From: Eubacteriales bacterium | Lineage (GTDB): Bacteria > Bacillota > Clostridia > Lachnospirales > Lachnospiraceae | DNA: 55,746 nt | Assembly (NCBI GenBank): GCA_030536995.1 | Contig: JAUNOY010000019.1 | Coordinates: 1-55,746 of the forward strand | Reading direction: 5' to 3' | In this document: positions 1 through 55,746 of the stretch, piece by piece | How positions within the stretch are numbered: position 1 is the first letter of the stretch | Layout: every line of letters starts with the position of its first letter | Made by a program: the position numbers and the translations under genes | Notes under the pieces: generated by a model | Databases searched by the model: none | Told to the model about the DNA's origin: nothing | What the model saw: only the letters and a program-made list of their open reading frames with translations

Positions 1-73
1 ACTTTTTTTATTTTTTTGAAACTTTTTTTCTGAGCTGTTTCCGCTCGTTTCTGTCTTTCGCGACAGCCAGTCT

Positions 74-102
74 AGATTATCACATCTTGTAAGGCTTGTC
101 AA
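74..102 (-). promoter_or_regulatory. Strong SigA-type promoter reading off the left edge
   Basis: On the minus strand a perfect -35 TTGACA (97-102) is followed after 17 nt by -10 TAATCT (74-79). Transcription would leave the window on the left. The leader beyond it has a small hairpin (CTGTC/GACAG, near 55-66) and A-rich DNA, as in leaders of rRNA or tRNA operons. No product is visible, so the rRNA/tRNA assignment is inference. Confidence 0.6.
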
Positions 103-153
103 GAACTTTTTTGAAGTTTTTTCAACTTCTTTTTTAGCAACTTCCGTTGCTAG

Positions 154-242
154 CGGAGAAAGAGGGATTTGAACCCTCGCGCCGCTACTAACGACCTACT
201 CCCTTTCCAGGGGAGCCCCTTCAGCCTCTTGGGTATTTCTCC
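154..242 (-). tRNA. tRNA-Ser (anticodon GGA)
   Basis: Class II tRNA on the minus strand. The acceptor stem GGAGAAA pairs with TTTCTCC and is followed by discriminator G. The T-arm GGTTCAAATCC and a long variable arm are present. The anticodon loop CTGGAAA gives GGA, which decodes UCC/UCU. No CCA is encoded. It lies downstream of the other serine tRNA and is probably transcribed with it from the promoter at 396-424. Confidence 0.93.
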
Positions 243-273
243 TTAGCCTGAATTTTCAGTTATTCTACTGAAG

Positions 274-359
274 CGGAGAGAGTGGGATTCGAACCCACGC
301 GCCCTTGCGGACAAACGGTTTTCAAGACCGCCTCGTTATGACCACTTCGATATCTCTCC
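274..359 (-). tRNA. tRNA-Ser (anticodon TGA)
   Basis: Class II tRNA on the minus strand. The acceptor stem GGAGAGA pairs with TCTCTCC, with discriminator G. The T-arm GGTTCGAATCC and an extended variable arm are clear. The anticodon loop CTTGAAA gives TGA, reading UCA and related serine codons. It is the first gene after the promoter at 396-424, with the GGA isoacceptor 31 nt downstream. Confidence 0.93.
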
Positions 360-395
360 GTATTCACTTCTGCGCTGTTTGCCAACGCAAGAAGT

Positions 396-424
396 ATTCT
401 ATCATTAAATCCACACCATGTCAA
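396..424 (-). promoter_or_regulatory. Promoter of the tRNA-Ser pair
   Basis: Minus-strand TTGACA (419-424), 17-nt spacer, TAGAAT (396-401). It sits about 37 nt upstream of the TGA serine tRNA and is a near-consensus SigA promoter, as expected for stable RNA genes. Confidence 0.75.
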
Positions 425-482
425 TACAAAATTTGAGTTTTTTTTAAATTTTTCGATTTCCATGAATGAACCTACGAAAAAG

Positions 483-1184
483 TCAACGTGTACTCAGGAA
501 CGCCTCTGCTATATCCAGGTCTTCCGGCGTGGTAATTTTAATGTTCTGATATGAGCCCTGCGCCAGAACAACACGGTTTCCTGTTTCCTGCTCCACTACC
601 ATTGCATCGTCCGTCACTGCGCTCATGTCTTTTTTTCTGATACTTTCGTGCGCGCTTCGAATCAGCGGATAAGCAAAAATCTGCGGTGTCTGAACTGTCC
701 ACACCCTGCTTCTTTCAGGCGTTTCCGAAACAAATCCCTGTGTATCCGCAAGCTTCACCGTATCTTTCGACGGCATACCAATTACACACGCACCAGTTTT
801 CAGAACTCCTGAAAAACCCCGTTCCAGTATTTCTTCAGTTACAAACGGCCGCGCGCCATCGTGGATAAACACATATTCGCAGTCTTCACATGCAAGAAGT
901 CCGGCATAAACAGAATCATACCGTTCTTTACCTCCGGCAATCACACACCTTACTTTAGTAAGATTATATTTTTCCACAATTTCTTCCTGGCAATAGGAAA
1001 CCATATCTTCTCCCGTTACCAGAATAATATCTCTAATCAGAGAACTGTCCTGAAAACAGCGCAGGGAATAATACAGCACCGGATGGCCCTGTATTTCCAG
1101 AAACTGTTTCTGTATTTTGGAATTCATTCGTTTCCCCTGTCCTGCTGCCAGAACAATGGCTGTATTTTTCCCTGTATTCATCAT
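483..1184 (-). CDS. ispD: 2-C-methyl-D-erythritol 4-phosphate cytidylyltransferase
   Basis: IspD transfers CMP from CTP to methylerythritol phosphate in the non-mevalonate isoprenoid pathway, in the cytosol. The 233-aa product has normal family length. It shows the N-terminal nucleotide-binding signature AAGQGKRM, the HDGARPF motif in the middle and TDDAMVVE near the C-terminus, all typical of IspD. Its start overlaps the tsaD stop by 4 nt (ATGA), so it is translationally coupled as the last gene of the tsaE-tsaB-rimI-rnz-tsaD-ispD operon. Two ATGs in tandem (1184 and 1181) leave the exact start open by one codon. The symbol is firm. Linkage to the t6A genes probably reflects operon history, since no functional tie is known. 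Confidence 0.95.
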
Positions 1185-2200
1185 CTTTCCCCCAGCTTTA
1201 AGTTAGGAACTGCGTTCAAGTCCCAGCCGTGGCGTGTTCCTTTCATATATTCATAGTACGCAGCAACGCCGATCATAGCTGCATTATCTGTACAGAACAC
1301 AGGAGACGGGCGAAAGAAACTGTACCCGTTCTTTTTGCAGGCTTTTTCCATTGCATCACGAAGCGTTCCATTCGATGCCACACCTCCGGCAATCGCTATT
1401 TTATCAATATGATAATCTCTCGCCGCAAGCATTGTATGCTCCACAAGAACATCTACCACTGCTTTCTGGAAAGAAGCTGCCAAATCTGCACGGTTCACAG
1501 CTTCCCCCTTCATCCGGGCATTGTTAAGATAATTAAGAACTGCTGATTTCACGCCGCTGAAGCTAAAGTCATAAGGACAGCCGTCAATTTTTGCCCGCGG
1601 AAAATCAATGGCATCCGGATTTCCTTCTTTTGAAAGTTTATCAATCTTTGGACCTCCAGGATACCCCAGACCAATCGCTCTGGCCACTTTATCAAAAGCT
1701 TCTCCAGCCGCATCGTCTCTGGTGCGTCCAAGAATCTCAAACTCCCCGTAATCCTTCACGATAACAAGGTGGGTATGCCCTCCAGACACAATGAGACAGA
1801 GAAAAGGCGGTTCCAGATCCGGATGCTCAATGTAATTGGCAGATACATGCCCTTCAATATGATGCACCCCTACAAGAGGAAGCTTTTTTGCATAGGCAAT
1901 CGCCTTCGCCTCTGCCACTCCGACCAGAAGCGCTCCGACCAGTCCCGGTCCATAGGTTACGCCAATAGCATCCAGATCATCCAGCGTTACCTCCGCATCT
2001 GCAAGAGCCTGCTCAATAACCTGATTAATTTTTTCGATATGCTTACGGGATGCAATTTCCGGCACAACACCCCCATATAATTTATGAAGCTCTATCTGTG
2101 AAGAAATCACGTTTGACAATATGGTTCTGCCATTTTTCACAACAGAAGCTGCCGTCTCATCACAGGAGCTCTCAATTGCAAGAATTAATGTATCTTTCAT
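1181..2200 (-). CDS. tsaD: tRNA N6-threonylcarbamoyltransferase TsaD
   Basis: TsaD (Kae1/Gcp, ASKHA fold) transfers the threonylcarbamoyl group from threonylcarbamoyl-AMP to A37 of ANN-decoding tRNAs, acting with TsaB and TsaE. The 339-aa protein has the N-terminal [12 protein letters not shown] motif, the metal-binding HHIEGH motif near residue 110 and the ATP-binding GGVASNG segment near residue 273. Length matches the family. TsaB and TsaE are encoded upstream in the same operon, so the whole TsaBDE complex is in one place; the TsaC/Sua5 enzyme that makes the intermediate is not in the window. It starts 5 nt after the rnz stop and overlaps ispD by 4 nt. Confidence 0.97.
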
Positions 2201-2205
2201 CCTTA

Positions 2206-3117
2206 TTATTCCTCATCAAAGTTTAACTCTATACTTTTTCCATCTTTACCCGGATAAGCCCGTGGGAAAATCCCTCTGACTTTATCCATATATTCATCGG
2301 GTCTTACCAGCGACGGACTATAATGTGTCAGCCATAATTCTCCCACCTGCGCATCGCGGGCAATGGTTGCAGCTTCACGGAAAGTCATATGCTTATAGCC
2401 TCTGGCTTTATCAGCCTTGTCCTCTTCCCCGTACATCCCTTCACAAATGAACAAATCTGAACCTTTTGCATTTCTCAGAATAGACTCCGTTGGTCTGGTA
2501 TCTGTTGTATATGTAAGTTTAATTCCTTTTCGTTCCGGTCCGAGTACCATGTCAGGTGTATAGGTTACTCCGTCCGATTCGATTGTCTGACCTTTCTGAA
2601 GCGGATTCCAGAATTTAAGCGGAATTTCCTGCTCTCTGGCTCTTTCCGCAGAAAATTTCCCCTGCCGGAGAATCTCCAACGTATAACCGTAACAGAGTAC
2701 ATTATGATTTACTTTAAACGCCGTAATTCTGTATCCGTTAAGCTCCAAAACCTGTTCCGGCTGAGTAATTTCTATAAATTTTATCTCAAAAGGCAATTCA
2801 GGGGCGATTACTCGAAGTGCATTTACCACTCTTTCCAGCCCCTTCGGACCTATAAGTGTCAATGGTTCTGTACGGTCTGCATTTCCCATAGTAAGAAGAA
2901 GCCCCGGAAGACCACTTATATGATCCCCATGATAGTGTGTAAAACAAATCACATCAATCGGTTTGAAACTCCATCCCTTTTCTTTTATTGCCACCTGAGT
3001 CCCTTCTCCGCAGTCAATAAGGAGACTGCTCCCATTGTACCGGGTCATAAGCGCTGTCAGCCATCTTTTCGGCAACGGCATCATCCCTCCGGTTCCTACT
3101 AAACAAACATCTAACAT
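2206..3117 (-). CDS. rnz: Ribonuclease Z (tRNA 3'-endonuclease)
   Basis: RNase Z is a zinc metallo-beta-lactamase-fold endonuclease that cleaves the 3' trailer of tRNA precursors, which matters for tRNA genes without an encoded CCA such as the two serine tRNAs here. The 303-aa product has the metal-binding THYHGDH motif near residue 60, a LIDCGEGTQ segment, and later DTRPTES and THYSPSL motifs supplying further ligands. Family length is normal. It sits between rimI (19 nt upstream) and tsaD (5 nt downstream) in a run of tRNA-maturation genes. Confidence is high. Confidence 0.94.
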
Positions 3118-3135
3118 ATCTTCCTCCTGCTCTGC

Positions 3136-3570
3136 TCAGCCTATTCTCGTCATAAGAAGTGCATCTTCTACAGGTTCCTGATAATATCCCTTACGAATTC
3201 CATCACGCTGAAATCCCATTCTCTCGTAAAGGCGAACTGCAGTTCCGTTTCCGACGCGCACTTCCAGGTGTATTGTCGTAACCCCTCTCTCCGCCGCAAG
3301 ACGAATCAGACTTTCCATCAAAAAATGTCCGATTCCCTCTCTCTGACGATCTGCTGCCACGGCTACATTCGTAATATCCCCCTCATCAAGAACCATTAGA
3401 AGACCGCAATATCCCAGAATCCGCCCTTTTTCTTCTACTACAAGAAACATTGCGTCATCTCTGGTCAGAAATGTAAAAAAACCTTCTTTTGTCCAGGGCA
3501 CATGAAACAGAGCAGTTTCTATTTCCATAACCTGTTCCAGGTCATCTATCATCATTTCTCGGAGAATCAT
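3136..3570 (-). CDS. rimI: Ribosomal-protein-alanine N-acetyltransferase RimI
   Basis: GNAT-fold acetyltransferase, 144 aa, of the RimI family that acetylates the N-terminus of ribosomal protein S18. The acetyl-CoA loop is represented by RQREGIGHFLMESL, followed by the LEVRVGNGTAVRLYERMGF segment (19 residues) that is characteristic of RimI. A longer reading frame to 3618 exists, but the ATG at 3570 overlaps the tsaB stop by 4 nt (ATGA) and the protein from there aligns with the normal RimI N-terminus. The tsaB-rimI-tsaD order is common in Firmicutes. The true substrate in this organism is inference from family. Confidence 0.9.
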   Translation of the reverse strand: MILREMMIDDLEQVMEIETALFHVPWTKEGFFTFLTRDDAMFLVVEEKGRILGYCGLLMVLDEGDITNVAVAADRQREGIGHFLMESLIRLAAERGVTTIHLEVRVGNGTAVRLYERMGFQRDGIRKGYYQEPVEDALLMTRIG

Positions 3571-4340
3571 ACAGTTCCCCCTGTTTTTTCCAGTCTGTCC
3601 ATAGAACGCACCGGACAATCTTCACCCACAGGCTGTATGCTCTCATCTCTCTGAGCGCGCTCACGTTCCGCCTGGGATACACGTAAATATTGAGGACTGT
3701 GAATGGCCGCTTCCTGTATTTTTCCTTCTTTATAATATTTCATTCCCAAAGCTGCAACAGCCGCTGCCCTTTGTTTGTTTACATGGGCCGGCGCAAAAGA
3801 ATACGGCACCTTGAGTTCCTGTTCAAGAAGCTCTTTGAACACAGGTACGCCATCACCAAGAAAAGTGACAGACTGGCCCATCTCATTCAATATGCGGATC
3901 AATTCTGTGGCAGCATCTGCCCACTGCTCTCTCTCTGTAACCAGTTCATGATTTTCAAACTTATAAATTCCTGTATATACCTGATTTCTTCTTGCATCCA
4001 TAATCGGACAGATCAGGCCTGATGCATCGTACAAATTAAAAGCCAGCGCATCCACTGTAGGCACTGCGATCAACGGTTTTTTCAAAGCAAGTCCAAGCCC
4101 TTTAGCCGTAGCTGAACCAATTCGAAGTCCGGTAAAAGATCCCGGTCCTACTGCCACAGCAATCGCATCGATTGTTTCCATATCAAGCTCTGTCATCTTC
4201 ACAAGCTCATCCAGCATAGGAAGGAGCGTCTGTGAATGTGTTTTCTTATAATTTACGGTATATTCTGCCAGCAACGTATCATCCTCTACAATTGCAACGG
4301 ATGCTACGATACCTGAGCTGTCAAGTCCTAATATCTTCAT
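3567..4340 (-). CDS. tsaB: tRNA threonylcarbamoyladenosine biosynthesis protein TsaB
   Basis: TsaB (YeaZ) is an inactive TsaD-like ASKHA protein that forms a dimer with TsaD and is needed for t6A formation. The 257-aa product opens with ILGLDSSGIVASVAIV and has AVGPGSFTGLRIG near residue 65, both hallmarks of TsaB. It lies 70 nt downstream of tsaE and overlaps rimI by 4 nt. The C-terminus from about residue 225 is charged and less conserved. Confidence is high. Confidence 0.94.
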   Translation of the reverse strand: MKILGLDSSGIVASVAIVEDDTLLAEYTVNYKKTHSQTLLPMLDELVKMTELDMETIDAIAVAVGPGSFTGLRIGSATAKGLGLALKKPLIAVPTVDALAFNLYDASGLICPIMDARRNQVYTGIYKFENHELVTEREQWADAATELIRILNEMGQSVTFLGDGVPVFKELLEQELKVPYSFAPAHVNKQRAAAVAALGMKYYKEGKIQEAAIHSPQYLRVSQAERERAQRDESIQPVGEDCPVRSMDRLEKTGGTV

Positions 4341-4410
4341 TTAATCCTCCCGGCGCACTCCTGCGTTATCAAACGCCAATTCCCTGTCTCTGCAGAAGCC
4401 GCCTTATCTA

Positions 4411-4842
4411 TTACTCTTCTATTCCTTCTACCGTAATTTTCCGGTAGTCAAAACCTTTTTCCAGATTCTTTTCAATTTTAACACGGATTAACCTGTCCGG
4501 CAAAATTTCTTCAATCAGTTCCGCCCACTCAATCAGACATATGCCCTGTCCGAAGAAATAGTCATCATAACCAATTTCTTCCATTTCCTCAATATCTCCG
4601 ATACGGTATACATCGAAATGGTAAAACGGAAGACGACCGCTCTCATATTCCTGAATAATCGTAAAGGTAGGACTGCAGATTGGTTCCTGAATTCCCAGTC
4701 CTACAGCGACTCCCTGCGTGAATACGGTCTTGCCCACGCCAAGGTCTCCATTAAGCGTATAAATCTGTCCCGGACATGCCTGTTCTCCTATTTTTTTACC
4801 CAGAGCAAAGGTTTCCTCCGGTGTTCTTGTCTCTATAATCAT
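4411..4842 (-). CDS. tsaE: tRNA threonylcarbamoyladenosine biosynthesis ATPase TsaE
   Basis: TsaE (YjeE) is a small P-loop ATPase that drives cycles of the TsaB-TsaD complex. From the ATG at 4842 the protein is 143 aa, the family norm, with Walker A GDLGVGKT, a SPTFTIIQEY switch segment, FHFDVYRI-like residues (YHFDVYRIG) and IEWAE. The frame is open up to 5043, but that extension would cross the promoter at 4876-4904, and GAGGTG lies just upstream of 4842, so the shorter start is chosen. It is the first gene of the six-gene operon ending with ispD. Confidence 0.93.
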   Translation of the reverse strand: MIIETRTPEETFALGKKIGEQACPGQIYTLNGDLGVGKTVFTQGVAVGLGIQEPICSPTFTIIQEYESGRLPFYHFDVYRIGDIEEMEEIGYDDYFFGQGICLIEWAELIEEILPDRLIRVKIEKNLEKGFDYRKITVEGIEE

Positions 4843-4854
4843 TGTCGTCACCTC

Positions 4855-4904
4855 TTGCACAATCATTCTCTGCATATTATAATAGAGCGAACAGGGAAAT
4901 ACAA
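4855..4904. promoter_or_regulatory. Symmetric divergent promoter pair (tsaE operon / cyclophilin)
   Basis: Plus strand: TTGCAC (4855-4860), 17 nt, TATAAT (4878-4883), serving the cyclophilin gene at 4931. Minus strand: TTGTAT (4899-4904), 17 nt, TATAAT (4876-4881), serving tsaE at 4842. The two -10 hexamers overlap in the near-palindrome TATTATAATA, so two polymerases could not open both at once. Confidence 0.75.
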
Positions 4905-4930
4905 TACTTTTTGAAAAGGAGAATAAAACT

Positions 4931-5449
4931 ATGGCAAATCCAGTAGTTACTATTACAATGGACAACGGCGATGTAATGAAAGCGGAATTATATCCGGAAA
5001 TCGCACCTAATACAGTAAATAATTTCATCAGTCTTGTAAACAAAGGCTTTTATGACGGTCTTATTTTCCACCGTGTTATCAATGGATTCATGATTCAGGG
5101 CGGCTGCCCTGACGGAACAGGAATGGGCGGTCCGGGATATACAATTAAAGGCGAATTTTCCCAGAACAGATTTAAAAACGATCTGAAACACACACCAGGT
5201 GTTCTGTCTATGGCACGTGCAATGCACCCCGATTCTGCAGGAAGCCAGTTCTTTATCATGCATCAGACATCTCCGCATCTGGACGGTTCCTACGCTGCTT
5301 TCGGAAAAGTTATCGAAGGTATGGATGTCGTAAATCGTATTGCAGAAGAAGATACAGATTATCAGGACAGACCTCTTGATGAACAGAAAATCAAATCTAT
5401 GACTGTTGAGACTTTTGGTGTGGATTATCCAGAACCTGAAAAATTATAA
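4931..5449 (+). CDS. Cyclophilin-type peptidyl-prolyl cis-trans isomerase
   Basis: Cyclophilins speed cis-trans isomerisation of Xaa-Pro bonds in folding proteins. The 172-aa product lacks a signal peptide, so it is cytosolic. Visible family motifs are the catalytic [13 protein letters not shown] (Arg in FHR), [26 protein letters not shown] and [12 protein letters not shown]. The start is preceded by AAAGGA, and the gene has its own promoter at 4855-4883 and a terminator at 5463-5499, so it appears monocistronic. It belongs to the PpiB group. Confidence 0.93.
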
Positions 5450-5462
5450 ATAAAAACCTGCT

Positions 5463-5499
5463 AAACGGGGCCGCATACTGCCGTATGTGCCCCGTTTTT
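5463..5499. terminator. Bidirectional intrinsic terminator
   Basis: Long stem AAACGGGGC...GCCCCGTTT, with inner CGCATAC/GTATGTG, followed by TTTTT on the plus strand and A-rich DNA on the other side. It lies between the converging cyclophilin and YigZ genes and can serve both. Confidence 0.85.
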
Positions 5500-5502
5500 G
5501 AA

Positions 5503-6159
5503 TCAGTCATCAAAAAGCTCAATCTCTCCGTTTACTTTCGCAAAATACAGATCTTTTTCTTTTTTCATACGTGCACGTCCGTTTGTCCCCTCAGTCACTG
5601 CCTTCTGTACACATTCCACCTCATCTGCAGGAATCATCATATGCAGCATTACTTTATCTGTGTATTCACTGTCCAGAATCGGAAGTCCCCTTTCACCGGC
5701 AATATACTGAATCTTCCCAATTCCTGTATAATCTGTAATAACTTCAAGTGAAATCCCGTAAACTTTCTCAATAATCGTACTCTGTGCCAACCCTTCCTGA
5801 ACAGATTTTGAATACGCCCGCACCAAGCCACCGGTTCCAAGAAGTACACCTCCAAAATAACGGGTAACCACAACTGCCACATTGTAGATATCTTCTCCCA
5901 GAATTACATCCAACATTGGTCTTCCTGCAGTTCCCGACGGTTCACCATCGTCACTGCAGCGGGTGAATTCACGGTTTTTTCCCACTGAATACACAAAACA
6001 GTTATGTCTGGCATCCCAGTATTTCTTACGCATCTCTTCTATAAAAGCCAGAGCCTCCTCTTCCGTCTTAACAGAACGCACAGTTGCTATGAAACGAGAT
6101 TTTTTCTCCACGATCTCCCCTTCTCCGCCCTCATATACGGTCTTATATCTTTCCAACAT
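5503..6159 (-). CDS. YigZ/IMPACT family protein
   Basis: 218-aa cytosolic protein of the YigZ (UPF0029/IMPACT) family, with the N-terminal IMPACT domain (residues about 15-125) and a C-terminal DUF1949 ferredoxin-like domain (about 140-195). Typical segments are KSRFIATV, ARHNCFVYS, RCSDDGEPSGTAGRP and TRYFGGVLLGTGGLVRAYS (19 residues). Eukaryotic IMPACT regulates translation through GCN1/GCN2; the bacterial role is not established. GGGAGG precedes the ATG. It converges on the cyclophilin gene and shares its terminator. Family assignment is firm, function unknown. Confidence 0.9.
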   Translation of the reverse strand: MLERYKTVYEGGEGEIVEKKSRFIATVRSVKTEEEALAFIEEMRKKYWDARHNCFVYSVGKNREFTRCSDDGEPSGTAGRPMLDVILGEDIYNVAVVVTRYFGGVLLGTGGLVRAYSKSVQEGLAQSTIIEKVYGISLEVITDYTGIGKIQYIAGERGLPILDSEYTDKVMLHMMIPADEVECVQKAVTEGTNGRARMKKEKDLYFAKVNGEIELFDD

Positions 6160-6301
6160 TTCTTTAGCCTCCCGTTACAATTCTTCTTTCAGTTTATCAT
6201 GAATTACAGAAATACGCCAGCCTTGTTGTATACTAACTGCGTGAAACACCATAATAATGGTAAAACACAGCTCTAAATATTTTTCCAATTTGGGGTTTAT
6301 T

Positions 6302-6345
6302 TACTTATTTCAATTTGGTATAATAGAACGGATTATAAAGGAGGT
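6302..6345 (+). promoter_or_regulatory. Extended -10 promoter and ribosome site of the PBP gene
   Basis: TGG-TATAAT (6316-6324) is an extended -10 element without a good -35, as TTTATT sits at that position. A strong AAAGGAGG follows at about 6338-6345, just before the ATG at 6351. Confidence 0.55.
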
Positions 6346-6350
6346 TTATC

Positions 6351-8981
6351 ATGAACTACGGAAAAAAATCGGCCTCAAAGAAACGTAATGCACTTATCTC
6401 CCGTACTTCCATGATGGGGAAAAGAGCTCACGTATCTTTGATAAGAGTTTTATTTATATCGCTGATCGCCCTGTGCGTTGTCGGCGTTTCCCTTGGCCTG
6501 GGTTCTTACAAAGGTATCATTGACAATGCTCCCGATGTGGACGGTGTGGACATCATGCCTCTGGGTTATGCATCTTTCCTCTACGACGACCACGGCAATC
6601 AGATTCGTAAGCTTGCAGCTCCCAGTTCTAACAGGCTTCCGGTCTCCATCGACCAGATTCCTGTAGACCTTCAGCATGCGGTTGTTGCAATTGAAGATGA
6701 GCGTTTTTATGAGCATAATGGTATCGACGTAAAAGGTATGCTCCGTGCACTTGTAAAAAACATTTCTGACGGCGATATCTCAGAAGGAGCCAGTACCATT
6801 ACACAGCAGCTTCTGAAAAATAATGTATTTACCAACTGGACAAAAGAGTCCTCCTGGATTGAACGTTTTACACGTAAATTTCAGGAACAGTATCTGGCAA
6901 TCGAAGTCGAGAAAAAAATTAATGATAAGAACGTAATTCTTGAGAATTACCTGAACACCATTAACCTCGGCGCCGGCGCTTACGGTGTACAGGCTGCAGC
7001 CCGTCAGTATTTCAATAAAGATGTATGGGATCTGAATCTTTCCGAGTGTGCAACCCTTGCAGGTATCACTCAGAACCCGAGTAAATTCAATCCTATCCAA
7101 AACCCCAAAGACAATGCAAAGAGAAGAAAAGAAGTTCTCCGGCATATGCTTGACCAGAAATATATCGATCAGACTCAGTATGACGAAGCTCTCAGCGACG
7201 ATGTTTATTCCAGAATTCAGGCAGCTCAGGAAATTACATCCAACAGCAGAAATACAATTTATACTTACTTTGAAGATGAACTGATCGACCAGATCATTAA
7301 CGACTTGATGAATATTAAAGGTTATACCAAGACACAGGCACAGAATATGCTTTTCAGCGGCGGACTCAAAATTATGACCACGCAGGATCCTACAATCCAG
7401 GCAATTCTTGACGAAGAATATTCCAACCCTGAGAACTATCCTGACACTGTACAGTATGATCTTGATTATGCTCTTACTGTCACAGACCCCGACGGCAATG
7501 AGGTAAACTACAGCAAGGAAATGATGAAACTCTATTTCCAGAATGAAGATTCAAACTTCGACCTGTTGTTTGATTCCCCTGAAGAAGGCCAGACATACAT
7601 TGATCGATACAAAGCAAGCATTCTCTCAAATGGAAGCAAGGTTGTTGCCGAACGCGCAAACTTTGCACCTCAACCCCAGTCTTCTATGAGTGTTATTGAT
7701 CAGCATACAGGATATGTAAAAGCGATTATCGGCGGAAGAGGCAAAAAAACTGCCAGTCTTACTCTGAACCGTGCTGCTGACACCACACGTCAGCCAGGTT
7801 CCACATATAAGATTGTTTCAACTTATGCCCCTGCCCTTAACGAAAAAGGAATGACTCTTGCAACAACTTATGAAGATGAACCGTACAACTATCCGGACGG
7901 CTCACCTGTAAACAATGCATCCCGTACCTATAACGGAACAACTACAATCCGTCAGGCTATCCAGAATTCCATCAACACCGTAGCGGTACAATGTCTTGAA
8001 GATGTCACTCCTGAGCTTGGTCTGAAATATTTGGATAATTTCGGCTTTACTACCCTTGCTCATGGAACAGAAGCAGATACCGATGCAGACGGAAATGTCT
8101 GGAGCGATGCAAACCTTTCCACTGCTCTGGGTGGCATCACATATGGTGTCACAAACGTAGAACTTTGTGCAGCTTTCGCATCAATTGCGAATAATGGTAA
8201 TTATATCAAACCTGTATATTACACAAAAATCCTCGACCATGACGGTAATGTTCTTATCGAGAATACCTCTGCAGAACGCTCCGTAATCAAAGACAGCACT
8301 GCATTCCTTCTCACCAATGCAATGGAGGATGTTGTCAGATACGGTACAGGTACTGCGTGTCAGCTTGATAACATGCCTGTCGCAGGTAAAACCGGTACAA
8401 CCGAAGCTTATAACGACTTATGGTTCGTTGGATATACACCGTATTACACCTGCGCAGTATGGTCCGGTTATGATAACAACGAAAAGCTTCCGGATTATGC
8501 CCGCAGCTTCCACAAAAATCTCTGGAGACGCGTTATGAACCGAATTCATCAGGGACTGGAATATAAAGAATTCGAACAGCCATCCAGCATCGAAATGGGA
8601 AGTATTTGTGCAATCACCGGACTTCTTCCCGGAGAATACTGTCAGGATATCATCACAGAATACTTTGATGTCGGAAGTATGCCGGTAGATTACTGCGACT
8701 ATTGCTACTACGAAGAACCTGAATTATCACCTACTCCTACACCGGTAGGGGAAGATCTGGACGGTGATGGTGTTCCTGATACACCTCCGGAAGGAAACGA
8801 TGACAACGAAGGCTCATGGGACGGCGACGGTAGTGGAGACGGAAGCGGAAACGATACTGGCGGCGACGGCGGAAACGGTAATGGCGAAAACGGCGGCGAA
8901 AACAACGGCGGCGGCAGCGAAGGAGAATGGGATGAAGGCTGGGAAGGAGACAATGGCGATTACCAGGTTGACTATTATTAA
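6351..8981 (+). CDS. Class A penicillin-binding protein (PBP1A-type)
   Basis: Bifunctional peptidoglycan synthase, 876 aa. A short cytoplasmic segment and one membrane helix (about residues 30-50) precede the GT51 transglycosylase domain with catalytic Glu115 in EDERFYEHNG. The transpeptidase domain has S484-TYK, S540-I-N and KTGT (680-683), all intact. From about residue 791 there is a Pro/Thr hinge and an 85-residue tail very rich in Gly, Asn, Asp and Glu, containing DLDGDGVPD, which resembles a calcium-binding loop. The tail ends in a Tyr-containing segment. It lies outside the cell and would extend into the wall. Monocistronic between its own promoter and the terminator at 9030-9072. Strong family assignment; the role of the tail is unknown. 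Confidence 0.95.
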   Translation: MNYGKKSASKKRNALISRTSMMGKRAHVSLIRVLFISLIALCVVGVSLGLGSYKGIIDNAPDVDGVDIMPLGYASFLYDDHGNQIRKLAAPSSNRLPVSIDQIPVDLQHAVVAIEDERFYEHNGIDVKGMLRALVKNISDGDISEGASTITQQLLKNNVFTNWTKESSWIERFTRKFQEQYLAIEVEKKINDKNVILENYLNTINLGAGAYGVQAAARQYFNKDVWDLNLSECATLAGITQNPSKFNPIQNPKDNAKRRKEVLRHMLDQKYIDQTQYDEALSDDVYSRIQAAQEITSNSRNTIYTYFEDELIDQIINDLMNIKGYTKTQAQNMLFSGGLKIMTTQDPTIQAILDEEYSNPENYPDTVQYDLDYALTVTDPDGNEVNYSKEMMKLYFQNEDSNFDLLFDSPEEGQTYIDRYKASILSNGSKVVAERANFAPQPQSSMSVIDQHTGYVKAIIGGRGKKTASLTLNRAADTTRQPGSTYKIVSTYAPALNEKGMTLATTYEDEPYNYPDGSPVNNASRTYNGTTTIRQAIQNSINTVAVQCLEDVTPELGLKYLDNFGFTTLAHGTEADTDADGNVWSDANLSTALGGITYGVTNVELCAAFASIANNGNYIKPVYYTKILDHDGNVLIENTSAERSVIKDSTAFLLTNAMEDVVRYGTGTACQLDNMPVAGKTGTTEAYNDLWFVGYTPYYTCAVWSGYDNNEKLPDYARSFHKNLWRRVMNRIHQGLEYKEFEQPSSIEMGSICAITGLLPGEYCQDIITEYFDVGSMPVDYCDYCYYEEPELSPTPTPVGEDLDGDGVPDTPPEGNDDNEGSWDGDGSGDGSGNDTGGDGGNGNGENGGENNGGGSEGEWDEGWEGDNGDYQVDYY

Positions 8982-9029
8982 CTTCCGCTTTTTACCACCC
9001 AAATCTTTTTAATTTTTAATCCCAAAATA

Positions 9030-9072
9030 AAAACCCGCAGTTCTGATTTATTTCAGAATCTGCGGGTTTTTA
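9030..9072. terminator. Bidirectional intrinsic terminator
   Basis: AAAACCCGCAG-TTCTGA hairpin with TTCAGAA-TCTGCGGG and T-runs on both sides. It separates the converging PBP and glucokinase genes. Confidence 0.88.
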
Positions 9073-9075
9073 TTT

Positions 9076-10014
9076 TTAGTTTAACACCATACGGGCTGAA
9101 CCGTAAATACCGGCATCATTTCCAAGATTAGCAATCACAATCGGCACATCTTTGCAAAGGGAGAACGCATATTTTTTGTAGTATTTCTGAATACAGTCCA
9201 CAAGAGGCTGTCCTGCCTTTGATACGCCTCCGCCTACTACAATTGCCTCAGGGTCGATCACAGATGCAAAAACAGCAAGAGCACCGCCTAATTTATCGCC
9301 AACCTCATCCATAATTTGAGCTGCAACCTCATCTCCGGCTTTATAGGCATCAAGAACACTTTTCGCTGAAAATTTATTGTTTTTACGAAGAACGCTGTCT
9401 TTTGTTGTGGACGCAAGAACTCTGTTTGCCACACGTACAATACCTGTAGCAGAAGTATACTGTTCCAGACATCCTGCATTTCCGCAGTTGCAGGCTTCTT
9501 CTTCATCGTGCACGATACATGCGTGCCCTACCTCGCCGCCTGCGCCGTGGCTTCCTGCCACAATTTTACCGTCTACGATGATTCCGCCGCCTACGCCTGT
9601 TCCGAGAGTCACCATGATAACATTCTGTGCGCCTGCTGCCGAGCCCTTCCATGCTTCACCAAGGGCTGCCACATTGGCATCGTTGCCAGCTTTTGCCGGA
9701 AGTCCGGTAAGTTCGCTGAGCTCTTTCGCTACAGCCTTGAATCCCCAGTAAAGATTTACCGCACAGGCAACCTCTCCTTTACTGTTTACAGGTCCCGGAA
9801 TACCGATTCCGACACCGTCGATGTCTGCTTTATCCAGATTTTTCTCCTGAATCTTTTCTTCAATGGTCTTTGCCACATCCGGAAGAATTTCTGAACCGTT
9901 GTTTTCTGTACGGGTTGGAATTTCCCATTTGTCAATCAGAGTTCCGTCTGTACGGAAAAGTCCGCATTTTACTGATGTTCCCCCTACGTCAATTCCAAAA
10001 CAATATAATCCCAT
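9076..10014 (-). CDS. glk: ROK-family glucokinase
   Basis: ATP-dependent sugar kinase that makes glucose 6-phosphate in the cytosol. The 312-aa protein has the N-terminal phosphate loop GIDVGGTSVKCGL, the sugar site GNDANVAALGE, TLGTGVGGGI, and the ROK zinc signature CNCGNAGCLEQY with a preceding GEVGH. These match ROK glucokinases of Firmicutes, which lack an N-terminal helix-turn-helix. It is encoded downstream of hprK on the same strand with a 162-nt gap. HprK and Glk both belong to carbon catabolite control. Related ROK kinases for N-acetylmannosamine or fructose cannot be fully excluded. Confidence 0.88.
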   Translation of the reverse strand: MGLYCFGIDVGGTSVKCGLFRTDGTLIDKWEIPTRTENNGSEILPDVAKTIEEKIQEKNLDKADIDGVGIGIPGPVNSKGEVACAVNLYWGFKAVAKELSELTGLPAKAGNDANVAALGEAWKGSAAGAQNVIMVTLGTGVGGGIIVDGKIVAGSHGAGGEVGHACIVHDEEEACNCGNAGCLEQYTSATGIVRVANRVLASTTKDSVLRKNNKFSAKSVLDAYKAGDEVAAQIMDEVGDKLGGALAVFASVIDPEAIVVGGGVSKAGQPLVDCIQKYYKKYAFSLCKDVPIVIANLGNDAGIYGSARMVLN

Positions 10015-10176
10015 ATCTCTCTCCTGTTCTGCAGCGATTCATACGCCGCAATATAATTTTGTATATATGACGGAGCACCTAAAAATACTCCGATCCCCAA
10101 AACGCATTCGCGTTTCTGAAACCATTAAACCTTACAGAATCCTATTCTCCATTCCTGCAAAGCAAGATCATCCTGA

Positions 10177-11109
10177 TTATCCTTCTCTTTTCTTTGCAAT
10201 ATTAGCCTGCACACGCTTATACAGCTCTTCTGCCGCATTGTATCCCATCTTCTTCTGTCTGTGGTTAACTGCTGCAGATTCTACAATAATCGCAAGATTT
10301 CGGCCAGGACGAATCGGAAGTGAATGACATACAATCTTGTTTCCGAGATATTCCGTATATTCTTCGTGAAGGCCAAGGCGATCATACTCTTTATCCCTGT
10401 CCCATTCCTCCAGCTTGATAACAAGATCAACTGCCTGTGTATCTTTTACACTCTCAACACCGAACAGAGTCTTAACATCAATAATACCAATACCACGGAG
10501 TTCGATGAAATGTCTGGTGATATCCGGCGCGGAACCTACCAGCGTTACGTCACTTACCTTTCTCAGTTCTACGACATCGTCACTTACAAGACGATGTCCT
10601 CTCTTAAGCAGCTCCAAAGCCGCCTCACTCTTACCGATACCGCTCTCGCCTGTAATCAGAACACCTTCACCGTATACGTCTACAAGTACGCCATGAATGG
10701 AAATGCAAGGCGCAAGCTGTACGCCCAGCCAACGGATAATTTCAGCCATAAAACTGGATGTAGTTCTCTCTGTCACGAATGTCGGCACGTTATATTTAAT
10801 CGCAAGTTCCAGCATGTCCTGTGACGGCCTTGTCATGGTACTGAAAATCACGCACGGAATCTCGCTGGAAATAAATCTTTCGTACTTAAATCTGCGTTCC
10901 TCCTCACTGAGCTGCATCAGATATGTGTACTCTACATAACCAATAATCTGCACACGTTCATTTGCAAAATGCTCCAGATATCCGGTCAGCTGGAGTGCCG
11001 GTCTGTTAATTTCTGTCGTCTTGATCTGAATTTCTGACAGATCAATTTCAGGAGTCAGGTTTGTCAAATCCATTTCCTGTGCTAATTTCGTCAATTGTAC
11101 ACCCTTCAT
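10177..11109 (-). CDS. hprK: HPr kinase/phosphorylase
   Basis: Bifunctional enzyme that phosphorylates Ser46 of HPr and reverses it, the signal that controls CcpA-dependent catabolite repression in Firmicutes. The 310-aa product has the N-terminal HprK domain, then Walker A GESGIGKSE followed by GHRLVSDD, and the C-terminal family signature LRGIGIIDV. An upstream in-frame codon at 11145 exists, but AAGGAGA lies eight nt before the ATG at 11109 and the protein from there fits the family N-terminus. It indicates a Gram-positive PTS-using host. Followed by glk on the same strand. Confidence 0.95.
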   Translation of the reverse strand: MKGVQLTKLAQEMDLTNLTPEIDLSEIQIKTTEINRPALQLTGYLEHFANERVQIIGYVEYTYLMQLSEEERRFKYERFISSEIPCVIFSTMTRPSQDMLELAIKYNVPTFVTERTTSSFMAEIIRWLGVQLAPCISIHGVLVDVYGEGVLITGESGIGKSEAALELLKRGHRLVSDDVVELRKVSDVTLVGSAPDITRHFIELRGIGIIDVKTLFGVESVKDTQAVDLVIKLEEWDRDKEYDRLGLHEEYTEYLGNKIVCHSLPIRPGRNLAIIVESAAVNHRQKKMGYNAAEELYKRVQANIAKKREG

Positions 11110-11203
11110 AATTTTCTCCTTTTCAGTTTTCAGAATTATTTTCATTATACCACATTCTTCTCCATAACTTCAATCCATATAGAAAATCCCCAATACAAAA
11201 AAA

Positions 11204-13051
11204 TCAGGGTTTGTGGAAATATTCATACACCTGTCTGGCGCTTCGCTTATTCATGGATTCTGTCTGCGCCAGTTCTTCTTCCGATGCATCTCTGATGTTT
11301 TCCAGAGACTTAAATCTACGCATCAGGGCTTTTCTCCTTGATTCGCCAATACCCGGAATATCATCGAGCAGGGAATGCACCTGCTCCTTACTCCGAAGAG
11401 AACGGTGGTATTCTATTGCGAAGCGGTGCGCCTCGTCCTGAATCCTTGTAATCAAACGGAAACCTTCGCTTGACGTATCAACCGGAATCTCCTCATTGTC
11501 AAAATAAAGCCCCCTTGTTCTGTGATGGTCGTCCTTTACCATACCGCACACGGGAATCTTAAGCCCCAGCTTTTCCAGCACTTTAAGCGCAATATTCACC
11601 TGTCCTCTTCCACCGTCCATAAGAATCAGATCCGGCATCAGAGAAAAGCTGTCAAATTCCCTCTTGCTTTCATGGGTAAACCGCCTTGTCAGCACTTCCT
11701 CCATGCTGGCGTAATCGTTCGGCCCCCGCACCCATTTAATCCTGAATTTACGGTAATCGCTGCGTTTCGGTTTTCCTTTTTCATAAACCACCATAGAACC
11801 TACCGACTCGAAGCCACTGATATTGGATATATCATATGCCTCCATTCTTGTTATTCCGGAAAGATTCAGCCACTTCTCTACTTCACGAACAGCTCCCAGA
11901 GTTCTGCCTTCCTCTCGTTTGATTCGCTCTCTGTCTTTAGTCAAAACCATTTCGGCATTTTCGGCAGCAAGCTCCACCAGTTTCTCTTTCGTCCCTTTTT
12001 TCGGTACACGAAGATATACGCGCTGTGTCCTTCTTGCAGTGAGCCATTCTTCAATAATCTGCGCATCCTCAATTTCTTTCTGAAGCATGATTTCTCTGGG
12101 GATAAAAGGTGTTCCTGCATAAAACTGCTTGATGAAGCTGGACAAAACCTGCGCTTTCGTATCTCCTCTTGCCACGCGGAGAAAGAAATGCTCTCTGCCT
12201 ATCAATTTGCCGCCTCTGACAAAAAAGACCTGCACAACAGCGTCCTGCTCTCTTAAATCAGGGCTTTCATCCATAGCCACAGCAATGATATCCTTATCCT
12301 CTTCGCCATAGCTGGTGATTTTCTGACGTTCCCCGATCTTTCGGATGCTTGTAATCAAATCTCTGTACTCCACAGCGTCTTCAAACCGCATTTCTTCAGA
12401 TGCATCCATCATTTTATCTGTCAATTCCTCAATAGTGTCTTTAAAATCTCCGTTCAGAAAACGCAGTACCTTATCTATATTTTTTTTATACTCCTCAGAG
12501 CTGATATTCCCCTGACAGGGCGCTGCACACTGCTTCATGTGATAATACAGGCATGGACGGTCTTTCCCGCAGTCTTTCGGCAGATTACGGCTGCAGGAAC
12601 GCACCTGATACAGCTTCCTAAGTAATTCAATCACATCCTTAACCGCTGTATTACTGGTGTAAGGTCCAAAATATTTTGCTTTGTCTTTTTTCATTCTGCG
12701 GGCAAAAAGAACCCTGGGATATGCTTCATTCACAGTTACCTTGATAAACGGGTAGCTTTTATCGTCCTTCAGCATAGTATTATATTTCGGACGGTGTTCT
12801 TTTATCAGATTGCATTCCAGAACAAGGGCTTCCAACTCGGAATCTGTGATAATATACTCAAATCTGGAAATATGGGTGACCATCTGCTCAATCTTTGCCC
12901 CCTTATTCCTGCTGCTCTGAAAATACTGGCGGACACGGTTTTTCAGGCTTACCGCCTTTCCCACATAAATAATTTCATCTTTTTCATCGTGCATAATGTA
13001 AACACCCGGTTTCGCGGGCAGTTTCTTCAGTTCTTCTTCTATCTGAAACAT
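11204..13051 (-). CDS. uvrC: UvrABC excinuclease subunit C
   Basis: UvrC makes the dual incisions in nucleotide excision repair. The 615-aa protein has the GIY-YIG domain at the N-terminus ([18 protein letters not shown]), a UVR motif region around residues 200-240, the RNase H-like UvrC domain with [10 protein letters not shown] and [10 protein letters not shown], and a C-terminal helix-hairpin-helix pair ([20 protein letters not shown], 20 residues). The GGAGGG site places the start at 13051 rather than the upstream 13111. Length is normal. The gene lies between the FtsH terminator and hprK. Confidence 0.95.
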
Positions 13052-13116
13052 AAGTTTCCCTCCGGAAATCCAGCGTATGGAATTACTTATACACATTATA
13101 CACGCTTCCAAGCATA

Positions 13117-13146
13117 AAGAAAACCGGGAATTTTAATTCCCGGTTC
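13117..13146 (-). terminator. Intrinsic terminator after ftsH
   Basis: Perfect stem AACCGGGAATT (13122-13132) / AATTCCCGGTT (13135-13145), followed on the minus strand by TTTTCTTT. It ends the ftsH transcript before uvrC. Confidence 0.85.
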
Positions 13147-13149
13147 TTC

Positions 13150-15123
13150 TCAAACTTCTTTATGTTCTTCTAACTGTTCTTCTTTATACTCTTCTGTTTT
13201 ATCCGGCTGGTCAAGTTCATTTAAATTTTCCGGAATATCCTTTCCCTGCTCTACTGCACGGAAAATCTTCATGAACTCCTTACCTGTGATCGTTTCTTTT
13301 CTGATAAGGAAATCCGCAATCTTGTGAAGCGCTTCCATATGAGCACCGATCAGTTCCTTCGCTTCTTCATAAGATTTACGGAGAAGCATCATCACCTCAT
13401 GGTCAACCTCTGTCGCTGTATTATCACCGCAATCCAGAACTGCACGACCACTTAAATACTGATTCTCCACAGTTGCAAGTCCCATCAGCCCAAACTTCTC
13501 AGACATACCGTACTGGGTGATCATCGCTTTGGCAACTTTCGTCGCCTGCTCAATATCATTGGCCGCTCCTGTTGTCACAGTATCAAATACAAGCTCTTCC
13601 GCAGCACGACCTCCGAGATATCCCACCAGCATAGCTTCCAGCTCTTTCTTCGTATTAAGATATTTTTCCTCCTCAGGCACCTGCATAACATAACCAAGAG
13701 CGCCCATCGTACGCGGTACGATTGTAATTTTCTGTACAGGCTCCGCATCCTTCTGAAGCGCGCTCACAAGAGCGTGTCCGACTTCATGATAGGAAACAAT
13801 CTTTCTCTCCTGCTCGCTTAAAATGCGGTCTTTCTTTTCTTTCCCTACAAGCACAACTTCTACAGATTCAAGCAAATCCTTCTGAGAAACTGCACGGCGG
13901 CCGTTTTTCACTGCAAGAATCGCCGCTTCGTTGATCATATTTGCAAGATCCGAGCCAACTGCGCCTGAAGTTGCAAGCGCAATTGCATCAAAATCAACCG
14001 TCTCATCAAGCATTACATTTTTTGCGTGAACTTTCAAAATCTCCACACGCCCTTTGAGATCAGGACGATCTACAATAACCCTTCTGTCGAAACGTCCCGG
14101 ACGCAGAAGTGCAGGATCGAGAACCTCCGGACGGTTGGTCGCCGCCAGAATGAGAAGCCCCTTGGATGTATCAAATCCGTCCATCTCTGCCAGAAGCTGG
14201 TTTAAAGTCTGTTCTCGCTCGTCATTGCCGCCTCCATAACGGGAATCACGGCTCTTTCCAATAGCATCGATCTCATCAATAAACACAATACACGGCGCGT
14301 TCTTTTTCGCTTCCTCAAAAAGGTCACGAACACGGGATGCACCCACTCCTACAAACATTTCCACAAATTCAGAACCGGAAAGAGAGAAGAACGGCACATG
14401 CGCCTCTCCTGCAACAGCTTTTGCAAGAAGAGTTTTACCTGTTCCCGGAGGTCCCACAAGAAGAGCCCCCTTGGGAAGCTTGGCTCCGATTGTTGTGTAT
14501 TTGCCCGGGTTATGAAGGAAGTCTACCACTTCCTGAAGCGACTCTTTCGCCTCATCCTGTCCTGCCACATCCTTAAACGTGATACCTGTTTCCTTCTGAA
14601 TGTAAGCCTTGGCACGGCTTTTGCCAACGCCCATCATTCCTCCGCCTTTATTCATACGGCGCATAAAAATCGTCAGAAGGCCGAAAAGAAGAAGCGTTGG
14701 AAGCAATACACTCACCAGCATTGACACCAATTCGCCAAAAGCATCCGGCGGTTCTCTGTGGAATTCAATTCCTGTTCCCTCCAGACGCTCAGTCAGAGCA
14801 TTCTCATCCTCCACCTGATTTGTGTAATAACTCGTCTCGGAAAAACGGGATTCCTGTTTCTTAGGAACAATAGTCAGAGTCCCGCCTGACTGTATCGTAA
14901 CTTCCCTTATCTGGTCTTTTTCTACCATATCAATAAACTTGTCATAAGAAATCTCGCTGGAACTATCCTTCAGCATATTTGTAAAAAGACTGAAACACAC
15001 CAGTGTGACAAGAAGGCATATAAGGAAGGCCAGAATTGACTGGCGGTTTTTGTTCGGTTCCTTTTTATTCGGGTCTCTGTTATCAGGACGATTGCCGTTT
15101 GGGTTGTTGTCCATATTATCCAT
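13150..15123 (-). CDS. ftsH: ATP-dependent zinc metalloprotease FtsH
   Basis: Membrane-anchored AAA+ protease that degrades misfolded membrane and regulatory proteins. The 657-aa product begins with an Asn/Asp/Lys-rich cytosolic stretch, then a first membrane helix, an extracytoplasmic domain, a second helix (about residues 135-155), the AAA domain with Walker A GPPGTGKT and Walker [10 protein letters not shown], the [22 protein letters not shown] (19 residues) and zinc motif HEVGH. The C-terminus is acidic. AGGAGG before 15123 selects this ATG; the open frame to 15243 is not needed. Monocistronic with its own terminator. Confidence 0.95.
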
Positions 15124-15412
15124 TTTTATCCTCCTATTATTATCTTTTTTATTATAAGTACAAAACATGTATAAATCAACTGCCAGATTGTGAAATTCCC
15201 TTGATTTTTCCGTTATTTCTACTAAATCCGAAAAAAAACACAAAATATATTAAAATTTCATGTTACAAATTCCATGTTTTGTAGTATACTGATGGCAAAG
15301 TGTTTTTATCGTAGCTATTCAGTATCTTTATAACCATATTGTTATTATGAACAGTTACTTTTTATTTTTAAATTAATTCTCAAATCAAAGGAAAGGACAG
15401 GAATCTGAACAA

Positions 15413-16888
15413 ATGAAAATAGGATTTGACAATGACAAGTATTTGAAAATGCAGTCCGAACACATACGTGAACGTATTAATGAATTTGACAACAAGCTTT
15501 ATCTGGAATTCGGCGGCAAGCTTTTTGACGATTACCACGCCTCCAGAGTTCTGCCCGGTTTTGAGCCGGACAGCAAGCTCCGTATGCTCATGCAGCTTTC
15601 CGATCAGGCTGAAATCGTCATTGTTATCAGCGCCGGAGATATTGACAAAAATAAAGTACGAGGCGATCTTGGCATCACCTACGACGAAGATGTCCTCCGT
15701 CTGATGGACGTTTTTACAGAAAAAGGCCTCTTTGTAGGCAGCGTCTGCATCACCCAGTATGCAGGTCAGGAAAGTGCCGACGCTTTCCGTAAACGTCTGG
15801 AAAAACTGGGAATACGCGTATATGTAAACTATCTGATTCCAGGCTACCCTAGCAATACAGCCCTTATCGTAAGCGATGAAGGATACGGAAAAAACGATTA
15901 TATCGAAACATCCAGACCTCTGGTTGTTATCACCGCCCCAGGCCCCGGAAGTGGAAAAATGGCAGTTTGCCTTTCCCAGCTCTATCATGAGTATAAACGC
16001 GGAATCAGTGCAGGATATGCAAAATTCGAAACCTTCCCAATCTGGAATATCCCGTTAAAACATCCGGTGAATCTTGCCTATGAGGCAGCTACCGCAGATT
16101 TAAATGACGTGAATATGATTGACCCGTTCCATCTGGAAGCTTATGGTGAAACAACTGTTAACTATAATCGAGATGTAGAAATTTTCCCTGTTCTGCAGAC
16201 TATGTTTGAAAAAATCATCGGTGAATGCCCGTATAAATCTCCTACAGATATGGGTGTAAACATGGTTGGCAACTGCATTGTTGACGATGAAGTCTGCCGC
16301 GAAGCCTCCAGACAGGAAATTATCCGCAGATATTACAAGAGCAAAGGCGCTCTTGTAGAAGGAAGCGGACGGGAAAACGAGGTTTACAAAATTGAACTTC
16401 TCCTTCAACAGGCCCACGCCTCTTTAGAAGACCGCCGCGTAGTTCCGGCAAGTCTGGAACTGGAAAAAGAAACAGGAGCTCCTGCAGCAGCCCTCGAGCT
16501 TTCGGATGGAAGACTTGTGTACGGAAAAACTTCCGATCTTCTCGGAGCCTCCTCAGCTCTCCTGCTCAACACACTGAAAGATCTCGCAGGCATTGACCAT
16601 AAGGAACACGTAATTTCCCCTGATGCGATCCGTCCGATTCAGGAATTAAAAATCCGATACCTCGGAAGCAAAAATCCGCGCCTCCACACAGACGAAACCC
16701 TGATCGCTCTTTCCATAAGCGCAGCAAACAGCGAACACGCCCGTCAGGCACTTATGCAGCTTCCGAAACTGAAAGGATGTCAGGCACATATTTCCGTTCT
16801 TCTGTCCATGGTGGATATTCAAGAGTTCCGCAAACTCGGAATCGAGCTTACCTGCGAACCCAAATTCGAAAAAACTAAAAAATACTAA
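15413..16888 (+). CDS. DUF1846 domain-containing protein
   Basis: 491-aa cytosolic protein covering the full DUF1846 family length, with characteristic segments RVLPGFEPDSK, ITAPGPGSGKMAVCLSQLYH (20 residues) and KFETFPIWNIPL. The P-loop-like GPGSGK suggests nucleotide binding. No biochemical role is established for the family, although structures of homologues are known. GGAAAGGA precedes the ATG. The 289-nt region before it holds TATACT at 15295-15300 as a possible -10 without a clear -35. A terminator follows at 16903. It stands alone as a transcription unit. Confidence 0.85.
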   Translation: MKIGFDNDKYLKMQSEHIRERINEFDNKLYLEFGGKLFDDYHASRVLPGFEPDSKLRMLMQLSDQAEIVIVISAGDIDKNKVRGDLGITYDEDVLRLMDVFTEKGLFVGSVCITQYAGQESADAFRKRLEKLGIRVYVNYLIPGYPSNTALIVSDEGYGKNDYIETSRPLVVITAPGPGSGKMAVCLSQLYHEYKRGISAGYAKFETFPIWNIPLKHPVNLAYEAATADLNDVNMIDPFHLEAYGETTVNYNRDVEIFPVLQTMFEKIIGECPYKSPTDMGVNMVGNCIVDDEVCREASRQEIIRRYYKSKGALVEGSGRENEVYKIELLLQQAHASLEDRRVVPASLELEKETGAPAAALELSDGRLVYGKTSDLLGASSALLLNTLKDLAGIDHKEHVISPDAIRPIQELKIRYLGSKNPRLHTDETLIALSISAANSEHARQALMQLPKLKGCQAHISVLLSMVDIQEFRKLGIELTCEPKFEKTKKY

Positions 16889-16902
16889 GATTGAATCACT
16901 GT

Positions 16903-16947
16903 AAAAATCCCCTGTTCCACACCATTCAGCGTGAAACAGGGGATTTT
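16903..16947. terminator. Bidirectional intrinsic terminator
   Basis: AAAATCCCCTGTT pairs with AACAGGGGATTTT around a partly paired loop, with T-runs on either side. It lies between the converging DUF1846 and galE genes. Confidence 0.88.
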
Positions 16948-16961
16948 ATTATTTACTGATA

Positions 16962-17978
16962 TTACTCTTCATAACCATTAGGGTTGTTACTCTGCCATTT
17001 CCAGGAATCACGGCACATTTCCAGAATACCGAATTCTGCTTTCCAGCCCAGTTCTTTTTCTGCTTTGGCCGGATCTGCATAGCAGGTTGCAATATCGCCA
17101 GGACGGCGCGGCTTGATTACATACGGAATTTTTACACCGTTCGCTTTCTCAAAGTTCTTCACAATATCAAGAACGCTGTAACCGTTTCCTGTGCCAAGAT
17201 TGTAAATATTCAATCCGGCTTTTTCTTCAATCTTTTTCAGAGCTTTTACATGGCCTCTTGCAAGGTCTACTACATGAATGTAGTCTCTCACTCCGGTACC
17301 ATCGTGTGTATCGTAATCATTTCCAAATACACCAAGTTCTTTTAATTTACCTACTGCAACCTGAGTAATATACGGCATCAGATTATTCGGGATTCCATTT
17401 GGATTCTCGCCGATAGTTCCGCTCTCATGAGCACCGATCGGGTTAAAATAGCGAAGAAGTACTACATTCCATTCCGGGTCTGCCTTCTGGATATCAGACA
17501 GAATCTGCTCCAGCATGGATTTCGTCCAGCCGTATGGGTTGGTACACTGTCCTTTCGGACACTCTTCTGTAATCGGGATAATTGCCGGGTCTCCGTAAAC
17601 AGTTGCAGATGATGAGAAGATAATATTCTTCACGCCATGCTGTCTCATAACATCTACAAGAGTCAAGGTTCCCGCAATATTATTCTCATAATATTCCCAC
17701 GGTTTCGCAACAGATTCGCCAACTGCCTTCAGGCCTGCGAAATGAATACAGGAATCAATGTCTTCTTTTTCGAAAATATCATTCAGGGCATCTCTGTCAA
17801 GGATATCGGCTTTATAGAATTTCACCGGTTTTCCTGTGATCTTGGATACTCTCTCAAGGGATTTTTCACTGGAATTACATAAGTTATCGACAACTACTAC
17901 TTCATAGCCTGCATTCTGCAGTTCTACTACTGTATGGCTTCCGATATAACCAGCACCGCCTGTAACTAAAATTGCCAT
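16962..17978 (-). CDS. galE: UDP-glucose 4-epimerase
   Basis: NAD-dependent extended SDR that interconverts UDP-glucose and UDP-galactose, and in many gut bacteria UDP-GlcNAc and UDP-GalNAc too. The 338-aa protein has the [10 protein letters not shown] dinucleotide motif at the N-terminus, SSSATVYG with the catalytic Ser, and YGWTKSMLE giving the Tyr-x3-Lys pair. It follows the hexosamine kinase gene by 137 nt on the same strand, in the same gene order as the end of the bifidobacterial lnp operon (kinase, uridylyltransferase-type step, epimerase). The context suggests that N-acetylated substrates may be relevant; this is inference. Confidence 0.94.
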
Positions 17979-18115
17979 GTCATTTTCCTCCTAATTTCCG
18001 CGCTGTATCTTTCCTGCGCTTAAATGATGTCACGGATTTCAGCATATCAACACGTTCCTGTAACCAAACATTTCCCCGAAACCCGTTCTGTTCGGATTAC
18101 TGCTTTATTGTATCA

Positions 18116-19219
18116 TTATTTATATTTTTCTACAATAGCTTTCATCTGCTCAAGCTTGCTTTCCATATCCGCTACCAGCTTAAACTGTGTACGGCATCTG
18201 TCAAGATTGTGATTCTCTCTGTGGATTTTGAAATAATTGTCACCATCCAGATGGTCTGTCAGGAAACGCATACCACATTCAAAAGTCATCATAATCGCCC
18301 CCATTGGAAGCATATCGATTTCTGTCTCAGTCAGAGCGCCGCCGCAGCCTTCGATAAATCCTTTTACATAAATTTCATAAAGATTCAAGTCACAGGAAAT
18401 TCTGGAAAGATCCTGTTCATCCTCAGCGCCTGTACTTGCGCCAAAACGGATGGAATCACCAAAATCATTTACTGCAAGACCTGGCATAACTGTATCAAGG
18501 TCGATTACGCAGATTGCCTTACCTGTCTCATCGTCGATCATAATGTTATTAAGCTTTGTATCATTGTGCGTAACACGTAGCGGAAGCTTACCTTCTGCCT
18601 GCATATCAACAAGTACATGCGCCAGCGCTTCTCTATCCTGCACAAATTTAATTTCTTCCTGCACAGATGCTGCCCTTCCCACAACGTCTGCCTCTACAGC
18701 CTTTTTAAAATTGTTGAAACGGTCTACGGTGTTGTGGAAGTTTACAATTGTCTCATGGAGAGTTTCTGCCGGATAATCAGCAAGAAGTCTCTGAAAATGA
18801 CCAAATGCAACGGCACTCTGATAAAAATCATTTTCATCCTTTACCGCATCGTAGGAAGTAGCTCCTTCAATGAAGAGATATACTCTCCAGTATTCTCCTT
18901 TAGAATCTACAAAGTAATTTTTGCCTTCTTTTGATTCTACGAGATTCAGAGTCTCACGCTCCACATCTCCGCCGTTCTCGATAATTTTCTTTTTCAGCCA
19001 GGAAGTAACACCGCTGACATTCTCCATCAGTTCAACAGGCTTTGTAAAAATACTCTTGTTCATTCTCTGAAGAATGAAGCGTTTCTCTCCTGCCTCTGTT
19101 TTATATGTAAGACGGAACGTATCGTTGATATGCCCGCTTCCGTAAGGGATGCATTCTAACAGTTCTCCCTCAAAATCATATGCACTGATAACCTCATTCA
19201 TATTCTCTTTTAATTCCAC
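18116..19219 (-). CDS. N-acetylhexosamine 1-kinase-like phosphotransferase
   Basis: 367-aa APH-fold kinase strongly resembling NahK/LnpB of bifidobacteria, which phosphorylates GlcNAc or GalNAc at C1 in the lacto-N-biose/galacto-N-biose pathway. Shared segments by recall are YGSGHIND near the start, FILQRMNKSIF, the catalytic loop RVTHNDTKLNNIM, the metal-binding VIDLDTVMPG, and DFGDSIRFGAST. The start is GTG immediately after the TAA of the nucleotidyltransferase gene, with GGGAGG eight nt upstream, so the two are coupled. An ATG six codons later is a weaker alternative. Product sugar 1-phosphate would feed the coupled nucleotidyltransferase and GalE. Substrate is inference from homology. 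Confidence 0.82.
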   Translation of the reverse strand: MELKENMNEVISAYDFEGELLECIPYGSGHINDTFRLTYKTEAGEKRFILQRMNKSIFTKPVELMENVSGVTSWLKKKIIENGGDVERETLNLVESKEGKNYFVDSKGEYWRVYLFIEGATSYDAVKDENDFYQSAVAFGHFQRLLADYPAETLHETIVNFHNTVDRFNNFKKAVEADVVGRAASVQEEIKFVQDREALAHVLVDMQAEGKLPLRVTHNDTKLNNIMIDDETGKAICVIDLDTVMPGLAVNDFGDSIRFGASTGAEDEQDLSRISCDLNLYEIYVKGFIEGCGGALTETEIDMLPMGAIMMTFECGMRFLTDHLDGDNYFKIHRENHNLDRCRTQFKLVADMESKLEQMKAIVEKYK

Positions 19220-20149
19220 TTATTTTTCCTCCCATAACTTCTCAGGATATAATCCGTCATCTTTCAGCTTCTGAATTGCTGCAACAACAACCGGTTTATC
19301 CTCTTTATAAGTAACTCCGTACCATTTATCCATAGATTTGAGCACTTTTACAGTTGCCTTCTTTTCTCCAAGAAGCTCATCTACAACAAATGGAAGGAAA
19401 TATTCGCACTTCAGCGGATTCTTTTCCACATTTTCATCCAGGAATTTTGCAAATCTGTTCTTAAGCTCTTTGAGGATGCTCGCAGAGAATCCCCACATAT
19501 TCATAGATACTGTACTGCCCTCCGGAAGCATTGTCCATGTAGCTCCGTCGTCCTCCGTATAAGCTGCACCGCCGTCTTTTTTCTCAATACGGGTACGTTC
19601 ATTGATTGTCTGGAGATATCCGTTCTCATCTGTCACGCACACACCACGTGCCACATGACCATTATCTGTCAGGGTGTTTTCAAGTTTATAGCCAACCATC
19701 ATATACTGATATGTATCTTCTGTATCTGTATTCTCGGACAGGAACTCATATGCCATCTTGAACGCATGACTTCCGTAGTAGTCGTCCGCATTGATGACAG
19801 CGAAAGGTCCGTCAATTTCATCAATACAGCTCAATACCGCATGTCCGGTTCCCCATGGTTTCACTCGCCCCTCCGGAACCTCATAGCCATCCGGAAGATT
19901 GTGTAAATCCTGGAACACATAAGCAACCTCAATCTGTTTGCTCAGGCGGTCACCGATTGCTGCACGGAAATCTGCCTCATTCTCTTTCTTGATAATAAAG
20001 ACAACTTTTTCAAATCCTGCCTTCACCGCATCATAAATGGAAAAGTCAATGATGATGTGACCTGCCTTATCAATGGGGTCAATCTGTTTCAGACCGCCGT
20101 AACGACTTCCCATACCTGCTGCCATAACTACTAATACCGGCTTGCTCAT
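19220..20149 (-). CDS. Sugar-1-phosphate nucleotidyltransferase
   Basis: 309-aa nucleotidyltransferase with the GT-A-like N-terminal signature AAGMGSRYGGLKQ and the metal-site motif VINADDYYG. It is of the NTP_transferase type seen beside NahK-like kinases in Lachnospiraceae. The most likely reaction is UTP plus hexose(NAc) 1-phosphate giving UDP-sugar and pyrophosphate, which would replace the LnpC transferase of bifidobacteria. The ATG at 20149 has GAGGAAA upstream; the frame to 20179 has no better site. Possible -10 TATAAT lies at 20198-20203 on the minus strand with a poor -35. It is followed without a gap by the kinase gene. Exact substrate unknown. Confidence 0.75.
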   Translation of the reverse strand: MSKPVLVVMAAGMGSRYGGLKQIDPIDKAGHIIIDFSIYDAVKAGFEKVVFIIKKENEADFRAAIGDRLSKQIEVAYVFQDLHNLPDGYEVPEGRVKPWGTGHAVLSCIDEIDGPFAVINADDYYGSHAFKMAYEFLSENTDTEDTYQYMMVGYKLENTLTDNGHVARGVCVTDENGYLQTINERTRIEKKDGGAAYTEDDGATWTMLPEGSTVSMNMWGFSASILKELKNRFAKFLDENVEKNPLKCEYFLPFVVDELLGEKKATVKVLKSMDKWYGVTYKEDKPVVVAAIQKLKDDGLYPEKLWEEK

Positions 20150-20287
20150 AATTTTTTCCTCTTTTCTTTCTTTTTTCAAATCACTTACGTTAATCCTATT
20201 ATATTCCTGTCAAAAGATTTTTTCTTTTCCTAATTGTCCGATTTTTTGCACATATAGGAGTTTTCGTTATTGATTCTGTATCTTTTA

Positions 20288-20322
20288 CAAAAAGAGGCAC
20301 CTGACTGGCAGGTACCTCTTAA
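20288..20322 (-). terminator. Intrinsic terminator after the first sugar ABC operon
   Basis: AAGAGGTACCTG / CAGGTGCCTCTT hairpin with a five-base loop, followed by TTTTTG on the minus strand. It separates the permease genes from the nucleotidyltransferase-kinase pair, which therefore probably has its own promoter. Confidence 0.82.
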
Positions 20323-20326
20323 AATA

Positions 20327-21205
20327 TCATCCTTTGATACCGCCGGTAACGCCGCCGATAATTTTCTCAGAAAGGAATACATACAGAATGAATGTAGGCA
20401 GGAATACAATGATAACCGCCGCAAACATACCAGCCCAGTCACCTGTATATTTCATGGAGTTGATCATACCATAAAGACCAGGAGCTACCGGTTTCAGTTT
20501 GTCTGAACTTGCAAAAATCAAGGACAGGAAATATTCATTCCAGATATTAATAAAGTTAAAAATTGTTACAGTTACGATACCGGACTGCGCCATCGGGAAC
20601 ATGATTTTCCAGAAAGTACGCATTGGAGGGCATCCGTCGATCGCCGCCGCCTCTTCATATGTCTTGGAAATATTACTGAAGAAGGTAAGCAGGAAAATCG
20701 TGGTATACGGTACGTTGATACCAACATAAAGCACAATCAGCGTTGTCTTGGCAAGAGGAACATTGTTAAGGATTCCCATACCGGAAATAAAGCTGAACAA
20801 CGGAAGCACTACCATGATAACCGGAACACCCATCGCAGAAACAAATCCTGTCTGGATGAATTTGTTTGCAATAAAGTCAAAGCGTGAAAGCACATAAGCT
20901 GCAGGCGCGCAGATGAGAATCAGGGCTGTACAGGACACAACAGAGTACAGCAGGGAGTTTCCGAAGAAACCTGCAACACCGGAGCCATTCCATGCTTTCG
21001 CATAGTTTTCAAAATGGAGACCTGTTTCAAATTCAAGTGCCTTACCCTGGAAAATATCCGGAGTTGTGGAAAAACTGGCGCAAAGCACCCATCCAAGAAG
21101 CATAATTGTGAAAATGACCCAGATCAACAGGATAATGTAACCGGGAGCGAGCTTCAGCTCTTTTTTCAAGTTAAACGGTTTACGTGGTTCTTTTTCTTTT
21201 GCCAT
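20327..21205 (-). CDS. Carbohydrate ABC transporter permease (MalG type)
   Basis: 292-aa inner-membrane permease of a CUT1 sugar importer with six predicted helices, the first at about residues 22-44. The EAA loop EEAAAIDGCPPMRTFWKIMF (20 residues) docks the ATPase, and the usual C-terminal GGVTGGIKG tail is present. AAGGAGG precedes the ATG. It ends the operon SBP-MalF-MalG. No ATPase gene is near, so a shared MsmX-like ATPase elsewhere must energise it. The sugar is unknown; the neighbouring kinase and epimerase suggest an N-acetylhexosamine-containing glycan. Confidence 0.9.
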   Translation of the reverse strand: MAKEKEPRKPFNLKKELKLAPGYIILLIWVIFTIMLLGWVLCASFSTTPDIFQGKALEFETGLHFENYAKAWNGSGVAGFFGNSLLYSVVSCTALILICAPAAYVLSRFDFIANKFIQTGFVSAMGVPVIMVVLPLFSFISGMGILNNVPLAKTTLIVLYVGINVPYTTIFLLTFFSNISKTYEEAAAIDGCPPMRTFWKIMFPMAQSGIVTVTIFNFINIWNEYFLSLIFASSDKLKPVAPGLYGMINSMKYTGDWAGMFAAVIIVFLPTFILYVFLSEKIIGGVTGGIKG

Positions 21206-21219
21206 AGCTCATCCCTCCT

Positions 21220-22125
21220 TTAAAATTCAAGATCATCATCTCTGATGGCCTTGTTGCAAACAGTAAATACAACAACTACACAGATACTTAACAGAACACC
21301 GATGGCTGCTCCCAGACCTGAGTTACGTTCTGTAACGGTATTGCCACCGCCAAATATCTGCATGTACATATAAACATACGGCGTGATTGTCTGTGTATCT
21401 GCCGTAACATTGGAGAAGAGCTGAGACCATACAAAGAAACCAACTGAGCTTACGGACCACATAGTCAGATTTGTCTTAAATACGCCCTTCAGAAGCGGCA
21501 GTGTCATATAGCGGAACTGATTAAATTTATTTGCTCCGTCAATCGTTGCAGCCTCATAGAATTCCGGACTGATACGCTCAATACCGGAAAGCCAGATCAG
21601 CATATGATATCCTACCATACCGAAACAATAAGCTATCAGCAGGGACCAGAATTTATGGTCTGTATCAAGAAGCTGGACTCTGGAAAGCTCCTCAAGTCCG
21701 AGGGTCTTGAGAACATTTTTTACAAGACCGAACTGCGGGCTGTATACATACTGCAGCCACATAGTTGCAAGAGCAACTGCACTTACGATATTCGGCATGT
21801 AAATAATTGCACGGAACAGTTTCTTTCCGCGGATACCGCTTGTAAGGATTACTGCAAAAAGAAGTGACAGAGACAGCACGATAAGGCCGCCAATCAGCCA
21901 GATACGGAACAGGTTATAAAACGAAGTTCTGAAAAGGCTGGTATTAAAGAGCTTGATATAGTTCTCCAGTCCTACAAAAGACCACTTGCTAATCGGGTCT
22001 GTAACACCTTCGATTCTGAAAAGACTCATGATGACCGTTCTGACAATCGGATAAAGGAATACACCCAAAAACAGAAGAACAGCAGGAGTCAGAAAAACAA
22101 CTATCATTGTTTTATTTTTTTTCAA
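21220..22125 (-). CDS. Carbohydrate ABC transporter permease (MalF type)
   Basis: 301-aa membrane protein of the CUT1 family, with a first helix at about residues 7-30 and an EAA loop EFYEAATIDGANKFNQFRYM (20 residues) in the middle. The best start is TTG at 22125, seven nt after GGGAGGG; no ATG is placed as well. It is followed after 14 nt by the MalG-type permease and is separated from the binding-protein gene by a hairpin at 22148-22188 that should lower permease expression relative to the binding protein. Confidence 0.9.
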   Translation of the reverse strand: MKKNKTMIVVFLTPAVLLFLGVFLYPIVRTVIMSLFRIEGVTDPISKWSFVGLENYIKLFNTSLFRTSFYNLFRIWLIGGLIVLSLSLLFAVILTSGIRGKKLFRAIIYMPNIVSAVALATMWLQYVYSPQFGLVKNVLKTLGLEELSRVQLLDTDHKFWSLLIAYCFGMVGYHMLIWLSGIERISPEFYEAATIDGANKFNQFRYMTLPLLKGVFKTNLTMWSVSSVGFFVWSQLFSNVTADTQTITPYVYMYMQIFGGGNTVTERNSGLGAAIGVLLSICVVVVFTVCNKAIRDDDLEF

Positions 22126-22147
22126 TAGTTTTCCCTCCCTTTCCCAT

Positions 22148-22188
22148 TTAAAAAAGATGGCGGCAGCGTATGAACGATGCCACCATCT
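22148..22188 (-). terminator. Intra-operon attenuating terminator
   Basis: AGATGGTGGCA / TGCCGCCATCT stem with a 12-nt loop, followed by TTTTTT on the minus strand. It lies between the binding-protein gene and the permeases, a usual way to make more binding protein than permease. Confidence 0.8.
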
Positions 22189-22271
22189 CTGACTTAGTCT
22201 TTAATCAACGGAATTTCGCAATCCGCTTTCTGTCTGCCCACACAGCTTATGCTGTACAGATATATCTCAAA

Positions 22272-23522
22272 TTACTTGGAAGCTTCCTGCATAGCAGCTA
22301 CGAAATCGTCTGCTGTCATGGAACCAGCCATTAATTTGATGAAGTTTTCTTTGATAACAGGAGTCATATCTACGTTGGATTCAACACCGCATGCCCATGT
22401 AAAACGAGCTGTAGAAGCGTCCATTGCAGGTTTTGCACATGCAACCATTTCCGGCCACTCTGCGTTTGTAGTATCAGCAGGGATACCTACAGACAGATCT
22501 GCAAGTTTCTTGTCATATTCGCCTTTTGTGATATATGTAATAAGGTCGAACGCTTCTTTGGACATCTTGGAGTCTTTGTTGATACCAAATACCTGTGCGC
22601 CGAAGTTGTTTGTTTCCGGTCCGTTTACACCGTTCTCTACTGCCGGGTAAGCGAAGCAGCCCCACTGGAAGTCAGGACCTGTCATAGCTTTAACTTCGTT
22701 TGGTAACCAGGAACCATTAAGATACATAGCTGCTGTACCAACTGCTAACTCAGAGTTCTGACCTGCAGGCCATACGTTGGAACCAACCATTTCTGAGAAA
22801 TATCCTTTTGTTGCAAGGTCTTCGATGTCTTTTGCCATCTGAAGAACTGCCGGGTCATCCCACTCGCCGTTGTTAACGATTTCTTTTACTCTTTCCTCAC
22901 CTACAAGTCTTGCAAGGTGATATCCGATTACACATGTAGCATATGCATCATCCATTGTCATTGGTGTGATACCAGCGTCTTTTAATTTCTGGCATACATC
23001 AAGGAATTCAGCCCATGTTGTCGGCTCTTTTTCGATTCCCGCCTGCTCAAACAGAGCTTTATTATAGAAGAATGCAAAGATGTTTGGCTGATAAGGAATT
23101 GTCTTTAATGTGCCGCCGCCGGCTTCTCTGCAGGCTGCCATTAATGCTGCGTTTGCTGTTGCTTCATAATCATTGCCTTTTGCAAGTTCTTCCAGATCCA
23201 TCAGGTAATCTGCATACATTCCGTTTACACGGTCGATATCTTCGTCGAACATATCAATCTGTGTACCGCCGTCAAGAGCCGGCTGAAGAGCTTCACGGTT
23301 TCCTGTACGTCCTTTAAACTGAAGGTCTACTTTTACACCAGTCTCTGCCATGTAAGCATCAACTGCTTCCTGAATAGCCTGTCCCTGAGGTTCTGTGGAT
23401 TCCCACATGGACCAGTAAACGATTGTGTCGTCTGCAGCCTGAACAGTTGTAACAGGAGCAACCATTGTTCCCACCATTGCAGCACATAATGCAGCGCTAA
23501 GAAGTTTCTTTTTTAATCCCAT
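22272..23522 (-). CDS. Extracellular sugar-binding protein of ABC importer
   Basis: 416-aa family 1 solute-binding protein. It starts with a positively charged, hydrophobic signal sequence and a likely signal-peptidase I site after VQA at about residue 29. A normal lipobox is missing: the only Cys in the signal (residue 13) has Leu before it. The mature part has the DDTIVYWSMWES start and many Trp/Tyr residues typical of sugar pockets. AGGAGG precedes the ATG. First gene of the operon with two permeases; the AraC-type gene lies divergently upstream. Ligand unknown. Confidence 0.88.
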   Translation of the reverse strand: MGLKKKLLSAALCAAMVGTMVAPVTTVQAADDTIVYWSMWESTEPQGQAIQEAVDAYMAETGVKVDLQFKGRTGNREALQPALDGGTQIDMFDEDIDRVNGMYADYLMDLEELAKGNDYEATANAALMAACREAGGGTLKTIPYQPNIFAFFYNKALFEQAGIEKEPTTWAEFLDVCQKLKDAGITPMTMDDAYATCVIGYHLARLVGEERVKEIVNNGEWDDPAVLQMAKDIEDLATKGYFSEMVGSNVWPAGQNSELAVGTAAMYLNGSWLPNEVKAMTGPDFQWGCFAYPAVENGVNGPETNNFGAQVFGINKDSKMSKEAFDLITYITKGEYDKKLADLSVGIPADTTNAEWPEMVACAKPAMDASTARFTWACGVESNVDMTPVIKENFIKLMAGSMTADDFVAAMQEASK

Positions 23523-23867
23523 GTTTCTTTTCCTCCTTCAATAATAAATAAGTTCACTGTCGTTTCACGGTTTTAGTCGTTTTGACTAATTCCGCTTGTT
23601 TATATTTATGATTTTAGCACTTTTGCACATTTTGTATTTACACAATTGTTCATAACTTTTGCACAAATAGTATTTTTATTGACACTTTGTACGAAACACC
23701 TAGGCAAAATGACGAACAATCAAGCATAATTGTGTATTCACATTATCTTCCACCCCTCTCTTTTGTCTGTCAATACAGAAAACTCTTTTTTTTTTGCACA
23801 ATTTACGTTATACTTACTACATATCAATGATAGAAAATCATTCGCATACAAGAAAGGGATTATGATT
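23523..23867. promoter_or_regulatory. Divergent control region with repeated 11-mers
   Basis: Intergenic region between the binding-protein gene and the AraC-type gene. ACTTTTGCACA occurs exactly twice (23619-23629 and 23655-23665), 36 nt apart start to start; TTTTGCACA recurs at 23792-23800. These may be operator sites for the AraC-type protein. TATACT at 23809-23814 is a possible -10 for that gene, with no good -35. No gene is seen in the region. Confidence 0.45.
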
Positions 23868-24764
23868 ATGGCTTACGAGAAATTTATGCTGGATGAAGAT
23901 TTGCATATAGAGTCTATCTTTACTGTACATTATTTTGAATACCGCAGTGACTTCCATTTTGCAGGAGAGCGCCACAATTTCTGGGAATTCCAGTGTGTTG
24001 ACAAAGGGACTGCCGAAGTAAAAACAGACACCGGTTCTCATATCCTGAACAGCGGACAGCTTATTTTCCATAAACCCAACGAATTCCATACACTTACAGC
24101 CGTGGGAAAAAGCGCCCCGAATATCGTGGTAGTCTCCTTTGAGACCAGTTCTCCCTGTATGTCTTTCTTCGAAAATAAGATTCTCAATCTTTCGGACACA
24201 GAACGAGGTCTCATCGGTATGTTGATTGCAGAAGCAAGAAGATGCATTTCTTCTCCACTCGACGACCCGTATCTTCAAAAAATGGAGAAAAAAAGAGAAT
24301 CTCTTTTCGGCTCCCAGCAATTGATTAAACTTTATCTGGAACAGATTCTGATCTATATGATACGCAGACACTCCTATCCTCAGCTTTCTGTTCCCATCAG
24401 CAAGTTCGCAAATCTGAAAAATGATTCTGCTGCGTATAATAAAGTAATGTTTTATCTGGAGGAACATATCCGTGAGAGCGTCACCATCCCCCAGATCTGT
24501 CACGACAATCTGATTGGGCGCTCTCAACTACAGAAGATGTTCCGAGAACAGCATCAATGCGGGGTCATCGACTTTTTTTCACAAATGAAAGTAGACCTTG
24601 CCAAACAGCTTATCAGAGAAAATCAAATGAACTTCACCCAAATTTCAGAGTTTCTCGGCTATTCTTCCATCCACTATTTTTCAAGACAGTTCAAAAAAAT
24701 ATCAGGCATGACGCCTTCGGAGTACGCCACATCCATCAAAGCTCTGTCTGAACGCAATCATTGA
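23868..24764 (+). CDS. AraC-family transcriptional regulator with cupin domain
   Basis: 298-aa regulator. Residues about 15-120 form a cupin sugar-sensing domain (HNFWEFQCVDKG, HILNSGQLIFHKPNEFHTL, 19 residues). The last 100 residues hold two helix-turn-helix units, with ISEFLGYSSIHYFSRQFKK (19 residues) and GMTPSEY as the AraC signature. The ATG at 23868 is chosen because AAAGGG is about nine nt upstream; 23862 is too close to it. It is divergent from the sugar ABC operon and probably activates it upon binding sugar. The effector is unknown. Confidence 0.85.
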   Translation: MAYEKFMLDEDLHIESIFTVHYFEYRSDFHFAGERHNFWEFQCVDKGTAEVKTDTGSHILNSGQLIFHKPNEFHTLTAVGKSAPNIVVVSFETSSPCMSFFENKILNLSDTERGLIGMLIAEARRCISSPLDDPYLQKMEKKRESLFGSQQLIKLYLEQILIYMIRRHSYPQLSVPISKFANLKNDSAAYNKVMFYLEEHIRESVTIPQICHDNLIGRSQLQKMFREQHQCGVIDFFSQMKVDLAKQLIRENQMNFTQISEFLGYSSIHYFSRQFKKISGMTPSEYATSIKALSERNH

Positions 24765-24768
24765 AAAC

Positions 24769-24801
24769 GGAGCTGCTTTACTTAAAAAGCAGCTCCATTT
24801 T
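24769..24801. terminator. Bidirectional intrinsic terminator
   Basis: Perfect GGAGCTGCTTT (24769-24779) / AAAGCAGCTCC (24786-24796) followed by ATTTTTG. It ends the AraC-type gene; its stem also contains the last codons of the converging histidine kinase gene. Confidence 0.88.
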
Positions 24802-26112
24802 TGTTCCCCTTCCGGGTTCACTTTCCAGTATTATTTTTGCATGGTGGAGAAGAACACCATGCTTTACAATAGAAAGCCCTAGTCCTGTCCCCCCGGTTTC
24901 CCTGGAATGACTTTTGTCCACCCTATAAAAGCGTTCAAAAATCCTTGACTGCTCCTCTCTGGGAATTCCGATTCCATTGTCTTCTACACGGTAATAGGGA
25001 ACACCGTCCCTTTTTCCTGCAAAGACCTTTACATAACCACCATCCTGAGTATAGCGTATGGCATTGTCTGTAATATTATAAAACATCTCATAGAGTACAT
25101 GACGCACACCGCGCACCCCTGCACTCTCTCCTGTAAATTCAAATCTAATATTTTTTTTGAAAGCACGCTCACGAAGATTATTTACCACATCTTCTCCAAG
25201 TTCGCCGATATCTACAGCTTCAAACATCATCTCACTGTTTTTTTCATCCAGTCTGGATAACTGAATAATATCTGCGACCAGATTAGACAGACGCTCGGAT
25301 TCATGGTAAATTCTTCCGGAAAACTCCGGAACCTTGTCTGCCGGAACCATCCCGTTCATCATCAGCTCTGCATAGCCGGAAATAGACATCAGAGGCGTTT
25401 TCAGCTCATGAGAAACATTAGCGGAGAATTCCTTTCTCATGGCATCTGCATTTTTCAGTTCTTCTACCTGCTGTGCAATCTGCTTATTCTGATTATCTAC
25501 CCGCACAAGAAGCGGTCGGAGTTCTTCATAGCATACATTCTTCAAAGGATGTTCCAGATCAAGCTTATTGATTGGCTCAATCAGCTTATCCGTCCTCTTC
25601 TGTACAAGGAAGAACTCCGCAAATAAAATAATAATCACCAGCACTCCCAGAAGAGTAAAACTGGAAAGCAGCATATTGAAAAAGCTGTCCGTCGTCTTCG
25701 ATACGCGTAAAATATCTCCTGATTCCAAACGCACCGCATAGTAAAATGTCTGGCCGGAAAGAGTCTCTGAAAAGCGGAAACTCTCCCCTTCTCCCTGTTT
25801 AACAGCCTCTATAAACTCCGGACGGTCACTGTGATTCGGAAGCTTGGCTGGATCTGCCACACTGTCAAAAAGAACAGTTCCGTCTTTATCTGTCAGTGTG
25901 ATTCTGCTGCTTGTTACGGTTCCCACCTTTTTCGTGAGAAATCCTTCCCCTGACTGCTCAATTCCAAGTCTGATATACTGAGCTTCATTGTGAATCCCCT
26001 GATTGATATAGGCATTGAATTTTCCGTACATAATTACACTGGCAGCCAAAAAAGTAAAAAACACAGACAGTACAATCAGTATGCTGGTATGGCTGAGAAT
26101 ACGCTTCTTCAT
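24778..26112 (-). CDS. PhoR-like sensor histidine kinase
   Basis: 444-aa membrane kinase. Helices at about residues 8-29 and 150-170 flank an extracellular sensor domain. After a linker, the HisKA domain has His235 in ANVSHELKTPLMSISGYAEL (20 residues), and the ATPase domain has DNAIRYT, DNGIGIP, FERFYRVDKSHSRETGGTGL (20 residues) and GLGLSIVKH. It lies 3 nt after the PhoP-like regulator gene and is co-transcribed with the Na/Pi cotransporter, so phosphate limitation is the likely signal. Its product pairs with the adjacent regulator. Its stop lies in the shared terminator. Confidence 0.87.
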   Translation of the reverse strand: MKKRILSHTSILIVLSVFFTFLAASVIMYGKFNAYINQGIHNEAQYIRLGIEQSGEGFLTKKVGTVTSSRITLTDKDGTVLFDSVADPAKLPNHSDRPEFIEAVKQGEGESFRFSETLSGQTFYYAVRLESGDILRVSKTTDSFFNMLLSSFTLLGVLVIIILFAEFFLVQKRTDKLIEPINKLDLEHPLKNVCYEELRPLLVRVDNQNKQIAQQVEELKNADAMRKEFSANVSHELKTPLMSISGYAELMMNGMVPADKVPEFSGRIYHESERLSNLVADIIQLSRLDEKNSEMMFEAVDIGELGEDVVNNLRERAFKKNIRFEFTGESAGVRGVRHVLYEMFYNITDNAIRYTQDGGYVKVFAGKRDGVPYYRVEDNGIGIPREEQSRIFERFYRVDKSHSRETGGTGLGLSIVKHGVLLHHAKIILESEPGRGTKMELLFK

Positions 26113-26115
26113 AGC

Positions 26116-26784
26116 TTACGCTCCTATTCTGTAGCCAACGCCACGAATCGTCTCAATCATATTGCCCGCTTCCCCCAGCTTCTGGCGCAGAGTCCGCACA
26201 TGTACATCCACTGTTCTTGTCTCTCCATCAAAATCATATCCCCATACCTGACATAAAATCTGGTTTCTGGTCATGACAAGTCCTTTATTTTCCAATAAAT
26301 ACTGAAGTAATTCAAATTCCTTACGGGTAAGTTCAATCTTATTCTCCCCGTATCTCACCTCATGCTTTCCCACTTTGACGCTTAAACTGCCGCAGTGAAG
26401 CTCTCTGTCCTCACTCTGACGACTGCATCGTCTTAACACGGCCTTCACACGAGCGACAAATTCCATCATCCCAAAAGGTTTGGTAATATAATCGTCTGCC
26501 CCGGCTTCCAATCCGCGTACCTTATCAAATTCCGCTTCTTTGGCCGTAACCATGATGACCGGAATATTTCTGGTGTCTGAAGATTTCTTCAGACGCTCCA
26601 GAATCTCATAGCCGTCCTCTCCGGGAAGCATAATATCAAGAAGGATAAGCTCCGGAATTTCCTCCTTCAGTGCCTCTCTGAGTTCTCTGCCTTCTGCAAA
26701 GCCTCTGGCCTGAAATCCAGTGGTTTCCAGTGTATAGACCAGAAGTTCCCGGATATTGCGTTCATCCTCCACACAATAAATCAT
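26116..26784 (-). CDS. PhoP/PhoB-like response regulator
   Basis: 222-aa OmpR-family regulator. The receiver domain has acidic residues ED near the start, phospho-acceptor Asp50 in LILLDIMLPGEDG, and Lys in ITKPFG. The C-terminal winged helix contains TRKEFELLQYLLE and GETRTVDVHVRTLRQKLG, which are typical of PhoB. The ATG at 26784 is chosen over the longer frame to 26811 because the receiver fold starts there. A Pho box upstream of the operon supports autoregulation by phosphate. Assignment to PhoP is by context and family. Confidence 0.85.
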   Translation of the reverse strand: MIYCVEDERNIRELLVYTLETTGFQARGFAEGRELREALKEEIPELILLDIMLPGEDGYEILERLKKSSDTRNIPVIMVTAKEAEFDKVRGLEAGADDYITKPFGMMEFVARVKAVLRRCSRQSEDRELHCGSLSVKVGKHEVRYGENKIELTRKEFELLQYLLENKGLVMTRNQILCQVWGYDFDGETRTVDVHVRTLRQKLGEAGNMIETIRGVGYRIGA

Positions 26785-26847
26785 ATCTTCCGCCCCTTTC
26801 CTTTTTTTCAAGTATACCTTTTTCTCCTGTCAGAGAAAAGAATTTTT

Positions 26848-28617
26848 TTACGGAAGAAGATATTTTTCACGAACATCTTCCAGATCATGAAGAAAAGATG
26901 CCGCATTGTCATTTTTTACATTTTCCAGATAACTGTGAGTATCGTAAAGATCCTCACGTACCTGTGTCACACAGACACCGATGTTAGAGCAGTGATCTGC
27001 AATTCGCTCCAGACTCGTAGTAATATCAGAAAGAATAAAGCCCATCTCAATGGTACAATCTCCTTTGCGCAGGCGCTGTACATGACGTCTTTTCAGTTCT
27101 TTGCTGAGTTCATCGATCACTTCTTCCAGAGGTTCAATAGAACGGGCAAGATGCACATCCTGTTTATCAAACACTTCATATGCTGTGTCTACGATATCTG
27201 CTACTGCCTTTTCCAGAACTTTCAGCTCTTTGATTGCACTCTCTGAAAAATGCGCGCCTTTTTTGTAAAGTTCCTGCGCAGCTTCCATAATGTTTACAGC
27301 GTGGTCGGAGATTCTCTCAAAATCCCCAATACAGTGAAGCATAATAGAAAGGCTGTGACTGTCGCGCTCTGTCAGATCTTTATGACCAAGCTTTACAAGA
27401 TACGTGCCGAGTTCATCCTCGTAACGGTCTACCTTACCTTCCATATCAACTACATACTGCGCTTTTTCCTCATCATATTTATCTACAAGACTTAAAGCAG
27501 TAAACAACGCAGAATGAGAATCATGTGCCATATTTCTGGCTGCATTACGACTCTGCTCTACAGCAAAAGCCGGTTTTTCAAGGAAACGTGACTCAAGAAT
27601 CATAAACTCTTTATCTTCTGCTGAAACAGCAATTTCTGTCTTTTTGTCGCGGATTGTCATACATGCAAGCTTCTCCAGCACTCTTGAGAACGGAAGAAGA
27701 ATCAGGGTTGCCGTGATGTTAAACGCACTGTGAAGCACTGCGATTCCGGCCGGATTGGCTGCCTCATTGAAAAAGTCAAAGCCGATCACAGCATTGATGG
27801 CATAGAAGCCCGCCATAAAGATAATCGTTCCCAAAAGGTTAAAGTAGAGGTGTACCATAGCTGCACGTTTCGCGTTTTTGTTTGCTCCTACTGCTGAAAG
27901 AAGGGCTGTTACACAAGTACCGATGTTCTGTCCCATAATAATAGGAAGAGCCACACTGAAACGCACTGCTCCTGTAACGCACAATGCCTGCAGAATACCT
28001 ACTGATGCAGAGGAGGACTGAATCACTGCTGTGAGGACAGTACCAGCCAGAACACCAAGCAGAGGATTGGAAAATGCAGTCAGAATGCTTGTAAATTCAG
28101 GAACATTTGCCAGAGGTTTTACAGCACCGCTCATGCTTTCCATACCAAACATCAGCACTGCAAATCCAATAAGAATCGTTCCAATGTCTTTTTTCTTTGC
28201 ATTGTTGAGAAATACAATAAATACAACGCCGATCAGCGCAAGGATAGGCGCAAATGAAGTTGGCTTCAGCAGACGGATAAAAAAGTTCTCACTCTCAATT
28301 CCTGCAAGACTCAGAATCCATGAAGTTGCTGTGGTACCGATGTTCGCACCCATAATAACTCCTACAGCCTGTGACAGCTTCATAATACCTGAGTTTACAA
28401 AACCGACAACCATAACGGTTGTAGCTGAAGATGACTGGATAACTGCGGTAACGCCTGCTCCGAGAAGAACTGCTTTTACCGGGTTGGATGTAAGATTCTC
28501 AAGAATCTGTTCTAATTTACCGCCGGACACTTTGGCAAGTCCGTCTCCCATGACCTGCATTCCGTAGAGGAATAATGCAAGGCCTCCTAATAATGTAAGT
28601 ATACTGAAAAAATCCAT
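26848..28617 (-). CDS. Na+/phosphate cotransporter with PhoU-like domain
   Basis: 589-aa membrane protein of the NptA/PNaS family. Two inverted transport repeats each carry a QSSSA motif (QSSSATT from residue 61; QSSSASVG in the second) followed by GANIGTT and GQNIGTC. The C-terminal third, from about residue 340, is a helical PhoU-like domain that may sense or regulate phosphate. It is the first gene of the operon with the PhoP- and PhoR-like genes. The Pho box at 28708-28757 lies about 90 nt upstream. Together these form a phosphate-responsive module. Confidence 0.92.
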   Translation of the reverse strand: MDFFSILTLLGGLALFLYGMQVMGDGLAKVSGGKLEQILENLTSNPVKAVLLGAGVTAVIQSSSATTVMVVGFVNSGIMKLSQAVGVIMGANIGTTATSWILSLAGIESENFFIRLLKPTSFAPILALIGVVFIVFLNNAKKKDIGTILIGFAVLMFGMESMSGAVKPLANVPEFTSILTAFSNPLLGVLAGTVLTAVIQSSSASVGILQALCVTGAVRFSVALPIIMGQNIGTCVTALLSAVGANKNAKRAAMVHLYFNLLGTIIFMAGFYAINAVIGFDFFNEAANPAGIAVLHSAFNITATLILLPFSRVLEKLACMTIRDKKTEIAVSAEDKEFMILESRFLEKPAFAVEQSRNAARNMAHDSHSALFTALSLVDKYDEEKAQYVVDMEGKVDRYEDELGTYLVKLGHKDLTERDSHSLSIMLHCIGDFERISDHAVNIMEAAQELYKKGAHFSESAIKELKVLEKAVADIVDTAYEVFDKQDVHLARSIEPLEEVIDELSKELKRRHVQRLRKGDCTIEMGFILSDITTSLERIADHCSNIGVCVTQVREDLYDTHSYLENVKNDNAASFLHDLEDVREKYLLP

Positions 28618-28707
28618 ACTTTCTCTCCTTTACATGGTACATTGCATCGAAAAACAGCTTCATATTCATTTCTGTTTCCGTTTTTATGTGTGTTGATGAT
28701 TACATAT

Positions 28708-28757
28708 TAAGAAATCTTTGTAAAATCATCCTCAGTGCAATGTTAAATCTATGTAAA
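28708..28757 (-). promoter_or_regulatory. Pho box (PhoP-binding direct repeats)
   Basis: On the minus strand hexamers TTTACA (28752-28757), TTAACA (28741-28746), TTTACA (28719-28724) and TTCTTA (28708-28713) follow an exact 11-nt register, with one degenerate repeat between. This is the layout of Gram-positive Pho boxes, TT(A/C/T)A(C/T)A with about 5-nt spacers. It lies upstream of the Na/Pi cotransporter-PhoP-PhoR genes. Confidence 0.72.
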
Positions 28758-28785
28758 GTTTCAAGAAAAGTATGGATTTCCTCTT

Positions 28786-29286
28786 TTAGAATCCTCTGAT
28801 TGCCTCGTCCTCGGAGCCTGTCTTATCTATAGAGCGGATTTCCAGAAAATAACTGTAATTGTCATTTACCTTAACCTCCACTCTATCTCCCACCTTATGT
28901 CCCTTCAGCGCTTTTCCGATAGGAGACTCAATGCTGATGCGGTTTTCCATGGAATTTCCGCGAATGGAGGTAACAAGCTTATACTTCTCGATTTCATCTT
29001 CCTCCTCGAAGTAAACCTCTACGATATCGTCCATTCCCACCTCATCATCTTTGGAATTCTCTGATACAATAGTCGCTGTTTTTAACATATTTTCCAGATA
29101 GCGGATACGGCTCTCATTCTGGTTTTTGTGTTTCTTTGCCGCATAGTACTCGAAATTTTCACTCAGATCCCCCTGCGCCCGGGCTTCCTGTACTGCTGCA
29201 ATGGCTTCCTTGCGGATTACAAGCTTGCGGTGCTCAATTTCCTGTTCAATTTTTTCTACGTCTCTTTTTGTAAGCTTTTCACGCAT
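28786..29286 (-). CDS. greA: Transcription elongation factor GreA/GreB family
   Basis: 166-aa protein with the N-terminal coiled coil (residues about 5-75, with AQGDLSENFEYYAAK and the acidic DLSE tip) and the C-terminal FKBP-like domain ending SPIGKALKGHKVGDRVEV. Gre factors rescue backtracked RNA polymerase by stimulating transcript cleavage. The ATG at 29286 is preferred over 29304 because the family begins near there. A good promoter lies at 29351-29379. Confidence 0.92.
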   Translation of the reverse strand: MREKLTKRDVEKIEQEIEHRKLVIRKEAIAAVQEARAQGDLSENFEYYAAKKHKNQNESRIRYLENMLKTATIVSENSKDDEVGMDDIVEVYFEEEDEIEKYKLVTSIRGNSMENRISIESPIGKALKGHKVGDRVEVKVNDNYSYFLEIRSIDKTGSEDEAIRGF

Positions 29287-29350
29287 GACAAATCTTCCTT
29301 TCAAAAATACACGTTCCTGTTGCTATACATTCTTACTTTTTCTGCGTATT

Positions 29351-29379
29351 ACCATAGCAGACAGGGGAAGATTTGTCAA
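29351..29379 (-). promoter_or_regulatory. greA promoter
   Basis: Minus-strand TTGACA (29374-29379), 17 nt, TATGGT (29351-29356) preceded by TGC, i.e. an extended -10. It lies about 65 nt upstream of the greA start. Confidence 0.7.
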
Positions 29380-29403
29380 ATAGGGTTCCCCCTCCAAAAA
29401 ATC

Positions 29404-31989
29404 TTATTCTGCTGTGCGGATTCTCTCCACAACGCTGGTACGGCATAGCCTGCGGTATCCAAGAACAGGGACAAGGAGCACTACCAGAAAGATAACAGGG
29501 GTACAGAGAATAATCGGGCTGACAGTAAACTTCCATGTGAAGAAAAAGAAGTTTGAACCTACCGGCCGCAGCCCTGCAATGCTTATGATGCTTCCTGCAA
29601 GAACGGACAGCGCTACAGTAAAGAGCGCATGGTAAGCGCCTTCCCACATCAGCATCTGCTGAAGCTGCTTTCCTGTCATTCCCACAGCCTCCAGCATGGC
29701 AAACTCCTGCTTTCTGGAAAGGATTCCCGTGATAATCGTGTTGACAAAGTTCAAAATTCCAATCAGGGCAAGAACACCTGTAAGAAGACCTCCGACAATG
29801 ACCATCATATTGCTTAAAGACTGAAACTCTTCCAGAAGACTTTCCTTTGAGGTGTAGGTAAGGTCCGGATTTACTGTCGTGGTATATTCCTCCAGAAAGC
29901 TCTCTACCCTTTCCTCTGTTTCGTCTTTTACGTTAAACATAGTTTTCATCGGCTGCTTCTCTCCCTCGTACCAGAAAAACTCCTCAGGCGGAAGCATGTA
30001 ATTTACCTCGAGCAATGCATAACTCTGCATTTCTGCCGCATAAGGCATATTTGCCACTGCCAGAACCTCATACTCCTTATCCTCTCCATTTTGTCCGGTA
30101 AGACGCACCTTTTCTCCCGGCTCATAGAAGCAAGCATGATTTTCGTTGTCCGCTCCCCATTCAATGCTGTTTACTACCACATACTTTCCTGTTGCAAATT
30201 TTTCCCAGTCAAGCTCTCCTTTTATAAACTCCAGCTTGTCAAAGATAATCCTGTCTATACCGTAAATCTTTCCGTCTACCGTATTATTTTTTTCATATCT
30301 TTCCAGATCCTGTAAAATAGACTCTCCCCATTCTGCAATCATATCGCCGAAAAGTTCCTCTTTTCTGCTCCAGATTCTTTCGTTAAAGGGCGCGTATTCT
30401 TCCTCTGTAAATTTCGGCATCCTGTAGGACAGATACACGCTTCCCATTTCTTCGACTTCCGGCATTGCCGCAATGGAATCGTAAATTTCTTTCGTAACCC
30501 CGTCGATTACATTCTCGTAAATGGCAGGATTGTCCACTGTGGCGTCTGCCACCATGAAATCGCTGACACTGCGGCTTGCCACATATTTATCCATGTCAAA
30601 GCCCTTTAAGATAGAATATACGCTGTTCAGAAGAATCAGGCTGACAGACAGGGAAAGCACTACAAGAACTGTTTTCTTTTTATTTCTTTTCAGGTTTTCC
30701 AGCGCAAAAGAATGCATGGAAATCTTTCTTGTTTTTTTGCCCTTTTTCTTCGCCTTTACAACAGAAGCGCCTTCTGTGAAGCGCACAGCCTCCACAGGGG
30801 ACACCTTCGCCGCGATTCTGCAGGGTCGGATACAACTGATATAAACAGTGATAAAGGAAAAAACTGCCGCTCCCACAAAAATCCATGGATTCACAGATGC
30901 ATTGGTAGTAACTGCCTCATTGTAGGTCAGATTACTCATTACGACCGGAAGAAGTCCTGCTCCTGCCCCGTACCCTGCAAGAAGCCCCAGAGGGATTCCC
31001 ACTGCGCAGAGGAAATACGCCTGTCTGCGGACAATCTGGCGAAGCTGCCTCTCTGTTGTTCCTATTGTTTTCAAAAGTCCGTAAAAGCGAATGTCACTGA
31101 AAACGTTAATATAAAAAATATTGTAAATAATAAGATAGCCTGCAAGGAGAATCACAGCAAGCATCACAATTCCCATGACAACTGTTTCGCTGTCCACATT
31201 GCTTGTGGCGTACGCCCAGTTCACACCCGTCGGCTTATTCTCGAACCCAAGACGCTCACTCAGCTTATCAAGCTGTCCCTCAATATCTATACTGCTTTTA
31301 AACATCACATCCACATTGTAGCGCCCTGCAAATCCCTCATCTATACTCTCCCCTTCTCCATAAGGAGTTGTTGGATACGGAGCCAGTTCCTCTACGTACT
31401 CTCTGGAAAGGCAGAGTACCTGAGACATGGAGACAGGATCTCCCGTAAACCAGCCGGACAGAGTAAATTCCTGCTCATATTCCCTGCCGTCCAGAGTAAA
31501 TGTGATAACTGCCTTTTCACCCAATTTACAAGGGACGCCAAGCGCCTCGAGAGTAAGCGTACTTGCTGCGAAATCATATTTTTCTTTTGGCAGGGTTCCT
31601 TCTTCCGGATAACAGAAAGACATTTTCGCTTCCAGCTCCTCGTAATATCCCATTTCTGTACGAACCTTTTTAAGTGGCTCGTTGGTGGCATCTGCAAAGG
31701 CAATTCGAAAAGAAGCCTCCTTAATTTCTTTGTCTGCCATTACCTTTTCTGCTTCTTCCTTTGTGAGATACTTATATCCTGCGTGAGCACTTCCCCCAAC
31801 CTGACGAAAAGTAGATTCCTGACTTTTTTCCACAAGACTTCCGCCGATGGTAAAAAGAGCGGTAAAAAGCACTGAGGTAAGGATAATGGCGCAGACTGCA
31901 ATCAGATTTCTGCTGCCTCTTGCCTTAAGAGAGCGAAGAGCAATCTTTGTCACCGTTTTTTTATTTTTTACTTTACGCATTTTTCTCAC
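29404..31989 (-). CDS. FtsX-type ABC transporter permease
   Basis: 861-aa membrane protein with two FtsX/MacB-core repeats. The first helix (about residues 28-50) precedes a large extracellular loop; three helices follow at about 270-390, then a second unit with a helix near 440, another extracellular domain, and three helices near 730-850. This is the fold of exporters or sensors of peptides and antibiotics in Firmicutes. It overlaps the ATPase gene by 4 nt. In related operons a response regulator and histidine kinase gene precede the ATPase gene; here only the kinase is adjacent. Confidence 0.88.
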   Translation of the reverse strand: MRKMRKVKNKKTVTKIALRSLKARGSRNLIAVCAIILTSVLFTALFTIGGSLVEKSQESTFRQVGGSAHAGYKYLTKEEAEKVMADKEIKEASFRIAFADATNEPLKKVRTEMGYYEELEAKMSFCYPEEGTLPKEKYDFAASTLTLEALGVPCKLGEKAVITFTLDGREYEQEFTLSGWFTGDPVSMSQVLCLSREYVEELAPYPTTPYGEGESIDEGFAGRYNVDVMFKSSIDIEGQLDKLSERLGFENKPTGVNWAYATSNVDSETVVMGIVMLAVILLAGYLIIYNIFYINVFSDIRFYGLLKTIGTTERQLRQIVRRQAYFLCAVGIPLGLLAGYGAGAGLLPVVMSNLTYNEAVTTNASVNPWIFVGAAVFSFITVYISCIRPCRIAAKVSPVEAVRFTEGASVVKAKKKGKKTRKISMHSFALENLKRNKKKTVLVVLSLSVSLILLNSVYSILKGFDMDKYVASRSVSDFMVADATVDNPAIYENVIDGVTKEIYDSIAAMPEVEEMGSVYLSYRMPKFTEEEYAPFNERIWSRKEELFGDMIAEWGESILQDLERYEKNNTVDGKIYGIDRIIFDKLEFIKGELDWEKFATGKYVVVNSIEWGADNENHACFYEPGEKVRLTGQNGEDKEYEVLAVANMPYAAEMQSYALLEVNYMLPPEEFFWYEGEKQPMKTMFNVKDETEERVESFLEEYTTTVNPDLTYTSKESLLEEFQSLSNMMVIVGGLLTGVLALIGILNFVNTIITGILSRKQEFAMLEAVGMTGKQLQQMLMWEGAYHALFTVALSVLAGSIISIAGLRPVGSNFFFFTWKFTVSPIILCTPVIFLVVLLVPVLGYRRLCRTSVVERIRTAE

Positions 31990-32657
31990 CGCCTTTCCAG
32001 AATTTTGCCGTCCTCAATACGGACAATTCTGTCTGCAAGCTGGGCAATTTCCTCGTTATGGGTAATCATTACAATTGTCTGACTGAATTTCTCACTTGTA
32101 ACTTTCAAAAGCCCCAGAACGTCCTGACTTGTGGAAGAATCCAGATTTCCTGTAGGCTCGTCAGCAAGGATAATTGCTGGCTTGGCTGCAAGGGCACGTG
32201 CAATGGCGACACGCTGCTGCTGACCTCCTGAAAGCTGACTGGGAAGATTGTTCAGCTTCTTTTCCAGCCCAAGAAGGCGAATGATTTCTTTAATATAGGT
32301 TTTATCTATAACGCCTCCGTCAAGCTGTACCGGAAGAACAATGTTTTCATATACATTCAGAACAGGAACCAGATTGTAGCTCTGGAAGACGAATCCTATT
32401 TTTCTCCTGCGAAATACACACAATTCATCTTTTTTCAAGTCGTAAATATCTTTTCCGTCCACATAGACCTTCCCGCCGGTGGGATAGTCAAGCCCTCCCA
32501 GCATGTGAAGAAGGGTAGATTTTCCGGAACCGGAGGAACCTACAACTGCTACAAATTCTCCTTTTTTTACACACATGCTCACTCCGTCAAGAGCCTTTAC
32601 CATATTTTCATCTTTTCCATAATATTTTTTAAGGTTTTCTGTTTTTAAAATTTCCAT
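31986..32657 (-). CDS. ABC transporter ATP-binding protein (MacB/BceA type)
   Basis: 223-aa ATPase with Walker [11 protein letters not shown]-loop [13 protein letters not shown] signature [16 protein letters not shown], Walker [13 protein letters not shown] and the switch His in MITHNEEIA. It energises the FtsX-type permease encoded directly downstream with a 4-nt overlap. The ATG at 32657 has AAAGGA upstream and begins at the normal family N-terminus; the longer frame to 32744 is not needed. Substrate likely a cell-envelope-active peptide or similar, by family only. Confidence 0.92.
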
Positions 32658-32792
32658 ATAATATCCTTTCCCCCTGCCACAGAAAAAAGGACAGGGAATT
32701 GTTTTTTCCACTGTCCTTAGTATAACATCATCTTCTTTCCACAATCTTTCGGAAATCTAACAGTTTTGAAAGATTATGAAATTTTTCTTTTT

Positions 32793-33629
32793 TTACAGCC
32801 TAGGAAGATACATGGTAAAGGTACTTCCCTCACCGGGAGAAGAGGTCACCTTTATATACCCGTCCTGTTTCCTGAGAATTTCTCTTGCAAGGTAAAGTCC
32901 GATTCCTACTCCTTCTTCCTCCCGCACCTTTTCGGAGCGGTAAAATCTCTGGAAAATTTTCGGAATCTCCTCTTCTGATATGCCGATTCCACAATCTTTC
33001 ACACTGACAGCCCCATACATTTCATAGGCTCTCGCTGAAAGAGTGATTTCCGAAGCCGGAGGGCTGTATTTCACAGCATTGTCAAGAATATTGTAAAGGG
33101 CTTCCGCTGTCCACTTTTTATCAAAAAGGAGAGGAAATGGATTGGGACAAATCACCCTTACTTTCATTCTTTTTTGAGATGCTTTCGGACGAATCTCCGA
33201 TACTGCCGCATCAAGAAGCTCTGACACAGTTCCTTCTGCAGGCATCATTCCAAGGATTCCGCTCTCCAGCCTTGACATTTTTGTCAGAGCCTGGAGAAGG
33301 AAGTCCAGTTTTTCTGTCTGAGCACGAATCTGGCGAATCATCTCTGCCTCTTCCGGATCTTTCAGCCGCTCCTCCAGAAGTTCTCCATATAGCCTAATAT
33401 TGGCAATCGGCGTTCTGGTCTGATGAGCAATATCGGAAATCATACTTTTCATGCTTTCTCTTTCTGATTCCAGATTCTTTTTCGAAATCACTGAAGCTTC
33501 CAGGAAATGCTTCCACTTTGCCTCCACTCTGGAAAGCTCTGTCTCATCATATCTGCTTTCTGTAAATTCTCCGCGGATACCCTCGTCAAGCATCTCATTA
33601 AGCCTGTTCCAGTTTTTACGTCTCCACAT
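32793..33629 (-). CDS. Sensor histidine kinase lacking membrane segments, probably N-terminally truncated
   Basis: 278-aa kinase with a complete catalytic core: His69 in ISDIAHQTRTPIANIRLYGE (20 residues), then NILDNAVKYSPP, DCGIGISEEEI, and VGIGLYLAREILR. The N-terminus begins in the middle of what is normally the region after two membrane helices in this family (as I recall it), so sensor helices are missing. The reading frame is open upstream into the end of the flavoprotein gene but without a start codon. AAAGG sits before the ATG. No response regulator gene is adjacent; the only orphan candidate lies at 44494-45162 on the same strand. Operon: kinase, then ATPase and permease. Confidence 0.78.
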   Translation of the reverse strand: MWRRKNWNRLNEMLDEGIRGEFTESRYDETELSRVEAKWKHFLEASVISKKNLESERESMKSMISDIAHQTRTPIANIRLYGELLEERLKDPEEAEMIRQIRAQTEKLDFLLQALTKMSRLESGILGMMPAEGTVSELLDAAVSEIRPKASQKRMKVRVICPNPFPLLFDKKWTAEALYNILDNAVKYSPPASEITLSARAYEMYGAVSVKDCGIGISEEEIPKIFQRFYRSEKVREEEGVGIGLYLAREILRKQDGYIKVTSSPGEGSTFTMYLPRL

Positions 33630-33696
33630 AGCAAGCCTTTCTTTCGGATAGCTTCTGACTGTTTTCGGTTTAAAACTTATATTCTGTACAGATTTA

Positions 33697-36279
33697 TCAG
33701 CAGGTTGCGCCGCCTGTCAGATGCTTCTGCGCTTTGATGTTTTCACTTTTTCTGTTCATCAGGTCGTTTGCAAGAAGCTGCTCCTGTACGTTTTCGAAGC
33801 CAAGACGGGCTACAGTATCTGCGAAACGCTCTCCTGTATTTCCCTGCTCACGGAAGAGAAGGATTGCTTTTTCCACAATTGCAAGTACCTCTTCTCTGTC
33901 TGTAAATACCTTGTCAAGATAACGTCCCTGAGCTACCTTCTTTCCCCAGCGTCCGCCAATGTAAATGCGATAACCGTTGGTGTAGTCCTCGATTGCATGG
34001 AACGGACAGTTGCCTACGCAGCGTCCGCAGTGGTTGCAGGCATTCTCGTCAATGATAAGCTTGCCATTTTCCACCTTAGCCACCTTGATCGGACAGTTTT
34101 TCTCAATACGACAGATTTTACATCCGCGACATTTTTCGTAGTCAACATGCGGAATACGCTGACCAATGATTCCAAGGTCATTAAGATCCGGTTTCACGCA
34201 GTTATTCGGACATCCGCCTACTGCAATTTTGAATTTATGAGGAAGCTTCACATCTGCATAGCCATGGAAGAATCTCTCATGGATTTCTTCTGAAAGACCA
34301 AATGTATCAATCAGACCGTACTGGCAGGTTGTTCCTTTACAAGATACCACAGGTCTTACCTTGGAGCCTGTTCCGCCCATTTCAAGCCCGGCCTGCATCA
34401 GATATTCACGAAGAGGCTCGATATTGTCGAACGGAACCCCCTGAATCTCCATTGTCAGACGGGATGTCATTGTCACTTCACCGCTTCCGAAGATTTCTGC
34501 TGCATCTGCAATTGCTTTCGCCTCTTCTGCTGTGATTTTTCCGTTTCTGGTAATAACACGGCCGTTGAATTTGTCCGCGGTATTTTTATCTTTCAGGAAT
34601 CCCAGAGCTTTTACTCTTTTTTCTTCTTCCGGAGATACTTCAGCCTCTGTACGAGGAACCTTCACATCATTTACAAACTGTGCGCCTTCCAGTACAACGG
34701 TATTTTTGTATCCGTAGTAGCTGAGACGGTTCTGAAGAAAATAGCTTCTCTTTCCTCTTGCACAGACAAGAAGAAGCTTGTCTTCTTTGGAAAGCCCCTC
34801 AATTTCTCCGTTTACTTTTCCAAGCTCCACATAAGTAGCTCCGTGAATAGTCGGAACAGGGCTTACATCGATCACTTTGTAATCTTTCGCCTTGCCCGCT
34901 GCATACTCCGCCGGAGTCATGCTGACTAAAGTTCCATTTATCTTGTTGAGCAGGATGTAAGCAACCTGTACAAAAGGATGAATTGCAGTTGAAAATGGTG
35001 GAGCATATGCAAAATCCGCATTTTCGAAATCTTCCAGAACAGCTCCCATATTGATTCCCATTACTGCAATATCTACCATTTTATCAACAGCTCCAGGACC
35101 GAATACCTGTACACCGAGAAGCTTGTGGCTATCTTTGTCCGCAATCATCTTTGTAATAAAGAAGCTGGAATCCGGATAATAATGTGCCTTATCATCTGTA
35201 GGAGCTACAACAGTGACAACCTCGTAGCCTGCTGCCTTTGCCTGCTCTTCTGTAAGACCGGTACGTCCGATGTTCATTCCCGGAAGCTTCACAACTCCTG
35301 TTCCCAAAACACCCGGATATGTCTTATTCTTACCTGCAAGAACCTGTGCCAGTGTTCTGCCTTCCATATTTGCGGAAGAGCCCATCGGCGACCACTGAGG
35401 TTTACCTGTAATCCGATTTGTCACCATCACGCAGTCACCTGCTGCATAAACATCCTCTTTGTTTGTCTTCATGGTATTGTCCACAAGGATAGTTCCTTTG
35501 AACATTTCGATTCCGCTATCCACAAGAAACTCTGTATTCGGACGGATTCCTGCTGCCATGATCAGAAGATCACATCCAAGCACTCCTGCTGTTGTTTTCA
35601 CTCCTGTCACTGCCTCTGTACCCAGAATTTCTTCTGCCTTTGTTCCTGTAATAACACGGATTCCTTCTCTGAGAAGATGCTTTTTTGTATATGCTGCCAT
35701 CTCAGGATCCACAATATTCGGGAGAACCTGAGCAGCAAAATCAATGACTGTTACCTGTACACCTTTTGCCTTCAGATTTTCTGCTGCTTCCAGACCGATG
35801 AATCCAGCTCCGATTACTACCGCTTTTTTTACGCCTTTTTCTTCTACATAAGAACGAATGGCAATAGCATCGTCCGGTGTACGCATTTTAAACACACCCT
35901 GTTTGTCTGTTCCTTCTATCGGAAGAGTTGCCGGAGATGCGCCTACAGCCAGAACCAGCTTATCATAAGAACAGACTTCTTCTGCGCCTGTCTCTGTATC
36001 TCTTACTGTGACTTCTTTTTTATCTGCATCAAGGGCAATGGCTTCTTTTCCTGTACGAACCTCTACTCCTGTAAGCGCAGCATATTTCTGCGGGGTATTT
36101 ACGATCAGCTCGTCGCGGCTTTCAATAAGACCGCCCACATAATATGGAAGGCCACAGCCTGCGTAAGAAATATCTCTATCTTTGGTAATTACAATAACTT
36201 CTGCACTTCTGTCTTCTCTTTTTAATTTGGCTGCTGTCTTTGTTCCTGCAGCAACGCCTCCAATGATCAATACTTTCAT
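33697..36279 (-). CDS. Fused FAD disulfide reductase / rhodanese / sirohaem-4Fe-4S / ferredoxin protein
   Basis: 860-aa multidomain redox enzyme. Residues 1-445 are a CoA-disulfide-reductase/NADH-oxidase-like flavoprotein (FAD motif GGVAAGTKTA, active Cys42 in SYAGCGLPYY, NAD motif VVIGAGFIGLEAAE, AAGDC near 279). Residues about 460-545 form a rhodanese domain with active Cys506 in CARGKRS. Residues about 570-705 resemble one sulfite/nitrite reductase half with Cys647, Cys652, Cys690 and Cys694 as the likely sirohaem-[4Fe-4S] ligands. Residues 714-760 carry two ferredoxin-type clusters (Cys717/720/723/729 and 748/751/754/758). A role in sulfur reduction or polysulfide handling is likely but unproven. 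The DUF134 regulator gene precedes it by 25 nt. Confidence 0.85.
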   Translation of the reverse strand: MKVLIIGGVAAGTKTAAKLKREDRSAEVIVITKDRDISYAGCGLPYYVGGLIESRDELIVNTPQKYAALTGVEVRTGKEAIALDADKKEVTVRDTETGAEEVCSYDKLVLAVGASPATLPIEGTDKQGVFKMRTPDDAIAIRSYVEEKGVKKAVVIGAGFIGLEAAENLKAKGVQVTVIDFAAQVLPNIVDPEMAAYTKKHLLREGIRVITGTKAEEILGTEAVTGVKTTAGVLGCDLLIMAAGIRPNTEFLVDSGIEMFKGTILVDNTMKTNKEDVYAAGDCVMVTNRITGKPQWSPMGSSANMEGRTLAQVLAGKNKTYPGVLGTGVVKLPGMNIGRTGLTEEQAKAAGYEVVTVVAPTDDKAHYYPDSSFFITKMIADKDSHKLLGVQVFGPGAVDKMVDIAVMGINMGAVLEDFENADFAYAPPFSTAIHPFVQVAYILLNKINGTLVSMTPAEYAAGKAKDYKVIDVSPVPTIHGATYVELGKVNGEIEGLSKEDKLLLVCARGKRSYFLQNRLSYYGYKNTVVLEGAQFVNDVKVPRTEAEVSPEEEKRVKALGFLKDKNTADKFNGRVITRNGKITAEEAKAIADAAEIFGSGEVTMTSRLTMEIQGVPFDNIEPLREYLMQAGLEMGGTGSKVRPVVSCKGTTCQYGLIDTFGLSEEIHERFFHGYADVKLPHKFKIAVGGCPNNCVKPDLNDLGIIGQRIPHVDYEKCRGCKICRIEKNCPIKVAKVENGKLIIDENACNHCGRCVGNCPFHAIEDYTNGYRIYIGGRWGKKVAQGRYLDKVFTDREEVLAIVEKAILLFREQGNTGERFADTVARLGFENVQEQLLANDLMNRKSENIKAQKHLTGGATC

Positions 36280-36304
36280 ATTTTTCTCCTATTCTGATGG
36301 AATT

Positions 36305-36652
36305 TCAATCTTCCTGATTTCTGTGACAACAATACTTCTCATTGATACATTCCGGGCGCAGCTTCTCACACACAATCACGTCTCCGCCACTGATGGTGAT
36401 GCCTCGTCCATTTATCAGTGCATCTGCCAGCTTATGTCTTGCTTCATCATATATTCGTGTCACTGTCGGACGGGAAATATCCATTTTTACAGCACACTGC
36501 TGCTGGGTAAGCTTAACAAAATCCAGAAGTCGTATCACCTCATATTCATCGTAGGTAATGTTTATACATTCCTCTCTGGATGCTCCCTCAGGAATATATT
36601 CCGTAATTTTCGGCTTCGAACAGATACATCTGCATTTTTGCGGTCTTGCCAT
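36305..36652 (-). CDS. DUF134 (UPF0251) DNA-binding protein
   Basis: 115-aa small regulator. The N-terminus has a Cys-rich KCRCICSKP motif, the middle a sigma-70 region-4-like helix-turn-helix (LTQQQCAVKMDISRPTVTRI, 20 residues), and the C-terminus further cysteines (CEKLRPEC, YCCH) that could bind metal or a cluster. The family is often linked to redox or iron-sulfur genes. It is first in an operon with the flavoprotein fusion and has a promoter buried in a perfect inverted repeat 110-145 nt upstream, which suggests autoregulation. The signal is unknown. Confidence 0.82.
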   Translation of the reverse strand: MARPQKCRCICSKPKITEYIPEGASREECINITYDEYEVIRLLDFVKLTQQQCAVKMDISRPTVTRIYDEARHKLADALINGRGITISGGDVIVCEKLRPECINEKYCCHRNQED

Positions 36653-36744
36653 GCCTCCTCCTCTCTATGGCTCCCATAAAATTCTGCATTCTCCGGCATC
36701 TCCCGCCGTTGACGCATGATTTTCTTCTGTTTTTCGTCCCCCTT

Positions 36745-36796
36745 AATTTACTCCGTTGATGAACATATGTCAACATTATTTCTAACATATGTTCAT
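36745..36796 (-). promoter_or_regulatory. Promoter and palindromic operator of the DUF134-flavoprotein operon
   Basis: Perfect 12-nt inverted repeat ATGAACATATGT (36759-36770) / ACATATGTTCAT (36785-36796) with a 14-nt spacer. Each arm contains the palindrome ACATATGT. The minus-strand -35 TTGACA (36768-36773) lies on the proximal arm and a -10-like TAAATT (36745-36750) follows at 17 nt. A bound protein would hide the -35. Confidence 0.68.
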
Positions 36797-36865
36797 AATG
36801 ATTTCTTATGGAAGATATAAGTAAAACAATAAAAACAGCATTTAGCATACATAAAAAACAGAATA

Positions 36866-36892
36866 CCCCGAGAGTACCAAAGACTCCCGAGG
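36866..36892. terminator. Intrinsic terminator of the second sugar permease operon
   Basis: Ten-pair stem CCTCGGGAGT / ACTCTCGGGG with two G-T pairs. On the minus strand it is followed by TATTCTGTTTTTT; on the plus strand TTTTCATTTTT follows. Confidence 0.78.
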
Positions 36893-36920
36893 TTTTCATT
36901 TTTGAAGAAAACTATAATAT

Positions 36921-38270
36921 TTATCCCTTCACTCCGGAAGCCACAATGCTCTGCTTTAATTGCTTTGAGAACAGAATTGATAGCAAAATAACCGGTGTGA
37001 TAGTTACCACCGCCAGACCCATGAGGGCATTTTGTTTGGTCCCAGCGTTGTTTGATATATTATAGAGGGCTACATTTAAAGTCCAAAGATTCTGATCCTC
37101 TGTAACCAGCCATGCCCAGAAAAAATCATTCCAGTTTCCAATAAATGTCTGAAGTGCGATCAGGGAAATGATCGGTTTAGACAAAGGCATACAGATTCTT
37201 GTATAGAGATACCAGCTTCCGGCTCCGTCCAGTGATGCTGCCTCAAAATAACTTCCCGGTATCTGATCGAAAAAGCCCTTATACAGATATACGTAAAATC
37301 CATAGGGATAAAGGAATGGCAGCAACAGAGCCGCGTAATTATTATAGGCTCCCATATCCCGATACATAATCAGCTGAGGCAGCATAATGCTGGCAAACGG
37401 TACCATCATTCCTCCCAGGAAAAACAAAAGTACAAATTTTCCGGCTCTTGGAGAAAGCTGTCTGCTAATTACAAATGCACACACTGAGCAAAGGATTACC
37501 TGTGCGATCATGGCAAACCCGATTACGATCACACTGTTCATTACAAAAGTCAGAAAACCGTATTTTACTACTCGCTCGCTTTGAGGATAAATATAGGCAG
37601 GCATATCAAGGTAGTATTTAAAGCTTTCGAGATTGAGAATATTTTTCGTTTTATCCCCTATCTTTATAAGATTTCCGGACGTCGTATATTTTTCTTTCAG
37701 CATAGAAGAAATATCCTGCTCAAATTGTGTTCCCAGTCCTTCTTCCACAGATACTTCCAGTCCCTGAGGATCAAATTCATACCCAATGGATTCGCAGGCT
37801 CTTATATATCTGTCTTCGTGGAGGAGAACTTCTTTTTTGATAGCGGTTCTTTTATAAATACCATAGTCACATTCCATCTGAAGTTTCATCTGATGAGCTC
37901 TGGAATGGAAAAGCGTTTTCCCGTCTCTCATTCCATATACTTGAATCTCCATAATAGACTGATCTGCAAATTTGAAGTTCGTACCAAACATGGCAAGAAC
38001 ATTATCCTGCATCATCACATCCTTCATCTCTTCTTCACTTTCAAACTCCTGTCCTGTGTAATCCAGAACAAGAGATACACTGTTCGCCTTTGCGGGAAGC
38101 AGCTTCGGAGGAACCTCATAAATTTTGGAATTGTCCTTCATGGAACTGGAAACTGCAAAAATCATCGGATACAGCATCAGCGCCGCAAACAGCAGGGACA
38201 CGGTGACAGCTACGATTTTCAGGCGGCGTTCCGCTTTTCCGTAACGAATTTTATTCTTATTTCTTTTCAT
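36921..38270 (-). CDS. MalG-type sugar permease with extracytoplasmic insertion
   Basis: 449-aa CUT1 permease, much longer than the usual 270-300 aa. The first helix (about residues 18-40) is followed by roughly 180 hydrophilic residues (about 55-235) before the next helix, and then the usual permease core with the EAA loop YFEAASLDGAGSWYLYTRIC (20 residues) and C-terminal VASGVKG. With standard topology the insertion lies outside the cell. AAGGAGG precedes the ATG. It is encoded 14 nt after the MalF-type partner; their binding protein is divergent at 39446. No ATPase gene nearby. Sugar unknown. Confidence 0.87.
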   Translation of the reverse strand: MKRNKNKIRYGKAERRLKIVAVTVSLLFAALMLYPMIFAVSSSMKDNSKIYEVPPKLLPAKANSVSLVLDYTGQEFESEEEMKDVMMQDNVLAMFGTNFKFADQSIMEIQVYGMRDGKTLFHSRAHQMKLQMECDYGIYKRTAIKKEVLLHEDRYIRACESIGYEFDPQGLEVSVEEGLGTQFEQDISSMLKEKYTTSGNLIKIGDKTKNILNLESFKYYLDMPAYIYPQSERVVKYGFLTFVMNSVIVIGFAMIAQVILCSVCAFVISRQLSPRAGKFVLLFFLGGMMVPFASIMLPQLIMYRDMGAYNNYAALLLPFLYPYGFYVYLYKGFFDQIPGSYFEAASLDGAGSWYLYTRICMPLSKPIISLIALQTFIGNWNDFFWAWLVTEDQNLWTLNVALYNISNNAGTKQNALMGLAVVTITPVILLSILFSKQLKQSIVASGVKG

Positions 38271-38284
38271 CGTCTTGCCCCTCC

Positions 38285-39193
38285 TTAATTTTTCTCCGCT
38301 TTTTCAAAATGCATCTGAATCATGGTCAGTGCTGCAATCACCAGCAATAGAACAACGGATGCAGCCGAACCTCTGCCGTAATTCAAATCGTCATTAAATG
38401 CATTGTAAATAAAAATGCCCTGCGTTGTGGATGCTCCGCTTGGACCTCCCGATGCATACATATAAGGCGCATCCAGAAGCTGCATCGTAGTAATCACACA
38501 CATGATCATCTGAATAAAAATCATGAATGAAATATTCGGCAGGATGATATGACGGATTTTCTTAAATCCTGTACAGCCGTCAAGAGCCGCAGATTCCATA
38601 ATGTCAGAAGGCACTCCCTGAATTGCGGAAAGGTAAAGAAGAACTGTCAGCCCTCCTCCCAGTACCCCCGGGAAAATAATGCAGAATTTTACCAGATCCG
38701 GATCGCTGAGCCAGGTCTGAGGCTGTCCTCCAAAAAATTTCACAATCTGATTCGCCACACCGTAATCCGGATGCCAGATCCATCTCCAGATAATCACATT
38801 GACGGACGTCGGAATCAGAGCCGGCAAAATATAAAGTGTGGTCAGACATTTCTGCAGCTTTATCAGCTCGTTGAGCAGCAACGCCTGAATCAAGGGAATA
38901 AAAAAGCACATACACAGCTGGAGAATCAGAAAAATAAAAGTATTTTTCCAGGAATCCCAGTAAAACTGCATACGAAACATTTCCTGATAATTTCTGAAAC
39001 CTATCATTTTTCCCGGAGGATTGATTGGGTCATACTTAAACAGGGAAATATAAAACGCCCTGAATATGGGATAATATTTCAGCCAGACAGTAAACGCCAT
39101 CGGCAAAAACAAAATACACCAGGGGGTTATTTTTTTCCGGAACATATAACTTCCCGTTTTTGCGGAAAGAGAATTTTTCTTTTTGGAACTCAT
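38285..39193 (-). CDS. Carbohydrate ABC transporter permease (MalF type)
   Basis: 302-aa membrane permease with six predicted helices starting at about residue 25, EAA loop MESAALDGCTGFKKIRHIIL (20 residues; EAA replaced by ESAA) and GPSGASTTQGIFIYNAF near the end, as in CUT1 systems of the YesP/LplB type. GGGAGG precedes the ATG. First gene of a two-permease operon, transcribed away from the cognate binding protein gene. The YesM/YesN pair at 40957-44462 probably controls both directions. Confidence 0.88.
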   Translation of the reverse strand: MSSKKKNSLSAKTGSYMFRKKITPWCILFLPMAFTVWLKYYPIFRAFYISLFKYDPINPPGKMIGFRNYQEMFRMQFYWDSWKNTFIFLILQLCMCFFIPLIQALLLNELIKLQKCLTTLYILPALIPTSVNVIIWRWIWHPDYGVANQIVKFFGGQPQTWLSDPDLVKFCIIFPGVLGGGLTVLLYLSAIQGVPSDIMESAALDGCTGFKKIRHIILPNISFMIFIQMIMCVITTMQLLDAPYMYASGGPSGASTTQGIFIYNAFNDDLNYGRGSAASVVLLLVIAALTMIQMHFEKAEKN

Positions 39194-39373
39194 TTGCCAT
39201 ACCTCCCATACCGATTCTTCTATTTCAGTATAAAGAATTTATCTGAAACGAAAAGAAATATCTTTTACTTCTCTGTCACCTTTTTTAACTATTTTCCCCT
39301 TCCTTTTTGATAACCTTAAAAAAAGTGAACTTTTTTTGAAATATGGTTAATTATCTTCTGTTTTCAGAATCCT

Positions 39374-39437
39374 TATAATCTGCTATGATAAACACAAGAC
39401 AAAGGCGGCACAGAGGTGCCCGATAAATATAAGGAGG
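39374..39437 (+). promoter_or_regulatory. Likely promoter and ribosome site of the second binding protein gene
   Basis: Two candidate -10 elements lie close together: TATAAT at 39374-39379 and TGC-TATGAT at 39381-39389 (extended -10). Neither has a good -35, which fits activator dependence. AAGGAGG at 39431-39437 fixes the start at 39446. Confidence 0.5.
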
Positions 39438-39445
39438 ATTTAACT

Positions 39446-40765
39446 ATGATGAAAAAGAAACTTCTCGCCACACTGCTTTGCCTTTCTATGGCCGCAACCA
39501 CTTTCACAGGCGCAGTATCTGTTTCGGCTGCTGAAGAAGAGCACGAACCGGTGGAACTCACTCTCTGGGTAAAGAGCCGTAATCAGGATGACTGGTATCT
39601 CTCCATGGAAGAAAAATTCCTGGAAGAACATCCGTGGATCACTCTCAATAAAGTTGTAAAAGAAGGCGACCCTGGAAATGAATTTTATCAGGGCGTTGCT
39701 TCCGGAACAGCTCCTGATCTTATTGACTGTTCTTTTACTATGATGGATTCCTACATGACCGCAGGTATTCTGGAGCCATTAAACGACTATACTGCACAGT
39801 GGGACGAATGGGATAATTTCACAAAAGAATACGTGGATATGTTTACAAAAGACGGCACGATTTACGGTGTTCCAAGTACAGTTTCCCCAATGCTTTTCGG
39901 CTACAACAAAGCCCTTTTCAAAGAAGCCGGTCTCGAAACAGCTCCAAAGACATGGGAAGAAGCTCTCGAATTTGCCAAAAAAATCAACAATCCTGACAAT
40001 CAGGTTGCCGGATATGCAACTCTTGCCGCAGAATGGACAGAATGGTTCTTCCAGTATTATGTATGGCAGGCAGGCGGAGACCTTACAAAAGAAAACGAAG
40101 ACGGAACCGCAGAGCTTACCTTTACAGATCCGGCGGTAATCGAAGCAGCCAAATATTACCAGCAGTTAAAGAGCGAAGGCGTTCTTCAGAGCGATATGAC
40201 CCTGAAATTCGGCGACCTTACCGCAGATTTCGCAATGGGCAAAATCGGTATGATGCCGTTTGCTTCAGACTGGGTAACAGACGCAGTCTCCAATGGAATG
40301 GATCCTGATGATCTTGGTCTTTGCCTGCCTCCTGCAGGACCTTCCGGCGAACAGACAACTGCAATCGCAGGAACAACCTATGTGATCAACGCAAAATCTG
40401 ATCAGGCGAAAAAAGATGCAGCCTGGGAATATATTAAATTCTATAATTCCGGCGAATATTTTGCATCCTACTTTGAAAACCTTGCAACCAAAGGCGCTCT
40501 CAGCCCGGTTATCATTCCTCGTGACGACATGAGTGTAACAGATTTCTACGAATTCCCGGAAGAATACAAAGAAGTTCTGGAAGCAGCCAAAACAGTAGGA
40601 CGTCTGGAATTCTACGGAAAAGCTGATTTCGGCTCCTACGTTGACCGAGCAGTACAGAAAATTCTTACAGACCCCAATGCAGATCCTGAAAAAGAATTTG
40701 CAGCAGCTCAGGAACAGTGCGAATCCGAGGCTCTGGAATCCTTTAATGAAGCGAACAAAAAATAA
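39446..40765 (+). CDS. Extracellular sugar-binding protein of second ABC importer
   Basis: 439-aa family 1 solute-binding protein. The Lys-rich hydrophobic signal peptide ends in VSVSA with a likely cleavage near residue 25; no lipobox Cys is present (the only Cys in the signal follows two Leu). The mature protein starts with several acidic residues and ELTLWVKSRNQDDW, and contains typical GTAPDLIDCS and YGVPSTVSPMLFGYNKALF (19 residues) segments. It is divergent from the permease pair and followed by a terminator, then the YesMN genes. Ligand unknown. Confidence 0.88.
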   Translation: MMKKKLLATLLCLSMAATTFTGAVSVSAAEEEHEPVELTLWVKSRNQDDWYLSMEEKFLEEHPWITLNKVVKEGDPGNEFYQGVASGTAPDLIDCSFTMMDSYMTAGILEPLNDYTAQWDEWDNFTKEYVDMFTKDGTIYGVPSTVSPMLFGYNKALFKEAGLETAPKTWEEALEFAKKINNPDNQVAGYATLAAEWTEWFFQYYVWQAGGDLTKENEDGTAELTFTDPAVIEAAKYYQQLKSEGVLQSDMTLKFGDLTADFAMGKIGMMPFASDWVTDAVSNGMDPDDLGLCLPPAGPSGEQTTAIAGTTYVINAKSDQAKKDAAWEYIKFYNSGEYFASYFENLATKGALSPVIIPRDDMSVTDFYEFPEEYKEVLEAAKTVGRLEFYGKADFGSYVDRAVQKILTDPNADPEKEFAAAQEQCESEALESFNEANKK

Positions 40766-40790
40766 ACAGGCTGCATGACTACAGAGATAA

Positions 40791-40836
40791 AAAAAGAGGC
40801 GCATGGACATACCAATGTCCGGCGTCTCTTTTTTTG
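40791..40836 (+). terminator. Intrinsic terminator after the second binding protein gene
   Basis: AAAAAGAGGCGC...GGCGTCTCTTTTTTT with inner GGACAT/ATGTCC pairs, followed by a run of seven T. It separates the binding protein gene from yesM. Confidence 0.8.
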
Positions 40837-40862
40837 TTCTCATATCTTTTTCACAGATAATA

Positions 40863-40871
40863 TGTTATAAT
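40863..40871 (+). promoter_or_regulatory. Extended -10 promoter of the YesMN pair
   Basis: TGT-TATAAT at 40863-40871 with no good -35. It gives an approximately 80-nt leader to the yesM start at 40957. Confidence 0.5.
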
Positions 40872-40956
40872 ACAAAAAATTTATGATTTACTTAAAATAA
40901 TTAGAGCGTACACGAATCACTTGCAACAGGATTCTGAAACGCTTCAGGGAGGCCAT

Positions 40957-42906
40957 ATGAAGGTGATAACCCGGATTCGAAAAACAAAACAGAAGCTCAA
41001 TACATTCATAACAAGACAGCTTCGCAAGACAGGGATTTTCCGCAGACTAAATGTCTCTTTCCTGATTTTGTTGCTCACAAGCGCTTTATTTCTTACCTTT
41101 TTTTCTTTTGTCCAGTATTCCCGCGAAATCAATCTTAATCTGGATCGCTATACCACCATGCTCGTCCAGAATACAGGACTGAAAATACGCGATAATATGA
41201 AAGAGTATGAGAACACTGCGCTTGGCTTTTACGATAACAGCCGTATTTTAAATGCCATTGTCCAGAACGCACAAATTCCCAAAAATCCAACGCCGAAAGA
41301 ACAACAGATTTTTGACGACAATTCCTATCTCATCGAAAACCGACTGTATTCCCTGCGCCAGTACCGAAAAAATATTGTAAATATCCAGTTTGTCACCCCT
41401 GACTATCAATATCACATGGTTGAGGATAACGGCTTCCGGCGAGGTGGTACCATCCGAAATCTGAATAAATTTTACAATTCGGAATTCTATCTTCTGCCAC
41501 AGCAGAAAAAAGGATATCCCGTGTGGATGGACAGCAGAGAACAAATGGAATTCTTTTATAAAAATGAGCAGAATGTTTACGGCTTCGCCAACACTGTTAC
41601 TATGGGAATTGCCGTATATGAACCAAGCACCCGTGATTTTCTCGGTGTTTTGCTTTTCAATATTGATCTGAGCAGCTTCACCGGCGCAGTTGATACCATT
41701 GCCGAAGAAGACGCGGGAAATACCTTTCTGGTCGGAAAGGACGGTGTTCTCTGCGGATTCAGCCCAAGAATCAGCGCACCTTCTTTTCCCAAAGCTCCGG
41801 AGCTTTTCACTCAGATGCAGGAAACAAAACGGGATATCGAAAGAATACAAATTAACGGTCAGAAAATGCTTTTCGTCTATGAACAGGTTCCGGACTCTGA
41901 AATGTATGTCTGCTACATCGCTCGACTTGAAGATCTTCTGAAAAACACTCTTCATATTCGCAATCTCTGTATCCTTGTACTGATTACAACTGTAATCGCA
42001 TGTTTTATCCTTTCCTATTATGTGACCATCAGTATTTCCAATCCTCTGAAAAAGCTGAATGACGCTATGAAAAAAGCAGGCAGCGGAAAGTGGGCAGCAC
42101 GATACGCCAACAGCGGTCACGACGAAATTACTGATCTGGGTGACAGGTTTAATGAAATGGCCGAAAATACTAATATGCTGATTGATCAGGTTTATCTTTC
42201 CGAAATACACCGCCAGAAAATGCTTTTAAGTCTGCAGAATGCCAGGCTTGATGCCATGCTGATGCAGATTAATCCTCATTTTCTTTACAATACTCTGGAT
42301 ATTATCCGCTGGGAAGCTATGTATGAAGCAGGAGGAGAAAGTGCCGTAACAAGGATGATCGAACAATTCAGCCGCCTCTGTCGTCTCGGAATGAAAACAG
42401 GAGGTAATACCATCCCTCTGAAAGACGGTATTGAACACGCCTCCATTTACATAGACGTGATCAACTTCCGTCATAAAGATAAAATTTCCCTGATTCTGGA
42501 AACAGAGGTGGACGATGAATCTCTTTATGTTCCTCAGTTTATGCTTCAGCCTCTTATGGAAAACGCTGTCGTACATGCCTTCGGCGATTCAAGCCGGGGC
42601 TGTTCTATCCGCATCCACTCCTATATAGAAAGTGAAATCCTTCATATTATCGTGGAAGATAACGGACGGGGAATGTCCCTTGAAGAACTTACTGCACTGA
42701 GGGCTTCCCTGAAACAAGATGACGTATCTCAGGGCAGTATCGGTCTTATAAATGTAAATCAGAGAATCCGGCTTTTCTACGGAGATCCTTACGGAATCGA
42801 AATTGAGAGTTGTCAGGAGCAGGGAACCAGAATTTATATCACCCTGCCCCTTCGCAGACATTCAGAAAATATGACAGATAAAACAAAAGGGGGAGAAAAT
42901 CTATGA
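40957..42906 (+). CDS. YesM-type sensor histidine kinase
   Basis: 649-aa membrane sensor kinase. Helices at about residues 28-50 and 335-358 flank an extracellular sensing domain of about 280 residues (Cache-like by position). A HAMP segment (NPLKKLNDAMKKAGSGKW) follows, then the His_kinase domain with His441 in INPHFLYNTLDIIRWEAMYE (20 residues) and the ATPase domain with QPLMENAVVHAF and DNGRGMS. AGGGAGG before 40957 selects that ATG over the TTG at 40921. It overlaps the YesN gene by 4 nt. It probably senses a sugar, perhaps through the adjacent binding protein. Confidence 0.9.
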   Translation: MKVITRIRKTKQKLNTFITRQLRKTGIFRRLNVSFLILLLTSALFLTFFSFVQYSREINLNLDRYTTMLVQNTGLKIRDNMKEYENTALGFYDNSRILNAIVQNAQIPKNPTPKEQQIFDDNSYLIENRLYSLRQYRKNIVNIQFVTPDYQYHMVEDNGFRRGGTIRNLNKFYNSEFYLLPQQKKGYPVWMDSREQMEFFYKNEQNVYGFANTVTMGIAVYEPSTRDFLGVLLFNIDLSSFTGAVDTIAEEDAGNTFLVGKDGVLCGFSPRISAPSFPKAPELFTQMQETKRDIERIQINGQKMLFVYEQVPDSEMYVCYIARLEDLLKNTLHIRNLCILVLITTVIACFILSYYVTISISNPLKKLNDAMKKAGSGKWAARYANSGHDEITDLGDRFNEMAENTNMLIDQVYLSEIHRQKMLLSLQNARLDAMLMQINPHFLYNTLDIIRWEAMYEAGGESAVTRMIEQFSRLCRLGMKTGGNTIPLKDGIEHASIYIDVINFRHKDKISLILETEVDDESLYVPQFMLQPLMENAVVHAFGDSSRGCSIRIHSYIESEILHIIVEDNGRGMSLEELTALRASLKQDDVSQGSIGLINVNQRIRLFYGDPYGIEIESCQEQGTRIYITLPLRRHSENMTDKTKGGENL

Positions 42907-44462
42907 GCTATCAGGTACTGATTGTAGATGATGAGGAAATCGTATGCCGTGGCCTGGCCCGGTTCGTAAAATGGGATCTATACGGCTTCGAGGTTGCCGG
43001 AACAGCAGGAAGTGTGGATGAAGCGCTTGCCTTTCTAAAAAAGAACCCTGTCGATCTGACATTTATGGATATCCGAATGCCGGAAAAAACAGGGCTCGAT
43101 CTTCTGAAAATCCTGCGTCAGGAATATCCTGATGTGAAGTCTGTAATCCTCAGCGGATATTCTGATTTCACCTACGCGCAGGAAGCAATACGGGGCGGAG
43201 CTGTTGATTATCTCACAAAGCCAGTTGTTTTAAAGGATATCGAGGAACTGCTGAAGCGTCTCAGTCAGGAATTCTCTGCGCGCAGAAAAGAAACCAAGAT
43301 TCACAGCAATCGCATGGAAGCCCTGCTTTTATCTGCTGCCAAAGGGTATTCCAGGGCAGATTCTGTAAAATTTAATCTTCCAAAACTCAATCGCTGGTAT
43401 GGTCTCTCCATGGTCTTAAAGAATAAAAAACTGACAGAGGAATCACTTTCAGAAAAAAAAGAACATATGCGCCATCAGATTTCATCTATAGTTCCTTCCG
43501 CTATTTTTCTGGATGATGAAATTTTTTCTCTCTTCTGTCTGCTTCCCTGGGAATCTGATTCTGCCTTCGGTTCCCTGACCTCTCTTTTGGAGCAGCTCTG
43601 TACCGGACTTGAAGAATGGTCCTGCGGCGCCAGCAAGCAGAAATACGGATTGGAATCGCTTCACGAGGGCTGGGAGGAAGCCTGTAAAGCCCAGCGCTAT
43701 CATCGTGCAGGCACCAATGAGGGAATTATCCTCTACCAGAATATTGAAACTCTTTTTTCACACAGCTCAAAATCTCTTCAGGATATTCTGCCGGAACTTT
43801 TCTGTCTGATCACCAATACGGAAACGCGCACCCAGGCTCCGAAGCTTTTAAACAGTGCACTGATTTCTCTCCAGCAACAGAAACCTACCCTTACCCAGTA
43901 CCAGTCTGCCTGCATCAGCTTTTTGATTGAACTTAATAGCTTTCTGAAAAATCTTTCCCTGAAAGACGAGGAGCTTCACTCCGGTCTGAAACGTATTTTA
44001 AACCGTATCCTTCTCTCAGAAAACATGCAGGACAGTACAGCCTGCATGACAGAATATCTGGAATGGTTAATCCGCCTCATTAGTCAGGTGGACGAACACT
44101 CCCTAGGTAAAGATGTAATCCGTGAGATTCAGCTTTTTATCCGCCACCATTATGCCGAGAACATCAGCCTGAATTCTCTCGCCGAACAATTTTATCTTCA
44201 TCCTAACTATCTGAGCAGACTTTTTAAGGAAAAAACAGGATGCAATTTTGTGGAATATCTGACAGAAGTGCGGATGGAAAAAGTAAAAGAGCTCCTCAGA
44301 AATACAGACAGAAAAATAACAGAGGTGTGTGAAATGGCAGGATACGATAATCCCAGATATTTCAGCAAGGTGTTTAAACAGTATACAGGAGTAACACCGC
44401 GGGAATATCGGGAAACTGAGTCTGATGATATACCATTTGAACCCTCTAAAGAAACTAGATAA
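42903..44462 (+). CDS. YesN-type response regulator with AraC DNA-binding domain
   Basis: 519-aa regulator. The receiver domain has phospho-acceptor Asp56 in FMDIRMPEKTG and Lys in YLTKPVV. A long central helical region follows. Residues about 405-505 hold two AraC-type helix-turn-helix units with SLAEQFYLHPNYLSRLFKEK (20 residues) and ITEVCEMAGYDNPRYFSKVF (20 residues). It is translationally coupled to the kinase gene. Typical YesMN pairs control a neighbouring CUT1 sugar operon, here the permeases at 36921-39193 and the binding protein at 39446. Confidence 0.9.
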   Translation: MSYQVLIVDDEEIVCRGLARFVKWDLYGFEVAGTAGSVDEALAFLKKNPVDLTFMDIRMPEKTGLDLLKILRQEYPDVKSVILSGYSDFTYAQEAIRGGAVDYLTKPVVLKDIEELLKRLSQEFSARRKETKIHSNRMEALLLSAAKGYSRADSVKFNLPKLNRWYGLSMVLKNKKLTEESLSEKKEHMRHQISSIVPSAIFLDDEIFSLFCLLPWESDSAFGSLTSLLEQLCTGLEEWSCGASKQKYGLESLHEGWEEACKAQRYHRAGTNEGIILYQNIETLFSHSSKSLQDILPELFCLITNTETRTQAPKLLNSALISLQQQKPTLTQYQSACISFLIELNSFLKNLSLKDEELHSGLKRILNRILLSENMQDSTACMTEYLEWLIRLISQVDEHSLGKDVIREIQLFIRHHYAENISLNSLAEQFYLHPNYLSRLFKEKTGCNFVEYLTEVRMEKVKELLRNTDRKITEVCEMAGYDNPRYFSKVFKQYTGVTPREYRETESDDIPFEPSKETR

Positions 44463-44485
44463 GGCAGGATTTCTCCTGCCTTATC
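44458..44485. terminator. Hairpin between converging YesN and regulator genes
   Basis: Perfect 12-pair stem GATAAGGCAGGA (44458-44469) / TCCTGCCTTATC (44474-44485) with a TTTC tetraloop. It starts within the YesN stop codon. T-runs are weak on both sides, so termination strength is uncertain. Confidence 0.6.
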
Positions 44486-44493
44486 TTATGTAT

Positions 44494-45162
44494 TCATTCT
44501 TTCTTCCATGTATATCCCTGTCCGTACACTGTATGAATATAATTTTCCCCATTGTTTCCCAGTTTTTTTCTCAACCGGTTTACGGTAACAGAAAGAGCAT
44601 TTTCATCTACATATTCCGCGCCATCCGTCCACAGGCGCTCCACCAGTATCTCACGGGTGAGTACACGCCCCTGATTTTCCAGAAAAAGCTGCAGTAGCTT
44701 TTGTTCATTCCGGCTTAACTGTATTTCTTCTTTTCCTCTATAAAAAAGAAGCCTGGAAAAGTCAAAACTAAAACTATCTATCCTATACACCTGCGGAACT
44801 TTTCTTTTTGCACGGCGTTTCAGCGCTTCTACACGCGCTCTGAGAACAGCAAGACTGAAAGGCTTTGTCACATAATCATCTGCTCCCAGAGAAAGTCCTG
44901 TCACTTCATCCACCTCAAGATCATTTGCTGTCAAAAGAAGAATGGGTATTTCTGATTTTTCCCTTATTTCCTGAAGCAGCTCATATCCGCTTCCATCCGG
45001 AAGATTGATATCAAGAATCATCAATTCCGGTTTTTCTTTTATAAAAAGACCTTTCGCTTCTTTCAGGCAATGGCAGCATACGAACTCATTTTCCTGTTCG
45101 GCCAGAGCAAGACAAATTCCTCTGCAAAGTCCTGTATCATCCTCCACAATCATTATTTTCAT
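44494..45162 (-). CDS. OmpR-family response regulator without adjacent kinase gene
   Basis: 222-aa regulator with receiver domain (Glu-Asp-Asp near residue 8, phospho-acceptor Asp51 in LMILDINLPDGSGYELL, Lys in YVTKPFSLAVLRARVEAL) and a winged-helix DNA-binding domain (LSRNEQKLLQLFLENQGRVL, 20 residues). The sequence type is that of regulators that normally precede a kinase-ATPase-FtsX permease operon. No kinase follows it; an ATG overlapping its stop codon in the usual ATGA manner opens only three codons. It is on the same strand as, and about 11 kb upstream of, the short kinase at 32793. Confidence 0.86.
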   Translation of the reverse strand: MKIMIVEDDTGLCRGICLALAEQENEFVCCHCLKEAKGLFIKEKPELMILDINLPDGSGYELLQEIREKSEIPILLLTANDLEVDEVTGLSLGADDYVTKPFSLAVLRARVEALKRRAKRKVPQVYRIDSFSFDFSRLLFYRGKEEIQLSRNEQKLLQLFLENQGRVLTREILVERLWTDGAEYVDENALSVTVNRLRKKLGNNGENYIHTVYGQGYTWKKE

Positions 45163-45200
45163 TAAAGTCCGCTTCCTTCCTGTCTGTTTATGATTTTGCT

Positions 45201-47882
45201 TTACAGCTTCTTTTTTCCCAGCCTTACCTGTTCCATCTCCTGTGCAAGCTCCTCTGAAATATGATCGAAAAGATAGTTTTTACTGCTCTGTCTGTGCTGA
45301 TGCCAGTCGAGACGCAGTTGTCTGTTTGCCTCGTCAATTTCTTCTTTAAGCCCTTTCGCTGACAGCCGCTGTGCTCCCTGTCCCATAATAATAATCTGTT
45401 CCAGTCCATCTGAGGTCGCCACTGTCACCTGATGCTGACGGCCAATTTTGTGCACGGTTTTTTCAATGTACTGATCGGCCGTTTCAGCTTCTTTTGTGTA
45501 AACAACATAAATATTATGATATTTTAAAACTTCTTCACTGTGCCCTTCCACCTTATAAGCATCAAACACAAGAATCAGCGTACATTTCTTATATCCCTGA
45601 TAATTGCTGAGAATATCCATCAATTTATCCTGAGCCGCATGAAGATTCGCTTCTGCCAGCTCCCGCAATTCCTCCCATGCGAAAATCACATTATAACCGT
45701 CAACAAGCAGGTATTCTTCTCCTGACTTTCGCTTTGGAGTGTAATAAGAACGACACGGCTGTGCAGAAACAGTTCTTTTTCCCACCATAGCTCTTTTTTC
45801 TTTCACAGGTCCGAAAGTACGCTCAAATATTTCCTGAAGTTCTTTATCATCTTCATAGCTTCCTGCATAGGCAGAGCGTGGCGGAACATAGACAGAAAGC
45901 TTCTCCTCTTCTTCTATTTCATCGTCAAAATCCACACCTTCCAGGTGCATATAATCTGTTACCTCATTCCACGGCACCACAAAGCCAGCTCCATGAGCAC
46001 AGAAGACAGAGCCTGTGGGATTTTCCATATCCCGCTCGGAATCATATCCTATAGCGGCAACAACCTCATCCTGGTTCTGACAGGGCGCATAACCTTTCAG
46101 CGAACAAAACAGCCGTCCGTGCCCTTTTGTATAAGAAACCACTTCTCTCTGGTAATCCCGCATCTGTGAAACCGGTGCCGTTCCACGAAGAACCGTCATT
46201 TCTTCCTCTGTTTCCGGCGGCAGAAAACTTCCCTGCATTTTCTGGATATCTGCCATTGCTCTTCCAATCATTTCTGCCGGCACTTCCAGCCGGAACTCGT
46301 AATACGGTTCTAAAAGAATACTTTTTGCCTGTTTAAGTCCCTGGCGCACCGCACGGTAAGTCGCCTGCCTGAAATCCCCCCCTTCTGTATGCTTCAGATG
46401 GGCTCGCCCTGTGAGAAGAGTAATCTGCATATCGGTAATCGGAGCGCCTGTGAGAACTCCCTTATGCTCCTTTTCCTCCAGATGGGTCAGAATCAGCCTC
46501 TGCCAGTTTTTGTCCAATACGTCCTCGCTGCAGGCTGTAAAAAACTGCAGACCGCTTCCAGCTTCTGCGGGCTCCAGCATAAGATGCACCTCTGCATAAT
46601 GGCGCAACGGCTCATAATGTCCGACTCCTTCCACCGGTCCGGCAATCGTCTCCTTATAAACAATACTTCCTGCTCCAAATTCAACAGCTACATGAAATCT
46701 TTCCCAGATGAGATGCTTGAGAATATCGATCTGCACTTCTCCCATAAGCATGGCATGAATTTCCTGAAGCTGTTCATCCCAGACAATGTGGAGCTGAGGC
46801 TCTTCTTCCTCCAACTCTTTTAATTTTTTAAGCATCTGATGGACATCGCAGTCTGAAGGCAGCTGAATCTGATAATTAAGTACAGGTTCCAGAACCGGAA
46901 GTTCAGATTCCCTTTCACAACCAAGTCCCTGACCGGGATAGGTTCTTGTCAGCCCTGTAACTGCACAGACTGTTCCCGCTTCCGCCTCCTTGATCATCTC
47001 GTATTTTGCTCCCGAATAAATACGAATCTGGTCTGCTTTTTCTTCCCAGGTTTCTTCTTCTCTGCCGTGGTGCAAAGACTGATTTGTCAGAAGTGACTTT
47101 ACTTTCAGCGTGCCGCCTGTGATTTTCATATATGTCAGACGGTTACCCTGTTCATCTCGTGCAATCTTGTAGATTTTTGCTCCGAAATCCACATTGTATG
47201 CAGGAGAAACCGTGTATTTTTCCACACCTCTGATAAATTCCTCCACACCTTCCAGCTTCAACGCTGAACCAAAATAGCAGGGAAACACCTTTCTTGTGCA
47301 AATAAGTTCTGTAATGTCCTCCTGTGTCAGTTCTCCCTGCTCCAAATATTTTTCCAGCAGCTCTTCATCACACATAGACAAATTTTCCATAAATTCATCA
47401 AAATCCTGTGTTTCATAGAAGTCGATGCAGTTTTCATCAAGTCGTTTTTTTAATTCTGCCAGAAGAGCATCCCTGTCTGTTCCCTCCTGATCCATCTTAT
47501 TCACAAACAGAAAGGTTGGAATCCCATATCGAGCCAACAGACGCCACAATGTCATAGTATGTCCCTGAACGCCGTCCGCTCCGTTTATGACAAGAATCGC
47601 ATAATCCAGCACCTGAAGAGTTCTCTCCATTTCAGCTGAAAAATCAACATGTCCCGGAGTATCCAGAAGAGTCACCTGTGTATCTCCCATATTTAAAACA
47701 GCCTGTTTCGAGAAAATAGTAATTCCTCTTTCTCTTTCAAGCTCAAATGTATCTAAGTAAGCATCCCTGTGATCTACTCTTCCAAGCTTTCTGATTTTTC
47801 CGCTCAGATAAAGCAGCCCCTCTGACAAGGTTGTTTTTCCCGCATCTACATGGGCGAGAATACCAATAACCAGTTTCTTCAT
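45201..47882 (-). CDS. TetM/EF-G-like translational GTPase fused to NYN (YacP/Rae1-like) nuclease domain
   Basis: 893-aa two-part protein. Residues 1-~650 align with ribosomal-protection/EF-G GTPases: G1 HVDAGKTT (11-18), switch ERGITIFSKQAV, G3 DTPGHVDF, G4 NKMD, then beta-barrel and EF-G III-V like domains. After a low-similarity linker, residues 722-~860 form a YacP-type NYN domain with acidic catalytic residues in LLVDGYNVIFAW, LILVFDAY, AETADQYIEK and TSDGLEQ; the end is Gln/His/Lys-rich. Rae1, the Bacillus homologue of this domain, cuts mRNA in the ribosomal A site. AGGAGA sets the start at 47882; the frame to 48002 runs over a promoter. Function is inference; tetracycline resistance cannot be assumed. 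Confidence 0.88.
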   Translation of the reverse strand: MKKLVIGILAHVDAGKTTLSEGLLYLSGKIRKLGRVDHRDAYLDTFELERERGITIFSKQAVLNMGDTQVTLLDTPGHVDFSAEMERTLQVLDYAILVINGADGVQGHTMTLWRLLARYGIPTFLFVNKMDQEGTDRDALLAELKKRLDENCIDFYETQDFDEFMENLSMCDEELLEKYLEQGELTQEDITELICTRKVFPCYFGSALKLEGVEEFIRGVEKYTVSPAYNVDFGAKIYKIARDEQGNRLTYMKITGGTLKVKSLLTNQSLHHGREEETWEEKADQIRIYSGAKYEMIKEAEAGTVCAVTGLTRTYPGQGLGCERESELPVLEPVLNYQIQLPSDCDVHQMLKKLKELEEEEPQLHIVWDEQLQEIHAMLMGEVQIDILKHLIWERFHVAVEFGAGSIVYKETIAGPVEGVGHYEPLRHYAEVHLMLEPAEAGSGLQFFTACSEDVLDKNWQRLILTHLEEKEHKGVLTGAPITDMQITLLTGRAHLKHTEGGDFRQATYRAVRQGLKQAKSILLEPYYEFRLEVPAEMIGRAMADIQKMQGSFLPPETEEEMTVLRGTAPVSQMRDYQREVVSYTKGHGRLFCSLKGYAPCQNQDEVVAAIGYDSERDMENPTGSVFCAHGAGFVVPWNEVTDYMHLEGVDFDDEIEEEEKLSVYVPPRSAYAGSYEDDKELQEIFERTFGPVKEKRAMVGKRTVSAQPCRSYYTPKRKSGEEYLLVDGYNVIFAWEELRELAEANLHAAQDKLMDILSNYQGYKKCTLILVFDAYKVEGHSEEVLKYHNIYVVYTKEAETADQYIEKTVHKIGRQHQVTVATSDGLEQIIIMGQGAQRLSAKGLKEEIDEANRQLRLDWHQHRQSSKNYLFDHISEELAQEMEQVRLGKKKL

Positions 47883-47970
47883 ATTTTTCTCCTGTGTGTA
47901 TTTTCTTTCACAATTTAATCTCCCCGTTTTGCCGTAGCATATTAGAAATGCTCTCAGCTTACTGGCTTTT

Positions 47971-47979
47971 ATCATACCA
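47971..47979 (-). promoter_or_regulatory. Extended -10 promoter of the GTPase-nuclease gene
   Basis: Minus-strand TGG-TATGAT (47971-47979), no clear -35. It lies about 90 nt upstream of the ATG at 47882 and inside the longer open frame, which argues against the upstream start. Confidence 0.5.
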
Positions 47980-48056
47980 CAAAAAACACTTCCGGCATAC
48001 ACTCTGGAATTTGTTTTTCTATTTTTGTTCTTTCTCAGAAACTTCTGCTTTTATTG

Positions 48057-48085
48057 TTTACCCCGCAATTTTCCTATGATATACT
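48057..48085 (+). promoter_or_regulatory. sulP promoter
   Basis: TTTACC (48057-48062), 17 nt, TATACT (48080-48085) preceded by TGA, giving an extended -10. The transcript would start about 48092 and carry the hairpin at 48096-48133 at its 5' end. Confidence 0.62.
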
Positions 48086-48095
48086 TTTATGGATT

Positions 48096-48133
48096 GCGGA
48101 CAAAAAGCCTGATTTTACAGGTATTTTGTCCGC
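48096..48133 (+). promoter_or_regulatory. 5' leader hairpin before the SulP transporter gene
   Basis: Perfect ten-pair stem GCGGACAAAA (48096-48105) / TTTTGTCCGC (48124-48133), with an inner CCTG/CAGG hairpin. It lies between the promoter and the ribosome site GGAGGGAG at 48142. No T-run follows, so it is not a classical terminator. It may act as an operator, a 5' stability element or an RNA regulator. Confidence 0.5.
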
Positions 48134-48161
48134 CAAATTTTGGAGGGAGAGAAAAAGAGAA

Positions 48162-49817
48162 ATGAAAACAAAAAACACTTTTAAACCGATGCTGCTTACT
48201 TCTCTGAAGAATTATTCAGCGTCACAGTTTACCCGTGATGTTATTGCGGGAATTATTGTTGCGGTAATCGCGCTTCCACTGTCTATCGCACTTGCACTTG
48301 CTTCCGGTGTAGGACCTGAAGCAGGTATCTATACAGCGATTGTAGCAGGTTTCGTGATTTCTGCACTTGGCGGAAGCACCGTACAGATTGCCGGTCCTAC
48401 TGCCGCATTTGCCACGATTGTCGCCGGAATTATTGCTACAGACGGCATCGATGGTCTTGTTATGTCAACTATTCTTGCAGGTATTATTCTTATCATTATG
48501 GGATTTTGCCGCTTCGGAGGACTGATCAAATATATTCCTTATACCATTACCACAGGTTTTACCTCAGGTATCGCGGTTACGATTGTTATCGGACAGTTTA
48601 AGGATTTCTTTGGAATCACCTATCCGAAAGGCACTGTTGCTATTGAAACTACCGAGAAGCTTTCTGCTTTCATAGAAAATATTTCTACACTTAACACAGA
48701 TGCATTGATTGTCGGCGGCGTCAGCCTTGCAATTTTAATTATTTCGCCTTATATTTTCAAAAAAATTCCGGGATCCCTCATTGCAGTTATTGCCGGAATC
48801 CTGATGGTACAGTTCCTTCCACTGGAGGTTGCAACCATCGGAAAACTTTATACCATCAGCAATGACCTGCCATCCTTCCACCTTCCGGAATTCAGTTTCC
48901 ATATGGTTGAACAGGCTCTGCCAAATGCTTTTACCATTGCAATTCTGGCAGCTATCGAGTCCCTTTTGTCCTGCGTTGTCGCAGACGGCATGACAGGTAC
49001 GAAACATCGTTCCGATATGGAGCTTATAGCGCAGGGTGCAGGAAACGTGGCTTCCGCTCTGTTTGGAGGTATTCCTGCTACCGGAGCAATCGCAAGAACA
49101 GCCGCAAATATCAAAAACGGCGGACGTTCTCCTGTCGCAGGTATGGTTCACTCCATTACTCTTGTAATTGTTCTCGTTATACTCATGCCTTATGCCGGAA
49201 TGATTCCAATGCCTACAATTGCAGCTATTTTGTTTATGGTTGCTTATAATATGTGCCAGTGGAGAACTTTCAAACGTCTTGTTCAGACAGCGCCCAAAAG
49301 CGATATTGCTGTTCTGGTCATTACCTTTGTTCTGACCGTTGTATTTGACCTTGTTGTAGCTATTGAGGTTGGTATGATTCTTGCCTGTCTCCTGTTCATC
49401 AAACGAATGAGTGATGAAACTCAGGTTAAAGGCTGGACTTATATCGACGATGACAGTAAAGAAATTAACAGACATTTAAGAGAATTGCCCCGGGAAATCC
49501 GCGTTTATGAGATTACAGGTCCTCTGTTCTTCGGCGCTGCCGATGCCATTGAAAAAATCCTCTTTAAGGATTTCACCAAATGCCTGATTCTTCGTATGAG
49601 AAGCGTTTCGGCGCTTGATATTACAGCTATGAACGCACTTGACGAGCTTGCTGATAAATGTCTGGAAAATAATATCACTCTGATTTTTTCCCATGTCAGC
49701 GAACAGCCTATGCGCGTAATGGAAAAAACCGGATTTATACGCAAAATCGGCAAAGAAAATTTCTGCAAAAATATTGCTGCTGCGCTGAAAAGAGCAGAAA
49801 ACCTGCTGGAAAAATAG
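48162..49817 (+). CDS. SulP-family inorganic anion transporter with STAS domain
   Basis: 551-aa membrane transporter of the SLC26/SulP family. The N-terminal core (RDVIAGIIVAVIALPLSIAL, 20 residues; GPTAAFATIV) is followed by about 12 helices. The cytosolic C-terminal STAS domain (about residues 430-545) includes MRSVSALDITAMNAL. Substrates in the family are sulfate, bicarbonate or other anions and cannot be told from sequence. GGAGGGAG lies 13 nt before the ATG; the longer frame from 48054 would run through the promoter. A terminator follows at 49831. Confidence 0.9.
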   Translation: MKTKNTFKPMLLTSLKNYSASQFTRDVIAGIIVAVIALPLSIALALASGVGPEAGIYTAIVAGFVISALGGSTVQIAGPTAAFATIVAGIIATDGIDGLVMSTILAGIILIIMGFCRFGGLIKYIPYTITTGFTSGIAVTIVIGQFKDFFGITYPKGTVAIETTEKLSAFIENISTLNTDALIVGGVSLAILIISPYIFKKIPGSLIAVIAGILMVQFLPLEVATIGKLYTISNDLPSFHLPEFSFHMVEQALPNAFTIAILAAIESLLSCVVADGMTGTKHRSDMELIAQGAGNVASALFGGIPATGAIARTAANIKNGGRSPVAGMVHSITLVIVLVILMPYAGMIPMPTIAAILFMVAYNMCQWRTFKRLVQTAPKSDIAVLVITFVLTVVFDLVVAIEVGMILACLLFIKRMSDETQVKGWTYIDDDSKEINRHLRELPREIRVYEITGPLFFGAADAIEKILFKDFTKCLILRMRSVSALDITAMNALDELADKCLENNITLIFSHVSEQPMRVMEKTGFIRKIGKENFCKNIAAALKRAENLLEK

Positions 49818-49830
49818 TTTTGAATTTACT

Positions 49831-49874
49831 AAGCCCCTCTATCAGGAAAGCTTCTGACAGAGGGGCTTGGTTTT
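49831..49874 (+). terminator. Intrinsic terminator after sulP
   Basis: AAGCCCCTCT-a-TCAG pairs with CTGA-c-AGAGGGGCTT across an eight-base loop, followed by GGTTTT. Confidence 0.85.
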
Positions 49875-49964
49875 ACCGGATTCTTGAAATGTGACGCTAT
49901 ATAATTTGAATCGTTCCATTCGTATCACTTTTTATTTTCCTCTAAAATAACAACCGCATGAAAA

Positions 49965-49994
49965 AACCCTCTCAGGAATCTTCCTGAGAGGGTT
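49965..49994 (-). terminator. Intrinsic terminator of the phage late operon
   Basis: Perfect 13-pair stem AACCCTCTCAGGA / TCCTGAGAGGGTT with a short loop, followed by TTTTTT on the minus strand. It lies about 140 nt after the endolysin gene. The 318-nt gap 49818-50135 holds this, the sulP terminator and no gene. Confidence 0.88.
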
Positions 49995-50135
49995 ATAATT
50001 TTGCTGTTTAATAATAATTCTTCTGATAATAAAATTATCGTTTAGGCAATTTATAGAGAACTGAATATGTTGATTTTACAATAAAAATCAAAGGCTTGTT
50101 TCTAGTATGTATCTAATATGATACTAACGGATATA

Positions 50136-51407
50136 TCAGGACAGAATCCTATTTACAGTCTTCTGCACTTCATCAGCATCATACCCTGACGCTTCAAGTT
50201 TCTTTCTTCGTGCTTCGCCATTTCCCCACTTACCTGCAATGACTTCCTTCGCCACCGCTTCAAGGGATTTCTTCCCAGACAGAATCCAATTGACTTTTTT
50301 CTGGACTGCATCGAAATTATAACCCGCCTGAATCAGTCTTCTTTTTCGTTCAGAGCCATTTCCCCATTTCCCTTCGAGAACTTCTCTTGCTACTTTATCA
50401 ACAGATTTATCAGGTTTGGATGGTTCAGGTGCAGATGCAGGTTCATCATCGTACTTTGGAACTGCATATCCTCTGATGTATCTTCCATTAATTTTGAGTT
50501 TACGTCTTCCAACAGAATCTCGGATGTTCCCTTCTATGATTGTGGCATAACCACCTGATACACTTTCAACAAATCCAACGTGTTCTGTTCCACCGATGCA
50601 ATCACCTTCTCCTGTGTCATCCCAATCGTAGAACACGATGTCAGCTTCCTGTGGAACATAGGAATCATCTTCCACCCAACATCCGATTTTTTTGAACTTC
50701 TCAATCATCTGATTACATCCGCACTCGGTTGGAATGATTTTGGTATAACCAAGAATCAGGGACACTGCGGATACATACGTAGCACACCACGCATCACGAT
50801 AGGTCACTCTATACCCTCTAGGAAGTGGATTCTGCTTATTATACACATCAATAATCTTACGATGTGTTCCATCACTTTCTTTACATCCATACCATGCTTT
50901 TGCCTGCTTGATGACTGCTTTTCTGCTATACATTATATTCCCTTCTTTCTTATCAAATCGTGTCAGGTCATACTGTTCAATTACTTTCATATTATCTTTT
51001 ACATAAGTAGATGATGTAGCATAACCATCTGCTTTAATTGTTTCAAGATATGTCAAAGGGTCTGTGATTCCTTTCAAGTTGGAATATCTCGGAAGCTGAA
51101 TAAATTCAAAATACCCCTTGATTCCATCCTTCATTGAATCATAGACCCTGAAGTTATCTTTAATTGTAGTCTGAACACCGACCTGATATTCTTCTTGTGT
51201 TGTCATATTTACACTTTTTCCTGTCCACTTTGTCCTGCATTTCATCCCGAAGTAATTGTGATACTTGGATGACAGGGTGGATTTGCCCCACCCCGATTCT
51301 AAAATAGCCTGTGCAATAATAGGGCTATGGACAAGAATTCCATATTTTTTAGCATATTTTTTCACATAATATGCGACTTTCTCAATGAATTCCTGCTGTT
51401 CCTTCAT
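50136..51407 (-). CDS. Phage endolysin: glucosaminidase + CHAP + two CW_7 repeats
   Basis: 423-aa modular lysin. Residues about 1-150 are a glucosaminidase domain (HSPIIAQAILESGWGKSTLS, 20 residues; YHNYFGMKC). Residues about 155-310 are a CHAP-like amidase/peptidase with Cys in YRDAWCATYVSAV and His in TEHVGFVES. Two C-terminal CW_7 (Cpl-7) wall-binding repeats each carry a GKWGNG motif. The two catalytic modules suggest dual cutting of glycan and peptide. AAAGG eight nt before the ATG at 51407 is the best start; it overlaps the holin gene by 26 nt. No signal peptide, so release depends on the holin. Confidence 0.9.
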   Translation of the reverse strand: MKEQQEFIEKVAYYVKKYAKKYGILVHSPIIAQAILESGWGKSTLSSKYHNYFGMKCRTKWTGKSVNMTTQEEYQVGVQTTIKDNFRVYDSMKDGIKGYFEFIQLPRYSNLKGITDPLTYLETIKADGYATSSTYVKDNMKVIEQYDLTRFDKKEGNIMYSRKAVIKQAKAWYGCKESDGTHRKIIDVYNKQNPLPRGYRVTYRDAWCATYVSAVSLILGYTKIIPTECGCNQMIEKFKKIGCWVEDDSYVPQEADIVFYDWDDTGEGDCIGGTEHVGFVESVSGGYATIIEGNIRDSVGRRKLKINGRYIRGYAVPKYDDEPASAPEPSKPDKSVDKVAREVLEGKWGNGSERKRRLIQAGYNFDAVQKKVNWILSGKKSLEAVAKEVIAGKWGNGEARRKKLEASGYDADEVQKTVNRILS

Positions 51408-51825
51408 GTTCTTCACCTTTCATCGTTAATACGTCAATCGCTTTACTGATAGCATCAGGAAGCGGAAGCCCCATAAGTCCCGCATTTTCCACGATGGAAA
51501 TTAGTTCATTCGCAATAAATCCGATAATTACCGCATCCCTAATATAACTGACACCAAGTGCAAGGTCTAACCTATAAGCTATAAGGACGAATAATAGGGT
51601 CATACTTTTTCTGCATAATCCTTTCCATCCTGCTCTGCTTTCCAAAGTCCCTGTCTTGGTCTTGTTGCTGTTATGGAAAACACCTGCGACTACCAATCCT
51701 GATATGTAGTCAATAATCATAAAAATTAATAATGTAATCAAACCTGTGTCCCATCCACCGAAGCATGATGCTATGAATGACCCACAGACACCAATTCCAG
51801 TGCAAATTCCTTCCTTCACGTTCAT
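51382..51825 (-). CDS. Phage holin
   Basis: 147-aa membrane protein of the phage_holin_4 (toxin secretion/lysis) family. The N-terminus MNVKEGICTGIGVCGSF is followed by two or three predicted helices (about residues 20-40, 75-95, 100-115) and the family segment MIIDYISGLVVAGVFHNS (18 residues). The ATG at 51825 matches the family start; ATG 51846 is an alternative. It overlaps the endolysin gene, as is usual for lysis cassettes. It forms the membrane lesion that lets the endolysin reach the wall. Confidence 0.85.
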   Translation of the reverse strand: MNVKEGICTGIGVCGSFIASCFGGWDTGLITLLIFMIIDYISGLVVAGVFHNSNKTKTGTLESRAGWKGLCRKSMTLLFVLIAYRLDLALGVSYIRDAVIIGFIANELISIVENAGLMGLPLPDAISKAIDVLTMKGEEHEGTAGIH

Positions 51826-51846
51826 TCTCTTAACCATTCCTTTCAT

Positions 51847-51880
51847 AAAATATCCCACAGGTCTGTTCACCTGTGGGATA
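51847..51880 (-). terminator. Terminator-like hairpin ahead of the lysis cassette
   Basis: Perfect TATCCCACAGGT / ACCTGTGGGATA stem, six-base loop, then TTTT on the minus strand directly before the holin start region. It could reduce or time lysis gene expression. Confidence 0.75.
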
Positions 51881-51886
51881 ATCGTG

Positions 51887-52012
51887 CTACTCTGCTAATT
51901 CAGGGCAATCAAGGTCAATAAGTACTTGTTTTACCTGTTCCTTAATTCTTGCAGGAACATCAGCATATTTTTTCACACCTTTGATGATAAGCGTTGCATA
52001 AACTACTGCCAT
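51887..52012 (-). CDS. CD1375-family phage protein (copy 1)
   Basis: 41-aa protein of the CD1375 family, a short conserved protein of Clostridia phages with no known function. Segments AVVYATLIIKGVKKYADVPA (20 residues) and IKEQVKQVLIDL match its paralogue. A strong GAAAGGGGGTG precedes the ATG at 52012; an upstream ATG at 52072 would overlap the other copy's stop. Lies before the holin gene. Confidence 0.72.
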   Translation of the reverse strand: MAVVYATLIIKGVKKYADVPARIKEQVKQVLIDLDCPELAE

Positions 52013-52068
52013 ATCATACACCCCCTTTCTAAACATAAGATTTACAATTAAAAAGATTTTGGTCAGCA

Positions 52069-52176
52069 TCATTCAACACCTTCCAAAATCTTTTCAACTT
52101 CTTTTCTTAACTTTTCGGGAACTTGGTCAATTGTTTTAATTCCCTTCTTAATTAAATCAGCGTAAACTTTCGCCAT
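52069..52176 (-). CDS. CD1375-family phage protein (copy 2)
   Basis: 35-aa protein, clearly related to copy 1 (AKVYADLIKKGIKTIDQVPE, 20 residues, then KLRKEVEKIL). AAAGGGG precedes the ATG at 52176. The product length matches the family. The stop TGA at 52069-52071 sits just before the other gene's leader. Tandem duplicates of this family are common in such phages; function unknown. Confidence 0.78.
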   Translation of the reverse strand: MAKVYADLIKKGIKTIDQVPEKLRKEVEKILEGVE

Positions 52177-52198
52177 AACTGAGACCCCTTTCCTATTC

Positions 52199-52462
52199 TT
52201 ATACCAGAATCATTTCATACACTTCTGTCAAAGCAACCTGTGTGTCTGTTACTTGTTTTTCAAGTGCAGTATTTTTTTCATTCTGCAATTTAATATATTC
52301 GTCCTTGTCATATTCCATAAGGTTGAATTCATATTCTTGATATGATTCATTTTCATGATTTACTGTAACCTGATGAATTTCTGTTGCGATAAACACCTTT
52401 TCAGATGTCACTTCCATTTCTTCAGGCATAACAGCACTTCGCTGTGTCCCATAGTCTTTCAT
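52199..52462 (-). CDS. Uncharacterised phage protein downstream of the reverse transcriptase
   Basis: 87-aa acidic protein. The C-terminal half is likely coiled coil (YIKLQNEKNTALEKQVTDTQ, 20 residues). The start overlaps the reverse transcriptase stop by 41 nt, and GAGGA stands five nt before the ATG, so it is a real gene. It does not resemble the DGR accessory protein Avd (about 120 aa, basic four-helix bundle). No family recognised. Confidence 0.65.
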   Translation of the reverse strand: MKDYGTQRSAVMPEEMEVTSEKVFIATEIHQVTVNHENESYQEYEFNLMEYDKDEYIKLQNEKNTALEKQVTDTQVALTEVYEMILV

Positions 52463-53522
52463 TATTCCTCAATCCTTTCTTAATGATATTTTCATAATAT
52501 CTGACAGCGTGCGGAATCAAAGGTTCAATATATTTCTTTTGTAATTTAGCCGAATTACAGTAAATTAACCACCCTTTGTATGAGTTGACTGAACACCATT
52601 CTGAATAATTCATCAGGTTTCCTGATTGAACCTTCTTTCTGATTGCTGTCATTTTCTTTTTCATCTGGACACATGTTGTCTTTCTCAAAAGAACATAGTC
52701 CATGAAAATTCTATAGCCAAGGAAATCGACACCCCTGATGTATGTAGGAAAGACTTGGTGGTTGTCTTTCACTTTCAATTTCAATTCATCATGGAAGAAT
52801 TCTTTGATTTCCTTTAACAAGATGTGAAGGTCATCCTTGGATTCACCAAAGATGACGATGTCATCCATATATCTATGATAATGCTTGACACCCTTGACTT
52901 CCTTAATCCAATGGTCAAACGATGACAGATAAAAATTCCCTGACCATTGCGATAAGTAGTTTCCAATCGGAATGCCAGTTCCACCTTCAGTTGAATCAAT
53001 GATTTCATCCAACAACCACAGCAAGTCTTTGTCCTTGAAAATCTTTCTATATTTCAATTTAAGAATGTGATGGTCTATTGATGGATAATACTTCCTAGCA
53101 TCTAGTTTCAAGCAATACTGACATCCTTTGACATCAGTTCGCATGTCACGAATCACACGATTCAACCCGAAATGTATTCCCCTATCAGGAATCGCTGAAT
53201 AGGTGTCAATCGTGAGATTATTTAATAAGATAGGTTCGATAACCTGCATAATCGCCCACTGACAAATTCTGTCAGGAAAATAGGGAAGTTTATAGATTTC
53301 CCTTTCCTTAATACCATCTTTCTTTATAAAGACTTCATATTTTGAAGTTTGATAGGTATGATTGACAAGCATGTCCTGAATCTGTTTTAAATAGTATTCA
53401 GGGTTTTCATCAACCATCTTCACCTCTCCGTACCAACCTTTTCCCTTCTTCGCATTCTTATGTGCAAGGATAAGGTTATTCATATCGTAAATCTTGGAAT
53501 ATAGATTTCCGTATCTTTTCAT
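52422..53522 (-). CDS. Diversity-generating retroelement reverse transcriptase
   Basis: 366-aa reverse transcriptase. Visible motifs are LKLDARKYYPSID (first catalytic Asp at about 141), GIPIGNYLSQWSGNFYL (183 onward; the IGNxxSQ form is typical of DGR reverse transcriptases), catalytic RYMDDIVIFG (YMDD 218-221), and GVDFLGYRI further on. No maturase (X) or endonuclease domain is seen, unlike group II intron proteins. The ATG at 53522 is preferred over GTG at 53546. It lies directly after the template repeat and copies the template RNA with errors at adenines, feeding the variable repeat of the upstream gene. The 87-aa gene follows by overlap. Confidence 0.93.
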   Translation of the reverse strand: MKRYGNLYSKIYDMNNLILAHKNAKKGKGWYGEVKMVDENPEYYLKQIQDMLVNHTYQTSKYEVFIKKDGIKEREIYKLPYFPDRICQWAIMQVIEPILLNNLTIDTYSAIPDRGIHFGLNRVIRDMRTDVKGCQYCLKLDARKYYPSIDHHILKLKYRKIFKDKDLLWLLDEIIDSTEGGTGIPIGNYLSQWSGNFYLSSFDHWIKEVKGVKHYHRYMDDIVIFGESKDDLHILLKEIKEFFHDELKLKVKDNHQVFPTYIRGVDFLGYRIFMDYVLLRKTTCVQMKKKMTAIRKKVQSGNLMNYSEWCSVNSYKGWLIYCNSAKLQKKYIEPLIPHAVRYYENIIKKGLRNNERLWDTAKCCYA

Positions 53523-53702
53523 TTTAGGTTCACTTTCTGTATGCACAAAGCCAAGTCTTCACATCTATATGTTACCAACACAGCTTCTTGATGTTTTACC
53601 TTCACCACTTTCTCAGGTGCGGGATTTCTATGTTCTGCCAAGGGGCAAGGTCAAATGATTTCAGTTTTATATAAAACAGGGATATTCTGAAGAACACCCC
53701 TG
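53523..53702 (-). other. Spacer between template repeat and reverse transcriptase
   Basis: On the transcript this stretch follows the TR and precedes the reverse transcriptase gene; in known DGRs this part of the RNA primes and guides cDNA synthesis. Inverted repeat AAAACAGGG (53673-53681) / CCCTGTTTT (53698-53706) with 16 nt between lies right at the TR 3' edge. No gene is seen. Confidence 0.5.
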
Positions 53703-53826
53703 TTTTGTGCATTTACTAACTGACTGCTGATATTACGATTACGATTACTGACACTGTTATTCAAATTCCAATAGAAAGTACCTGCATTACTGCCATTATT
53801 CCAATTACTGCCTAATTGAGCAATTG
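53703..53826 (-). repeat. DGR template repeat (TR)
   Basis: Copy of the target gene's 3' end lying between target and reverse transcriptase. Aligned with VR at an offset of 227 nt. In the core 53715-53825 (111 nt) it differs at 21 positions, all adenines on the coding (minus) strand: 14 A>G, 4 A>T and 3 A>C by my count. In 53703-53714 five more adenine changes and one C>T occur. Asn (AAT/AAC) and Ser (AGT) codons mark the diversified positions. Confidence 0.95.
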
Positions 53827-53901
53827 ATTTTTTTGTCAATTGGTTTGTTGCAGGCAACTACAACAGGTAATAATAAAAGCAATCACTTGACCTACAATAT
53901 A

Positions 53902-55746
53902 TTAAACTACTTTATGGGCAATTGTTGCAGTCGGTACATACACCAACCGACCGCCGATAATACGATAACGAGTACCGACACCGTAAGTCAAAGCCCAATA
54001 GAAAGCACCCGCACTACCGCCATTATTCCAACTACCGCCCAATAGAGCAATTCTATAACCATTGAGATTTTCGGTAATATAGGTGTAGTCACCAACAGGT
54101 AAGGAACTGTTCCCAAGACATTCAGATGCCATAAATAACCAGTCGCAAGTGGTTGAATATCCCATTGCTGAAATATAGCCTGCTTTTGGTGTAACAGTGA
54201 ATCCCGCAGGAACATAATTTCCATCATTTTTTGATTCAGTATAGTTGAAGTCAGTACAGATATAAGGCTGACCACCATCCATCTTTCCGTTCCCCCAAAT
54301 ATTCACACCATAGATAAATTTCCAAATGTTACCCCATGGATTTTCAAGTCCACGATATGTGATTGATGTTTTTCCATCAATAGTGTACTCTTTAGCAACA
54401 CCACCTTCATAGGTTGTTGTTCTTTCTGCTCTTCCTGTTCCGTTTCCAAGTGCAGAAGTAGAACCTGTGACACCTGCGTAAGAACTTGTTTTGTCTGTCC
54501 CTGTTTCCCAAGGAAGTGTGACAACTCCCTGACCAATTGGTTTCTGAAGTTCCATCTGTCCATATTCAATCATCATCAACAACTGATTCATAGATGCGAT
54601 TTTTACGTTTTCAAGGTGAAATCCTGCACCTCTGTTTCTTGCCATCTGTTCAATATTTGGTCTTGTCAGGTTATGAGTTTTACCAGATGCAGGTCTAGCA
54701 CCTGCGATTGAACTGAACTTGTCCCCCGTTGATGCAGTAAAATCACCGACCTGTTCATCATCGAGAAGGTAAGCCTTCGCAGATGTGTCATAGATACAAC
54801 CTTCAAAAGCACCCATCAGGATGTAATCAACCTGATTTCCATTTTCATCATAAAACGCAGGATGCAGTCTGAAACCTGCTCTTGGTTTCGCTGATACATA
54901 ATAATTCGCTTTTCTCAAATGATAACCGATTCCTGTTGTCTTGATTGGGTCATAGACTACTGGACATACGAGATAATAAAAAGCAGGCTGATATACCATA
55001 ACCTGACCATGGGAACCATCCTCTTTGTATTCAGGGTCACCATGATAGCAAAGAATGTTTCCGTTATCATCAACATTGCATCTTTTACGTCCCCCGAACA
55101 TTGGGAATTTGTCGAAATCTGCGCCCGCTGTTAAATTAACAGCACCTGCGATTCTCTTGAAAGTCTTATTTCTATAGTCAACCTGAAGACCAAGGATATC
55201 CACATCAGATAAACCAAGGTATGCCCTTAAATCTGCTACACCTGCAAGGATTTCCTGACTGTTAAAGTTTTCACTTCTCAGTTCCTTGATATTAGATAAT
55301 GCTGAAACATTCTCTGCTGTTAGGGACTGAAGGGTTGCTTTTGACAAATCGTTTGAAGCGTCCAATGCGATTTTAGCATCATTTGCTGTTCTAACTGATG
55401 CAGACAGGTCTGTGATGACTTCGTTACCTGAATCAATAATTCCCTGAAGTGCGGTCTTTGCTTTATCTGCATTCGTGATAGCAGTTTCAAGATTTCCTTT
55501 TAGTGTTTTTGCGGTATCATTCGTAGTGTTAAGATTGTTTTTGATAGATGTTGCTGATGCAATTACTTCATCTAACTGTGTTTTTGCAGTATTCGCAGAC
55601 CTAACAACACCTTCCAGTGTTGTCTTCGCTGTGTTCGCATTCTTAATAGCAAGGTTTGCATCAGTGATTGCTTTTTCAACATTACCTTTCACAGTATTCG
55701 CATTCTGTGTGGAAGTGTCTAACTGCGTTTTCACAGTATTCGCATT
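53902..55746 (-). CDS. DGR target: tail-fibre-like protein with C-type lectin-like variable domain (5' end missing)
   Basis: At least 614 aa, open to the window edge. The N-terminal 150 residues seen are coiled-coil repeats with many Ala, Asn, Thr and Lys. A middle domain follows (FPMFGGRKRCNVDDNGNIL, 19 residues; YQPAFYYLVCPVVYD). The C-terminus is of the FGE/CLec type (LENPWGNIWKFIYGVNIWG, 19 residues; GGSWNNGG; RLVYVP). The last part is the variable repeat. Such proteins in phages bind host surfaces; this is likely the receptor-binding tip. Gene order is target, TR, reverse transcriptase. Confidence 0.9.
   Translation of the reverse strand, partial: NANTVKTQLDTSTQNANTVKGNVEKAITDANLAIKNANTAKTTLEGVVRSANTAKTQLDEVIASATSIKNNLNTTNDTAKTLKGNLETAITNADKAKTALQGIIDSGNEVITDLSASVRTANDAKIALDASNDLSKATLQSLTAENVSALSNIKELRSENFNSQEILAGVADLRAYLGLSDVDILGLQVDYRNKTFKRIAGAVNLTAGADFDKFPMFGGRKRCNVDDNGNILCYHGDPEYKEDGSHGQVMVYQPAFYYLVCPVVYDPIKTTGIGYHLRKANYYVSAKPRAGFRLHPAFYDENGNQVDYILMGAFEGCIYDTSAKAYLLDDEQVGDFTASTGDKFSSIAGARPASGKTHNLTRPNIEQMARNRGAGFHLENVKIASMNQLLMMIEYGQMELQKPIGQGVVTLPWETGTDKTSSYAGVTGSTSALGNGTGRAERTTTYEGGVAKEYTIDGKTSITYRGLENPWGNIWKFIYGVNIWGNGKMDGGQPYICTDFNYTESKNDGNYVPAGFTVTPKAGYISAMGYSTTCDWLFMASECLGNSSLPVGDYTYITENLNGYRIALLGGSWNNGGSAGAFYWALTYGVGTRYRIIGGRLVYVPTATIAHKVV
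53930..54053 (-). repeat. DGR variable repeat (VR)
   Basis: Recipient copy at the 3' end of the target gene, ending about 25 nt before its stop. Compared with TR, Asn codons have become Ser, Ala, Thr, Tyr or Ile and Ser codons Gly, while Trp, Phe and most Gly codons are conserved. Codons hit at both first and second positions (AAT to GCT) show repeated mutagenic copying. Confidence 0.95.
55687..55746 (-). repeat. 42-nt period repeats in the tail-fibre coiled coil
   Basis: TTTCACAGTATTCGCATT occurs at 55687-55704 and 55729-55746, 42 nt (14 residues, two heptads) apart. Similar weaker copies occur near 55580 and 55620. They encode the repeated Ala-Asn-Thr segments of the N-terminal coiled coil. 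Confidence 0.7.

Follow-up and report, generated by a model that had tools for sequence, protein, structure and literature searches.

To our knowledge, the restriction of mutation to adenine by the reverse transcriptases (RTs) of diversity-generating retroelements (DGRs) is an open question, which has been studied mainly on Bordetella phage BPP-1. The DGR of this phage has the order mtd-avd-TR-brt, in which TR denotes the template repeat. The element described here lies in a window of 55746 bp and has the order VR-TR-RT (VR, variable repeat), entirely on the minus strand (Table 1). Both elements have the VR at the 3' end of a tail or tail-tip gene, the TR ahead of the RT gene, adenine-specific mismatches and an endolysin close behind the RT, and the bRT of BPP-1 is the nearest solved relative of the window RT, if the PDB entry 8ub7 is bRT. 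The structured RNA of the BPP-1 type around the TR compares with a predicted helix (P1) and hairpin in the window, a likeness that does not imply the same structure. The first-pass annotation had named the BPP-1 type as the known model, but the element is not of that type: the window has no Avd and no GRNA-loop target hairpin after the VR, and 10/10 TR adenines that precede a G (AG adenines) are G in its VR, compared to 12/26 in the BPP-1 clade. The text of the BPP-1 context study, in the portion available, prints no dC rate at NAG for bRT.

Nearer relatives share more with the window. The nearest RT among the best 80 of 153 relatives (77%) is that of a temperate phage (IMGVR_UViG_2886817950_000001), which also has the phrog_5302 tail family, the VR-TR-RT order, the same RNA elements and G at AG adenines without exception. 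It differs in TR/VR sequence and in endolysin type, and its record includes an integrase and a repressor, genes of a kind that the cut-off window cannot show. The nearest RT of a named phage (55%) belongs to the 136-kb Psychrobacillus phage Perkons, where a TR/VR pair was found, the target is unannotated and AG adenines are G in 2/3. A search of LBR48's own region for a TR/VR pair gave none. The crAss-like phages cr6_1, cr55_1, LMMB, cr53_1 and cr52_1 represent another order, and their RTs, approximately 41-48% identical to the window RT, are outside our tree; as in the window, their TR lies between the VR gene (annotated as a tail protein in 4/5) and the RT, and AG adenines are G in 33/38.

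Table 1. Features of the element and its surroundings in the window.
Feature	Position	Strand	Basis
Endolysin: glucosaminidase, CHAP, CW_7 repeats	50136..51416	-	domain matches
Holin	51382..51870	-	PF05105, E 1.7e-35
CD1375-family small ORF	51887..52072	-	profile match
Small ORF over RT 3' end, function unassigned	52199..52462	-	phrog_18126
DGR reverse transcriptase, 366 aa from ATG 53522 (374 aa from GTG 53546)	52422..53522	-	ORF, profile and PDB matches, tree
Conserved spacer hairpin TGCC-CCTT-GGCA	53636..53647	-	motif search
P1 3' arm, AATCATTTGACC	53649..53660	-	arm pairing
Hairpin directly 3' of TR, AACAGGG...CCCTGTT	53675..53704	-	read from sequence, no statistics
IMH*-like TR 3' end, AGTTAGTAAATG	53710..53721	-	flanks; column counts
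Template repeat (TR), 116-nt core	53710..53825	-	ungapped program alignment
P1 5' arm, GGTCAAGTGATT, between target stop and TR	53881..53892	-	11.5/12 with cognate arm
Target tail gene, VR in 3' end, 5' part lost at contig edge	53902..55746	-	ORF; phrog_5302 tail protein, E 2.1e-89
IMH-like fixed VR 3' end, GGTTGGTGTATG then TACC	53933..53948	-	flanks; column counts
Variable repeat (VR), 116-nt core	53937..54052	-	ungapped program alignment; masked-TR-pattern genome search

The claim that the element sits in a prophage agrees with the gene content, the holin, endolysin and tail gene being neighbours and the closest relative a temperate phage. As the window spans the entire contig, the contig end truncates the prophage and removes the N-terminus of the tail gene. 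A search of the own genome for a second attachment-site copy gave weak matches only, and an Rfam search of positions 50000-55746 returned 0 matches.

The TR/VR pair and the accompanying RT are real. The ungapped core contains 23 mismatches, 23/23 at an A of the TR (which holds 40 A in the core); none is at another TR base and none falls on an A of the VR. The probability that 23 mismatches would all fall by chance on 40 of 116 positions is 7.8e-14. The first-pass annotation had given a 111-nt core with 21 mismatches, all at template adenines; the restriction to adenine held, but the core found by program is the longer one. Over the full span of its 124-nt repeats the mismatches number 28, of which 26 fall on TR A and 2, close to the two ends, on TR C. 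The adenine-specific mutagenesis that it proposed fits the positions of the mismatches; however, only 11/23 are of the random kind, the others being 10/23 changes of A before G to G and 2/23 fixed differences at the 3' end. The VR core ends 32 nt upstream of the tail gene's stop codon. When the 2.83-Mb genome was searched with the adenine-masked TR pattern (at most 3 mismatches), only the TR and VR matched, with no second copy of either and 0 matches for the reversed-pattern control; a 54-nt segment of the masked TR had 0 matches in viral_contigs.

We collected relatives of the RT (the best 80 of 153, and in a further set the best 80 of 86). At a loose threshold the repeat finder reported some repeat in 93/103 loci, several of them poor, and a stricter filter was passed by 86/101 loci besides the window and a group II control. 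Clades are those of a tree of 187 dereplicated RTs of at least 290 aa, further pairs being placed by 4-mer similarity; W is the clade of the window and M its sister. Elements of this kind are active, because relatives with identical TRs have VRs that differ almost only at TR adenines. Among W or M loci, 14 pairs have TRs that agree at every position of their overlap; with exact-duplicate VRs and near-duplicates (two rows) removed beforehand, the VRs of these pairs differ at 172/305 non-AG adenines, 5/62 AG adenines and 10/851 other bases. The expectation that the VR varies at adenines while the TR stays constant is thus seen in relatives, the window phage's own VR being one sequence.

TR adenines before A, C or T correspond to mixed bases in the VR, and adenines before G to G, in an RT-clade-dependent manner. 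In the clade counts (262 of 264 pairs, including 11 that belong to none of the six named clades), AG adenines are G in 372/387 cases in W and 76/81 in M; elsewhere the counts are V 0/7 (seven sites in all), K 6/25, C 15/44 and B 12/26, together 33/102, with 12/25 in unplaced pairs. When one pair was retained per TR family (<85% identity), which lessens but does not abolish the sharing of columns by descent, they became W 136/146, M 47/50, V 0/3, K 6/19, C 8/20 and B 5/10. An artefact of the 3' end was considered and ruled out, as the rule holds without the last 30 or 40 nt (without 40, W 267/279 and M 63/67). The exceptions (15/387 in W, 5/81 in M) are spread such that 17/106 W/M loci contain one or more sites not called G, in one locus (L039) the only such site being an N. 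The templates themselves are enriched in the context: AG makes up 0.168 of TR adenines in W and 0.093 in M, compared to 0.014-0.044 in V, K, C and B. Where the VR has a G before a fixed G, the TR base is A in W 370/858 and M 76/229, and in V 0/174, K 6/204, C 14/288 and B 12/460. Adenine before C is also often G in the window's neighbours (115/157), but was kept out of the rule because it is G at only 4/7 four-fold sites in W. Three RT residues accompany the rule (T59, Y81 and S109 in the 366-aa numbering) and occur in at most 2% of the other four clades; F202, W205 and Y189 were dropped as W+M-typical residues, since clade V or K has them too. Named members of W and M are mostly Clostridia and Bacteroidetes, and the crAss-like phages behave alike. 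No description of this clade-wide decoding rule was found in the literature searched, while the type of element itself is known.

The likely cause is that the RT reads AG as GG. An ordinary A-to-N DGR could give the same picture if AG adenines were randomized too and selection on the protein left only G, and the target protein lends this some plausibility: 7/10 of the window AG changes are non-synonymous, giving Gly or Arg, and four of the resulting residues (G227, G254, G255 and R256) are conserved in at least 90% of 29 relatives. We nevertheless consider selection an unlikely explanation, because G stands at 66/67 four-fold degenerate AG sites (W 46/47, M 20/20), compared to 13/32 in V, K, C and B together; four-fold AT-context sites in W are G in 10/41 and retain A in 26/41. 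(A first count of four-fold sites covered 71 of 75 pairs, L022, L049, L084 and L101 being without a frame.) Overall mutation rates are similar among the six clades (medians of 0.52-0.60 for non-AG adenines), and the RT clades other than W and M retain A at 63/102 AG sites. The RT need not be the agent if a deaminase converts A before G in the TR RNA to inosine, which the RT then reads as G, and the outcome expected of such editing is exactly A to G. This we hold to be quite improbable, as the rule tracks the RT clade across Clostridia, Bacteroidetes and other groups (by record titles) and crAss-like phages, and is absent in the DGR clades that hold an RT from the window's own genus (L107) and a Bacteroides phage. 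That the G residues are fixed, with a DGR that is dead or converts patchwise and a VR that retains an ancient G, is very improbable. The last ~12 nt of the VR do differ from the TR in a fixed way, but AG sites that have a changed adenine no more than 15 nt away in each direction are still G in 344/356, identical TRs are found with different VRs, and the non-A bases of W and M differ at only 34/7265 positions.

The RT is the one predicted by the first-pass annotation, a 366-aa protein with IGNYLSQ and YMDD motifs (IPIGNYLSQ in full); a start at GTG 53546 would give 374 codons, and most alignments of relatives, among the best 80 of 153, begin at or near residue 9 of that form, which is ATG 53522. 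Its best PDB matches are 8ub7, which we take to be the BPP-1 bRT, and eight sister entries (121.8 bits; the chain name reads only 'Reverse transcriptase'), followed by a group IIC intron RT at 48.5 bits. The group II maturase cut-off of 300 bits is cleared by the other RT encoded in this genome (407.8 bits), and the only retron model listed, St85, scores 44 bits against a cut-off of 235. An RT from a group II intron or retron beside coincidental repeats has a sub-threshold group II maturase score of 104.8 bits in its favour, yet is exceedingly improbable, as that score is well under the cut-off, 8ub7 leads by 73 bits, the RT is nested among 187 RTs adjoining TR/VR pairs in a tree with one group II outgroup, and the mismatches are confined to A. 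The same evidence supports the earlier reading of the element as a DGR, a known kind of element, with its RT outside the group II intron clade.

Predicted RNA elements surround the TR. The arms of P1 covary: cognate arms score 8.12 and non-cognate arms 4.28 (0/20000 permutations; 49 of 60 dereplicated loci, L090 among them without an arm). The possibility that P1 is a DNA target signal was rejected: in W/M loci with the spacer hairpin motif and a VR at least 250 nt from the TR, 12/12 score higher beside the TR (1-19 nt) than beside the VR, clearly in L075 and L344 and weakly in 10 M loci, where P1 itself is weak (5.0-6 of 10). The strict spacer hairpin motif occurs in 66/73 W loci and 0 times in the reversed control, in a search that itself demands pairing; the window's hairpin is without the A-tail that this search requires. 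Many relatives have the hairpin directly 3' of the TR with other sequences, and others are without it. At the 3' end, fixed TR/VR differences (+4 T in 43/43 pairs, +3 G in 41/43) mark a predicted IMH/IMH* boundary. A GC-rich GRNA-loop hairpin after the VR, searched with perfect stems only, is absent from the window and from W 0/73, M 0/41, V 0/23 and K 0/27, and present in B 12/47 and C 35/42. Avd (PF22296) has 0 matches in the own genome (92% complete) and is matched in 0/12 records found with this RT, some of which may be fragments; as a control, 3/3 BPP-1/L107-type records match.

Taken from sequence alone, that is, from the TR/VR pattern, the diversification of relatives, the AG rule with its clade limits, the P1 covariation and the lack of an Avd match and of a target hairpin, the element is very probably an Avd-less phage DGR with a P1-closed TR RNA, AG written as GG and a fixed IMH-like VR end. 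The TR-bearing transcript would be closed by a helix that pairs the leader immediately 5' of the TR with the spacer 3' of it, and the conserved hairpin would come next. Presumably this closed RNA is the one to which the RT binds; once primed, the enzyme would copy the TR, inserting mixed bases at a template A before A, C or U, and dC almost always at an A before G. The cDNA would then be integrated, replacing the VR down to its fixed IMH-like 3' end. AAY codons of the TR would be randomized, and TR AGT, AGC, CAG, TTA before G and GCA before G would therefore become GGT, GGC, CGG, TTG and GCG in almost all VRs. The variable end of the tail gene may serve as the host-binding tip, as the first-pass annotation had proposed; a C-type lectin fold was sought in the target, with Pfam matches in 0/29 members and an hhalign probability of 1.2% to Mtd.

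We propose that a two-class template code probably evolved in one DGR branch (W+M), in which A before A, C or U is randomized and A before G is read as G at ~96%. Templates would store invariant G as A in AG, so that the TR omits some conserved Gly and Arg residues of the target, and each round of homing would randomize the binding sites and restore the scaffold. A natural clade with one adenine context nearly deterministic, beside clades without it, offers a comparison for what sets the error spectrum, and the W-clade element would work without a recognizable Avd or BPP-1 target hairpin. The counting of DGR diversity would change as well, as 10/23 mismatches and 10/40 template adenines would be non-random sites.

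The template repeat (TR) and the variable repeat (VR) of the diversity-generating retroelement (DGR) align over 116 nt without gaps, with all 23 mismatches at TR adenines (the TR has 40; probability by chance 7.8e-14). The first-pass annotation had confined the 21 mismatches of its 111-nt core to template adenines, a pattern that stands for this 116-nt core; in its 124-nt intervals two of 28 mismatches fall at TR cytosines near the ends. Beyond the TR and the VR, nothing in the genome matches the adenine-masked TR. The reverse transcriptase (RT), two small ORFs, a holin and an endolysin are also on the minus strand, beside the tail gene and the TR in the 5.6 kb at the end of the contig. The window spans this contig from end to end.

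Features of the contig, with the arms of the proposed helix P1
Feature	Position	Strand	Remark
Tail gene	53902 to contig end (55746)	-	N-terminal part made up of successive short, similar segments (NANTAKTxL-like) that may form a coiled coil; SMC match weak
VR	53937-54052	-	gapless alignment with TR
TR	53710-53825	-	gapless alignment with VR
P1 5' arm	between target stop and TR		GGTCAAGTGATT
P1 3' arm	spacer		AATCATTTGACC
phrog_18126 small ORF	52199-52462		overlaps 3' end of RT
30-nt stretch	49965-49994		93% match to own reverse strand; between permease-like gene (ends 49817) and prophage; perhaps a terminator hairpin
Two adjacent tRNA-Ser genes	153-359	-	

The best PDB match of the window RT was 8ub7 (nine entries, chain name 'Reverse transcriptase'; 121.8 bits), followed by a group IIC intron RT at 48.5 bits; we take 8ub7 and its eight sister entries to be the BPP-1 RT-Avd complex. 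On the group II maturase model (cut-off 300) the window RT scored 104.8. Both scores agree with the earlier assignment to the DGR type rather than to group II. The same genome has a group II intron RT (L002, 1366-2760, with SPQGG and YADD motifs) that scored 407.8 bits, served as outgroup, and gave no repeat with the repeat finder. The finder returned some repeat, in part poor, in 93 of 103 loci, and a stricter filter (12 or more A mismatches, no more than two non-A) left 86 of the 101 other loci. Among the best 80 of 153 relatives the nearest RT is that of L003 (77%). As L003 sits in a 37-kb record with an integrase, a repressor, a terminase, a tape measure, an endolysin and the tail family of the window, the owner of the window DGR is likely a temperate phage, in keeping with the prophage setting first proposed.

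Column counts over the 43 of 75 pairs with a common 3' motif revealed columns of mixed bases and columns nearly always G, and the base after the TR adenine decides which kind a column is. Among 62 pairs close to the window, an adenine followed by G (an AG site) became G in 356 of 362 cases, while A was kept before T in 365/773 and before A in 276/719. DGRs of other RT types were collected with four query RTs (BPP-1, 67 loci; L107, from the window's genus, 68; Versailles, best 80 of 86; LBR48, 38), and some repeat was found in 220 of 259 loci. A tree was built from 187 RTs, L002 being the single outgroup; it places the window in clade W (52 tips, support 0.92), sister to M (30 tips, 0.98); the two unite at 0.991 (82 tips), followed by V, K, C and B. 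AG sites are G in 372/387 cases in W and 76/81 in M, and elsewhere in 0/7 (V), 6/25 (K), 15/44 (C), 12/26 (B) and 12/25 (unplaced). Fisher's test of W+M against V+K+C+B pooled gave P 5.7e-45 for all AG sites and 5.5e-11 for four-fold degenerate ones, counting as independent sites that are not fully so. A before C became G in 115/157 cases near the window, yet in only 4/7 at four-fold sites in W, and was therefore left outside the rule. Every AG site is G in 89 of 106 W or M loci, so exceptions exist. Five named crAss-like phages have G at 33/38 AG sites; Perkons has G at 2/3, VP58.5 and Arawn each keep A at their single site, and Versailles has zero AG sites within the counted stretch. Where the VR has a G followed by a fixed G, the TR has A in 370/858 cases in W, 76/229 in M and 0-5% in the other four named clades, as expected in W and M if template AG and GG mean the same.

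In the window, 10 of the 23 mismatches are AG to GG; seven are non-synonymous (six Ser to Gly, one Gln to Arg) and three are silent. Four of the seven positions (G227, G254, G255 and R256) are at least 90% conserved among 29 aligned target domains. Two mismatches at the 3' end (GTA AAT to GTG TAT) were assigned to the fixed end, because all 43 pairs have T in column +4 and 41 of them have G in column +3; we take this fixed difference as that between IMH and IMH*. The remaining 11 are of the random kind.

Protein selection as the cause of G at AG sites was rejected: four-fold AG sites are G in 46/47 cases in W and 20/20 in M, and four-fold AT sites in W are mostly A (26, against 10 G, 4 C and 1 T). 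As a check on shared descent, one pair per TR family gave 136/146 in W and 47/50 in M; with the last 40 nt excluded, the counts were 267/279 and 63/67. AG sites flanked by changed adenines on either side were G in 344/356 cases, and non-AG adenines have changed in a similar proportion across the six clades (medians 0.52-0.60).

Fourteen pairs of loci from W or M have the same TR over the stretch they share; within these pairs the VRs diverge at 172/305 non-AG adenines (exact and two near-duplicates were taken out beforehand, which raises this figure slightly), 5/62 AG adenines and 10/851 other positions. L076 and L077, with identical TRs, have 18 VR differences, all at TR adenines not followed by G. 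The adenine-specific VR diversity under a constant TR that had been suggested as a check is thus seen in relatives' sequences, and not in reads of the window phage.

P1 would pair a leader arm before the TR with a spacer arm behind it. Over 49 of 60 dereplicated loci the mean pairing score was 8.12 for cognate against 4.28 for non-cognate arms, and 0 of 20000 permutations matched the cognate mean; the own leader was strictly best for just 19 of the 49, because related loci have arms in common. In 41 leaders with a best site starting GG, Watson-Crick pairs exceeded shuffles in 10/10 variable columns, by at least 10 pairs in 8/10 and with up to four pair types; these counts used best-fit sites, and the permutation test is the real control. 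A spacer hairpin motif occurs in W 66/73, M 16/41, K 16/27, V 3/23, C 1/42, B 0/47 and unplaced 1/11 (reversed control, 0). A 2025 Nature paper reportedly treats RNA control of DGR reverse transcription and may cover this RNA part.

BPP-1 uses a hairpin with a GRNA loop after the VR, according to the parts of PMC3240598 consulted. Perfect hairpins of this kind follow the VR in B (12/47) and C (35/42), whereas W, unlike BPP-1, has none (0/73), as do M (0/41), V (0/23) and K (0/27); 16/27 K loci have a hairpin there with a different 4-nt loop. The bAvd model, for the BPP-1 accessory protein, matched the positive controls (3/3 BPP-1/L107-type records), but none of the 12 records found with the window RT, nor the window's own genome; one Versailles-type and one LBR48-type record also gave no match. 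A DGR that lacks an accessory gene has been published before (PMC4159848). The M-clade locus L098 has a 120-aa ORF between VR and TR (5360-5722) with no Pfam match at E 0.01, hence not recognised as bAvd, which may be a different accessory protein; the median VR-TR gap in M is 435 nt.

At the level of titles and abstract openings, a coverage outside which most DGR biochemistry lies, no AG rule was found in the DGR literature. Portions of PMC8144416, PMC11792537, PMC8143477 and PMC8867640 were also covered, and the portion of PMC6642488 covered gives G as the outcome at about half of the replaced adenines, there without mention of context.

The TR/VR pattern, the context rule, its clade limits and the covariation form the observed basis. 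As a mechanism, the RT would insert dC opposite a template A after copying G; a backward slip reusing the preceding template G would yield this dC. For BPP-1, the parts of PMC12875486 covered propose reuse of the preceding template base for AC contexts and give dG insertion at NAG as 0.08%. Natural VRs of clade B have A 14, G 12, C 0 and T 0 at AG sites. The RT residues T59 (76/82), Y81 (73/82) and S109 (76/82) are typical of the W+M tips and almost missing in the other four named clades. On the clade B counts, 'G if changed' at AG sites seems to hold beyond W+M, though some C or T occurs in clades C and K, and in W+M the change to G has come close to invariable.
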